Shown here piece after piece: positions 1 through 36,473 of a stretch of 36,473 nucleotides of DNA. This DNA comes from a virus, in IMG/VR virus record IMGVR_UViG_3300017971_000530, positions 1 to 36,473 of that record; one strand, 5' to 3'. Numbering within the stretch: position 1 is the first letter of the stretch; each line of letters begins with the position of its first letter. The position numbers and the translations under genes are program-made. Below the pieces are notes generated by a model. The model was given only the letters and a program-made list of their open reading frames with translations. It was not told the origin of the DNA and searched no databases.

Positions 1-63
1 ACCACAATTTTTATAGGACAAAATATCAGATTTTTGGTAAAATCGTACTATATTACACCATGA
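1..63 (+). CDS. 3' part of a 27-aa ORF that spans the contig ends
   Basis: If the last base is joined to the first, the ATG at 36453 reads through seven codons, crosses the junction in frame and continues through twenty codons to a TGA at 61-63. That TGA overlaps the ATG of the HNH gene (60-62) in the ATGA arrangement used throughout this genome. The HNH gene has no ribosome binding site of its own, so translational coupling to this ORF would explain its expression. The peptide is short, basic and unlike anything I recognise. It may be only a leader peptide. The reading is seen in sequence; circularity is inferred. Confidence 0.5.
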   Translation, partial: TTIFIGQNIRFLVKSYYITP

Positions 64-425
64 AACACCAAACCTTTAAGCCTAAATTGCCAAAACGCAG
101 GGTAATATACAAACCGCCAGCAGACCCTAGATATTTAAGCGCTCAATATAAACGCGCAAAGCGTTTAAGAAGTTCCGACACGTGGAAAAAAATCCAACGC
201 GAAAAGATACAACGTGACCCAGTGTGTGAGTGGTGCGGAATTAAACACGCAGAGGAAGTCCACCACATTGAAGGCGTAACAAAGGCACCGGACAAATTTA
301 ACGAGCCGTCAAACCTTATGTCAGTGTGCAAGCGTTGTCATGTTCTGATTGAGGGCGCGATTAAGAGAGGGATTGATATTGTGGCAATGAAAAAGGAGAT
401 GAACAACCATGCCCGGGAACAGTAA
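60..425 (+). CDS. HNH endonuclease, packaging-associated
   Basis: This 121-aa protein has a compact HNH nuclease motif. Cysteine pairs C56/C59 and C90/C93 should bind zinc, and VHHIEG (residues 67-72) holds the catalytic histidines, followed by a conserved Asn near 85. The N-terminal 50 residues are strongly basic. HNH genes placed directly before terminase are known in HK97-type phages, where the HNH protein acts with terminase in genome cleavage during packaging. The position here fits that role. There is no good ribosome binding site before the ATG, which overlaps the stop of the short ORF crossing the contig junction. The last 17 bases overlap the small terminase gene. Confidence 0.9.
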   Translation: MKHQTFKPKLPKRRVIYKPPADPRYLSAQYKRAKRLRSSDTWKKIQREKIQRDPVCEWCGIKHAEEVHHIEGVTKAPDKFNEPSNLMSVCKRCHVLIEGAIKRGIDIVAMKKEMNNHAREQ

Positions 426-885
426 CAGCGGACGAAAAGCAAACCCCCTTGAAATACAGGCGGCAAAAGGTGACAAACGGGCAATGAAAAAGCTTGAAAA
501 CAGCCTTATCCGCGTTGATGCAGAGCTGACATGCCCGGAATATTTGGACGAAATAGGACAGGAATATTGGCATTATATTTACCCTATGTTATACAATGCC
601 CGCGCAATCTCCGCAACCGAGGCGCATGGACTTGCAATGCTTTGTCAAAAGTATTCCGACTGGTGGGAAGCAAAAGAAAAATGCCAACAGGAAGGGAGAT
701 ATATTGAGCTTATGGACAGAACCGGTAGTGTTTATCATCGCAAAGCACCCTGGGCGATGGACGAGAAAGACGCTTATGATCAATACTGGAGAACTGCAAA
801 AGAGTTTGGGCTTACTCCTGCGACAAGATCAAGCGTGAGACCATTAAGCGCAGACAAGGAAGATGAAGAGGACTGCATAACGTGA
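409..885 (+). CDS. terS: Terminase small subunit, P27 family
   Basis: This 158-aa protein begins with the glycine/serine/lysine-rich leader MPGNSNSGRK typical of P27-type small terminases, followed by a helical body (LTCPEYLDEIGQEYW onward) and a C-terminal part containing LTPATRSSVRPL, a conserved signature of this family. The small subunit binds the packaging start site and loads the large subunit. The ATG at 409 has AAGGAG at 393-398. The gene lies between the HNH nuclease and the large terminase and overlaps both. Family assignment rests on these signatures and on context. Confidence 0.9.
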   Translation: MPGNSNSGRKANPLEIQAAKGDKRAMKKLENSLIRVDAELTCPEYLDEIGQEYWHYIYPMLYNARAISATEAHGLAMLCQKYSDWWEAKEKCQQEGRYIELMDRTGSVYHRKAPWAMDEKDAYDQYWRTAKEFGLTPATRSSVRPLSADKEDEEDCIT

Positions 886-2477
886 GCTTTTGGCGCGAAC
901 CAATACAAGGATTTCCGAGAGCATACGACCCTTGGCGGGATGCTGGTGACTGTAGATTTGACGAGGAAACAGCCGAGCGTGTATGCAACTACTGGGAAAG
1001 CACTTATTCACTTAAAGACGGCAAGTTTGAAGGGATGCCGTTCAAGCTTCAAAAGTGGCAACGGCAGATTTTAGGGCATTTATTCGGTTGGAAAAGACCG
1101 GACGGAACGCGCAGATATAGAACGCTTTTTCTTTACATACCAAAAAAAAATGGGAAAACGCAGTTTGGGGCAGGACTTGGACTAACGCTTTTAACAGCAG
1201 ACGGCGAACAGGGTGCGGAAATATATAGTTGTGCAAGCGATTCGGAGCAGGCTAAGATCATTTATGATGCTGCGAACCAAATGTTAGAGCACAGCAAAAA
1301 GCTAAAGAGCATGATTAAAAATTACAAGGGCTGGAAGGTGCTTGAATACGGCAAGCGCAACAGCCGTTGGAAAGTGCTTTCAAGCAGAGCGGACAGTAAA
1401 CACGGTCCGAACGTCCACGGCCTGCTGATTGACGAATTGCACACACAGAAAGATAATGAACTTGTCGAGACGTTGGAAGCCGGGACAATCAGCAGGGCGC
1501 AACCGCTTGTAATCAAAATGACAACAGCAGGGTTCACAGGTGACACGCCATGCAATCAAGAGTTGGAATACGGGCGAGGCGTTAGGGATGGCAAGATAGC
1601 CGACCCATACTACATGCCGGTAATCTTTGACGGGCAGGAAGCAGACAGAGAGGATCCGGGGCGGTGGAAAGAGCCGGACTTTTGGCCATTGGTAAATCCT
1701 TCATTCGGGATTACAGTAAGAGAAGATTATTTTATTCGTGAGGTCAATAAATGCAAAGTGAACCCGATACATGCCGAAGCTGTCAAGCGGTTACACCTAA
1801 ATATACAGACAGACGTGGTGACAAGCTGGCTTGATTTGGCATCATGGAAGGATTGCGAGGGCGAAATAAAGCGGGATGGTGTATGTTTTGGGGCGCTTGA
1901 CTTGGCAAATACAACAGATATTAACAGCTTTACAATGTTTTGGCCGGAAACAAACAGCATTGAGACCCGCTTTTGGGTACCATTGGACACGGCAAACAAG
2001 CGTGCTGAGTACATTTTATGGAAGGAAAACGGGTATATTAAGGTAAATCCTGGACGAACAAGTGACTATTCTATCATACGAAACGACATAAAAAGCCTTG
2101 TCCAACAGTATAAAATACGTGCAGTTGCCTTTGACCCTTGGAACGCCACACATATTGCCACAGAATTAAGCGATGAGGACGGGGTTAACATGGTGGAGTT
2201 TAGGCAGGGCTATGTTTCAATGAATGCACCGGCTAAAGAGTTTGAGCGGTTGATACTGAACAAAGACATAACCCACGGCGGGAACCCGTGCCTTACTTGG
2301 ATGGCGGGGAACGTTGCAGTTAAGTGCGACCCTAGCGGAAATATCAGACCTGTAAAGCCGGGGCGGAACAGCACAAAAAAGATTGACGGCATCGTCACTT
2401 GTGTTATGGCGGTGGGACTTGCAAACGCAGACCAAACAGAGGAAAGGCCGGACACCCCGGCAATAGTATGCTTATGA
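882..2477 (+). CDS. terL: Terminase large subunit (ATPase and nuclease)
   Basis: This 531-aa protein is the packaging motor. The N-terminal ATPase has a Walker A-like loop PKKNGKTQ at residues 87-94 and a Walker B strand ending in LLIDE around 181-185. The C-terminal nuclease starts around residue 337 with FGALDLANTTD, which supplies the first metal-binding aspartates, and continues with AVAFDPWNAT around 420. Length and order match the HK97-type terminase (Terminase_1 family). The start codon is GTG at 882, overlapping the small-subunit stop as GTGA. The stop overlaps the next small gene as ATGA, so the packaging genes look translationally coupled. Confidence 0.97.
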   Translation: MSFWREPIQGFPRAYDPWRDAGDCRFDEETAERVCNYWESTYSLKDGKFEGMPFKLQKWQRQILGHLFGWKRPDGTRRYRTLFLYIPKKNGKTQFGAGLGLTLLTADGEQGAEIYSCASDSEQAKIIYDAANQMLEHSKKLKSMIKNYKGWKVLEYGKRNSRWKVLSSRADSKHGPNVHGLLIDELHTQKDNELVETLEAGTISRAQPLVIKMTTAGFTGDTPCNQELEYGRGVRDGKIADPYYMPVIFDGQEADREDPGRWKEPDFWPLVNPSFGITVREDYFIREVNKCKVNPIHAEAVKRLHLNIQTDVVTSWLDLASWKDCEGEIKRDGVCFGALDLANTTDINSFTMFWPETNSIETRFWVPLDTANKRAEYILWKENGYIKVNPGRTSDYSIIRNDIKSLVQQYKIRAVAFDPWNATHIATELSDEDGVNMVEFRQGYVSMNAPAKEFERLILNKDITHGGNPCLTWMAGNVAVKCDPSGNIRPVKPGRNSTKKIDGIVTCVMAVGLANADQTEERPDTPAIVCL

Positions 2478-2620
2478 AAGATCACACAAAAAAAATGATT
2501 ATGTATTACGGAAGCATTACAATAATCGGCGCCGGAATTGCTACATGCTGGACTTTATCAGCATGGGGAATTGTCCCGGTATGTCTTGGCGCAGGAATTT
2601 TAATAGATTTGTTTATTTAA
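2474..2620 (+). CDS. Small membrane protein
   Basis: This 48-aa product starts MKDHTKKMIMYYG and then has a long hydrophobic region (SITIIGAGIATCWTL, then WGIVPVCLGAGILIDLFI). That could form two short membrane helices or one hairpin. The ATG at 2474 overlaps the terminase stop as ATGA; an in-frame ATG at 2468 is an alternative start. Small hydrophobic proteins between terminase and portal occur in other siphoviruses but have no assigned function. I do not recognise a family. Confidence 0.6.
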   Translation: MKDHTKKMIMYYGSITIIGAGIATCWTLSAWGIVPVCLGAGILIDLFI

Positions 2621-2624
2621 ATAT

Positions 2625-2653
2625 TTGCATATTCGAATAAACGGATATATTAA
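2625..2653 (+). promoter_or_regulatory. Possible sigma70-like promoter before the portal gene
   Basis: TTGCAT at 2625-2630 and TATTAA at 2648-2653 are separated by 17 bases in the only noncoding gap of this block. Transcription would start near 2660, which would leave the portal ATG at 2663 almost leaderless and favours the ATG at 2690. The hexamers match consensus only moderately. Confidence 0.35.
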
Positions 2654-2689
2654 GCCAAAGGCATGTTGCAACATGGAGCCTTATTAAAA

Positions 2690-4225
2690 ATGTTTTTGAC
2701 ACAAAGCCGAAGCCTTGAGAACCCGAGCACCCCGCTTTCAAGCGGTGGCGATGATTTAGGCATTACAACCGATTCTGGGGAGCGTATAAATAAGACACGC
2801 GCTTTGCAATACTCACCGGTATGGCGTGCTGTAAACCTTATTTCATCGACAGTCGCAAAGATTCCTTGCGATATCTATAGGACTGTGAAAGAGGGCAAAG
2901 AGAGAGACTTTAACCATCCAGCTTACAACCTGCTGAGATGGAAGCCGAACGACGAACAGACGGCTTATTACTTTTTCCAAACAATGATGCAAAACGTTTT
3001 GCTAGAGCCGGGGAACTCATACGCATACATTGAGCGCGACGGAGCTGGAAGACCCACACAACTAATCTATCTTGAACCGGACAAAGTAACACCAGTACGC
3101 TATAATGGCAAACTCTATTACATATACGGCAACTATGACCCCGATCAGAACGCAAACACGCGAGGGTTAAACCGCCTTGATAAAACCGACGTTTTGCACT
3201 TTAAAGGCATGGGCGACAACGGTTTAACCGGTTTTTCAGTGCTTGCATACGCTCGAAACTCCATTGCAATGGGGAGCGGGGCGCAGAAATACAGCAACAA
3301 ATATTTTGCAAACAACGCTGAACCGCGTGTAGTGCTTGAATATCCCGAATGGATGGATCAAGAAAAGATTGAAGCCATCCGGGGCGCGTGGAATTCCATG
3401 CATAAAGGGCTTGACAACATCCACAAAACCGCCATTTTACAGGGTGGAATGAAAGCAAATACACTTTCAATGTCTGCACGTGATAGCCAGCTAATCGAAA
3501 GCTTGGACTTTTCCATTAAGGATGTTGCGAACTGGTTTGGTGTTCCCCCTCATAAGGTTGGCGATTCGTCCCGGACTGCTTACAATTCGTTGGAACAGGA
3601 AAACCAAAGCTTCCTGGATGATACGATAGACGTTTGGTTTGTTATGATTGAGCAGGAATGCCGGGACAAACTTTTAACCGAAGCGGAGAAAGAAAACAAC
3701 ACACACGCAATTGAGTTTAACCGTGCTGCACTTGTCCGAGCTAACCTTATCCACCGGACAACATATTATAGGGCGGCTCTTGCTGGACATCCTTGGGCGA
3801 CTGTTGACGAAGTGCGAAACGCCGAAAACATGAACGGTGTGGGACTTGACACAATCATTGCGCCGTCAAACAACTTTGGAGAACCGGAGGAAACCGGACA
3901 GGAAACAAGCCCGGGCGAAGAAGACGAAAGCCGGAGCATTGACACGGATGGCATAAAAGAGCACGCATTCAACGCCGTGCAGGATGTCTGCACGCGAATG
4001 GAAAAACGCTTAAAATTTAACTTTGACGCGAAGATGAAAAAGCGTGGCCGGAAACATATTGCAACGGTTAGAAAAGAATCGATTGCCGAGCAGGATGCAG
4101 TAATCCGCGAGGCTTTAACGCCGACAGTAAGAACACTGTGTGCAATAACCGGAACAGACGAAAACGAAGCATTGACAGAATGTCTTGAACAGATCCACCA
4201 AGTAATAGAGGATACTGACCAATGA
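2690..4225 (+). CDS. Portal protein, HK97 family
   Basis: This protein of about 511 aa forms the portal ring through which DNA enters and to which the tail attaches. RSLENPSTPLS near the N-terminus, YSPVWRAVNLIS and the long C-terminal segment GVPPHKVGDSSRTAYNSLEQ are hallmarks of HK97-type portals. After residue about 410 the protein becomes acidic and low in complexity (EPEETGQETSPGEEDES), followed by a charged helical tail. I chose ATG 2690 because GGAG lies 11 bases upstream. ATG 2663 is in frame, would add nine residues, and has no spaced ribosome binding site. The stop overlaps the protease start. Confidence 0.95.
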   Translation: MFLTQSRSLENPSTPLSSGGDDLGITTDSGERINKTRALQYSPVWRAVNLISSTVAKIPCDIYRTVKEGKERDFNHPAYNLLRWKPNDEQTAYYFFQTMMQNVLLEPGNSYAYIERDGAGRPTQLIYLEPDKVTPVRYNGKLYYIYGNYDPDQNANTRGLNRLDKTDVLHFKGMGDNGLTGFSVLAYARNSIAMGSGAQKYSNKYFANNAEPRVVLEYPEWMDQEKIEAIRGAWNSMHKGLDNIHKTAILQGGMKANTLSMSARDSQLIESLDFSIKDVANWFGVPPHKVGDSSRTAYNSLEQENQSFLDDTIDVWFVMIEQECRDKLLTEAEKENNTHAIEFNRAALVRANLIHRTTYYRAALAGHPWATVDEVRNAENMNGVGLDTIIAPSNNFGEPEETGQETSPGEEDESRSIDTDGIKEHAFNAVQDVCTRMEKRLKFNFDAKMKKRGRKHIATVRKESIAEQDAVIREALTPTVRTLCAITGTDENEALTECLEQIHQVIEDTDQ

Positions 4226-4860
4226 AAAAAGAACGCAGAACATTATTTGTCGACATGGCGCGAGCTAACGTTGAAGAACGTGCAGAAGGCGAAATGCCAT
4301 TGATTACCGGTTACGGGGCTGTCTGGTATAGGGAAGGCGACGAAGGCACAGAATATGCGCTTTGGTCTGATTACAAAGAACGCATTGAGCGCGGGGCTTT
4401 TAAAGACGTTCTTTCCGACGATGTACGAGGTCTTTTTAACCATGACACTAACTATGTACTTGGACGCACTACAGCCAACACTATGAAACTGTATGAAGAT
4501 GATACCGGATTACGCTATGAGATTGAACCACCGGACACACAGGTTGGACGCGATCTGATTACAAGCATTAAACGTGGCGATATTACCGGATCCTCTTTTT
4601 CCTTTATTGCGGAAGAAACCAAAGTGACTGACAATGATAACGGTTATATCCGAACGATCACAAAGGTTGGACAGCTTTTTGACGTTGGCCCGGTAACATT
4701 CCCGGCATACACCGGAACAGAAGCAAGCGCACGAAACGACGACAACGCCGAAGCTATGGAAGAGCGCAAAAAACTGGAAGAAGAAAGAAACAAGCGCTCA
4801 GACGTTGACGCGTTAGAGCTTGATTTAAGCTTAATGGACAAAAAACTTGCAATGGGCTAA
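4222..4860 (+). CDS. Prohead protease, HK97 family (S78-type)
   Basis: This 212-aa serine protease cleaves the capsid delta domain during maturation. The expected elements are visible: ITGYGAVW near residue 28, ERIERGAF at 53-60, the histidine motif LFNHD with H74, and the serine motif GSSFSF at 123-128. The C-terminal 45 residues are charged (MEERKKLEEERNKRSD) and probably form a helix. Length fits the family. The ATG overlaps the portal stop as ATGA and has GAGGA about 10 bases upstream. The 3' end of the gene contains the -35 element of the capsid promoter. Confidence 0.95.
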   Translation: MKKERRTLFVDMARANVEERAEGEMPLITGYGAVWYREGDEGTEYALWSDYKERIERGAFKDVLSDDVRGLFNHDTNYVLGRTTANTMKLYEDDTGLRYEIEPPDTQVGRDLITSIKRGDITGSSFSFIAEETKVTDNDNGYIRTITKVGQLFDVGPVTFPAYTGTEASARNDDNAEAMEERKKLEEERNKRSDVDALELDLSLMDKKLAMG

Positions 4861-4874
4861 ACCATTGTTATAGT
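4847..4874 (+). promoter_or_regulatory. Capsid promoter with inverted repeat in the spacer
   Basis: TTGCAA (4847-4852) and TATAGT (4869-4874) are 16 bases apart. A perfect 6-bp inverted repeat, CAATGG (4850-4855) and CCATTG (4862-4867), lies between them and could be an operator. The bases after the -10 (TATCG, then AGGG-caaaga-CCCT at 4884-4897) resemble the leaders of the three repeated promoters downstream. Its position directly before the major capsid gene makes biological sense. It is inferred from sequence only. Confidence 0.6.
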
Positions 4875-4883
4875 ATCGGCGAC

Positions 4884-4968
4884 AGGGCAAAGACCCTAAC
4901 GACAACCTAGAAGAACCGCAAAGACGGAACAACGACCAATAAAATGGCCGTGGTTCTGTCTTTTTTTT
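4884..4968 (+). terminator. Intrinsic terminator / possible attenuator in the capsid leader
   Basis: GACGGAAC (4923-4930) pairs with GTTCTGTC (4953-4960); inner ACG/CGT and CC/GG pairs extend the stem, and T8 follows at 4961-4968. This is a standard Rho-independent terminator, yet it lies between the capsid promoter (4847-4874) and the capsid start codon (5005). An earlier segment AGAACCGC (4912-4919) can pair with GTGGTTCT (4950-4957), using part of the same 3' arm, so an alternative fold exists. A small hairpin (AGGG/CCCT) starts the leader at 4884. It may end read-through from the portal/protease operon, or regulate capsid transcription. Confidence 0.7.
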
Positions 4969-5004
4969 ATGCGGTCAACAATCACAAACAGAAGGATTCA
5001 CAAA

Positions 5005-6327
5005 ATGGACAAAAAGCAACTACTCGAACAGCGGAAGGCGGCTTATGACAAGGTGCATGAGATCCGCGAGGCAATGAAAGCAGAAGGGCGCGACGAGATC
5101 AAGCCCGAAGAGCGCGAAGCATGGGAAAAGGCCAACAGCGACTTTGACAAGTTTGACGAAGAACTTAAACGCTGTGACCGGATGGACGAACTCGAACAGC
5201 GGATGCAGGCACGGCACGACACGACCAAGCCCGGACGTGAAGACCGCAACACCCGCGATGATTCGCCCGACATGGACATGAAGCAGGCTCGCGACCTTGC
5301 TCTTAAAGGTTGGATGCGTTTCCAGTTGACTGGGGAAATGTCCGACGAACAACGCGACGCTATGACCCTCACCGGACTTAGCCCGCATAAACGCGAACTC
5401 GACATTAACCTCCGCAACCAAGCCCCGCGCACTAAAGCTGAATGCCGTGCGCAGAGTGTCGGCACAGACAGCGCAGGCGGTTACACCGTTCCCGAAGGTT
5501 TCAGCAATCAGCTTGAAGAAGCGCTACTGTATTACGGCGGGATTCGTGGAAATGTTGATGTTTGGCGTACAAGTTCCGGCAATCAGATTCCGTGGCCGAC
5601 TGTGAACGACACCGACAACAAGGGCGCATTGCTGGCAGAAAACACGCAGGATTCTGAACAGGATGTGACCTTCTCGGAAGTCGTGTTTAATGCTTACAAG
5701 TACACTTCAAAGCTTGTCCGCGTTTCCCGAGAACTGTTGGAAGACAGCGCGTTTGACATGGCTTCCTATCTTGGCAAAGCTTTGGGCGAACGCCTTGGAC
5801 GTATTCAGAACGAAGCCGCAACTACCGGAACCGGAACGGCACAGCCTAAAGGCATTGTCACCGCCTCCACTCTTGGCAAAACCGCCGCAAGTGCCAGCAC
5901 TATCACGTTTGATGAGTTGATTGATCTGCAACACAGCGTCGATATTGCATACCGCGGTATGCCCGGATGCAAGTGGATGTTCAACGACTCTACTTTGAAA
6001 GTTCTGCGGAAAATCAAGGATAGCGATAATAACTACATCTGGCAACCTGCCAACGTGCAGACCGGAGCACCTTCAACACTGCTTGATTACGAATATGCCG
6101 TGAACAACGACATGGCCGCAATCGCAGCAAGTGCTAAGACGGTTCTGTTTGGCGACTTGATGAAGTACAAACTCCGCGAAGTCAATCAGATTCGTTTCTA
6201 TCGTTTGGTAGAACGTTATGCTGATTACGACCAGGACGGCTTTGTTGCCTTCATGCGTTTTGACGGTGACCTGCTGGACGCTGGAACCAATCCGGTTAAA
6301 TACCTTGCACAAGCAAGCGGATCCTAA
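5005..6327 (+). CDS. Major capsid protein, HK97 fold
   Basis: This 440-aa protein forms the icosahedral shell. The first 130 or so residues are a charged, coiled-coil-rich delta/scaffold domain (KKQLLEQRKAAYDKVHEIRE and following). The mature part begins around GTDSAGGYTVPEGFS and continues with the usual signatures VRVSRELLEDSAFD, TGTGTAQPKGIV and MAAIAASAKTVLFGDL. The prohead protease presumably cuts between the two parts. I chose ATG 5005 because AGAAGGA precedes it by about eight bases; an in-frame ATG at 4969 sits directly on the terminator T-run and is unlikely. It should be the most expressed virion gene and has its own promoter. Confidence 0.97.
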   Translation: MDKKQLLEQRKAAYDKVHEIREAMKAEGRDEIKPEEREAWEKANSDFDKFDEELKRCDRMDELEQRMQARHDTTKPGREDRNTRDDSPDMDMKQARDLALKGWMRFQLTGEMSDEQRDAMTLTGLSPHKRELDINLRNQAPRTKAECRAQSVGTDSAGGYTVPEGFSNQLEEALLYYGGIRGNVDVWRTSSGNQIPWPTVNDTDNKGALLAENTQDSEQDVTFSEVVFNAYKYTSKLVRVSRELLEDSAFDMASYLGKALGERLGRIQNEAATTGTGTAQPKGIVTASTLGKTAASASTITFDELIDLQHSVDIAYRGMPGCKWMFNDSTLKVLRKIKDSDNNYIWQPANVQTGAPSTLLDYEYAVNNDMAAIAASAKTVLFGDLMKYKLREVNQIRFYRLVERYADYDQDGFVAFMRFDGDLLDAGTNPVKYLAQASGS

Positions 6328-6347
6328 TCTGATTGAGTAGTAACACC

Positions 6348-6369
6348 GGGGTACGGTTCGCCCTGCCCC
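6348..6369 (+). terminator. UUCG-tetraloop stem-loop after the capsid gene
   Basis: GGGGTA and GG pair with CC and TGCCCC around a TTCG loop (6357-6360), with one C-C mismatch. The result is an exceptionally stable hairpin in the gap between capsid and connector genes. The bases after it (TTATCCCCTTTT) are only a weak T-tract. It could be a partial terminator or a 3' stabiliser that sets capsid mRNA apart from the downstream tail genes. Confidence 0.55.
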
Positions 6370-6386
6370 TTATCCCCTTTTAAACT

Positions 6387-6971
6387 ATGTGGACAAACAC
6401 AAGCCTAACTGAATCAGTACCGCCGGATGTTGAACCTGTTACAGCACAGGAAACAGCCGACTACGGGCGCATAGATGAAGAAGACGACCAGCCGTTGCTT
6501 GATGCCATGATTACAGCATCACGGCAGGTTGTCGAGGCAATGGGAAACCTTGCGCTTATAAGCCGGACTTATGAAGCGCGGTGGGACTGCTGGCCGAAAA
6601 ATGGCGAGTTATGGCTACCACGTTATCCTGTGTCAAGCATCACCAAAGTTGAATATTACGATGCTGATAACACTTTGCAGACTTGGACAGGATATGACAC
6701 AGACATTTACAGCATTCCTGCGCGGATTACTCTAAGCTATGGTGAAACATGGCCGACGTTGAGAGAACGCACAGGTGCTATAATCGTTACCTACGTTGCA
6801 GGATATGGCGCAACAGGTGAAAGCGTCCCGACAGCGCTAAAGATGGCCGTAAAGGCTGGAGCGCTTGCACTGTATGAACTGCGTGACAGCCATATAGAAT
6901 CGAACGTAATCCGTGATAATCCGGTTGTTAAGAACCTTGTAAACGCTTACGCAATAAGGCCTAATCCGTAA
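6387..6971 (+). CDS. Head-tail connector (gp6-like adaptor)
   Basis: This 194-aa protein fits the phage head-tail connector family that binds the portal ring. The DYGRIDEEDDQPLLDAMITA helix, the WLPRYPVSSITKVEYYD strand pair, VTYVAGYG and the following helix PTALKMAVKAGALALYELRD are typical. It follows the capsid gene as expected. There is no clear ribosome binding site before the ATG; the stable hairpin at 6348-6369 lies just upstream. The stop overlaps the next gene as TAATG. Confidence 0.88.
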   Translation: MWTNTSLTESVPPDVEPVTAQETADYGRIDEEDDQPLLDAMITASRQVVEAMGNLALISRTYEARWDCWPKNGELWLPRYPVSSITKVEYYDADNTLQTWTGYDTDIYSIPARITLSYGETWPTLRERTGAIIVTYVAGYGATGESVPTALKMAVKAGALALYELRDSHIESNVIRDNPVVKNLVNAYAIRPNP

Positions 6972-7300
6972 TGGCACGACGACATTCACATGCAGGACGG
7001 TTGCGGGAAAGGGTTACAATTCAAACCCCTACGCAGACGACTACCAGCGGAGGCCAGCCGATTGTAACTTGGTCAACACACAAAACGAAATGGGCGAACG
7101 TCGAAAGCTTGACGGCGACAGAAAAGCTGGCAAACAACAAGCCGGAAAAAGAAGTTAATTGGAAAATAACAATGCGTTACGATTCCAGCGTAACAACTCA
7201 AATGCGGATCCAGTGGCGAAGCAAGACGCTTGAATTTGAACCGCCACAATATGACGACCATTTCCGCTATATGGTTATCATGGCGCGGGAGGTGAAGTGA
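6971..7300 (+). CDS. Head closure / head-tail joining protein
   Basis: This 109-aa protein has the layout of SPP1 gp16-type head closure proteins: AGRLRERVTIQTPTQTTTS at the start, VTWSTHKTKWANVESLT, then an MRYDSSVTTQMRIQWRSK strand pair. It seals the connector after packaging and offers the tail docking surface. It overlaps both neighbours by a few bases, consistent with coupled translation. Confidence 0.88.
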   Translation: MARRHSHAGRLRERVTIQTPTQTTTSGGQPIVTWSTHKTKWANVESLTATEKLANNKPEKEVNWKITMRYDSSVTTQMRIQWRSKTLEFEPPQYDDHFRYMVIMAREVK

Positions 7301-7863
7301 TGGCTATTAAAGGATTAGGCAGAGGGTTTAGCGGTGACACGGCACGCAACGCATGGCGCAAGGCGTGGAGGCAGGAACGCGCCATTCAACGGTTTGGCAA
7401 AGTAGGCGGTGGACGCGGTAAAGTAAGCGTTGAGCTAATAGGCGACAAAGAACTGCAAAAGCAAATTAGAAACATGGGGGAAAAGGCAGGGAAGCGGGTA
7501 ATGAAAAGCGCAATTGGCGCAGGCTTGACAATTCTACGCAAAGAAGCAAAAGCAAAAGCACCGTCTGAAAGCATAGGCAAACTGATTGCTAAAAAAGCAT
7601 GGATCACACGGCGCGGGAAAGTAAACGGACATATTTACATAAAAGAGGACGGAAGCCGGACAATTATGCTTGACGGACGGCAGGTTGATTTTTCCGCCGT
7701 TGCTTCCATCCTTGAGTTTGGGTCAATGTCAAGAGGTATAAGAGCACGCAGGTTTATGCGAAATGCCAGAGAATCAGCAGGTGATAGAGCAGTTCAGAAA
7801 GTAATACAGCAGGCAAACAAAGCCATAGAACGCGAATGGAATAAAGGCAGGGCATTAGTTTGA
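7300..7863 (+). CDS. Neck / tail completion protein, HK97 gp10-like
   Basis: This 187-aa protein contains SVELIGDKELQKQIRNMGEKAGKR followed by a helix and a basic segment with KAKAPSESIGKL, the pattern of HK97 gp10 / phi13-type tail completion proteins. The C-terminus contains FGSMSRGIRARRFMRNA, also typical. I chose ATG 7300 with GGGAGG at 7287-7292; a GTG at 7297 is one codon earlier. The first 40 residues are unusually rich in Arg and Trp for the family. Confidence 0.83.
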   Translation: MAIKGLGRGFSGDTARNAWRKAWRQERAIQRFGKVGGGRGKVSVELIGDKELQKQIRNMGEKAGKRVMKSAIGAGLTILRKEAKAKAPSESIGKLIAKKAWITRRGKVNGHIYIKEDGSRTIMLDGRQVDFSAVASILEFGSMSRGIRARRFMRNARESAGDRAVQKVIQQANKAIEREWNKGRALV

Positions 7864-8270
7864 GCATTAAAAGCGCAATCAAGACGAAGCTTGAAAGCAT
7901 TACACAGGTGTCTGATGCCGGTGCAAGCGTTTATCAACATCATGCACCACAGGAAGCCTCATATCCTTATATCGTGTTCCAACGCATTCCAGGTGGCACA
8001 CAGGGTAACGATTTAATAGCCCGTCAGACATGGGCTAAAGAAATATTTCAGATTGACATTTTTGACGATAACGACGACGACTGCGAAGTAATCAGAAATG
8101 GAATTATAAGAGACATGCACGCACAGGGAACAGTGACATGGGGCGATACGAAAATTTATGTCGCACTAATCACCGACCAGCGCGATCTTTCCGACCTTGA
8201 GAACGAGGCGGGACAAACAGCAATAGTCAGACAATCGCTTGATTTACAGATCAAGTACAAACTAGCATAG
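7860..8270 (+). CDS. Tail terminator / tail completion protein, DUF3168-like
   Basis: This 136-aa protein has the features of gpU/DUF3168-type tail terminators: an N-terminal helix, then VSDAGASVYQHHAPQEASYPYIVFQRI, a central FQIDIFDDNDDDCEVIRNGI and a C-terminal QSLDLQIKYKLA strand. It caps the tail tube at the head end. The start appears to be TTG at 7860, overlapping the previous stop as TTGA; no ATG is close by. Confidence 0.82.
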   Translation: MSIKSAIKTKLESITQVSDAGASVYQHHAPQEASYPYIVFQRIPGGTQGNDLIARQTWAKEIFQIDIFDDNDDDCEVIRNGIIRDMHAQGTVTWGDTKIYVALITDQRDLSDLENEAGQTAIVRQSLDLQIKYKLA

Positions 8271-8281
8271 GAGTAATTACA

Positions 8282-8701
8282 ATGAGTTTAGTAGTTGAAG
8301 GTCATGGATTTAGCGTTTCTCACGCAGGGGTTTCTATCACACAGAACCCGATCAGTATCGAGATCCCAGGGTTTACCCGCGCGGAACTCGATAGAACCAC
8401 ACAGGGCAATACAGCCGTAAAAACCGGACGTGTTGCAAAGCTTCGCGCATACGAAAATTTCACCCACACATACCCGCACGATCAGTCAGACATCGCCGCG
8501 TGGGAAGCTTCAAGTGGCAGTGCATTGCAGACCATTACATTCCCGGATTCTCTCGGAACCTATACGGTTTACTGCGAAGTGCTGAGCGTTGGAAATGTGG
8601 GTGAAGAAACAGACAACCGCCCGACTTATGAAGTGACCTTTAAAGTCACCAATCTGAACGGCACAACCGAAACGGCTCCTTCATTCTCGGCAGGAAGCTA
8701 A
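8282..8701 (+). CDS. Major tail tube protein
   Basis: This 139-aa product is beta-rich, with Gly, Thr and Ser abundant, and has TAVKTGRVAKLRAYENFTHTYPHDQSDIAAWEAS and a C-terminal YEVTFKVTNLNG strand. It sits between the tail terminator and the assembly chaperone, the fixed position of the tube gene in siphoviruses. It has a clean GGAG ribosome binding site and short spacers on both sides, as expected for a highly translated gene. The function is inferred from position and composition; 139 aa is at the short end for tube proteins. Confidence 0.78.
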   Translation: MSLVVEGHGFSVSHAGVSITQNPISIEIPGFTRAELDRTTQGNTAVKTGRVAKLRAYENFTHTYPHDQSDIAAWEASSGSALQTITFPDSLGTYTVYCEVLSVGNVGEETDNRPTYEVTFKVTNLNGTTETAPSFSAGS

Positions 8702-8729
8702 ACAATCCAATAGGTGAAAGGGATAGACA

Positions 8730-9008
8730 ATGACAAGCAAAGAAAAACTACTCGCAACGAAACCGAAGCTTATTAAACGAACTATTCAAGGCACAGAGGT
8801 TTATTATAAACCAATGAGCCGAAAAGATTTTTTTAAGCTTTTGGACGACGACAACGGCGACAAGATTGCGATCACTGAATGTCTTTGCAATAAAGACGGT
8901 TCGCAAATGTTTACTTTTGAAGAAGCACAAAACCTTTTAATGCCTGTTTTTAAGGAACTGGTACAAGAAGCGCTGCGCATCAACGGAGTAACCCCAGCGG
9001 GAAACTGA
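8730..9008 (+). CDS. Tail assembly chaperone, short form (gpG-like)
   Basis: This 92-aa product lies between tube and tape measure. It contains KRTIQGTEVYYKPMSRKDF and ends FKELVQEALRINGVTPAGN. Short and frameshifted forms together chaperone the tape measure during tail assembly in lambda-like phages. The slippery heptamer GGGAAAC at 8999-9005 sits on the last two sense codons, directly before the TGA, and a -1 shift there opens a further 103 codons. AGGTGAAAGGG upstream of the ATG serves as ribosome binding site. Confidence 0.82.
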   Translation: MTSKEKLLATKPKLIKRTIQGTEVYYKPMSRKDFFKLLDDDNGDKIAITECLCNKDGSQMFTFEEAQNLLMPVFKELVQEALRINGVTPAGN

Positions 9009-9316
9009 CATTAACCCCGGATCGCCTGTTAGACTATCGTATAGCAGGCGAGCTTGGGGTCAATCCCGATTCGCTGGATGATCTTATAACAGCGAGGCAG
9101 ACAGATGAATACAGACAGTATTTTTTATGGCAGGACGAGCGAAGGGATAAGACAGATTATTACCTTGCACAGCTTGCCGGATTCGCAAGTCAGAAGCCGC
9201 GCTTTTACGTTAAAGACTTTTTCGCCCCGTCCTCAATTGATAAGGCCGGACATAGAAAGATACTCTCCGCGAAAGAAGCGGCTAAAATAACGGCGGCAAT
9301 GTATGGCAAAGCTTAA
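8730..9316 (+). CDS. Tail assembly chaperone, -1 frameshift fusion (gpGT-like)
   Basis: After the slip at 8999-9005 the -1 frame continues from CTG at 9005 to TAA at 9314-9316 without interruption. It adds 103 residues, giving about 195 aa in total. The extension reads LTLTPDRLLDYRIAGELGVN, then FLWQDERRDKTDYYLAQLAGF, and ends KEAAKITAAMYGKA. It has no start codon or ribosome binding site of its own at its 5' end, and it overlaps the tape measure start by 14 bases. This matches gpG/gpGT organisation, where the longer form recruits tail tube subunits. Confidence 0.85.
8999..9005 (+). other. Programmed -1 ribosomal frameshift site GGGAAAC
   Basis: The zero-frame codons are GCG GGA AAC TGA. The heptamer fits the X XXY YYZ rule exactly, so both tRNAs can re-pair after slipping to GGG AAA. 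The stop codon follows immediately, which often increases frameshifting. Confidence 0.85.
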
Positions 9317-10847
9317 AGTATGGCTAACAGCAGAGACTAAACAGTTTAGCCGTGCAATGAAACGCGCGGATAAGCAGATTGGCAAATGGGCACGCGAGGC
9401 AAAGCGATATGCCGCGGTCGGCGGTGCTGCGGTTGCAGCTCTTGGTGTCCAATCCGTTCGAGCTTTTTCAAAACAGGAAAACGCCGTTAATTCCTTAGCG
9501 TCTGCATTGGCAACAAATGGGGATGCTGTAAACACACTTCTTCCAAAATATGAAAAGTTTGCAAGTCAAATACAAAGTCAAACAACTTTTGGTGATGAAG
9601 CTATTTTAGCTCAAATGGCAATGATACGAAATTTAGGTGTTATGCCGGACAAAATGGAGGAAGCGACTAAAGGCGCTATAGGATTAAGCAAGGCTCTGGG
9701 ACTTGATTCAAATGCGGCAGCAAGATATACAGCGCTTGCAATGCAGGGTGAATACACAATTCTTCAAAGATATGTTCCAGCACTGCGAACGGCGACAACT
9801 GCGGCAGAAAAGCAAGCAATTGTCACCGATTTAATGAACAAAGGCTATCAGCAGGCACAGGAGGAAGCAAATACAACCGCAGGCAGATTAACACAGCTTA
9901 AAAATGCCTATGGAGACGTGACCGAGGGCATAGGGCAAGTAATAACAGAAGTATTAACGCTTGAAGGAGGTGCAGAAGGTCTGACAAAAAAAATGTCAGA
10001 TATGGCCGAAACTATTAAAAGCAATGCACCGCAATGGGCTTTTATGTTTAAGTCAATGTGGACAGAGGCAAAGTTTGCATTTAAAAAAGCCTGGACGGTT
10101 GCAAGCGGGCTTATTGAAAATATAGGTACAGGCATTCTTGTTGTAACGCAAAATATAACAACGTCTTTCAAGTGGGTTGCAAAAAACTGGCGCGAAATAC
10201 TTTTCGGCATGTATAAATTTTCCGGTGAAACATGGAAAGCAATAGCAAAAGCGTTTGCAGAAACAATGTTCGCCGGGATAAGGATTGTCGGGCGCCAGTT
10301 TGAAGACATGTGGACAGCAATTAAAAAGCGTGACTTTAAAAGCATTGCAGCCGCTGCAAATATTGGCGACGACATATTAGAACAATTTAACGTAATAAAG
10401 TCAAGTTGGAAAGATGTTGTAAGTTCTGTTTCTGCTGATTTGGAAATTGCACCGCCTGTTTTTAGTGTGCCGGAATACAGAAACATTGTTAAAGATGCTG
10501 AAAAAATAGACGCTGACAAAGAAAAACGACTTGCCAAACTCCGCGAACAGCTAATGAAGAAGCTGACAAAACAGGAAGCAGACGAAAAAGCAAAGCAGAT
10601 AATGGCAACGGCTCAAAAGGAGCGCGAAGAAACGCAGGAAGACACGATAGCGACAGCACAGAGACAACGTGAAGAAACTTTAAGCGATCAGTTTTTGCGT
10701 ATTGGCGGTATTGTCGGAGGCCGTGCAACTGAACAGGAAACGACTAACGTTTGGCTGGAACGGCAGACAAGCTACCAAAAGCGAATCGCAATGGGTATAA
10801 CAGAACTTGTTTCACTAAGACAAACACAGCAACCGGTGTTCCCATAA
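9303..10847 (+). CDS. Tape measure protein
   Basis: This 514-aa protein sets tail length. It begins MAKLKVWLTAETKQFSRAMKRADKQIGKWA, has a short hydrophobic stretch (AAVGGAAVAALGVQSV) near residue 40, then the conserved tape measure region LTQLKNAYGDVTEGIGQVITEVL near 195-220. The C-terminal part is long and coiled-coil (DKEKRLAKLREQLMKKLTKQE and following). At about 0.15 nm per residue this predicts a tail of roughly 75-80 nm, short for a siphovirus. The ATG overlaps the chaperone frameshift product; the stop overlaps the next gene as TAATG. Confidence 0.93.
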   Translation: MAKLKVWLTAETKQFSRAMKRADKQIGKWAREAKRYAAVGGAAVAALGVQSVRAFSKQENAVNSLASALATNGDAVNTLLPKYEKFASQIQSQTTFGDEAILAQMAMIRNLGVMPDKMEEATKGAIGLSKALGLDSNAAARYTALAMQGEYTILQRYVPALRTATTAAEKQAIVTDLMNKGYQQAQEEANTTAGRLTQLKNAYGDVTEGIGQVITEVLTLEGGAEGLTKKMSDMAETIKSNAPQWAFMFKSMWTEAKFAFKKAWTVASGLIENIGTGILVVTQNITTSFKWVAKNWREILFGMYKFSGETWKAIAKAFAETMFAGIRIVGRQFEDMWTAIKKRDFKSIAAAANIGDDILEQFNVIKSSWKDVVSSVSADLEIAPPVFSVPEYRNIVKDAEKIDADKEKRLAKLREQLMKKLTKQEADEKAKQIMATAQKEREETQEDTIATAQRQREETLSDQFLRIGGIVGGRATEQETTNVWLERQTSYQKRIAMGITELVSLRQTQQPVFP

Positions 10848-11602
10848 TGGCACTATCAGACTATCAATTAAGAAACTCGACTGAATACGGTGGTTCACAG
10901 GGTGAAACAACTGTAACCTACAAATACAGACCTCCTATAGGAACGTGGTATTCGTTTATTCCTGCATACAATGCCACAAAGACAGACGCTGAAATAGGGA
11001 CAGTCTATTTTGCCTCATGGTCAAAACGCAATGAGGAAGAGGACGACGACTTTGTTTTTCTTGACTTGGTTTATACCGATAATCCGGCGCGATCCGGTTT
11101 TTTGAACAAAGAGGATAACGACGACGTTTATTTGCCGAAGCCGTCAACGTTTGAAAAGCCACTTGAAAGCGCAACCGGCTATCTGACAAAGTGGAATCAT
11201 GAACTTTATGTTATCTCGACAAGCGCGACAGGTGGAACGCCTACATGGTGGGCAGGTGCGACGGACAAAAGCGACGCTGACGGAAGTACATATATGTGGT
11301 CGTCGGATAACCCCGGAGATAACTGGGTCAAACTTGAAGACAAAACAAAGCCGGGAGTCGAAAGCTGGCTCGCTCCTGCCTTTGCTGTTGAATATCAATT
11401 CTGGAACGCCACAAAAAGCAGTGTAGAGGCAATTTTAAAGACAGTAGGAACACAGGTTACACCGGGGGAAACATTCGGCTATACAGGTGATTGGCTTGTA
11501 ACCGGAGTTTCAATCGACGAAGACGGCACACGTTATAAGGGCGTTGTTGAATACACGCACGCAGACGACTGGGACACTGATCTATATCCGGTAGGGAGTT
11601 AA
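10847..11602 (+). CDS. Probable distal tail protein, unknown family
   Basis: This 251-aa protein starts MALSDYQLRNSTEYGG at the ATG that overlaps the tape measure stop (TAATG). It is beta-rich and acidic, with many aromatic residues (TPTWWAGATD, TYMWSSDNPGDNW, FGYTGDWLVTGVSIDEDG). I do not recognise a family. Its place directly after the tape measure is where distal tail or baseplate hub proteins are usually encoded, so a structural role is likely. An in-frame start at 10751 lies inside the tape measure gene and is unlikely. Confidence 0.75.
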   Translation: MALSDYQLRNSTEYGGSQGETTVTYKYRPPIGTWYSFIPAYNATKTDAEIGTVYFASWSKRNEEEDDDFVFLDLVYTDNPARSGFLNKEDNDDVYLPKPSTFEKPLESATGYLTKWNHELYVISTSATGGTPTWWAGATDKSDADGSTYMWSSDNPGDNWVKLEDKTKPGVESWLAPAFAVEYQFWNATKSSVEAILKTVGTQVTPGETFGYTGDWLVTGVSIDEDGTRYKGVVEYTHADDWDTDLYPVGS

Positions 11603-11606
11603 GCAA

Positions 11607-12572
11607 ATGCGGAGAAAACTACCAGCAACACCAAACAGCGGGCGGGTAATCCCGAGATCATGGCATTTAGACCTGTGGAACTACGTCAAAGATATTAAAT
11701 ACCGTGGCGACGGGAAAACGGTTAAGGTCAATGCCGACGGGGTTATCAGTGCTATTCCACAGTTTGTTAGAAATAAGGCTCCGGTTGTCGATGTTGAGGC
11801 AATAGAGGAGCAGATTTCAGACCGTGGCATAAACAAAACCTTCGCGGTGCAATCCGACAGCGCAAGCTATGACGAAGTTTTAGACGACACGATAGACTAC
11901 AGACGCAGACATATAGAGTGTTGGATTGACCAAACCAGCGCAGGCGACAACACAAGCCCGACCGTTGGCGAAGAGTGGTTAAACTGTCCTGCTTCTGATG
12001 TAGACATAGTTTCAGATTCGCCATATACCGTTTATGTGGATAGCTCGGACGGCTCGTTAAATGTACGAGCAACGGCAAGCGCGACAGTTCAGGCGGTAAT
12101 ATGGGTTCGTGCAAGCAACAATGTTTTGGCTCCATGCTCTTGCCCATGTACCACATGGCTCCCGACAGAATGGCCGTGTAATGATCTTGTTGAAGAATAT
12201 ACTTTTACAAACAATCTTATAAGCCCAATTGATGGCGCAACAATAGGGGCGAGAAAGTTTTTGATTTCTGACCCGACAACGTGGCGTGAAGAGCGGATGA
12301 TACAGGTTGAAACTTCAACGGCATACCCTTTTACAAGTTGCCGTTGGGAGTCTGGCAACGTTGCAACAGAGAGAAGAGACAATACAAACACTAATTGGCA
12401 GGCAACAACAGAAAATTGTATAATTGATTTGATTAACGGGAGATGGCGCATTGGATTCTCTTACGTTGGATTCAAAGACTCAGGGGATACCCCTGTAGGG
12501 GACTATCAGACAACGCTGGATAATGCAGGCTGGACTGAGACTGTCGGGATATTAGTGGCAGAGGCAACATGA
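11607..12572 (+). CDS. Probable tail tip / baseplate protein
   Basis: This 321-aa protein has a basic N-terminus (MRRKLPATPNSGRVIPRSWHLD) followed by a beta-rich body with SDASYDEVLDDTIDYRRRHIE-like helices and a short Cys cluster APCSCPCTTWLP around residue 175. The C-terminal half is Asn/Thr/Trp-rich, as in surface-exposed virion proteins. GGGAG five to ten bases upstream supports ATG 11607. No family is recognised; the role is inferred from the tail operon context. Confidence 0.7.
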   Translation: MRRKLPATPNSGRVIPRSWHLDLWNYVKDIKYRGDGKTVKVNADGVISAIPQFVRNKAPVVDVEAIEEQISDRGINKTFAVQSDSASYDEVLDDTIDYRRRHIECWIDQTSAGDNTSPTVGEEWLNCPASDVDIVSDSPYTVYVDSSDGSLNVRATASATVQAVIWVRASNNVLAPCSCPCTTWLPTEWPCNDLVEEYTFTNNLISPIDGATIGARKFLISDPTTWREERMIQVETSTAYPFTSCRWESGNVATERRDNTNTNWQATTENCIIDLINGRWRIGFSYVGFKDSGDTPVGDYQTTLDNAGWTETVGILVAEAT

Positions 12573-12787
12573 AAACCGTAAAAATACACGCAATAAAAGC
12601 ACGCGCAAAACGCTTAAACATGCCTCACATGATAGGCAAGTACAAAGAGTACGCGATCACTTGGCAGGGCGACATGTGCGAGCTTGAAGAACACGACCAC
12701 GCTGAACTGAACGCAATGTGGGACGAATCAAAACAGCCGGTTAAGCCAAAGAAAAAACCTTGTAGTAGTTGCAGGGGGGGGTTATAA
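12569..12787 (+). CDS. Small basic protein with C-terminal CSSCRGG
   Basis: This 72-aa protein has a basic N-terminus, a central GKYKEYAITWQGDMCELEEHDHAEL segment, a Lys/Pro-rich linker and the C-terminal motif CSSCRGGL. The end of the gene contains a run of eight G at 12774-12781, which also forms the ribosome binding site of the next gene. The CxxC tail could bind metal. The ATG overlaps the previous stop as ATGA. Function unknown. Confidence 0.68.
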   Translation: MKTVKIHAIKARAKRLNMPHMIGKYKEYAITWQGDMCELEEHDHAELNAMWDESKQPVKPKKKPCSSCRGGL

Positions 12788-13143
12788 TGGCACAGCGCAG
12801 ATGGGACGGCACAAACAAAGAGCTGATTTATGGTGACGGTGGCACCGAATACCCGATAGGCGGTGCAGGTCAGCGCTTGTCTGCGTCAACAAAAACAGCA
12901 GATTACACGCTTGTTAAAACTGATTACTCCATAACTGTTGACGCTTCGAGCAATACGGTTGATATAACATTCCCATCCTCACCGGATGCAGGCAGAGTTT
13001 ACAACATATCATGCACGGATTCAACATTTGCCGTGACGCTTGATTTTAACGGGAATACTCTTTACGGTGACAGTACGGAAACACTTTATGCAGGCGAAAA
13101 TATTACAGTCCAATATAACGGCACACAATGGATAGGGGCATAA
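12787..13143 (+). CDS. Tail fibre-like beta protein
   Basis: This 118-aa protein starts MAQRRWDGTNKELIYGDGG. It is almost entirely beta-strand and turn in character, with STKTADYTLVKTDYSITVDAS and a C-terminal TVQYNGTQWIGA, a motif common at the ends of phage fibre domains. The ATG overlaps the previous stop as TAATG. It is likely part of the adsorption apparatus, by composition and context. Confidence 0.7.
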   Translation: MAQRRWDGTNKELIYGDGGTEYPIGGAGQRLSASTKTADYTLVKTDYSITVDASSNTVDITFPSSPDAGRVYNISCTDSTFAVTLDFNGNTLYGDSTETLYAGENITVQYNGTQWIGA

Positions 13144-13144
13144 A

Positions 13145-14416
13145 ATGAGCGTATTAAGACAACTAGCAGTCCTTGGCGAAATAGACAGCGCTAACTCAAC
13201 GGCAACACCGCTTGCAGGCGGTGCGACGTTTACAGGCACAGCAAAGGACATCACTAATCATGCGCAGTTTGCTGTCAATGTCTATGCAGATGTTGCAAGT
13301 GCTACAGACGGGTTAAGTATACAGCAGTCAAGCGACGGGACAAACTGGGATCACGCCGACACTTACACAATCGGCGCCGGATCCGCAGAACAATACACAA
13401 TCAATGCACATGCACAGTATATGAGGGTCGTTTATACTAATGGTGCCGGTGCTCAGTCTGCATTCAGACTACAGACTAAATTGCAGGGTACAGGCGGGAA
13501 AGCGTCAAGTCATAGGATGAAGGACACGATAACCGGGGAAGATGACGGTGAACTTGTTAAGGCGGCGCTAATAGGTGAAAACGGGGACGGCAACTGGCAT
13601 AATGTCAAGACCACGGCAGACGGTAATCTTACAATCAGCGACAATTCAAGCGGGCTTTCAATTGCCGAGGGGAATGTAACAGGGACATCATTTATCCACA
13701 AATTCGGCAAAGCGCCGGACTTTGACACAGCAGACGGCTTTGTTACAATTTGGGACGGTGCAGACGATTCATTACTTGGCGGGGGTGCTATGCAATACAC
13801 ATATTCAACGTCTGCTGATATAGGGCTTATATCCAGTTCGAGCGCGTCCGATACAGTAGACATTGAAATACAGGGGCTTGATTCAAGCTATGATCTTGTA
13901 ACGCAGACTGTAACATTGACCGGACAGACTGACGTGGATATTTCCGGCGTTGGCGGGACAGATTTAATCCGTGTATTCCGAATGAAAAATGTCGGGTCAA
14001 CTGATCTTGTCGGCAATGTTTATATCCGGCAGAACGGGACAACTCAGACAGGCGGTGTGCCGGATACGGCAAGTTCAGTCCGGGCGATCATTAACAACGG
14101 CAACAATCAGACGCTAATGGCTGTTTACACAATACCAAACGGATACACTGGATATATGCGGGACTGGTATGTAGCAACGGCAGGGGCAAGGCGTGACACT
14201 GCGCATGAAATGAAACTTTTCGCTAGACCGTTTGGACAGGTGTTTCAGCTTAAACACGATTCGTCAATTGTTACAGACGGGACAAGCGCATATCAGCACA
14301 GGTACGAAGAGCCGGAAGTTTTTGACGCTAAAACAGACATCGAAATGAAGGTTAATACCGCAGCAGACCAAGCAGGTGTAGCTGGTGGATTTGACATTGT
14401 ATTGGTAGCAGATTAA
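13145..14416 (+). CDS. Large tail fibre / virion surface protein
   Basis: This 423-aa protein is rich in Gly, Ser, Thr and Asp and has repeated short beta segments. A first domain (residues about 20-115) contains ITNHAQFAVNVYADVASATD and QYMRVVYTNGAGAQSAFRLQ, which resembles jelly-roll structural domains of environmental phage virions. A second domain (about 185-420) contains LTGQTDVDISGVGGTDLIRV and a C-terminal DIEMKVNTAADQAGVAGGFD. It is the largest protein after the tape measure in this cluster and a good candidate for a main fibre or decoration protein. Specific family not identified. Confidence 0.72.
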   Translation: MSVLRQLAVLGEIDSANSTATPLAGGATFTGTAKDITNHAQFAVNVYADVASATDGLSIQQSSDGTNWDHADTYTIGAGSAEQYTINAHAQYMRVVYTNGAGAQSAFRLQTKLQGTGGKASSHRMKDTITGEDDGELVKAALIGENGDGNWHNVKTTADGNLTISDNSSGLSIAEGNVTGTSFIHKFGKAPDFDTADGFVTIWDGADDSLLGGGAMQYTYSTSADIGLISSSSASDTVDIEIQGLDSSYDLVTQTVTLTGQTDVDISGVGGTDLIRVFRMKNVGSTDLVGNVYIRQNGTTQTGGVPDTASSVRAIINNGNNQTLMAVYTIPNGYTGYMRDWYVATAGARRDTAHEMKLFARPFGQVFQLKHDSSIVTDGTSAYQHRYEEPEVFDAKTDIEMKVNTAADQAGVAGGFDIVLVAD

Positions 14417-14427
14417 GAGGTGTAATT

Positions 14428-14772
14428 ATGGCATTTGAAACATTTGACACGATATGCGTAATCAGAGGCGCGGGCAGTGCTGGCAAGGTTACGGCGACCT
14501 TGAACGACGTTGCCAGGGATGTAACCGGATGGACAGGGAAGCTTGTTGTCAAGAAAAACAAGACCGATTCAGACGGTGAGGCAGTGTTAAATATTGACCT
14601 GTCAATAAGCGACGCAAGCGCCGGTGAATTTACATACTCGATAACAGGCGCACAAACCGCAACGCTGACACAGAGAACCTATCAAGCGGAGATCCACTTA
14701 GCCCCGGCAAGTGGCGAACCGATTAAAGCGCAGGGGCTTTTTGAATCACGCGAAAGGGTTTACAATGGCTGA
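14428..14772 (+). CDS. Baseplate/fibre domain protein (BppU-like, tentative)
   Basis: This 114-aa protein has a single beta-sandwich-like layout: VTATLNDVARDVTGWTGKL, then NIDLSISDASAGEFTYSITGAQTATL, then YQAEIHLAPASGEPIKAQG. The pattern resembles the N-terminal domain of baseplate upper proteins (BppU/DUF2479), which describe material parameters along a strand ladder. This resemblance is by eye and weak. AGAGGTG upstream of the ATG is a good ribosome binding site. Confidence 0.6.
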   Translation: MAFETFDTICVIRGAGSAGKVTATLNDVARDVTGWTGKLVVKKNKTDSDGEAVLNIDLSISDASAGEFTYSITGAQTATLTQRTYQAEIHLAPASGEPIKAQGLFESRERVYNG

Positions 14773-15268
14773 TACAACAGTAAACGTACAGGAGCAGAAC
14801 ACGCAGGTTAATGTAACCGGCGCAATTATTGACGCTGGGGCAAGTGGTGTGACAAGCTTTAACACCCGAACCGGCGCTGTAACATCACAAACCGGCGACT
14901 ACACACACGCACAAACAAGCAACCGCGATGCCGTAGACAGCCACCCCGACAGCGCAATTAGCTCTCCGGTTGGCTACGATGCTTCGGGAGACAACGGGGC
15001 GCTTGTCTACAGCGATGCACGGCGCGACATGTACAACGACTTGGGCTCAGCGTCAACCCACACAATCAGCAGTGTTACCGGAATTAGTTACGGCGATGAT
15101 TTTAGATACTGGCTCAAAACAAGCAACGCAGATTTAACCCTAACCCTTCCGACCAGCACGACAAACATTTCCGGCGCGTTGACGGCCAATAGCGTGTGGA
15201 TTTTGTTAATTATCACTGCCGACCCTGCTGGCGGGTTGCGCATCTTATCAACAGCGGAGGCGAGCTAA
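14765..15268 (+). CDS. Tail fibre protein with FNTRTGAV motif
   Basis: This 167-aa protein contains GVTSFNTRTGAVTSQTGDYT at residues about 28-47. That sequence is a widespread phage fibre motif found at the start of receptor-binding fibres. The rest is Ser/Thr/Asn-rich, ending in a hydrophobic strand pair (SVWILLIITADPAGGLRIL). I chose ATG 14765, seven bases before the previous stop; the upstream in-frame start lies inside the preceding gene. Confidence 0.75.
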   Translation: MADTTVNVQEQNTQVNVTGAIIDAGASGVTSFNTRTGAVTSQTGDYTHAQTSNRDAVDSHPDSAISSPVGYDASGDNGALVYSDARRDMYNDLGSASTHTISSVTGISYGDDFRYWLKTSNADLTLTLPTSTTNISGALTANSVWILLIITADPAGGLRILSTAEAS

Positions 15269-15942
15269 TGAGCTGGGCGGGAAATAATTGCTTGATGACA
15301 TCACCGGTGGGGGGCTTAATGCCACCAATAACAGACGGGCTTGTCCATTGGCTTCCGTACACAACGAACGGTAGCTATCGCGATGGCGTAACTGGAACAG
15401 ATATAGGCTCGCTTGTGAACGATGCTTATGTAGGCGGTGATCCAATTGGGCTATACGGTGACGGAAGCGGCGACTATCACCTATTTAATAATTGGTGGGC
15501 CGGTCTTGACGCGTATTCACTCGTCCTAAGGTGTAGACGATCCACCACAAACAAAGGGGTTTCATTAACAGGTAATGCGTCTCAGCAAACTGGAATAGTG
15601 TTGACAGATACCGGACACCTGTTTGCTGGCACAAATAATTACCGAATTTTTAAATTATCAATTGGTGCTGGTTTGGATAATGTTTACGGCATGAGCTACG
15701 ACAAAAACGAAGATGGAGACATTTTAAACAAAATACAGATGTACTTGGACGGATCACAAATAACCGGAGTGACATCGCAGGGGACAACCCCTCAAACTGT
15801 ACCAAATGTGACTGCAATAATAGGGGCATGGATTAGCCAAGGATTATATTTTAGCGGATCAATAAACCATGTTTTGCTCTACAATCGCGCATTGACATCA
15901 ACTGAACATGCAACCATTACAAGCTGGATTGTAAACAACTAA
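15268..15942 (+). CDS. Receptor-binding protein with LamG/ConA-like lectin domain
   Basis: This 224-aa protein opens with a short leader and then a concanavalin A-like (LamG) fold: GLVHWLPYTTNGSYRDG, a central VYGMSYDKNEDG strand, KIQMYLDGSQITG and the highly typical end SGSINHVLLYNRALTSTEH. Such domains bind glycans, so this is the best candidate for the host-binding tip. It overlaps the previous stop as TAATG. The glycan target cannot be deduced. Confidence 0.8.
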   Translation: MSWAGNNCLMTSPVGGLMPPITDGLVHWLPYTTNGSYRDGVTGTDIGSLVNDAYVGGDPIGLYGDGSGDYHLFNNWWAGLDAYSLVLRCRRSTTNKGVSLTGNASQQTGIVLTDTGHLFAGTNNYRIFKLSIGAGLDNVYGMSYDKNEDGDILNKIQMYLDGSQITGVTSQGTTPQTVPNVTAIIGAWISQGLYFSGSINHVLLYNRALTSTEHATITSWIVNN

Positions 15943-15951
15943 GGAGATGGT

Positions 15952-16470
15952 ATGCAATACAAAAACAAACTGACAGGCGAAATCACCAACGACAACGGCA
16001 AACACGAATGGACAGACGGCACTTGCACCACAGGCAAGCTGTCCGAATTCCCAATCGACTGGCGCGTAGCTCGCAACATGTACGAGGTGGTTAATGTCAC
16101 CGCAGAAGCACCAACGGATGACGTGTGGGACGATGAGGCTGGAACAATTACGATTACGCGGGTCATTGCGCCACCGGTTGAACCCGAGCCAATACCGGAA
16201 ACGGTTATCAATTCAGCGATCAACCTACAAACTGAAATCGGGCGCGTCAATGCCACCTACAATCTGACATTAGGTATCGGAAGTGGATACGATGAAACAT
16301 TCGCGCAACTGTTAAACAATGACAGCATATCAGAAATTACGCGCGTCTTGGAATATGACCGCCTAACTAATCGATACAACGAGTACGCCTATCATTATCA
16401 GCGGTGGCAGGGCGGAGGCGATCCGTGGGAGGGTTTGGCGGAAGTTGCGGAATCGTTGCAAAATCAGTAA
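15952..16470 (+). CDS. Protein at the end of the fibre cluster, unknown
   Basis: This 172-aa protein starts MQYKNKLTGEITNDNGKHEW and has a Pro/Glu linker (APPVEPEPIPETV) in the middle, followed by a helical domain (INSAINLQTEIGRVNATYNL, LQNQ at the C-terminus). The linker suggests two domains. It could be a fibre assembly or attachment protein like the small genes that follow fibres in other phages, but I see no diagnostic motif. AAGGAGATGG upstream supports the start. Confidence 0.65.
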   Translation: MQYKNKLTGEITNDNGKHEWTDGTCTTGKLSEFPIDWRVARNMYEVVNVTAEAPTDDVWDDEAGTITITRVIAPPVEPEPIPETVINSAINLQTEIGRVNATYNLTLGIGSGYDETFAQLLNNDSISEITRVLEYDRLTNRYNEYAYHYQRWQGGGDPWEGLAEVAESLQNQ

Positions 16471-16533
16471 AACATGGTACATTACCACCATTGCCTGCAA
16501 GGTGCGGGCGCAACAACTAAGGAGACCGAAAAA

Positions 16534-16905
16534 ATGAAAAAGCTAATCTTCTCAACTCTAAGCGTCATTATGTGCCTTGCCTTGCTTGGGTGCGGGTCAA
16601 CCGGACAAAGCCGTGTACAGGCTATGAAGGCGCTTGCAAATCAGCCGGATAGACCAGCATTCCGCATGACAGGCGTTCACCGGCTTGTTGTCGAAAGCAA
16701 TCTTGAAGAAGGCGCAACCATCGAAACCTTCGACACCCGGGCATTGCTACAGATGCCGGACAATTCCGGTGTGTGGGTTAGTGCTATCAACGCCGTTTCG
16801 CGCATTGCCGGTTATGCCGGTATCGGCTGGATTGTCAACAGCTTAAACGGTGGCGGGGATATTATTAACACATCATCTGCGCCAGCACCGACATTTACCC
16901 CATAA
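16534..16905 (+). CDS. Lipoprotein, possibly spanin-like
   Basis: This 123-aa protein has a lipoprotein signal: MKKLIFSTLSVIMCLALLGC with the lipobox LLGC and the modified cysteine at residue 20. The mature part includes a second hydrophobic stretch (IAGYAGIGWIVNSL) near residues 92-106 and a Pro/Thr-rich tail. AAGGAGA at 16519-16525 precedes the ATG. It opens the lysis-like cassette, so an outer-membrane spanin role is possible, although the sequence is not a typical o-spanin. An immunity or surface function is the alternative. Confidence 0.72.
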   Translation: MKKLIFSTLSVIMCLALLGCGSTGQSRVQAMKALANQPDRPAFRMTGVHRLVVESNLEEGATIETFDTRALLQMPDNSGVWVSAINAVSRIAGYAGIGWIVNSLNGGGDIINTSSAPAPTFTP

Positions 16906-16908
16906 AAC

Positions 16909-17358
16909 ATGCTAGACATTCAGCCAAAATTCAGCCCTTACAAGGATGACAAAGTTATCCTAAACGATCCTTGGAACATCGAATATTATTCGGATGTTTT
17001 GGGCTGGGTTTGGCTGGGTATCAAGCGCGGGTTTGTGTTAGACGGTGAAAGCTCGCCTTGGTTTGTCTGGGGCTTGTGGGGGCATCCTTTGGAGGCTGGC
17101 AATGCACCGCAGGCAACAGGACACGATGGACTGTATAAGGCAATGCTTTGCACACGCAAAGAGGCAGATCAGATATGGTTGGACATTGCCACTATAAACG
17201 GTGTCGGATGGATTGAGCGACACGTAAAACATAAGTGTTTGCGTGTCGGCGGATGGAAGGCATGGAACAGCAACCAAGACAAGGCAGATTATTGGAGGCT
17301 CTTTGTCAAACTCGAAATCAACGGGAAACTGAGAAAGGGCAAAGGTAATGAGTTATGA
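16909..17358 (+). CDS. DUF1353 family protein
   Basis: This 149-aa protein shows the DUF1353 pattern: a beta start with WNIEYYSDVLGWVWLGIKRGFVLDGESSPWF, then HPLEAGNAPQATGHDGLYKA with the conserved GHDxLY, and a helical C-terminus. The family is common in phages, usually near lysis genes, and its function is not established. Here it lies between a lipoprotein and a holin-like protein. It is basic overall. No classical lysozyme, amidase or peptidase motif is present. Confidence 0.85.
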   Translation: MLDIQPKFSPYKDDKVILNDPWNIEYYSDVLGWVWLGIKRGFVLDGESSPWFVWGLWGHPLEAGNAPQATGHDGLYKAMLCTRKEADQIWLDIATINGVGWIERHVKHKCLRVGGWKAWNSNQDKADYWRLFVKLEINGKLRKGKGNEL

Positions 17359-17578
17359 AGAACGCGAGGCATTGGCAAGAGATATTGCCGAGAGATTAAA
17401 GCATCACAACTGCCCGCTGGGGTTGACTGATCTTGATGTAGAAGGCATTAGGTTGCTTGGCAAGATTGCAAAAATAGGTGGCGGAACTGCTATTGTAACA
17501 GGCGTTGGAGTGATCGTAACAGGAATATTAGGCGTATTTGCACTTGGAATTATAGCATGGATTAAAACAAAAATTTAA
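17348..17578 (+). CDS. Holin-like membrane protein
   Basis: This 76-aa protein has a charged N-terminal 40 residues (MSYEEREALARDIAERLK) and then a Gly-rich hydrophobic stretch (GGGTAIVTGVGVIVTGILGVFALGIIAWI) long enough for one or two membrane helices, ending in a short basic tail. Size, topology and location at the end of the late operon suggest a holin. It overlaps the DUF1353 gene by 11 bases and is followed by a strong terminator. Confidence 0.65.
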   Translation: MSYEEREALARDIAERLKHHNCPLGLTDLDVEGIRLLGKIAKIGGGTAIVTGVGVIVTGILGVFALGIIAWIKTKI

Positions 17579-17585
17579 ATAACTT

Positions 17586-17654
17586 AGCCCGTCCGCACAC
17601 CTCCCTTTCTCCTTTTCCTTTCTTTCTCTCCTTCACTGTGCGGGCGGGCTTTTT
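17586..17654 (+). terminator. Strong terminator at the end of the late operon
   Basis: Arms of 14 bases at 17586-17599 and 17637-17650 (AGCCCGTCCGCACA and TGTGCGGGCGGGCT) pair completely with one G-U, then TTTT and ATT. The loop of 37 bases (17600-17636) is almost pure pyrimidine apart from two bases near its end. It closes the packaging-to-lysis unit. Confidence 0.9.
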
Positions 17655-17655
17655 A

Positions 17656-17683
17656 TTGCAATGTTGCAAAAGGCTGTTATATT
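17656..17683 (+). promoter_or_regulatory. Putative promoter of a small RNA
   Basis: TTGCAA (17656-17661) and TATATT (17678-17683) are 16 bases apart, directly after the late terminator. The same spacing is used in the other promoters predicted here. No ORF starts between this site and the next terminator, so the product would be a noncoding RNA. Confidence 0.5.
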
Positions 17684-17689
17684 ATTGCC

Positions 17690-17817
17690 ACTTACCACGG
17701 CGCTCGACAGATTTTTCGGACCGGCTCCGCCATTCGATAATCGTCAAGGCAAGCCCGCTTGCTGACATCTCACACAGGTTTCTTTCCTTTCTCCTGTAGT
17801 CAGCAGGCGGGTTTTTT
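17690..17817 (+). ncRNA. Candidate small RNA between two terminators
   Basis: About 130 bases lie between a possible promoter and a strong terminator and contain no credible ORF. Several short pairings are visible (CGGA/TCCG around 17717-17729, CGAT/ATCG near 17734-17742) before the long terminator hairpin. It does not fold as a tRNA by eye, and I recognise no RNA family. Expression is inferred from flanking signals only. Confidence 0.4.
17754..17817 (+). terminator. Second strong terminator
   Basis: CCCGCTTGCTGAC (17754-17766) pairs with GTCAGCAGGCGGG (17799-17811), all pairs formed with one G-U. A nested ACAGG/CCTGT stem (17774-17778, 17793-17797) sits inside, and T6 follows. The inner loop is pyrimidine-rich (TTTCTTTCCTTTCT), like that of the first terminator. 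Confidence 0.88.
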
Positions 17818-17857
17818 ATTGCCTTAAACTTTTTTTCATTTTTTTTGCTTTTAGGGT

Positions 17858-17932
17858 TTGCACTAGTACAATATGGGGTTAAGTTAATAGTATCGAAAGG
17901 GCAATAAAGCCTAACAAAAAGGAAAAGATAAG
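17858..17932 (+). promoter_or_regulatory. Repeated promoter/leader element, copy 1
   Basis: TTGCACTAGTACA starts at 17858, TAAGTTAATA ends at 17889. TTGCAC and TAAGTT are 16 bases apart and can serve as -35 and -10; a downstream TTAATA/TAGTAT is an alternative -10. TGCACTAGTACA is a near-perfect palindrome centred on ACTAGT. T-rich tracts lie upstream, like an UP element. The leader has GGGC (17899-17902) pairing with GCCT (17909-17912) around AATAAA, then AAAAAGGAAAAGAT before the ATG at 17933. Two more copies occur at 22257 and 29606. Confidence 0.85.
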
Positions 17933-18163
17933 ATGCAACTTTCACAAGAAACAATTAACTTTGCAAAATCAGTTGCCAGTATTATGATTGAAGACGGTAT
18001 AACCGCAGAAGATTTTTACTATATGGCAGATGAAGCAACAGAAGCATACATGCAAGAGCTTTGTCGCAGGGTTGAAAAGATGCAGACAACATATCTGACT
18101 AACCCTAAGGCGAGAGAAGCAATGCAGTATAAAGTACTTAATGATCTCAGACAGCTTGTTTAA
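17933..18163 (+). CDS. Small acidic helical protein, first gene of block 1
   Basis: This 76-aa protein reads MQLSQETINFAKSVASIM and onward as almost continuous amphipathic helix, acidic in the middle (EDGITAEDFYYMADEATEAY). It is the first product of the repeated promoter, so it is probably made early and in quantity. No family recognised. First genes after such promoters often encode host-takeover proteins, but nothing in the sequence shows that here. Confidence 0.75.
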   Translation: MQLSQETINFAKSVASIMIEDGITAEDFYYMADEATEAYMQELCRRVEKMQTTYLTNPKAREAMQYKVLNDLRQLV

Positions 18164-18242
18164 ACTAAATGGGGGTCGCGCATCCTACACGCGAATAGCC
18201 TACACACAAGAAGAATAATAAAGCCCCAAAAATGAAAACCCA
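18164..18242 (+). other. Structured intercistronic gap
   Basis: The gap contains CGCG (18177-18180) and CGCG (18190-18193) around a 9-base loop, flanked by GGGG and, further on, GCCCC. A four-codon mini-ORF (ATG at 18232) ends in a TGA that overlaps the ATG of the next gene. It may control entry of ribosomes into that gene, which lacks a good ribosome binding site. Confidence 0.35.
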
Positions 18243-18674
18243 ATGACACACAACGAAGAAAACACACGGATCATGCACTTGGTGACGAATGAGCATGGTT
18301 TAACAAAAAGCGCTAATTCAAACACCCTTGATGTCTTATCTCATACAGCAGACAAAGAACTTCTCAATAACAAACCAAATGCTCAATTCATAGGCATTTT
18401 GAAAGTGATTGAAGTGCCGGAAAATCACACGGTTGTTTTTGGGGATGACAAACGTGGCGAGATTGTTGAAACGCACGGTGCAAAACTTTTAAATCACTCT
18501 AAGGCAAAGTGGCTTCATAAATGCGTTGGCGAGCGATTTTATTGTGGACATGTCTACGCCATCCCCAATGAAACCCCAAAAGACCGCAAGCGCAAAGAGT
18601 TAAGAGAACGTTATGTAAACGCAAGCAAGATATTGCAGGAAATCAAAGAAGAGATTGAAAAACTGGAGGAATGA
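18243..18674 (+). CDS. Hypothetical protein with C-terminal coiled coil
   Basis: This 143-aa protein has a mixed alpha/beta body (AQFIGILKVIEVPENHTVVF, HSKAKWLHKCVGERFYCGHVYAI) and a strongly charged C-terminal helix from residue about 115 (KDRKRKELRERYVNASKI, EEIEKLEE), likely a coiled coil. No known family. The ATG overlaps the stop of a tiny upstream ORF and has no clear Shine-Dalgarno sequence. Confidence 0.7.
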   Translation: MTHNEENTRIMHLVTNEHGLTKSANSNTLDVLSHTADKELLNNKPNAQFIGILKVIEVPENHTVVFGDDKRGEIVETHGAKLLNHSKAKWLHKCVGERFYCGHVYAIPNETPKDRKRKELRERYVNASKILQEIKEEIEKLEE

Positions 18675-18676
18675 AA

Positions 18677-18844
18677 ATGACCCACAACACACGAACACGC
18701 AACAGACACCCGCTCGGATCACGTCCGCTAAGAGGTGGCAAACAGAGAAGCGGCGAGGCAATCGGCACAGGTTGGAGGGTATGCCCTATCTGTGCAGGTG
18801 AATATAAACTGGGCGACAAATGCCCTAAATGTGGGAGGCAGTGA
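18677..18844 (+). CDS. Zinc-ribbon microprotein, 55 aa
   Basis: A short ORF starts at ATG 18677, seven bases after GGAGG (18665-18669). The N-terminal half is Arg-rich and probably disordered (MTHNTRTRNRHPLGSRPLRG). The C-terminal half has two CxxC knuckles, VCPICAGEY and KCPKCGRQ, forming a zinc ribbon. Such proteins can bind nucleic acid or act as adaptors. It sits between close neighbours without gaps, which supports it being real. Confidence 0.68.
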   Translation: MTHNTRTRNRHPLGSRPLRGGKQRSGEAIGTGWRVCPICAGEYKLGDKCPKCGRQ

Positions 18845-18845
18845 G

Positions 18846-19076
18846 ATGTACAAGAACAGAATCAAACAGATCAAGAAACAGATAGGCGTACCATGCTATG
18901 TTATGGTAACACGGTTTGAGGGGCAGTTCAGTGACGGCTCAGATGGCATAACATTTGCCGTGTATGTTGGGATTGACGATGCCTACACAAACCACGAGAC
19001 AGGCCATAACTTGGATGAGGTTATCAGCACAAGTGTTTTGAAGGCTAAGGTTTTTCTGAAAGGTAAAAACAAATGA
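18846..19076 (+). CDS. Hypothetical protein, 76 aa
   Basis: The ATG at 18846, one base after the zinc-ribbon stop and preceded by GGGAGG, begins MYKNRIKQIKKQIGVPCYVMV. The product is a small alpha/beta protein with a hydrophobic strand (ITFAVYVGIDDAY) and a basic C-terminus. The longer reading from 18735 would run through the zinc-ribbon gene and is less likely. It overlaps the exonuclease start by four bases. Confidence 0.65.
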   Translation: MYKNRIKQIKKQIGVPCYVMVTRFEGQFSDGSDGITFAVYVGIDDAYTNHETGHNLDEVISTSVLKAKVFLKGKNK

Positions 19077-19903
19077 TTATCAAACAAGAAGAACAAGTAT
19101 ACAGAAGCGCGGAGGGGATAAACTACAGCTCCCTAAAAGCTGGCATCGACAAAAGCTTAAAGCACATGCACCACGCAATGACAGGCGGTTATAGCAAATC
19201 AACCGCAGCGCAGAATATCGGCAAACTTGCACACGCCTTGATACTCGAACCTCAAAAGTTTGGTGCCACGGTTGCAGTCTGGACAGGTTACACCAAAAAA
19301 GACGGCGAGATTTCAATGTCAAAAAACAGCAACGCATACAAGGACTTTGTTGCAGACAACGAAGGCAAAGACATAATCACCCCGGAAATGCTCCAAATCC
19401 TAGAGGCAATCAAAGACGCTGTATATCGCAACAATCAAGCGAGAAAGGCCTTAGAAGGCTCTCAGAAGGAAATCAGTTGTTATTGGAAGGATGTGCAGTA
19501 TGGCAAAGGGAAGGCGTTGATTGATGTGCTATGCAAAGACGGCATGAGGTATGATGTCAAGACATGCGATGACATATCGCGGTTTGAACGGGCTGCTATA
19601 CGCTATGGTTACCATTATCAATCGGGGTGGTATTCGCATGGTTTAGAGGCAAACGGTATAACTGCGCCGGATTACCCATTCGGCTGGATTGTTGTCGAGA
19701 CCTCACCGCCTTATGATGTTGCTGTTTTGCCTTGTGATTATACGCTTGCAGAGATTGGTTATAACGCTTGCAGAGAGTGTGCAATCGCATACAGGCAGGC
19801 AGAGGCAACCGGTGTTTTTCCCGGGGTGTTTGCAGATAATCAAATCCTAGAGGCTCCAATGTGGATGCTCGAAGGTGTCGGAGATTTGGACTTTTCAGAA
19901 TAA
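19073..19903 (+). CDS. RecE-like exonuclease, PD-(D/E)XK superfamily
   Basis: This 276-aa protein matches the exodeoxyribonuclease VIII C-terminal nuclease (DUF3799/PDDEXK). GKLAHALILEP carries the motif histidine (H54), E133 and D151 (KALIDVLCKDG) bind metal, DVKTC (161-165) supplies D161 and K163, and YHYQSGWYSHG is the Q-xxx-Y motif. It should degrade one strand of duplex ends to start annealing-type recombination. It overlaps the previous gene as ATGA. No RecT or Erf family annealing protein is visible beside it. Confidence 0.9.
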   Translation: MIIKQEEQVYRSAEGINYSSLKAGIDKSLKHMHHAMTGGYSKSTAAQNIGKLAHALILEPQKFGATVAVWTGYTKKDGEISMSKNSNAYKDFVADNEGKDIITPEMLQILEAIKDAVYRNNQARKALEGSQKEISCYWKDVQYGKGKALIDVLCKDGMRYDVKTCDDISRFERAAIRYGYHYQSGWYSHGLEANGITAPDYPFGWIVVETSPPYDVAVLPCDYTLAEIGYNACRECAIAYRQAEATGVFPGVFADNQILEAPMWMLEGVGDLDFSE

Positions 19904-19915
19904 GGAGATAGCAAA

Positions 19916-20284
19916 ATGTCAGAAGTAGCACAAACAAGCGCACCGACCGAATTTACCGGAAATGCCTCATCATTGCGTAACACAATATGGATTGGTTCGG
20001 ATGATATTGAAAGACCTGTCAGATTGAAACTTGCCGCTGTCGTAGTGTTCGATACTGTTGTGTGGCCACATGGCAGGATTGGAAACAATGTCCCTGCATT
20101 GGCATTTGAGGGAACGAATAAGTTTTTGCACCTTTGTGCGGAAAGCCGTGTTGAGTTGCAGAACGCTTGGGGTAAAAAGGTTGTAGAATGGAAAGGCAAA
20201 ACAGTTGAGCTGTACGTTAAAGACAACGTAAGACTTGGCAAGAAGATAACAACAGGCGTTAGAGCACGTCCTGTCGTAGAGTAG
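19916..20284 (+). CDS. Conserved phage protein next to the exonuclease
   Basis: This 122-aa protein has a Ser/Thr-rich start (MSEVAQTSAPTEFTGNAS) and a beta-rich C-terminal half with ALAFEGTNKFLHLCAES and VEWKGKTVELYVKDNVRLGKK. That half resembles short phage proteins with an N-xx-W-GK-x-V-x-L pattern found in recombination/replication clusters. It is not RecT. A DNA-binding role is an inference from context. AAGGAGATAGC precedes the ATG. Confidence 0.72.
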   Translation: MSEVAQTSAPTEFTGNASSLRNTIWIGSDDIERPVRLKLAAVVVFDTVVWPHGRIGNNVPALAFEGTNKFLHLCAESRVELQNAWGKKVVEWKGKTVELYVKDNVRLGKKITTGVRARPVVE

Positions 20285-20310
20285 CAACAAATGAAAGCAG
20301 AGGTTAAATA

Positions 20311-20712
20311 ATGAAAACACTAAAAGAAATACAACAAAAGATGAAAACCGCTGACGGCATCAAGTCAATAAAGCAGAAACACGCTGAACTGTGTTCAGAA
20401 CCGCGATGCGATAAACACGGTATAGGATTTGGCGTTGACAATCGATTTTCTGTCTTTTCGGCAAACATCGCATTTTCGGCATATACAGGGTATTATGGAA
20501 GCTCTGGGTGCTCAACGCAATCAAACGGAATTGATAGCGATATTGCATCAAAGGCTTTGTATCGCGCCATATCAAAACATGAGGATTTGATCATTGAAAC
20601 GATGGCCGAACTGATTGCTGAGGATGCAGAAAAAATGGTTAATGACGCAAAGGCAGAAATTAACGAGGCAACAAATTTCTTAATGTCGATTGAAAACCAA
20701 TCGGAACAATAG
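20311..20712 (+). CDS. Hypothetical protein, 133 aa
   Basis: An N-terminal helix (MKTLKEIQQKMKTADGIKSIKQK) is followed by a Gly/Ser/Tyr-rich centre (SAYTGYYGSSGCSTQSNGID) and a long acidic C-terminal helix (TMAELIAEDAEKMVNDAKAE). No family recognised. Its spacer AAGCAGAGGTTAAATA (20295-20310) is repeated exactly before the next gene. Confidence 0.68.
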   Translation: MKTLKEIQQKMKTADGIKSIKQKHAELCSEPRCDKHGIGFGVDNRFSVFSANIAFSAYTGYYGSSGCSTQSNGIDSDIASKALYRAISKHEDLIIETMAELIAEDAEKMVNDAKAEINEATNFLMSIENQSEQ

Positions 20713-20728
20713 AAGCAGAGGTTAAATA

Positions 20729-21004
20729 ATGGCAAAGAAACTATATGACGTAGTAGCAACGGTTGGCGAATACAAAAACCAGCAGGGAGAGACAAAGAAG
20801 CGCTATATGAATGTAGGAGCCGTGTTCCAGGGCGAAAACGGCAACATGTCGATGAAGCTGGACGCATTGCCGACAACACCGGATTGGAATGGTTGGCTTA
20901 GTTTTTACGAGCCGAAACAGACCGGCCAGCAACAACCGCAACGACAGCAACCTGCACCGATGCCGACCTTTCAAGCGCCTACGCAAAATAGTAATCCATT
21001 TTAG
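20729..21004 (+). CDS. Possible SSB-like protein
   Basis: This 91-aa protein has a compact beta domain (KLYDVVATVGEYKNQQGETK, RYMNVGAVFQGENGNMSMKL, DALPTTPDWNGWLSFYEPK) followed by a Gln/Pro-rich linker and the end NSNPF. A small beta barrel, a flexible linker and a short C-terminal peptide ending in PF are the plan of single-stranded DNA-binding proteins. It lies two genes after the exonuclease. The assignment is an inference; the C-terminal tip lacks the usual acidic residues. Confidence 0.65.
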   Translation: MAKKLYDVVATVGEYKNQQGETKKRYMNVGAVFQGENGNMSMKLDALPTTPDWNGWLSFYEPKQTGQQQPQRQQPAPMPTFQAPTQNSNPF

Positions 21005-21016
21005 GGAGCAAGCGAG

Positions 21017-21547
21017 ATGAAACAGCACGAACTTACAGACGAGCAGATCGAATGGGGCAAGAGCAACAGAGTACAATGGTGTTTTTTAACACAAGACGAA
21101 AGAGATGTGTTACAAGGCGTCCAAAGGTCTGATTTAGAATTTTTTGGCACAAATATTAGGGAGTGGCAACCTTGTTTGTTGGTTAACAAGAATCATCCTT
21201 ATAACCCATCTATTGTCTACCGCATCCGCCCAGACTACCAGCGCCCGGAACCGCCCGAGGTCGAGAAGTGGATTGTGTGCGATGTTGTGAAAAGGTGTCA
21301 CGAGTGGAAATTCGAGAACCCCTTCAACAAAAAAGGCACTATGATGCGCCTTTCGAGGGCGGTTGATATTGTCGGCTTCGGCGGGGTGCATTTTAAAGGG
21401 GCTACGGGTAGCAGTGAATGGGTCTTATTTTTGGCTGGATATATTAGGAAGGATGGATATATGTTTAGTCGTTCGTGCAGTGCGCGGAAGCTAGCCACCC
21501 CGCTAAAAGTCCGCTTCCTAAACCCCGAATGGAAAGGCGGTGAGTGA
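21017..21547 (+). CDS. Hypothetical protein, 176 aa
   Basis: The N-terminus (ELTDEQIEWGKSNRVQWCFL) is helical; the centre has PSIVYRIRPDYQRPEPPEVE, typical of short phage proteins that describe a Y-R-I-x-P-D-Y pattern, and the rest is beta-rich with many aromatic residues. No enzymatic motif is visible. It ends with a TGA overlapping the next ATG. Confidence 0.65.
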   Translation: MKQHELTDEQIEWGKSNRVQWCFLTQDERDVLQGVQRSDLEFFGTNIREWQPCLLVNKNHPYNPSIVYRIRPDYQRPEPPEVEKWIVCDVVKRCHEWKFENPFNKKGTMMRLSRAVDIVGFGGVHFKGATGSSEWVLFLAGYIRKDGYMFSRSCSARKLATPLKVRFLNPEWKGGE

Positions 21548-21735
21548 TGCAATTCGAAGACCTCTGGCAACTCATCGAAAAGCGCAACAAACAACTAGCG
21601 AAAGGAAAGGTTACGATGTCAACAGACAATTTCAAGAAGGCGTTGATGCTTGCATATCAGCAGGGGCAAAGACAACAGCGAGATATTAACCATGATACAA
21701 GTGTTTTTGGTCGTATATTTGGCGAAAGGCGATGA
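21547..21735 (+). CDS. Small hypothetical protein, 62 aa
   Basis: The ATG at 21547 overlaps the previous stop as TGATG and follows AAAGGCGG. The product (MQFEDLWQLIEKRNKQLAKG, then a basic helix ending FGRIFGERR) looks helical. No family recognised. Confidence 0.6.
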   Translation: MQFEDLWQLIEKRNKQLAKGKVTMSTDNFKKALMLAYQQGQRQQRDINHDTSVFGRIFGERR

Positions 21736-21738
21736 GAA

Positions 21739-22176
21739 ATGACATACATAAGACAAAAAGACTTAGCCAAGTACAGAGAGGACAACAGGCCGGAAGTTTG
21801 CCCCATTGCAGGGACAAGCGACTTTGACCCTGTAGTAGACCACTGCCACAAGAGCGGGTTTATTCGTGGTGTGATATGCCGTGAAATGAACGCCTTACTT
21901 GGCAGGATTGAAAACCAGTATTGGCGACTATCTAATGGCGCACGTAAAAAGTCATTGCCTCAGATGTTGCGGGCAATGGCGGACTACTTAGAAAACCAGC
22001 CAGCAAAGGACGTTCATCCGGTTGGCTATCGTCAGCTATACAAGCGTTTTATGTACCTGTCAGCACAGGAACAGTGTCAAGCCATAGCAGGTGCAGGTGG
22101 ATGCTTTCTTAAAGCGAGAGAGTGCAAGAACGCCACACAGAGGCAAAGATACTACAAGCAGGTTTTGAAGCGATAA
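21739..22176 (+). CDS. Endonuclease VII-like resolvase
   Basis: This 145-aa protein carries the recombination endonuclease VII signature: VVDHCHKSGFIRGVICREMN at 32-51 with D34, H35, H37 and N51, followed by ALLGRIEN. It should cut Holliday junctions and branched DNA during recombination or before packaging. Two of the four usual zinc cysteines are replaced (C21-P-I-A24 and C47-R-E-M50). The C-terminal half contains a Pro/Tyr segment (VHPVGYRQLYKRFMYLS) and a basic helix. It is the last gene of block 1 and is followed by a terminator. Confidence 0.85.
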   Translation: MTYIRQKDLAKYREDNRPEVCPIAGTSDFDPVVDHCHKSGFIRGVICREMNALLGRIENQYWRLSNGARKKSLPQMLRAMADYLENQPAKDVHPVGYRQLYKRFMYLSAQEQCQAIAGAGGCFLKARECKNATQRQRYYKQVLKR

Positions 22177-22190
22177 CCCACCACCAAACA

Positions 22191-22224
22191 CCCCGCCCTA
22201 AAAAAGCGGGGTTTATTTTTTTTA
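22191..22224 (+). terminator. Terminator of block 1
   Basis: CCCCGC (22191-22196) pairs with GCGGGG (22207-22212) around a 10-base loop and is followed by TTTATTTTTTTT. It lies 14 bases after the endonuclease VII stop and about 30 bases before promoter copy 2. Confidence 0.9.
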
Positions 22225-22256
22225 AAAAAAAGTGATAAAAAGATTAAAAAAGGGCT

Positions 22257-22332
22257 TGCACTAGTACAATGACACGCTAAGTTAATATTATCAAGCGGGC
22301 AATGAAGCCCAATATAAAAAGGAAAAGATAAC
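22257..22332 (+). promoter_or_regulatory. Repeated promoter/leader element, copy 2
   Basis: TTGCACTAGTACA starts at 22257 and TAAGTTAATA ends at 22288, the same 32-bp length as copy 1, with nine unrelated bases between. A/T tracts lie upstream. The leader hairpin is GGGC (22298-22301) and GCCC (22308-22311) around AATGAA, fully paired. AAAAAGGAAAAGAT then leads to the ATG at 22333. Confidence 0.87.
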
Positions 22333-22542
22333 ATGAAAAAAATCACCACAGAAAAAGCCACATACCAAGCAAGCCTAATGGTATCATGTTCCCATGACGC
22401 TGGTGTTAACATTCACACAAAAAGCTTTTTAACAAAAGCCGCAAGGAAGCTAAAAAGCTACTATGGCGAAACTATAAAAGAGCGGAAGGTTGTTTTGTCT
22501 GATGTTATCCAAGATGGAATGAAGTTTGGAGAATATAAATAA
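22333..22542 (+). CDS. Small basic protein, first gene of block 2
   Basis: This 69-aa protein (MKKITTEKATYQASLMVSCS, then a Lys-rich helix KAARKLKSYYGETIKERKV) is the first product of promoter copy 2. It is basic, unlike the acidic first product of block 1. No family recognised. Confidence 0.72.
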   Translation: MKKITTEKATYQASLMVSCSHDAGVNIHTKSFLTKAARKLKSYYGETIKERKVVLSDVIQDGMKFGEYK

Positions 22543-22621
22543 AATAGACTACGGAGGGGCTATAACATCAAACCTCCTATTTACAGAAGGCACAAACAGA
22601 CGCAAGCAGAAGGTTAAAACT
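22543..22621 (+). other. Gap with a possible hairpin
   Basis: GGAGG (22555-22559) and CCTCC (22573-22577) can pair across 13 bases. No start codon follows GGAGG at a useful distance, so it is not an ordinary ribosome binding site. Nothing else is evident. Confidence 0.25.
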
Positions 22622-22813
22622 ATGGGTTTTCACAGCGTTAAAAAATATAGTAAAGAATGGTATAACAGGCAGCTTAGCGATTTTTGTCTGGCAGTTTTGC
22701 CAACTTTAGTCACTCTTAGAAAAAACCCAGAAGCATTTGATAATCTAGCTCCTCTATTATGGGATGCCGTTGACAAAATACAAGGCAATCAAAAAAAGGA
22801 AAACAAACCATGA
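22622..22813 (+). CDS. Small hypothetical protein, 63 aa
   Basis: I chose ATG 22622 with AGAAGG upstream; a TTG at 22526 in frame would run through the preceding gene end. The product (MGFHSVKKYSKEWYNRQLSD and a helical C-terminus) has no recognised family. It overlaps the HTH gene by four bases. Confidence 0.58.
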   Translation: MGFHSVKKYSKEWYNRQLSDFCLAVLPTLVTLRKNPEAFDNLAPLLWDAVDKIQGNQKKENKP

Positions 22814-23190
22814 CCCCAGGACAAAAAATCAAAGCACAGATCAAAAGCCAATATGGCACGATCAAGAAGTTTGCAGAGGCGTTCGGAATGTCGCCTAATA
22901 CAGTCAGTGCGGTAATAACTCGGAACACATGTTTGCCCGAAACACGCGATATGTTGATGCTTGCAGGCATTGACACAGCAGGTCTTTACACTGGCAGCGA
23001 TGTAACGATAAAGCGGGCAGACAAGGGCGAAATGAGCGCAAGTGAGATTGACAGGCGGGTAGAGCAGATCTTTAGAATGCAGGAACAGAACATCATAAAC
23101 CGCGAAAGTCACAAATGCGTTGACGGGGTTTCTGTTTACTGCACTTCAAAATTGGAACAGGCAAAAAAGCGGATGGAGGTGATGGCATGA
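22810..23190 (+). CDS. HTH DNA-binding protein (Cro/CI-like)
   Basis: This 126-aa protein has a helix-turn-helix at residues about 17-39 (TIKKFAEAFGMSPNTVSAVI), typical of lambda-repressor-like proteins. The C-terminal half is helical and charged and could dimerise. It overlaps both neighbours by four bases. It may control one of the repeated promoters, for example by binding the TGCACTAGTACA palindrome, but this is only a suggestion. No cleavage or protease domain is present, so it is not a CI-type SOS repressor. Confidence 0.75.
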   Translation: MTPGQKIKAQIKSQYGTIKKFAEAFGMSPNTVSAVITRNTCLPETRDMLMLAGIDTAGLYTGSDVTIKRADKGEMSASEIDRRVEQIFRMQEQNIINRESHKCVDGVSVYCTSKLEQAKKRMEVMA

Positions 23191-23819
23191 AAGAGATACC
23201 GATACTTTTTAACACGCAAATGGTCAAAGCAATTCTTGACGGCCACAAAACTCAGACGCGCCGCCCCGTCTTGCCTCTGCCTGAAATGGTAACTGACCGT
23301 GCTGTATTGCCATGGGATGGTGCCCCCGTGGCTTTGTTGAAGCTGCTGACGGAAAGTAAAACTCACAGGAACCCTTTCGGCCAGACTGGAGACGTGCTGT
23401 GGGTGAGAGAAGCGTTTGCTTGTGGCTGGCATCAATGCCCGTGGATACGGATGCCACATAAAATGAAGCCAGACGGGACGGATTGCGCGGTATGGCGCGA
23501 AGCGTTTGAACGGGATGGAAGATCACAACCAGCATGGAAACCATCAATTCATATGCCTAAATGGGCCTGTCGGATTAAGCTTGTGGTCAAGCGCGTTTGG
23601 GTTGAGCGTGTGCAGGATATTTCTGAAGAGGATGCCATAGCGGAAGGTGTGGTAGTGGATGATGCCGGAACGTGTCCAGTCTATGCTCTGCCTAGCGGGG
23701 GATGGTCGGACGAGCCGGAGGTTGCCTATGGAGAACTTTGGGACTCGATCTATGGCAACTGGGACGAAAACCCGTGGGTTTGGTGCTGTGAGTTTGAGGT
23801 TATGGAGGTGACAGCATGA
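23187..23819 (+). CDS. ASCH/PUA-like phage protein
   Basis: This 210-aa protein shows the layout of a common phage ASCH-like family: PILFNTQMVKAILDGHKTQT-RRP at the N-terminus, GDVLWVREAFACG, a central PSIHMPKWACRIKLVVKRV, then VQDISEEDAIAEGV and a final WVWCCEFEV strand. PUA-like ASCH domains are predicted to bind RNA or modified bases. It overlaps the HTH gene by four bases. The molecular role is not known. Confidence 0.82.
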   Translation: MKEIPILFNTQMVKAILDGHKTQTRRPVLPLPEMVTDRAVLPWDGAPVALLKLLTESKTHRNPFGQTGDVLWVREAFACGWHQCPWIRMPHKMKPDGTDCAVWREAFERDGRSQPAWKPSIHMPKWACRIKLVVKRVWVERVQDISEEDAIAEGVVVDDAGTCPVYALPSGGWSDEPEVAYGELWDSIYGNWDENPWVWCCEFEVMEVTA

Positions 23820-23986
23820 AACTACTAAGCAAACTATTCAAGCTGGAGCGCGAGGTAATCGTCAGCAACATCCTGGCAGTGCTTGGCTTGACTTGTCTTT
23901 TTGCATTTTTAACCTGCTGTTTGATTATCGGGCTAAAGAAGCATGAGGATGTGGAAACAATTAAAATTGAAAGGGTGGCGAAATGA
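23816..23986 (+). CDS. Small membrane protein, 56 aa
   Basis: The ATG at 23816 overlaps the previous stop as ATGA. The sequence has an amphipathic start (MKLLSKLFKLEREVIVSN), one clear membrane helix (ILAVLGLTCLFAFLTCCLII) and a charged tail. Its stop overlaps the next ATG. Both junctions support a real gene. Function unknown. Confidence 0.7.
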   Translation: MKLLSKLFKLEREVIVSNILAVLGLTCLFAFLTCCLIIGLKKHEDVETIKIERVAK

Positions 23987-24339
23987 GCGAACGAACAGAA
24001 AAGTTTACTCCGGGCAAATGGAAATCGCCAAGATCATCTCGGGGACATTTCCCGGATGTTTGTATTGTTTCAATCATTGACGGTGTTGAGACGGCATGCT
24101 TGGCTATAGTCTGTGGTAATGGTTACGGCTTTTGGCGTAATGGATTGGAAAATGATTATCCAAACATGTCAGACATCGATGTTGTAAACATGGAAATGGA
24201 AGCCAACGCCAACCTAATATCAGCAGCGCCGGATTTATATGAGGCGCTAAAGGCAATTGTTGACATGGGACACGAAGACAATCCGAGTGTTTGGCTAAAG
24301 GCTGAAATGGCAATCAAAAAAGCAAGGGGTGAACGATGA
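23983..24339 (+). CDS. Conserved phage protein (NANLISAAPDLYEALK type)
   Basis: This 118-aa protein has TPGKW near the start and ANANLISAAPDLYEALKAIV at residues about 74-93, a signature of a widespread small phage family of unknown function. The rest is acidic and beta/alpha mixed. It overlaps both neighbours by four bases. Confidence 0.75.
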   Translation: MSERTEKFTPGKWKSPRSSRGHFPDVCIVSIIDGVETACLAIVCGNGYGFWRNGLENDYPNMSDIDVVNMEMEANANLISAAPDLYEALKAIVDMGHEDNPSVWLKAEMAIKKARGER

Positions 24340-24575
24340 AAAAATGGCTTGTGAAACGATATGTGTTGGAGGAAAGGTTTGTCGAAGCCAAGACACGCAA
24401 GGAGGCGCTTGCTAAAGCCGATGATGTTGAGTTTTATACCAGTATGGTAGAGCGCGAAACGTGTGTTAGCAGGGATTGGTATAACGAGCATAAAGACATG
24501 TGCCTGCGCGAGTACGGCAACAATCGCCCGCCCGATAGACCGATATCCGGCAAAACTGGCAAAAGGATGGCATAA
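24336..24575 (+). CDS. Hypothetical protein, 79 aa
   Basis: The N-terminal half (KKWLVKRYVLEERFVEAKTR) is beta/alpha with a repeated KEALAKADD pattern, as in small phage proteins with a ferredoxin-like beta-alpha core. The C-terminal half is Asn/Pro-rich (YGNNRPPDRPISGK). The spacer before it (AAAAAGCAAGGGGTGAA, 24317-24333) recurs at 24574-24590. Confidence 0.62.
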   Translation: MKKWLVKRYVLEERFVEAKTRKEALAKADDVEFYTSMVERETCVSRDWYNEHKDMCLREYGNNRPPDRPISGKTGKRMA

Positions 24576-24632
24576 AAAGCAAGGGGTGAAGAATGAAAAC
24601 CGATAAACAGAAAACGGCGGACGAAGAAGTCA

Positions 24633-24791
24633 ATGGAAGTGGACGGGAAGACATATCGGCGAATACCGTCAGGAGATGACGACTGCTCCGGGTGTGTAGG
24701 ATTCCGTAACATTCTCTGTGCGTTCTTGGGGGACTGCGCGGACGGTGACGATAACTATATTTTTGAGGAAATAAAAGGACTAGCGAAATGA
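24633..24791 (+). CDS. Four-cysteine small protein, possibly frameshifted
   Basis: This 52-aa reading (ATG 24633) contains DGKTYRRI and CSGCVGFRNILCAFLGDC, a C-x2-C-x7-C-x5-C pattern. A related pattern occurs in the protein at 31231. The good ribosome binding site (AAGGGGTGA) lies instead before ATG 24593, which opens a 28-aa ORF in another frame (24593-24679). Either the short ORF is a leader, or a one-base change has split one gene. The stop overlaps the next ATG. Confidence 0.55.
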   Translation: MEVDGKTYRRIPSGDDDCSGCVGFRNILCAFLGDCADGDDNYIFEEIKGLAK

Positions 24792-24952
24792 GCGAACTAC
24801 TCAAGAAAATTGACAGGAAGATCACGGCAAGGAGCTACGAAAAATTTCTCACAAAAGATCGGAATAGGGTATATGTGTTACGCCGTGAAATCAGTGGCAT
24901 GCGAGCCGTTCGCGCGATTGTCGAAAAGCATTTGAAGGAGCAGGAATTATGA
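24788..24952 (+). CDS. Small basic helical protein, 54 aa
   Basis: The ATG overlaps the previous stop as ATGA. The product (MSELLKKIDRKITARSYEKF and on) is basic and helical and ends in KEQEL. The KEQ is encoded by AAGGAGCAG, which is also the ribosome binding site of the next gene. Function unknown. Confidence 0.62.
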   Translation: MSELLKKIDRKITARSYEKFLTKDRNRVYVLRREISGMRAVRAIVEKHLKEQEL

Positions 24953-25131
24953 AAACCAGCGAAGATCAGTTTGTTGTAACAAAGAAAGACTTGCAGAAAA
25001 TAATGAAAGAAACCGTTGACTGCACATGTAAGGCTATGTCTATACTTGGTATCCCACCTTATTTGATAGCTGATGTTATGCAAAAAGCTAAAGAGTTGCT
25101 TAATGAAAGTGAAAAGGAGCAGGAATCATGA
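24949..25131 (+). CDS. Small helical protein, 60 aa
   Basis: The sequence MKTSEDQFVVTKKDLQKIMK followed by TVDCTCKAMSILGIPPYLIAD suggests helical character with a CxC. It ends in EKEQES, again encoding the next ribosome binding site. No family recognised. Confidence 0.62.
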   Translation: MKTSEDQFVVTKKDLQKIMKETVDCTCKAMSILGIPPYLIADVMQKAKELLNESEKEQES

Positions 25132-25367
25132 AACACACCTACACAATAACAAACAAAAATGACGAGCTGTTTTTCGTACATCTCAACGGCGAATTTATCG
25201 GCAACCGGTCGTCTGTTGTCCAGGCTGAATGTCGTATCCGCGAACATGCCAAAACAAACGAGATTGGCAAGTATCGCGTCCGGTATGCAGATGGGACGCT
25301 TACCGGGAATTTACCACCGTTTAGAGCATACGAGCCGGATCGTTGCGGAAATGCGTGTAAGCTATAA
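25128..25367 (+). CDS. Hypothetical protein, 79 aa
   Basis: A beta-rich small protein (MKHTYTITNKNDELFFVHLN, then KYRVRYADGTLTGNL) with a short Cys-containing tail. It overlaps the previous gene by four bases. No family recognised. Confidence 0.62.
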   Translation: MKHTYTITNKNDELFFVHLNGEFIGNRSSVVQAECRIREHAKTNEIGKYRVRYADGTLTGNLPPFRAYEPDRCGNACKL

Positions 25368-25381
25368 AAGGAGATTGAACG

Positions 25382-25759
25382 ATGAGCGATCTTGGTAATA
25401 GTAGCGAACATGACGCGATTAGAGCATTGTCTGGCTCGTCTGGTTCGGTCGAGTCGTATTCGGTGCGCTTTGAAATGGATGATAAGGGGAATCCGAGGAT
25501 TTATCTTCGAGTGCCATGCTCCGACGAATGGGGCAACACTCACTGCGAACACAGTATTGGATACCACACGGCAGGGAGATTGAGTAACGAGCTGCGCGAA
25601 GCTTCGGATTTTGCCTACCACAACACGGAAACGCGCCATAAATTTAAACAGGATCCAGAATACCCTTGGTTTTGCCAGCATTGTGGATACGCCGAGCATG
25701 AGGAATTAAAACATTTACCTAACAAGAAACTATCCGCAAGCAACAAGGAGATTGAATAA
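25382..25759 (+). CDS. Hypothetical protein with C-terminal zinc knuckle
   Basis: This 125-aa protein has a beta-rich centre (SYSVRFEMDDKGNPRIYLRV) and ends with a Cys/His cluster, WFCQHCGYAEHEELKH, that could bind one zinc. The spacer AAAGGAGATTGAA before it recurs before several downstream genes. Function unknown. Confidence 0.66.
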   Translation: MSDLGNSSEHDAIRALSGSSGSVESYSVRFEMDDKGNPRIYLRVPCSDEWGNTHCEHSIGYHTAGRLSNELREASDFAYHNTETRHKFKQDPEYPWFCQHCGYAEHEELKHLPNKKLSASNKEIE

Positions 25760-26007
25760 TGAAACACAAATTAACGCCAGCCATAAAAGTAGAAAATGAT
25801 ATTTTCACTGGTTACAGCCATTCACAGGCTATCAGTAGAGTGCCGAGAGGAGTGGATATAGAAAAAAGAAAGGATGGCTTTGTAAACGATTGTGGTCATT
25901 TTTTTACACGATCAGAAGCTTTTGACTATGCAGAAAGACATGGGTTGTTAAAGGATATATATGCAGATGGAAACTGGAAAATGTTAAATAGTTATATGTT
26001 GGCCTAA
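25759..26007 (+). CDS. Hypothetical phage protein (F-x-x-R-x-E-A type)
   Basis: The 82-aa product contains GFVNDCGHFFTRSEAFDYA, which resembles short phage proteins with a G-x-F-x-x-R-x-E-A core of unknown function. The ATG overlaps the previous stop as TAATG. AAGGAGATTGAA is the ribosome binding site. Confidence 0.62.
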   Translation: MKHKLTPAIKVENDIFTGYSHSQAISRVPRGVDIEKRKDGFVNDCGHFFTRSEAFDYAERHGLLKDIYADGNWKMLNSYMLA

Positions 26008-26038
26008 CTTGACACCCGCAAACAAAGGAGATTGAAAG
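26005..26038 (+). repeat. Duplicated intergenic cassette, copy 1
   Basis: The 34 bases before ATG 26039 are the same, except for one base, as the 34 bases before ATG 26328. They start TAACTTGACACCCGC and end GGAGATTGAAAGAT, the ribosome binding site. A partial third copy starts at 26693. Confidence 0.9.
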
Positions 26039-26296
26039 ATGAAAACTTTTAAATGTAAAAACGCATTTTTGCAAACTGACGGAAACTTTGCATGTAGTAA
26101 AAACGCTTTTGACCAGTGCGACTTTGACCCAAATCCACACAAAGGTCCATGTTGGGGAAACGTCACAAACTGTAAGAGATATAATTATGTCTATGCAGAG
26201 GCGAACCGTCGACCAGTAGACCCTCCTAAGTGTAAGCATGGTCGATCAATGGGGGGTGGGTGTGATAAATGTGGGCGTGGTAGGCGGTGTTCTTAA
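26039..26296 (+). CDS. Cysteine-rich small protein, 85 aa
   Basis: The protein carries ten cysteines, including CDKCGRGRRC at the C-terminus and KCKHG before it, and a basic overall charge. Metal binding is likely. It sits between two copies of the duplicated spacer, as if inserted as a unit. No family recognised. Confidence 0.63.
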   Translation: MKTFKCKNAFLQTDGNFACSKNAFDQCDFDPNPHKGPCWGNVTNCKRYNYVYAEANRRPVDPPKCKHGRSMGGGCDKCGRGRRCS

Positions 26297-26327
26297 CTTG
26301 CCACCCGCAAACAAAGGAGATTGAAAG
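26294..26327 (+). repeat. Duplicated intergenic cassette, copy 2
   Basis: It differs from copy 1 in one base (TTGCCACCC in place of TTGACACCC). It provides the ribosome binding site for the gene at 26328. Confidence 0.9.
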
Positions 26328-26684
26328 ATGGACTGTAAGCGATGCGAACAACTGAAAAAAGCAAACTCTGCTGTTTATGATTCAAGCAGAAAATGCGCGT
26401 TCAAACTCGGTGAATTTCACGCTGAAAATTGGAACTGCGGAACCATGCAGGAGCTTCGCGAGATCGTTTTCGACAGCGATATTGAGGTTTATTCAAATGA
26501 CGAAAACGCTGCAATTCTTGTTGCACCGGAAAAAACGGAAAGCACACATGTATTTCTTGCATGGTACAAGCACCGTGGGAAAACATCAATGGCACAGGAA
26601 TGGACTATTGACGATGTGTTAAAGCCGTTGACGCTTAAAACTGCCGAGGCTGTAATTGAACTTTACCTAGATGGTAGACGATGA
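26328..26684 (+). CDS. Hypothetical protein, 118 aa
   Basis: The N-terminus has MDCKRCEQLKKANSAVYDSS, a CxxC followed by a helix. The centre is alpha/beta with SDIEVYSNDENAAILVAPEK and the C-terminus contains WTIDDVLKPLTLKTAEAVI. The CxxC could be a metal site. No family recognised. Confidence 0.65.
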   Translation: MDCKRCEQLKKANSAVYDSSRKCAFKLGEFHAENWNCGTMQELREIVFDSDIEVYSNDENAAILVAPEKTESTHVFLAWYKHRGKTSMAQEWTIDDVLKPLTLKTAEAVIELYLDGRR

Positions 26685-26695
26685 CAGAAAGCAAC

Positions 26696-26723
26696 TTGAC
26701 ACCCGGAAACAACACGCTATATT
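26696..26723 (+). promoter_or_regulatory. Consensus-like internal promoter
   Basis: TTGACA (26696-26701) is followed after 16 bases by TATATT (26718-26723). The -35 lies in a partial copy of the duplicated spacer, which continues AACTTGACACCCGGAAACAA from 26693. It would drive the replication genes (initiator, helicase). Confidence 0.6.
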
Positions 26724-26763
26724 AGGGCATTGGCGCGAGCCATATAAACAAGAAAGCACAAGT

Positions 26764-26976
26764 ATGCACCAGCAAGACGCGAGTATAAACCGTATCACCT
26801 CCCGACACGTTGCAAGGCTATTAACACGCCTTGAACAAAACAACTGCCACCCCCTTCTCTGCGAACAGGCCAAAAAAGAACTTTGGCTGATGGCAGACGA
26901 CATAAAGCAAGAAGTAAGCACAAGCACAAGTATGGAGTACGACAATGACGAAATTCACAGATCAGTACAAAGATAG
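26764..26976 (+). CDS. Small helical protein, 70 aa
   Basis: MHQQDASINRITSRHVARLL and a following helix describe a small alpha protein. I prefer ATG 26764, which lies downstream of the promoter at 26696. An in-frame ATG at 26671 overlaps the previous gene and would be cut off from that promoter. The ribosome binding site is weak, so the start is uncertain. Confidence 0.5.
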   Translation: MHQQDASINRITSRHVARLLTRLEQNNCHPLLCEQAKKELWLMADDIKQEVSTSTSMEYDNDEIHRSVQR

Positions 26977-27130
26977 TCGGGTGCAGCATGCCTCCGAATA
27001 TGAACACCTCGGTGTCTTTGCGCGCATATATTTAAATGGCAGAGCATTGCTTATTTCACGCCAAATTGCAGAGCAGTTGCGGGATGAATTGACAGAAATT
27101 CTTGATGTCAAAAAGGAGGCCAGCGAATGA
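26945..27130 (+). CDS. Small hypothetical protein, 61 aa
   Basis: The product MTKFTDQYKDSRVQHASEYE with LNGRALLISRQIAEQLRDEL is a small beta-helix protein with an acidic C-terminus. It overlaps the preceding gene by about 30 bases and the initiator start by four. GGAG precedes the ATG. Confidence 0.58.
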   Translation: MTKFTDQYKDSRVQHASEYEHLGVFARIYLNGRALLISRQIAEQLRDELTEILDVKKEASE

Positions 27131-27969
27131 GTGGCCCGATAATCCCAGATGGCTATGTACTATATGCCCGAGCAATACTAGAATCACGCCTTTGGATGTG
27201 TGGCCCCGATACACTGCGGGTTGCTACATGGCTTTTGCTACAGGCAAGGAGCAGCAGAAAACCAAAGAAGTTCCCCGGCTTTGATCAACAACGCGGGGAT
27301 GTTGTAACGAGCTACGGGAGTATTGCAGAGGGAACGGAATGGTTTGAAAACCGCAAGCCACGCCAATACTCACGGCAAAAGGTTTCCAGAATCATCAAAC
27401 AGCTTATTGAAATAGGGTTTTGTAAAACAATCTCGGACACCTATGGAACACACTTAAGTATTTGCAAATACGACACTTATCAGAACCCAAGCAACTACAA
27501 GTCGGACAACAGTGGAACAACAGTGGAACAACACCGAGACAACACCGAGACGACACCGGGCACAAACAATAATGTAGAGAATGTAGACAATGAAAAGAAA
27601 GAAAACAAACTTTTAGGGGAGGAGCCGTCTCCATCGTTTTTTGCTAACTTTTGGCGGGCAATTGAAATGATAGAAGGGCGAACACCATCACCGCTTACAA
27701 ATACAGCTGACCTAAAGGCCTATATCGGAGAACTAGAAAAAAACCACGGCAAAGAGGTGGCTAAGGACGGGCTTACTAAATGGCTTGTATGTTATGAATA
27801 CTATTATCCGTATATCAAAAAGCGTACAAAGCCGTTTGATCTGTCATGGCCGAAAGACAGCATCGAGCGTATAAAGCTTTTATGCGTCAAGGAGCATAAC
27901 GAAAACAACCGAACCGAACCAATAGAACAATTCTGTTATAGAGAAATAGCAAAACGGAGGGCAAGCTAA
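27127..27969 (+). CDS. Replication initiation protein (DnaD/winged-helix-like)
   Basis: This 280-aa protein has an N-terminal winged-helix region (YSRQKVSRIIKQLIEIGF at about 78-95, then THLSICKYDTYQN), typical of phage replication initiators. A Ser/Thr/Asn-rich linker (about 120-150) follows, and a C-terminal helical domain with KTWLVCYEYYYPYI-like sequence. It lies directly before the DnaB helicase, the usual initiator-loader arrangement. The AT-rich, repeat-rich linker (NSGTTVEQHRDNTETTPG) may contain the origin, as in lambda O. The family is inferred from layout. Confidence 0.8.
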   Translation: MSGPIIPDGYVLYARAILESRLWMCGPDTLRVATWLLLQARSSRKPKKFPGFDQQRGDVVTSYGSIAEGTEWFENRKPRQYSRQKVSRIIKQLIEIGFCKTISDTYGTHLSICKYDTYQNPSNYKSDNSGTTVEQHRDNTETTPGTNNNVENVDNEKKENKLLGEEPSPSFFANFWRAIEMIEGRTPSPLTNTADLKAYIGELEKNHGKEVAKDGLTKWLVCYEYYYPYIKKRTKPFDLSWPKDSIERIKLLCVKEHNENNRTEPIEQFCYREIAKRRAS

Positions 27970-28208
27970 TGCACTGGAAGCAACACTATGCAAAATGCCC
28001 GTCAATGCTTGAACTGTATGCACTATACATCGAAGCAGAAAAGACAGGCATTCAGAACGACACGTTACAGCTTGAACTCGCAACAGATGAACAATATCCT
28101 GCACTGCTTGAACTGACTATGGCAAGGATGGAGGACTTGAGCAGGGTGCAGGCTGGCGGATTTATCGAAGTTGGAAACGACATACAATTTGAGAAAGGCG
28201 CAATTTAA
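27969..28208 (+). CDS. Small protein between initiator and helicase
   Basis: This 79-aa acidic protein (MHWKQHYAKCPSMLELYALY, then PALLELTMARMEDLS) is mostly helical. Its position between initiator and helicase is that of a helicase loader or accessory factor, but I see no ATPase motif. It overlaps both neighbours as TAATG. Confidence 0.65.
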   Translation: MHWKQHYAKCPSMLELYALYIEAEKTGIQNDTLQLELATDEQYPALLELTMARMEDLSRVQAGGFIEVGNDIQFEKGAI

Positions 28209-29533
28209 TGGAACTCATTTATCAGACAGAACAGGCAGTGATTGAATGCCTTATCCAATACCCGGACACGACAAAGAAGATTGCAGACACACTGAATTTC
28301 ACAAACCCGTTTGTTACTGACATTGCAAACCGGATCCTTGACACGGCAAAGAAGATGATAGCGAACGGCAAAGCTATCTCAACAACCACTCTCGGGATGT
28401 CAATGGATAAGGATGTCAGATCCGTTGCTGTTCAATACATGGCGCACTGCACTACTGGGACAGGGACACCGGCAACACTGCACGACAACTTAAAGGCGGT
28501 TATTTCATTTGCCAAAACCCGAACACTTGGAAAAGCTATCGAATCAGCAGGCCTTGCAATATCAGCAGGCACCCCGGTTGAAGCTGTAAGCCGTGAAATC
28601 ATCGAAGCTGTCAACACTATTGACACAATCGGGCAATGTACAAACGTCAGACACATAAGCGAACACATGCACGGAGCTATTGACCTACTGCATAAGATAA
28701 GTCAAAATGACATGTCAGCGATAGGACATTCGACAGGGTGGAAAAGCTTAGACCGATACTGGAAGATGCGACAGGGTGAAATATCAATTCTTGGGGCGCG
28801 TCCTTCGCTCGGGAAAACTGCGCTGTCTGTCAATATGGCGGAAAATCAGACAGGTGCAGGAATCCCGGTAGCATACTTCACGGCAGAAATGAACAGCAAG
28901 AATTTTATTTTGCGCGTTCTATGTGGCAAGATACAGACAAGCATGGACAATCTTGGGGACATAAAACAGAACCAGCTTAAAGACCTTAACAACCACGCAA
29001 CACAGCTCGCAGGCCTGCCATTATGGCTTGAGGACAAGGGCAATATCCGTGCTGATGAAATAGCAAGTAACCTATACGAGCTTGTCAGAGATCACGATGT
29101 TAAGATTGCTTATGTGGACTATTTGCAGTATATCAAGCCACCACTTAAAGACGGCAGATATGCAAGCCGTGAGAATGAAGTCTCTGCAATATCGTCAACA
29201 CTCAAAAACTGCGCAAAGGAGCTGAACATTCACATCTGCATACTTGCACAGCTAAACCGGGAAGCAGAGGGACACGAACCGCAGCTATCACATTTGCGCG
29301 AATCCGGTGCGATTGAACAGGATGCTGATATTATTGCATTGCTTGGACGTGCAAGGGATGGCGACCAGTCACGGCAACCGACCGTTTATATCCGCAAAAA
29401 CCGTAACGGCAAGACAGGAAATGTTGAAATGGTGTTTATCCCGGAGCGTGTCATGTTTGCTGAGAAACAGCGCGGAGGTGTTGACGACAACACGGCTGGT
29501 TGGGCTGAACAGGGCAGGAGAGACATTTACTAG
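28208..29533 (+). CDS. dnaB: Replicative DNA helicase, DnaB family
   Basis: This 441-aa protein has the DnaB N-terminal helical domain (about 1-110), a linker, and a RecA-like core with Walker A GARPSLGKT (196-204), a Walker B strand ending VDYLQ (303-307) and the later ILAQLNREAEG and SGAIEQDADIIALL motifs. It unwinds the replication fork. No primase or polymerase gene is present, so the phage must use the host replisome. It is the last gene of block 2; I see no clear terminator after it, only promoter copy 3. Confidence 0.96.
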   Translation: MELIYQTEQAVIECLIQYPDTTKKIADTLNFTNPFVTDIANRILDTAKKMIANGKAISTTTLGMSMDKDVRSVAVQYMAHCTTGTGTPATLHDNLKAVISFAKTRTLGKAIESAGLAISAGTPVEAVSREIIEAVNTIDTIGQCTNVRHISEHMHGAIDLLHKISQNDMSAIGHSTGWKSLDRYWKMRQGEISILGARPSLGKTALSVNMAENQTGAGIPVAYFTAEMNSKNFILRVLCGKIQTSMDNLGDIKQNQLKDLNNHATQLAGLPLWLEDKGNIRADEIASNLYELVRDHDVKIAYVDYLQYIKPPLKDGRYASRENEVSAISSTLKNCAKELNIHICILAQLNREAEGHEPQLSHLRESGAIEQDADIIALLGRARDGDQSRQPTVYIRKNRNGKTGNVEMVFIPERVMFAEKQRGGVDDNTAGWAEQGRRDIY

Positions 29534-29605
29534 CTCCGAAGAAACCCAAATCCAATAACAGAAAAAGGAACTGCAAAAAACTTTCAAAAAAAGCAAAAAA
29601 GGCGT

Positions 29606-29679
29606 TTGCACTAGTACAGTTTTGTGCTAAGTTAATATCAACGGGCGGAGAAAAGCCCGGTAACAAAAAGGAAAAGATT
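29606..29679 (+). promoter_or_regulatory. Repeated promoter/leader element, copy 3
   Basis: TTGCACTAGTACA starts at 29606 and TAAGTTAATA ends at 29637, again 32 bases. The leader hairpin is CGGGC (29642-29646) and GCCCG (29655-29659), a five-pair stem with a different loop (GGAGAAAA), so both arms have changed together compared with copies 1 and 2. AAAAAGGAAAAGAT leads to ATG 29680. Confidence 0.87.
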
Positions 29680-29916
29680 ATGAAACACTCACTCGAAACA
29701 ATTAAAAAAGCATTTGCAAGTAGCAAGGAAGAAGTTGCCAAAGCTGCTGAATATCGTTTTAATGTAGGAGATGCAATTGTCGATGGTGATGGTGATGTAA
29801 ATGTTAATCGTTGCGGAGTTTATCATTGGCTAACGGATGAGCAAGCTGAACAACTTGCTGAATACATTGAAGATGAAACAGGGCAAGACTTGATTGAATG
29901 GGCAATGACTAATTAA
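29680..29916 (+). CDS. Small acidic protein, first gene of block 3
   Basis: This 78-aa protein is acidic (FNVGDAIVDGDGDVNVNRCG, EQLAEYIEDETGQDLIEWA). The Asp/Asn/Gly repeat could be a calcium-binding loop but is not a full EF-hand. It is the first product of promoter copy 3. No family recognised. Confidence 0.72.
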   Translation: MKHSLETIKKAFASSKEEVAKAAEYRFNVGDAIVDGDGDVNVNRCGVYHWLTDEQAEQLAEYIEDETGQDLIEWAMTN

Positions 29917-30027
29917 CCCAAAAACACCCCTCCGAGCAATTCTAACGCACTTTAGCCGAAAATGCAGGTGTATGTATAGGTCTGATATAAAACGGCGTTA
30001 AAACGCGATTAAACGAAGGGCAGGAAA
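29917..30027 (+). promoter_or_regulatory. Gap with palindrome GCGTTAAAACGC
   Basis: The perfect arms GCGTT and AACGC (29995-30006, two bases between) lie next to a further CGATTAAACG. TATAAA at about 29986 could be a -10 but has no convincing -35. The palindrome is a possible operator; an HTH gene lies at 30672. Nothing else is evident. Confidence 0.35.
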
Positions 30028-30303
30028 ATGTTTGACACGCAAAAGAGAATCAAAGAGCTTGAAGAAAGAATTGAAGAGATTGAAAATTGTGCTGCAAAGT
30101 ACAGGGCAGTTGCAGATTTATTTAGAAATATTGGAATGTTAAAGGCTTATGGTGATGCAGAATATCCTTTTTATTCAATTGACGTAAAAAAGGCATCTGT
30201 TCTGAGAACAATGATAGAGGCAGAATCAACGCGCCTTCAAAAAATCGAAGAGCAAACGCAAAACTACAGGCAGTCGCTTATCGAGAACAATGGCAAAAAA
30301 TAA
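30028..30303 (+). CDS. Coiled-coil protein, 91 aa
   Basis: The whole sequence is helical and charged: MFDTQKRIKELEERIEEIEN at the start and ESTRLQKIEEQTQNYRQSLI at the end suggest two coiled-coil segments. No catalytic motif. GGGCAGGAAA precedes the ATG. Function unknown. Confidence 0.68.
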   Translation: MFDTQKRIKELEERIEEIENCAAKYRAVADLFRNIGMLKAYGDAEYPFYSIDVKKASVLRTMIEAESTRLQKIEEQTQNYRQSLIENNGKK

Positions 30304-30314
30304 AGGAAACAACA

Positions 30315-30662
30315 ATGGACTACAGCAAAATAAAAGTCGGCGATAAGCTTTTAATTGAGACATCGCACAATGGCAAAGCAATCGATACTGTTCAGCGCTT
30401 TACAAAAAAGTATATCGTGTGCATTAAGAGAAGGTTTAAAAAGAGTAACGGTGCATCTCCCGGTGAAGCGTGGTATCGCGATTTTATTATTAAAGTTGCC
30501 ACCCAAGAAGACATCCAATTCGTCAAAGATGAAATTGAAAAAAAGGAAAGATACAGCCGAATTTATGAATTTGTGACAAGCAGCAGCGCAGATTGCTTTA
30601 CGCTTGAACAAGTCAAAAAAATAACGGCAATCATTGACGAAGCCAAAGCCAACAAAAAATAA
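30315..30662 (+). CDS. Hypothetical protein, 115 aa
   Basis: An N-terminal beta-rich half (MDYSKIKVGDKLLIETSHNG) followed by a charged helical half (KDEIEKKERYSRIYEFVTSS). The KVGDKLLIE pattern resembles small SH3-like barrels. The spacer before it (AAATAAAGGAA-CAA) is very similar to that before the next gene. Function unknown. Confidence 0.65.
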   Translation: MDYSKIKVGDKLLIETSHNGKAIDTVQRFTKKYIVCIKRRFKKSNGASPGEAWYRDFIIKVATQEDIQFVKDEIEKKERYSRIYEFVTSSSADCFTLEQVKKITAIIDEAKANKK

Positions 30663-30671
30663 AGGAACAAC

Positions 30672-30848
30672 ATGGAAGAAAAAAGCAAACAACTAAAACA
30701 GATACGGGAAAAGCTTGGAATGAGCCAGCCCTCTTTTGCGCATGCTTTAGGGCTTGATGCAGGCGGGCAGTACATTTCAAAGCTGGAAACAGGCAAGCGC
30801 AATGTCAGCGATGAATTGTTGGCAAGGGCTAAGGAGATGGTGAAATGA
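30672..30848 (+). CDS. XRE-family HTH regulator, 58 aa
   Basis: A short ORF with a complete helix-turn-helix: KQIREKLGMSQPSFAHALGL, then YISKLETGKRNVSDELLARA, the standard XRE fold in under 60 residues. It ends with the TGA overlapping the next ATG. As a second DNA-binding protein in this genome, it could act on the repeated promoters or on the palindrome at 29995. It is a minimal regulator without an oligomerisation domain. Confidence 0.82.
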   Translation: MEEKSKQLKQIREKLGMSQPSFAHALGLDAGGQYISKLETGKRNVSDELLARAKEMVK

Positions 30849-31234
30849 ATAGAGAAATTTTGTTTCGGGGCAAGCGGATTGATAATGGGGAGTGGGTATA
30901 TGGGGGACACGCAAAATGGAAAGATGGAGCTAGATTATCTGATGTGATATTACAGACTGGTGACGGTTTGCTAAAGGATGACATGACAAAGTGGTATGTA
31001 GACCCAACAACAGTTGGCCAATACACCGGACTAAAAGACAAGGACGGGGTGAGGATTTTTGAGGGGGATGTTTGTGTCCAAAAAGGAGAGCGGTTTGTCG
31101 TAGTTTATGAGTTGGACAGGTTTAAGGCAAAATATGGACAAGATGATTTCGGGCCACTGTTTCTTCAGCTTGGAAGCCGTGGGCAGGCAGAAAAAATCGG
31201 CAACATCCACGACAACCCGGAGCTGGTGAAATGA
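30845..31234 (+). CDS. YopX family protein
   Basis: This 129-aa protein has the YopX signature: REILFRGKRIDNGEWVYG at the start, DPTTVGQYTGLKDKDGVRIF and the C-terminal IGNIHDNPELVK. YopX proteins are frequent in phages; the function is not established. It overlaps the HTH gene by four bases and the next gene by four. Confidence 0.92.
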   Translation: MNREILFRGKRIDNGEWVYGGHAKWKDGARLSDVILQTGDGLLKDDMTKWYVDPTTVGQYTGLKDKDGVRIFEGDVCVQKGERFVVVYELDRFKAKYGQDDFGPLFLQLGSRGQAEKIGNIHDNPELVK

Positions 31235-31479
31235 AAAACTGCGTACTTGACATCGAACAATGGCGGAGGATTGACGGCAAGGTGTATCAAGCGGTGACAG
31301 CGGAAAATATGTTTTGTACAGGTTGTGCAGGATACGAAAATGATGAGCTATGCAAACGCCTACTACCATGCTATTCTGACGAGCGCAAAGACAAAACAGA
31401 GGTAATTTGGGAACACGTGCCAGCAGACGAAGAACCAAAAGGGTGCGTAATCCTGCAAGTTGATGAGGTGTTAGGATGA
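31231..31479 (+). CDS. Cysteine-rich phage protein, paralogue of 24633
   Basis: This 82-aa protein contains IDGKVYQAV and CTGCAGYENDELCKRLLPC, a C-x2-C-x8-C-x5-C pattern that closely matches the small protein at 24633. Metal binding is likely. Both probably belong to one family of phage accessory proteins. The stop overlaps the next ATG as ATGA. Confidence 0.7.
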   Translation: MKNCVLDIEQWRRIDGKVYQAVTAENMFCTGCAGYENDELCKRLLPCYSDERKDKTEVIWEHVPADEEPKGCVILQVDEVLG

Positions 31480-31625
31480 GTGATTCGCAACTAATTGAAA
31501 AAGTGGCAGAATTATGGGTTGAACTTGGCGGAGACTCAGAAGGTGTTACTTGGTGTTGGACTGATTTACGGGATAAGGTGCAAGAGATCGAAAACGAAAA
31601 CAAGGAGCGCGAAACTGGTGATTAG
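31476..31625 (+). CDS. Small acidic protein, 49 aa
   Basis: The ATG at 31476 overlaps the previous stop. The product MSDSQLIEKVAELWVELGGD with a charged C-terminal helix is acidic. No family recognised; gene reality rests on the ATGA overlap and the lack of stops. Confidence 0.6.
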   Translation: MSDSQLIEKVAELWVELGGDSEGVTWCWTDLRDKVQEIENENKERETGD

Positions 31626-31643
31626 TAACAGATTAGAGGATTA

Positions 31644-31958
31644 ATGATGAAAAAAGACCTGATCAAAGATGCGGGAAAAATAAGAAACTGCCCTTCTAAC
31701 ATAGTAAAAATGGGATATTGGCGTACTCTTTGGGAATTTCATGGTTATTGGAAGACACTAAAACATATGACACCCTACGTATGGGAATGCGTTTCGGAAG
31801 TGATAAAAATAACGATAGCCATGGTGCTACTTCCTGTACTTCCGTTTGTGCAATGCTATTTAAAAAGAAAGCGGGCGCTGCGGCTGGAACAAGAATATAA
31901 GTGTGAAGTAAACGCCAACAAAGAAATCAATGGAAACAGCAACAAGGTGCAAAAATGA
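31644..31958 (+). CDS. Membrane protein, 104 aa
   Basis: A basic N-terminal 45 residues (MMKKDLIKDAGKIRNCPSN) precede one hydrophobic segment (IKITIAMVLLPVLPFVQCYL, about residues 54-73) and a charged C-terminal tail. A single-pass inner-membrane protein is likely. GAGGA upstream supports ATG 31644 or the adjacent ATG 31647. Function unknown. Confidence 0.65.
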   Translation: MMKKDLIKDAGKIRNCPSNIVKMGYWRTLWEFHGYWKTLKHMTPYVWECVSEVIKITIAMVLLPVLPFVQCYLKRKRALRLEQEYKCEVNANKEINGNSNKVQK

Positions 31959-32038
31959 ACATACAAGAAACGATCAAGAAACTGGCAGAAGTCGAAGCGG
32001 ATCACGTGGCAGGGCTGGCAGAACAGCAGCTTGAATAA
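31955..32038 (+). CDS. 27-aa ORF, leader or broken gene
   Basis: The ATG overlaps the previous stop as ATGA. The peptide MNIQETIKKLAEVEADHVAG is acidic and helical. The next ORF continues in another frame directly across its stop, so it may be the 5' part of a gene split by a frameshift, or a true small protein. Confidence 0.4.
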   Translation: MNIQETIKKLAEVEADHVAGLAEQQLE

Positions 32039-32060
32039 CGCAATCAAAGACGGGGAAGAT

Positions 32061-32213
32061 ATGCCAGCAGTGAAGGTTGCTATCAATATGCTTGTCGGCA
32101 AAAGTGGTGACATTATCACGTATGAGGCAGAGAGCAAGGCAGTACGGAATATCACTGAGAAAACCAAAAAACTAATCGGGGAAGTTAATCCTAATCAGCC
32201 GGAGTTGTTTTGA
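32061..32213 (+). CDS. Small hypothetical protein, 50 aa
   Basis: I chose ATG 32061 with GGGGAAG just upstream; a TTG at 32031 would add ten residues. The product (MPAVKVAINMLVGKSGDIIT, then a charged helix, ending in NPNQPELF) has no recognised family. The ending PELF is encoded by the bases that also carry GGAG for the next gene. Confidence 0.5.
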   Translation: MPAVKVAINMLVGKSGDIITYEAESKAVRNITEKTKKLIGEVNPNQPELF

Positions 32214-32912
32214 ATGAAGTTGTCAATCCTAATGTGCGCGCTCACGTCTCGCGACTGGGTGCCTTTATACCGCAACCTGCAAAGACAGTGCAAGCGTGTC
32301 GGAAACGCTGAAATACTCGTTTTCTGCGACGGCGGAACGATCACCAGCGGGGAAAAACGCAATATATTAACATCAAGCGCAGGCGGTGAATACATTGCCT
32401 TTGTTGACGACGACGACTTAATATCTTCAAGCTATGTATCAGCGATTGTAGCAGGATGCAACAGCAATAAAGACGTAATCACTTTTGACTGTGATATGAC
32501 AATTAACGGCACCGAAAAACAGCGCCAGTCATTTACGCTTGCAGGCGACGACCGGACGCATAAGGGCGGGGTGAAGCAAATGACAGCTAACCACCTTTGT
32601 GCATGGCATGCAGATATTGCAAGATCCTGCAAATGGGATAACGGGCTTGGTTACGGCGACGACCAAGTATGGTACAAATCGCTTTTGAAAGCTTATGATT
32701 CTTTGACAGAAACACATATCGACGAGGTGCTTTATCACTACAATTTCAACCATTCCACAACAGCAAATCAAACAGCAGAAAGGGTAATTCATGCAAAGCT
32801 AAGATATAAAAGCGGAGGCTATGTTTACAGACGTACAGACGGAAGTATTTTCACCACAAACGGGCCTAGCAATAAAGCGGGGTCATTTAAGGGTGTAATT
32901 CACATAAAATAA
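32214..32912 (+). CDS. Glycosyltransferase, GT-A fold (GT2-like)
   Basis: This 232-aa protein begins MKLSILMCALTSRDWVPLY, the nucleotide-binding start of GT2-type enzymes, with FCDGGTITSGEKRNIL near 37-52 and the metal-binding motif FVDDDDLIS at 63-71. A downstream NGLGYGDDQVWYKSLL (about 141-156) resembles the ED/DDQ acceptor motif. It should transfer a sugar from a nucleotide donor in the cytoplasm. It heads the modification cassette and is three bases from a short upstream ORF. Confidence 0.85.
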   Translation: MKLSILMCALTSRDWVPLYRNLQRQCKRVGNAEILVFCDGGTITSGEKRNILTSSAGGEYIAFVDDDDLISSSYVSAIVAGCNSNKDVITFDCDMTINGTEKQRQSFTLAGDDRTHKGGVKQMTANHLCAWHADIARSCKWDNGLGYGDDQVWYKSLLKAYDSLTETHIDEVLYHYNFNHSTTANQTAERVIHAKLRYKSGGYVYRRTDGSIFTTNGPSNKAGSFKGVIHIK

Positions 32913-32922
32913 AGGCGACACA

Positions 32923-33819
32923 ATGACAAAGAACCAATGTTTAAAGAATATGAAGGCTCCCGGAGACATGCGAGGCACAGCCATCTACGGCGTTATGCAG
33001 ATCCTTGTAACAAACCGATGCGACGGCGGGATGTGCTCAAACTGCACGCAGATGCTACCATACCAGCACGGACACGAGGACATGACACCGGAAAACTTCC
33101 TGCTTGCTTGTGAGTCACTTATTGACTATCCGGGCGTTGTCGGCATGATGGGCGGAAACCCCTGCCTGCACCCCCAGTTTGACGAGCTTTGCGATATTAT
33201 GGCGGAGGTATTGCCGAACAGGGCAAAGCGTGGAATATGGACAAATAACTTAAACGGACATGGCAAAATTGTAAACGAAACATTTGGGTATTACAATTTT
33301 AACGTACACGGAAACGCAAAAGCAGGCGAAGAGATGCGCGACACGTGCAAACAGGCAAAGGTATGGGGCGAAGAGTTGCACAGCCTGCATGGTGCGGTTA
33401 TGGTGGCAATGTCAGATCTTGTGCCGGATAAGGATACACGCTACAAGATTATTTCAAGCTGTGATATTAACCAGCGGTGGAGCCCGGCAATCGTTCAACG
33501 CAACGGCAAACTAAAGGGCTTTTTCTGTGAAGTTGCAGCGGCTTGGAGCGCGGTTTATAACGACAAAGCAGGCGTTAAGATTGTGCCGGAATGGTGGAAG
33601 ATGTCTATGGATAGGTTTGCCACACAGGTTGAGCGGTATTGTCACGGTTGCGGATGCGCTTTGCGTTTGAAAGGTCACTACGACTACGAAAAGAAAGACG
33701 ATGTAAGCCATAGCACACAACAGCTTGCAGAACAGGCAAACCGCGAACACGTTAACCACTCGGAACGTGACAGCGAGGCGCGGGAACTTACAGACTATCA
33801 ACGGTTGAGGGGTGAATAG
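32923..33819 (+). CDS. Radical SAM protein with extra C-terminal cysteines
   Basis: This 298-aa protein has a radical SAM cluster motif with an unusual spacing, C33-x4-C38-x2-C41 (NRCDGGMCSNC), followed by GMMGGNPCLHPQF (75-87), the counterpart of the GGEP motif. FGYYNFNVHGNA and a later FFCEVAAAW are also consistent with the family. Additional cysteines at 180, 202, 240, 243 and 245 could hold an auxiliary Fe-S cluster, as in SPASM or related enzymes. It should generate a 5'-deoxyadenosyl radical; the substrate is unknown. It sits between a glycosyltransferase and a sulfotransferase-like gene. The last 45 residues are charged and probably disordered. Confidence 0.85.
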   Translation: MTKNQCLKNMKAPGDMRGTAIYGVMQILVTNRCDGGMCSNCTQMLPYQHGHEDMTPENFLLACESLIDYPGVVGMMGGNPCLHPQFDELCDIMAEVLPNRAKRGIWTNNLNGHGKIVNETFGYYNFNVHGNAKAGEEMRDTCKQAKVWGEELHSLHGAVMVAMSDLVPDKDTRYKIISSCDINQRWSPAIVQRNGKLKGFFCEVAAAWSAVYNDKAGVKIVPEWWKMSMDRFATQVERYCHGCGCALRLKGHYDYEKKDDVSHSTQQLAEQANREHVNHSERDSEARELTDYQRLRGE

Positions 33820-34350
33820 ATGAACGTGTTTATTTTTGGAACCGGCAGGTGTGGCACAGTCTCAGCAGAGGCCGCGTTTTCATTTGCCGGAAACTACACA
33901 ACGGCACACGAAAGCCTGTGCAGTCTGCATCATTACCCGGACAACCATATTGAGGTTAACCCACAGCTTAGAATGGTTATGCCTTATTTGTTAATACAGC
34001 ACCCGGACGCGCTGTATATCTGGCTTAAGCGTGACCGGCAAAGGGTCATAGAAAGCTACGAAAGGCTAGACCGTGGCAACTGGCTCAATCACTGGTGGGT
34101 AATGAACAACAGCGTCAAGCCGAACAGGAGAATTAAACAGGCTGAAATAGCCGTTGATTACATGCTGATGCAGTGCGAAAAGGCGTTTAATCTCGTGCCT
34201 AAAGCGCAACGGCTGGAAGTTGATATAAAGGACTATGCCGACTGGTTCCCGCAGGTTTGGGACAGGATAGAGGCAGCGGGCAACATTCAGCAGGGATTGA
34301 ATGTGTTTAAACATCCACGCAATACAAGCAAGCAAAGGGGCGATGTATGA
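33820..34350 (+). CDS. Sulfotransferase-like P-loop protein
   Basis: This 176-aa protein opens with MNVFIFGTGRCGTVSAEAAF, where GTGRCGT (7-13) corresponds to the 5'-phosphosulfate-binding loop of PAPS sulfotransferases. LYIWLKRDRQRVIESYERL (65-83) matches the 3'-phosphate-binding R-D-x-R-x-x-x-x-S segment, with R71 and S79. It is shorter than most cellular enzymes but covers the core. It would add sulfate to a glycan or other acceptor. GAGGGG upstream gives a good start. Nucleotide kinase is the alternative but lacks support. Confidence 0.75.
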   Translation: MNVFIFGTGRCGTVSAEAAFSFAGNYTTAHESLCSLHHYPDNHIEVNPQLRMVMPYLLIQHPDALYIWLKRDRQRVIESYERLDRGNWLNHWWVMNNSVKPNRRIKQAEIAVDYMLMQCEKAFNLVPKAQRLEVDIKDYADWFPQVWDRIEAAGNIQQGLNVFKHPRNTSKQRGDV

Positions 34351-34598
34351 ACCCGCTTAAATGGATATATCTTTGGCTGGACAAGAAATACAACAAGCGT
34401 CTTTTGCTTTATCCGGCAGGCGATGGAACGATTACTATTCAAACCGTGGCAAATTGGCACGAATCGAGGAAGGCTCTTGATTCCGTCGGGAAAATGTTTG
34501 TTGTAACTGGAGTAAATGTTGGTGAAGCATGTGAAGGCATGTACAAAATGAAAATCACGTTTGAAGGTAAAGATAATATTGCAAGGGGTATCAAATGA
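34347..34598 (+). CDS. Small protein inside the modification cassette, 83 aa
   Basis: The product (MNPLKWIYLWLDKKYNKRLL, TITIQTVANWHESRKALDSV, ending KMKITFEGKDNIARGIK) has a basic amphipathic start and a beta-rich body. It overlaps both the sulfotransferase-like gene and the next glycosyltransferase by four bases, so it is co-expressed with them. No family recognised. Confidence 0.62.
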   Translation: MNPLKWIYLWLDKKYNKRLLLYPAGDGTITIQTVANWHESRKALDSVGKMFVVTGVNVGEACEGMYKMKITFEGKDNIARGIK

Positions 34599-35245
34599 TC
34601 GGCATAACTGTTTCTGTCGGGTATGCGGATAAGCTACGTCAAACGCTTTTGACGTGGCAGAAAGGGCTTGACCTTGTTTATGTCATAACTGACGATAACG
34701 ATAATGACACGGCAGAGGTGGCAGAAGTAATCGAAGCCGTGACACACAGAACAAGCGTATTCTATGACAATGGGGCAACATTCAACAAGGGTGGAGCTAT
34801 GGACGAGCTTATTAAGTTCTTTCCTGTTATGGAGTATTCTGGGTGGGTTTGTGTGTTTGATGCTGACATTCTCCCCCCTGTAAATTGGCATGAGTGCATG
34901 TCAACGCTTGAAGTTGGCAACCTATACGGAGCACCACGTTATCAAGACGGCGTGAAGTATATCCCGGATCCGCCTTACGAAATGCCAGGATACTTTTGGA
35001 TATTCCACACCGACGACCCGCATTTGCCACATAACCCGACGTTTACAAGTTGGAAGCACGCCGGGAACTATGACACTGTATTTAAAGACAACTGGCCAGC
35101 AGAAAAGCGGGTTAAGTTGCCACTGCGATTAAACCACATAGGACAGCCGGGGCGCAACTGGTGGGGTATTGGCAACGAGGGCAAGATGAAGGATATGTAT
35201 ATGGAACGGGCGATTAAACGCGGGTATGAGCATGAAAGGGTTTGA
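34595..35245 (+). CDS. Glycosyltransferase, GT-A fold
   Basis: This 216-aa protein starts MIGITVSVGYADKLRQTLLT and has the DxD motif VFDADILPP at 87-95, which binds the nucleotide sugar through a metal. VYVITDDNDNDTAEV forms the early beta strand and donor pocket. The C-terminal half (GYFWIFHTDDPHLPHNPTF, LPLRLNHIGQPGRNW) supplies acceptor binding and a conserved His. It is the second of three glycosyltransferases in the cassette. Confidence 0.8.
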   Translation: MIGITVSVGYADKLRQTLLTWQKGLDLVYVITDDNDNDTAEVAEVIEAVTHRTSVFYDNGATFNKGGAMDELIKFFPVMEYSGWVCVFDADILPPVNWHECMSTLEVGNLYGAPRYQDGVKYIPDPPYEMPGYFWIFHTDDPHLPHNPTFTSWKHAGNYDTVFKDNWPAEKRVKLPLRLNHIGQPGRNWWGIGNEGKMKDMYMERAIKRGYEHERV

Positions 35246-35247
35246 TA

Positions 35248-35436
35248 ATGGTAGGCAAAGGCGATAAAGACAACAGAAGCCCAGACTTTGAAGCACGGCG
35301 TAAGTGTCCTGTGTGGGATAAGATTGGGCCGGATAAGAAGCTAAAAGGCAACGCGGGTGTAATACATATAGCGGGTGGTGAACGGATGGATGTTACGAGC
35401 TGGGAAGTTTTAGAGCCAAAGGAGCAAAGCAAATGA
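35248..35436 (+). CDS. Small basic protein, 62 aa
   Basis: The ATG at 35248 follows GAAAGGG, just after the previous stop. MVGKGDKDNRSPDFEARRKC and a short beta C-terminus (GVIHIAGGERMDVTSWEVL) show no known family. It ends in KEQSK, encoding the next ribosome binding site. Confidence 0.6.
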   Translation: MVGKGDKDNRSPDFEARRKCPVWDKIGPDKKLKGNAGVIHIAGGERMDVTSWEVLEPKEQSK

Positions 35437-35669
35437 AAACAAGCGAAATACAATGGGTTCCAGCAAAAAGCCCAAATATTGACGATTATGCATGGGGCGA
35501 TATTTGTATCGATAGTTTAGGTAATATGATATTGATAGGGGATACCATTGACGGCAGTTTTGACGATGGTGGGTGTGGCTGTTGTGCTAAGGATATTACC
35601 AATAATCCTATTGTCAAATATGCATCCATTTTAACTGATGACAGAGGACAAAAGGAGCAAGACAAATGA
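35433..35669 (+). CDS. Small cysteine-containing protein, 78 aa
   Basis: The product contains GCGCCAKD near residue 47 and a short beta sheet (SLGNMILIGDTIDGSFDDGG). It ends in KEQDK, again matching the next ribosome binding site. No family recognised. Confidence 0.6.
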   Translation: MKTSEIQWVPAKSPNIDDYAWGDICIDSLGNMILIGDTIDGSFDDGGCGCCAKDITNNPIVKYASILTDDRGQKEQDK

Positions 35670-35821
35670 AAAAGAAACCGGAACCGCAAGTAATCTATGT
35701 AGAACGGGAAGCAAAGAAGAAAAACGGATGCCTGCAAACGACTGAGAGCGGATGTATGGTTATCATTTTGTTTGCATGTGCATTTGCTTGGATTGTTTAC
35801 AAGATGGTGACAACGCCATGA
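35666..35821 (+). CDS. Small membrane protein, 51 aa
   Basis: A basic N-terminus (MKKKPEPQVIYVEREAKKKN) precedes one membrane helix (MVIILFACAFAWIVYKMV). AAAGGAGCAAGACAA carries the ribosome binding site. The TGA overlaps the start of the last glycosyltransferase, so it may anchor cassette enzymes at the membrane; this is speculative. Confidence 0.65.
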   Translation: MKKKPEPQVIYVEREAKKKNGCLQTTESGCMVIILFACAFAWIVYKMVTTP

Positions 35822-36405
35822 ATAAAGTAATTATAGGATGTGTAGCCGTTGGCATAGACAGGAAGATTGTAGAACGCTTTAGGAAGCATGATAGCATGGC
35901 ATCTATACTACTTGTCGAGACACCGGAACAAAGCGAGCGATACAGCCCTTCACGCGCTAACAACGAATGGATAAGGCGGACATGTGAAGAACACCCAGAC
36001 GCTGTTATAGTCAAGACCGATGTGGACTGCGTGTTAAGTGAGAGCTTTATAGACGAGTGCAGGACGTTGCAGGACAAGCATGCGCTGTTCCCGTTTATTA
36101 ACTTTGAACAGCGGGAAGGAGGATATAAGCTTGACATCAATCCTTGTGGCACTTGCGCTATGCACGCTAAGGATTGGCAGGCAATGAACGGCTACGACGA
36201 GAGGATGTGGGGACACGGCAGAGAAGACGGGGATCTGCTTGACAGGTGCTTGAATGCTTTTATGTCAGTCAAGAGGACACGCGGACATGTGAGACACTTA
36301 TGGCATGAACCGAGGTTGTCTGAGTGGTACCCGAGACGACGCGAGGAAAATATGTTGATACATGATGAACAAGGGCTTTGGAGTTGTAAGTCTTGGGGCT
36401 TGTGA
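35818..36405 (+). CDS. Glycosyltransferase, GT-A fold (galactosyltransferase C-domain-like)
   Basis: This 195-aa protein has a donor site IVKTDVDCVLS at 64-74 with a DxD-type TDVD, and a region GYDERMWGHGREDGDLLDRC at 125-144 that matches the G-x-D-E ... G-W-G-x-E-D-x-D-L segment of Glyco_transf_7C-type enzymes, which holds the catalytic acidic residue. It is small but has both core elements. I chose ATG 35818, overlapping the previous stop; the in-frame start upstream lies inside the preceding gene. It is the last complete gene of the window. Confidence 0.82.
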   Translation: MNKVIIGCVAVGIDRKIVERFRKHDSMASILLVETPEQSERYSPSRANNEWIRRTCEEHPDAVIVKTDVDCVLSESFIDECRTLQDKHALFPFINFEQREGGYKLDINPCGTCAMHAKDWQAMNGYDERMWGHGREDGDLLDRCLNAFMSVKRTRGHVRHLWHEPRLSEWYPRRREENMLIHDEQGLWSCKSWGL

Positions 36406-36452
36406 CGTAACCCGTTGAAGGGGAACAGGTAGCGGGGGAGGTATAAAATTTT
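36406..36452 (+). promoter_or_regulatory. Noncoding gap before the junction ORF
   Basis: It contains GGGGGAGG (36434-36441), a very strong ribosome binding site for the ATG at 36453, and most of a perfect 12-bp palindrome ATAAAATTTTAT (36443-36454) that runs into that ATG. It is the longest gap between the modification cassette and the packaging genes, so a packaging (cos) site could lie here, but I see no clear evidence. Confidence 0.4.
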
Positions 36453-36473
36453 ATGACACGAAAACCACACGAC
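36453..36473 (+). CDS. 5' part of the junction ORF
   Basis: Seven codons from ATG 36453 reach the last base of the window exactly in frame. They continue at base 1 for twenty more codons if the molecule is circular. GGGGGAGG lies 11 bases upstream. Confidence 0.5.

Follow-up and report, generated by a model that had tools for sequence, protein, structure and literature searches.

Glycosylation of the phage particle has, to our knowledge, been demonstrated in just a few cultured phages, for example Che8, Corndog and Myrna. For Che8, two papers (PMC12363180, PMC11256854) describe the virions as glycosylated, give gp108–gp110 as mycobacteriophage virion-glycosylation genes, citing Freeman et al. 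2023, and report gp110 as essential for capsid glycosylation. The enzymes BtrN (butirosin) and SpeY (spectinomycin) are Twitch radical SAM (rSAM) dehydrogenases, and BtrN has an auxiliary cluster with four cysteines (PMC9012708), as does the phage rSAM family described here. Both rSAM genes and glycosyltransferases (GTs) have been reported earlier in metagenomic surveys of marine phages, as gene classes only (PMC7029224, PMC7150976); these surveys have gene types in common with our locus, which does not imply kinship between their rSAM proteins and our family. The literature on the combination of GT, rSAM and sulfotransferase yielded mentions of the gene classes only.

The window, a viral stretch of 36,473 nucleotides, carries between positions 32214 and 36405 three GT-A-type GTs, an rSAM enzyme and a sulfotransferase (Table 1). 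A sequence-only reading had placed three distinct GTs at 32214, 34595 and 35818, an rSAM protein with extra cysteines at 32923 and a sulfotransferase-like protein at 33820, and had most genes linked by four-base overlaps. Open reading frames lie at the three GT positions, with support from PHROG, Pfam and predicted folds, and the rSAM and sulfotransferase coordinates also proved right. The start of the GT7-like gene is most likely 35818, the listed reading frame being 35752–36405. Six four-base overlaps with the preceding gene were counted in the cassette, at the starts 34347, 34595, 35242, 35433, 35666 and 35818; the first GT and the rSAM gene are separated by a 10-base gap, and the sulfotransferase gene follows the rSAM gene with a spacing of 0 bases.

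Table 1. Features of the cassette and of associated parts of the window
Feature	Positions	Strand	Marks
Copy of thrice-repeated promoter-like element	29606..29637	+	Heads gene block containing cassette
A_GT, GT2-like glycosyltransferase, relative of Che8 gp108 N-terminal domain	32214..32912	+	phrog_8858 E 3e-29
Predicted Twitch-type rSAM enzyme, CX4CX2C + C180, C202, C240, C243	32923..33819	+	Invariant cysteines, fold, profile
Predicted small PAPS-type sulfotransferase, 176 residues	33820..34350	+	Sulfotransfer_3; GTGRCGT loop, R-x7-S element, C-terminal RG
Small protein d	34347..34598	+	Open reading frame, four-base overlaps on both sides; no Pfam/PHROG family match
E_GT, GT-A-fold glycosyltransferase	34595..35245	+	Invariant D89-x-D91, FNKG motif, predicted fold
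Small protein f, TTG start	35242..35436	+	Four-base overlap; no match
Small protein g, CGCC motif	35433..35669	+	Four-base overlap, AAAGGAG ribosome site; no match
Small protein h, one probable membrane helix	35666..35821	+	Four-base overlap, AAAGGAG ribosome site, hydrophobic stretch
GT7-like (beta-1,4-galactosyltransferase-type) glycosyltransferase, WGHGREDGD motif	35818..36405	+	Glyco_transf_7C
HNH, small terminase, large terminase, portal	60..4225	+	Opposite contig end from cassette

A_GT matched a second PHROG glycosyltransferase family (phrog_14775, E 4e-23) and is related to the GT domain of Che8 gp108 (E 9e-16, 32% over 174 residues). It is the only one of the five cassette enzymes with relatives in cultured phages; single-protein searches of INPHARED with the other four gave no match. 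The C-terminal domain of gp108 belongs to the Pfam family Methyltransf_24, which in many rSAM modules has a gene of its own. Like the window, Che8 has a run of small GTs at the right genome end beside an HNH gene, with the terminase at the left end; unlike the cassette, it has no rSAM gene within that run. The cassette contains no homologue of Che8 gp109 or gp110; both were compared with E_GT and the GT7-like protein as candidate counterparts and rejected for want of a match. E_GT gave weak Pfam matches; a structural model (pLDDT 84.5) has a GT-A fold resembling SunS and SpsA, with the peptide S-glycosyltransferase SunS as the best match, so that the protein combines the two marks of a GT-A enzyme, the fold (predicted) and the DxD metal motif. 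The GT7-like protein matched Glyco_transf_7C above the Pfam cut-off (E 1.1e-10, 41.4 bits versus 23) and B4GALT1 in a sequence search (E 0.0016); its gene was not conserved in the loci of relatives.

The rSAM enzyme belongs to an uncharacterised phage family of predicted Twitch enzymes, with at least 239 relatives in IMG/VR. The single protein matched Pfam Radical_SAM with just E 0.006; a four-sequence profile found no match in the PDB, and a 15-row family profile was needed to reach BtrN (E 2e-6). Foldseek with the AlphaFold model (pLDDT 89.7) returned SpeY (E 2.6e-8, with a TM-score of only 0.57) and BtrN (E 2e-4), which are thus the nearest solved structures; peptide-modifying rSAM enzymes were a far poorer fold match than SpeY. 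Conservation and neighbourhood were counted over 50 non-redundant loci, and all seven cluster cysteines are invariant in 50/50. C33, C38 and C41 form the motif for the SAM [4Fe-4S] cluster, spaced CX3CX2C in 43 loci and CX4CX2C in seven, the window included; the latter spacing was considered as a family-wide oddity and rejected as a minority variant. The extra cysteines of the sequence-only reading (C180, C202, C240 and C243, all C-terminal) turned out to match the set of four ligands that the auxiliary [4Fe-4S] site of a Twitch enzyme should have. The phage enzymes share with BtrN and SpeY the fold, the three SAM-cluster cysteines and the four-cysteine auxiliary cluster, but are only ∼15–17% identical to them, are phage-encoded, have the CX4CX2C spacing in 7/50 members and adjoin GTs or are fused to them (as GT47–rSAM and rSAM–GT2). 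The GT fusions, the SpeY and BtrN folds and the auxiliary cluster strongly support a glycan direction for the enzyme; by analogy with the two dehydrogenases, its exact reaction may be to oxidise an alcohol group of a sugar or cyclitol by two electrons.

The window sulfotransferase matched Sulfotransfer_3 with E 7e-4 and 20.3 bits, under the Pfam cut-off of 27, and its homologues in contigs L106, L107, L116 and L120 are above a Pfam sulfotransferase cut-off. It shares with PAPS-dependent sulfotransferases (Sulfotransfer_3 and Sulfotransfer_4) the 5'-phosphosulfate loop GTGRCGT and the 3'-phosphate-binding element R71-x7-S79; it differs from them in its short length and in itself falling below the cut-off that the homologues pass. 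A single-protein search of viral contigs with the sulfotransferase gave no match, and phmmer against the PDB gave chance matches only. The motifs suggest that the cassette enzyme would carry out PAPS-dependent sulfation. The gene is missing from many rSAM-family loci. A sulfotransferase-bearing rSAM subclade was considered and rejected, as the number of changes that the trait required on the rSAM tree was 7, against 7.7 with shuffled labels.

The same genes co-occur across many phage contigs, which strongly supports the cassette as a recurrent module, beyond chance clustering. A GT lies within 4 kb of the rSAM gene, or is fused to it, in 46 of the 50 loci; E_GT is the commonest partner (24/50), and A_GT adjoins the rSAM gene again in L015, L023, L025, L103, L106, L107, L108 and L117. 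Independent searches from the other side lead back to the rSAM gene, which was present in 15 of the 19 loci found with E_GT and in 7 of the 18 found with the sulfotransferase, with one further locus cut at the contig end. Independent occurrence of the five genes in relatives would have refuted the sequence-only reading, and the outcome speaks against independence: pairs recur in many contigs, and L106 keeps the core order GT–rSAM–sulfotransferase–GT (A_GT first, E_GT last) exactly. Four diverse rSAM members had no match among 50,697 deposited phage records.

In relatives, the modules are often embedded in operons of packaging, head or tail genes. The L106 cassette is directly upstream of the terminase (TerL) and portal genes and that of L107 adjoins the tape measure gene; TerL, portal, capsid or connector genes occur within about 6 kb in 22/50 rSAM loci by clustering, and in more by PHROG. 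The window cassette is at a contig end, and the HNH–terminase–portal block would follow it if the genome were circular or circularly permuted; its terminase linkage therefore rests on that assumption and on analogy with L106. Of the two targets that the sequence-only reading had proposed, the evidence favours virion proteins over host surface sugars, because of these operons, the kinship of A_GT to Che8 gp108 and the lack of a GtrA-type flippase among the cassette proteins, and we infer that the virion is the target. The recurrent module, the glycan direction of the rSAM enzyme, the sulfotransferase motifs, the structural-gene neighbours and the Che8 relative together make it probable that this is a phage operon for glycan assembly and tailoring that is co-expressed with the late genes for packaging and structure and glycosylates virion proteins.

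It is unlikely that the operon instead alters a polysaccharide at the host surface, be it LPS, capsule or a glycan of the cell wall, while the phage infects or persists as a lysogen, and blocks adsorption of other phages, as in superinfection exclusion or serotype conversion. Such a role is often assigned to phage GTs, those of pelagimyophages among them (PMC7029224), and the cassette has the single-helix protein h; but Pfam and PHROG scans found neither a GtrA flippase nor a GtrB bactoprenol GT among the cassette proteins, the relatives are placed among structural genes and the Che8 relative of A_GT belongs to a virion-glycosylation gene set.

If virion proteins are the substrate, A_GT or E_GT would start or lengthen a sugar on them and the GT7-like enzyme would add a further sugar. 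The Twitch enzyme would then use a 5'-deoxyadenosyl radical to remove a hydrogen from a sugar carbon, and its auxiliary [4Fe-4S] cluster would take up the second electron, so that a secondary alcohol becomes a ketone, as happens in BtrN and SpeY. Finally, the sulfotransferase could use PAPS of the host to cap a hydroxyl with a sulfate group, which would make the coat acidic. The order of these reactions is a proposal; the sequence-only idea that the set builds and decorates a glycan by sugar addition, radical chemistry and sulfation is supported and fits every gene tested.

Auxiliary-cluster rSAM enzymes are frequent in RiPP pathways, and a RiPP-like route, in which the rSAM enzyme modifies a small peptide of the cassette (such as protein g, with its CGCC) and the GTs and sulfotransferase decorate it, would draw on the four small reading frames between the enzymes and on SunS as the best fold match of E_GT. 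We regard it as very unlikely: proteins d, f, g and h have no homologue in the compared loci at E 1e-3, a level at which a peptide that is very short or has diverged might be missed, so no conserved precursor peptide stands beside the rSAM gene, and both the far worse match of peptide-modifying rSAM enzymes and the rSAM–GT fusions speak against it. GTs and rSAM enzymes serve DNA hypermodification in some phages, but a glycosylated or otherwise tailored DNA base is a very improbable product here, as the scanned reading frames of the window (a possibly incomplete contig) include no thymidylate-synthase-like, hydroxymethylase or base-kinase family, in agreement with the sequence-only reading, and in relatives the rSAM gene is accompanied by genes for glycan GTs, O-methyltransferase-like proteins and epimerases, or is part of a GT47 fusion.

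Phage virion glycosylation is itself already known, and what would be new here is the chemistry: the module, present in hundreds of uncultivated phage contigs, would add radical chemistry and probable sulfation to virion glycan synthesis. The results suggest that phages with the module cover the particles they build in unusual sugars, which probably bear sulfate. More tentatively, at somewhat short of even chances, a large phage family of Twitch rSAM enzymes may oxidise virion-glycan sugars as part of a late-operon module with exchangeable members, which also comprises GT, methyltransferase and sulfotransferase genes, resulting in phage-made keto- and sulfo-glycans on the particles. We know of no virion that carries such phage-made chemistry. 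The substrates of these Twitch enzymes are open to direct test. If this is true, many environmental phages wear sugar coats of unusual chemistry and perhaps negative charge, which would influence host binding, particle stability and recognition.

General scans for promoters and terminators did no better than shuffles. The repeated element that heads the gene block has three exact pattern matches, with 0 expected in shuffles, and may act as a promoter.

The window is 36,473 bases of a tailed phage, held as an IMG/VR virus record. Its cassette bears out all five enzymes named in the sequence-only reading: a GT2-like glycosyltransferase (A_GT; phrog_8858 in PHROG, E 3e-29), a radical SAM protein (rSAM), a small sulfotransferase (ST), a GT-A enzyme (E_GT) and a GT7-like enzyme (Glyco_transf_7C in Pfam, E 1e-10). 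Successive cassette genes share a 4-base overlap at six junctions, abut with 0 bases between them at one and are separated by a 10-base gap at another.

Features of the window and of related loci (L-numbers are contigs found as relatives in the searches)
Sequence	Positions	Feature
Window	left end	HNH, small and large terminase, portal, protease, HK97-type capsid
Window	15196-15942	Laminin-G-like (lectin fold) protein, structural region (Pfam PF13385)
Window	17858-17889, 22256-22287, 29606-29637	TTGCACTAGTACA-N8-YTAAGTTAATA
Window	26005-26041, 26294-26330	37-base repeat
Window	near 27-29.5 kb	Replication genes
Window	30845-31234	Gene with short conserved DNA stretch
Window	right end, 32214-36405	Cassette, nine genes, all +
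Window	32214-32912	A_GT
Window	32923-33819	rSAM
Window	33820-34350	ST
Window	34595-35245	E_GT
Window	35818-36405	GT7-like glycosyltransferase
L002	5822-6610	Collagen-like protein
L004	5959-7083	Collagen-like protein
L011	6199-6987	Collagen-like protein
L012	7956-10151	rSAM-GT2 fusion
L075	7012-8862	Length, layout and rSAM position as in L079 fusion
L079	7026-8879	Exostosin GT47-rSAM fusion (Pfam E 2e-24)
L104	7932-8948, 9622-10434	rSAM-family ORFs within one module
L106	1-492	Gene two before cassette, resembling the window's laminin-G-like protein by eye only

Scanning viral contigs with a 15-row rSAM profile gave 239 relatives; the best 80 of these, pooled with relatives from earlier scans, reduced to 50 non-redundant loci at 85% identity, a set that may lean toward the window's own relatives because of this selection. 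Neighbour families were taken from automatic ORF calls and clustering. A glycosyltransferase gene lies within 4 kb of rSAM, or is fused to it, at 46 of the 50 loci, and 31 have a gene for a methyltransferase, a sulfotransferase, an epimerase or the like. Three of the four loci without a glycosyltransferase (L002, L034 and L042) have rSAM near a contig end; the fourth, L013, is phage-like and carries a tail-sheath-like gene. The E_GT query found 19 loci, 15 of them with rSAM; the four without it include L016 and L022, which start within a CgeB-like glycosyltransferase gene. The ST query found 18 loci, with rSAM in seven; an eighth, L110, has ST near the contig end together with A_GT and E_GT. 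The independent rSAM, E_GT and ST searches converge on one module. L106 has A_GT-rSAM-ST-E_GT in the order of the window, with a 4-base overlap at each pair; then come a small hydrophobic protein, one further gene, TerL and portal. Its rSAM is sister to that of the window (support 99/85). L107 has rSAM-A_GT-ST-E_GT, flanked by capsid/tail genes and by a tape measure gene. The earlier reading would have been refuted by genes that occur independently of one another in relatives, but this is not the case: in L106, L107 and the E_GT and ST searches they recur together. Two rSAM-family ORFs lie within one module in L104, and at least two in L090.

The three SAM-cluster cysteines are invariant in all 50 full-length rSAM relatives, as are four further cysteines (window C180, C202, C240 and C243) and N125, N127, H129, H156, W186, S187 and E203. 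The CX4CX2C spacing of the window enzyme is a variant found in 7/50. Its AlphaFold model is confident (pLDDT 89.7) and is most similar among solved structures to SpeY (E 2.6e-8, TM 0.57), titled 'Twitch Radical SAM Dehydrogenase', followed by BtrN (E 2e-4); matches to peptide epimerases and cross-linking enzymes are far weaker. BtrN is also the top PDB sequence match of the family profile. BtrN oxidizes 2-deoxy-scyllo-inosamine to a ketone, and its auxiliary cluster is held by four cysteines, compared with three in MoaA (PMC9012708); the phage enzymes likewise have four further invariant cysteines. Fusions of rSAM to glycosyltransferases occur in both orders, as exostosin GT47-rSAM in phage contig L079 (and apparently L075) and as rSAM-GT2 in L044 and in L012, an Acetobacteraceae MAG. 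Given the SpeY and BtrN matches, the four-cysteine site and these fusions, the likeliest substrate is a sugar undergoing incorporation into a glycan; oxidation of an alcohol to a ketone would be the likeliest reaction. Four diverse rSAM members matched no isolate among 50,697 phage records. Cellular relatives are rare: the L012 fusion, apparently outside a prophage, is one, relatives occur in 2 of the 200 genomes from that MAG's family, and one genome-collection scan, using narrow peptide patterns, gave two loci.

The window ST scores below the Pfam cut-off; all nine homologues scanned match Sulfotransfer_3 or _4, four of them above a cut-off. It has a GTGRCGT loop, an R-x7-S element and a C-terminal RG, features generally read as PAPS-binding elements. 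The ST label is scattered over the rSAM tree (7 changes versus 7.7 with shuffled labels), and ST is therefore an exchangeable tailoring enzyme, as are the Methyltransf_24 proteins present elsewhere. A related small-sulfotransferase group occurs in phage contigs with no rSAM module nearby (L111, L112, L113, L116, L118, L119, L120, L121 and L123).

A_GT is related to the N-terminal glycosyltransferase domain of gp108 of mycobacteriophage Che8, whose C-terminal domain is Methyltransf_24, a family encoded by a separate gene in rSAM modules. Che8 virions are glycosylated, and glycosylation of the capsid is reported to depend essentially on gp110, from the same gene run (PMC12363180, PMC11256854). 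The Che8 run closes with an HNH gene at the right end of the genome. In the window the cassette occupies the right end, and HNH-TerS-TerL the left. Since gp109 and gp110 have no homologues among the cassette proteins, the relation to Che8 is best viewed as analogy plus one common enzyme family, not membership.

We infer the structure of the module's glycan, the order of its steps and its target, probably virion proteins. By clustering, 22 of the 50 rSAM loci have a TerL, portal, capsid or head-tail connector gene within ∼6 kb, and PHROG adds a terminase (L044), a portal (L038), a capsid (L079), a tape measure (L091) and the tail-sheath-like protein of L013. These neighbours represent several different structural backgrounds, which fits the expectation for a late-expressed cargo module. 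In L002, L004 and L011 the gene for a collagen-like (Gly-X-Y repeat) protein, a candidate glycosylation substrate, separates the portal gene from the rSAM module; the laminin-G-like protein of the window, with its look-alike in L106, is a possible virion substrate. The main rival, that the module modifies the host surface, has a low but appreciable probability. None of the loci compared conserves the small cassette proteins, which makes a peptide (RiPP) pathway unlikely. DNA hypermodification is unlikely as well, as no matching enzyme is present among the window ORFs scanned, although the contig may be incomplete and could thus lack further genes for glycan synthesis or DNA modification.

The thrice-repeated TTGCACTAGTACA element (three exact pattern matches in the window versus none in shuffles) is likely a phage-specific promoter or operator; its third copy stands at the head of the block holding the cassette. 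The copies of the 37-base repeat are 97% identical, and each precedes one of two genes, its 3' end forming the ribosome site and ATG. The conserved stretch in gene 30845-31234 is common to YopX-annotated Vibrio phage genes and is also found in Streptococcus and Flavonifractor phage genes.
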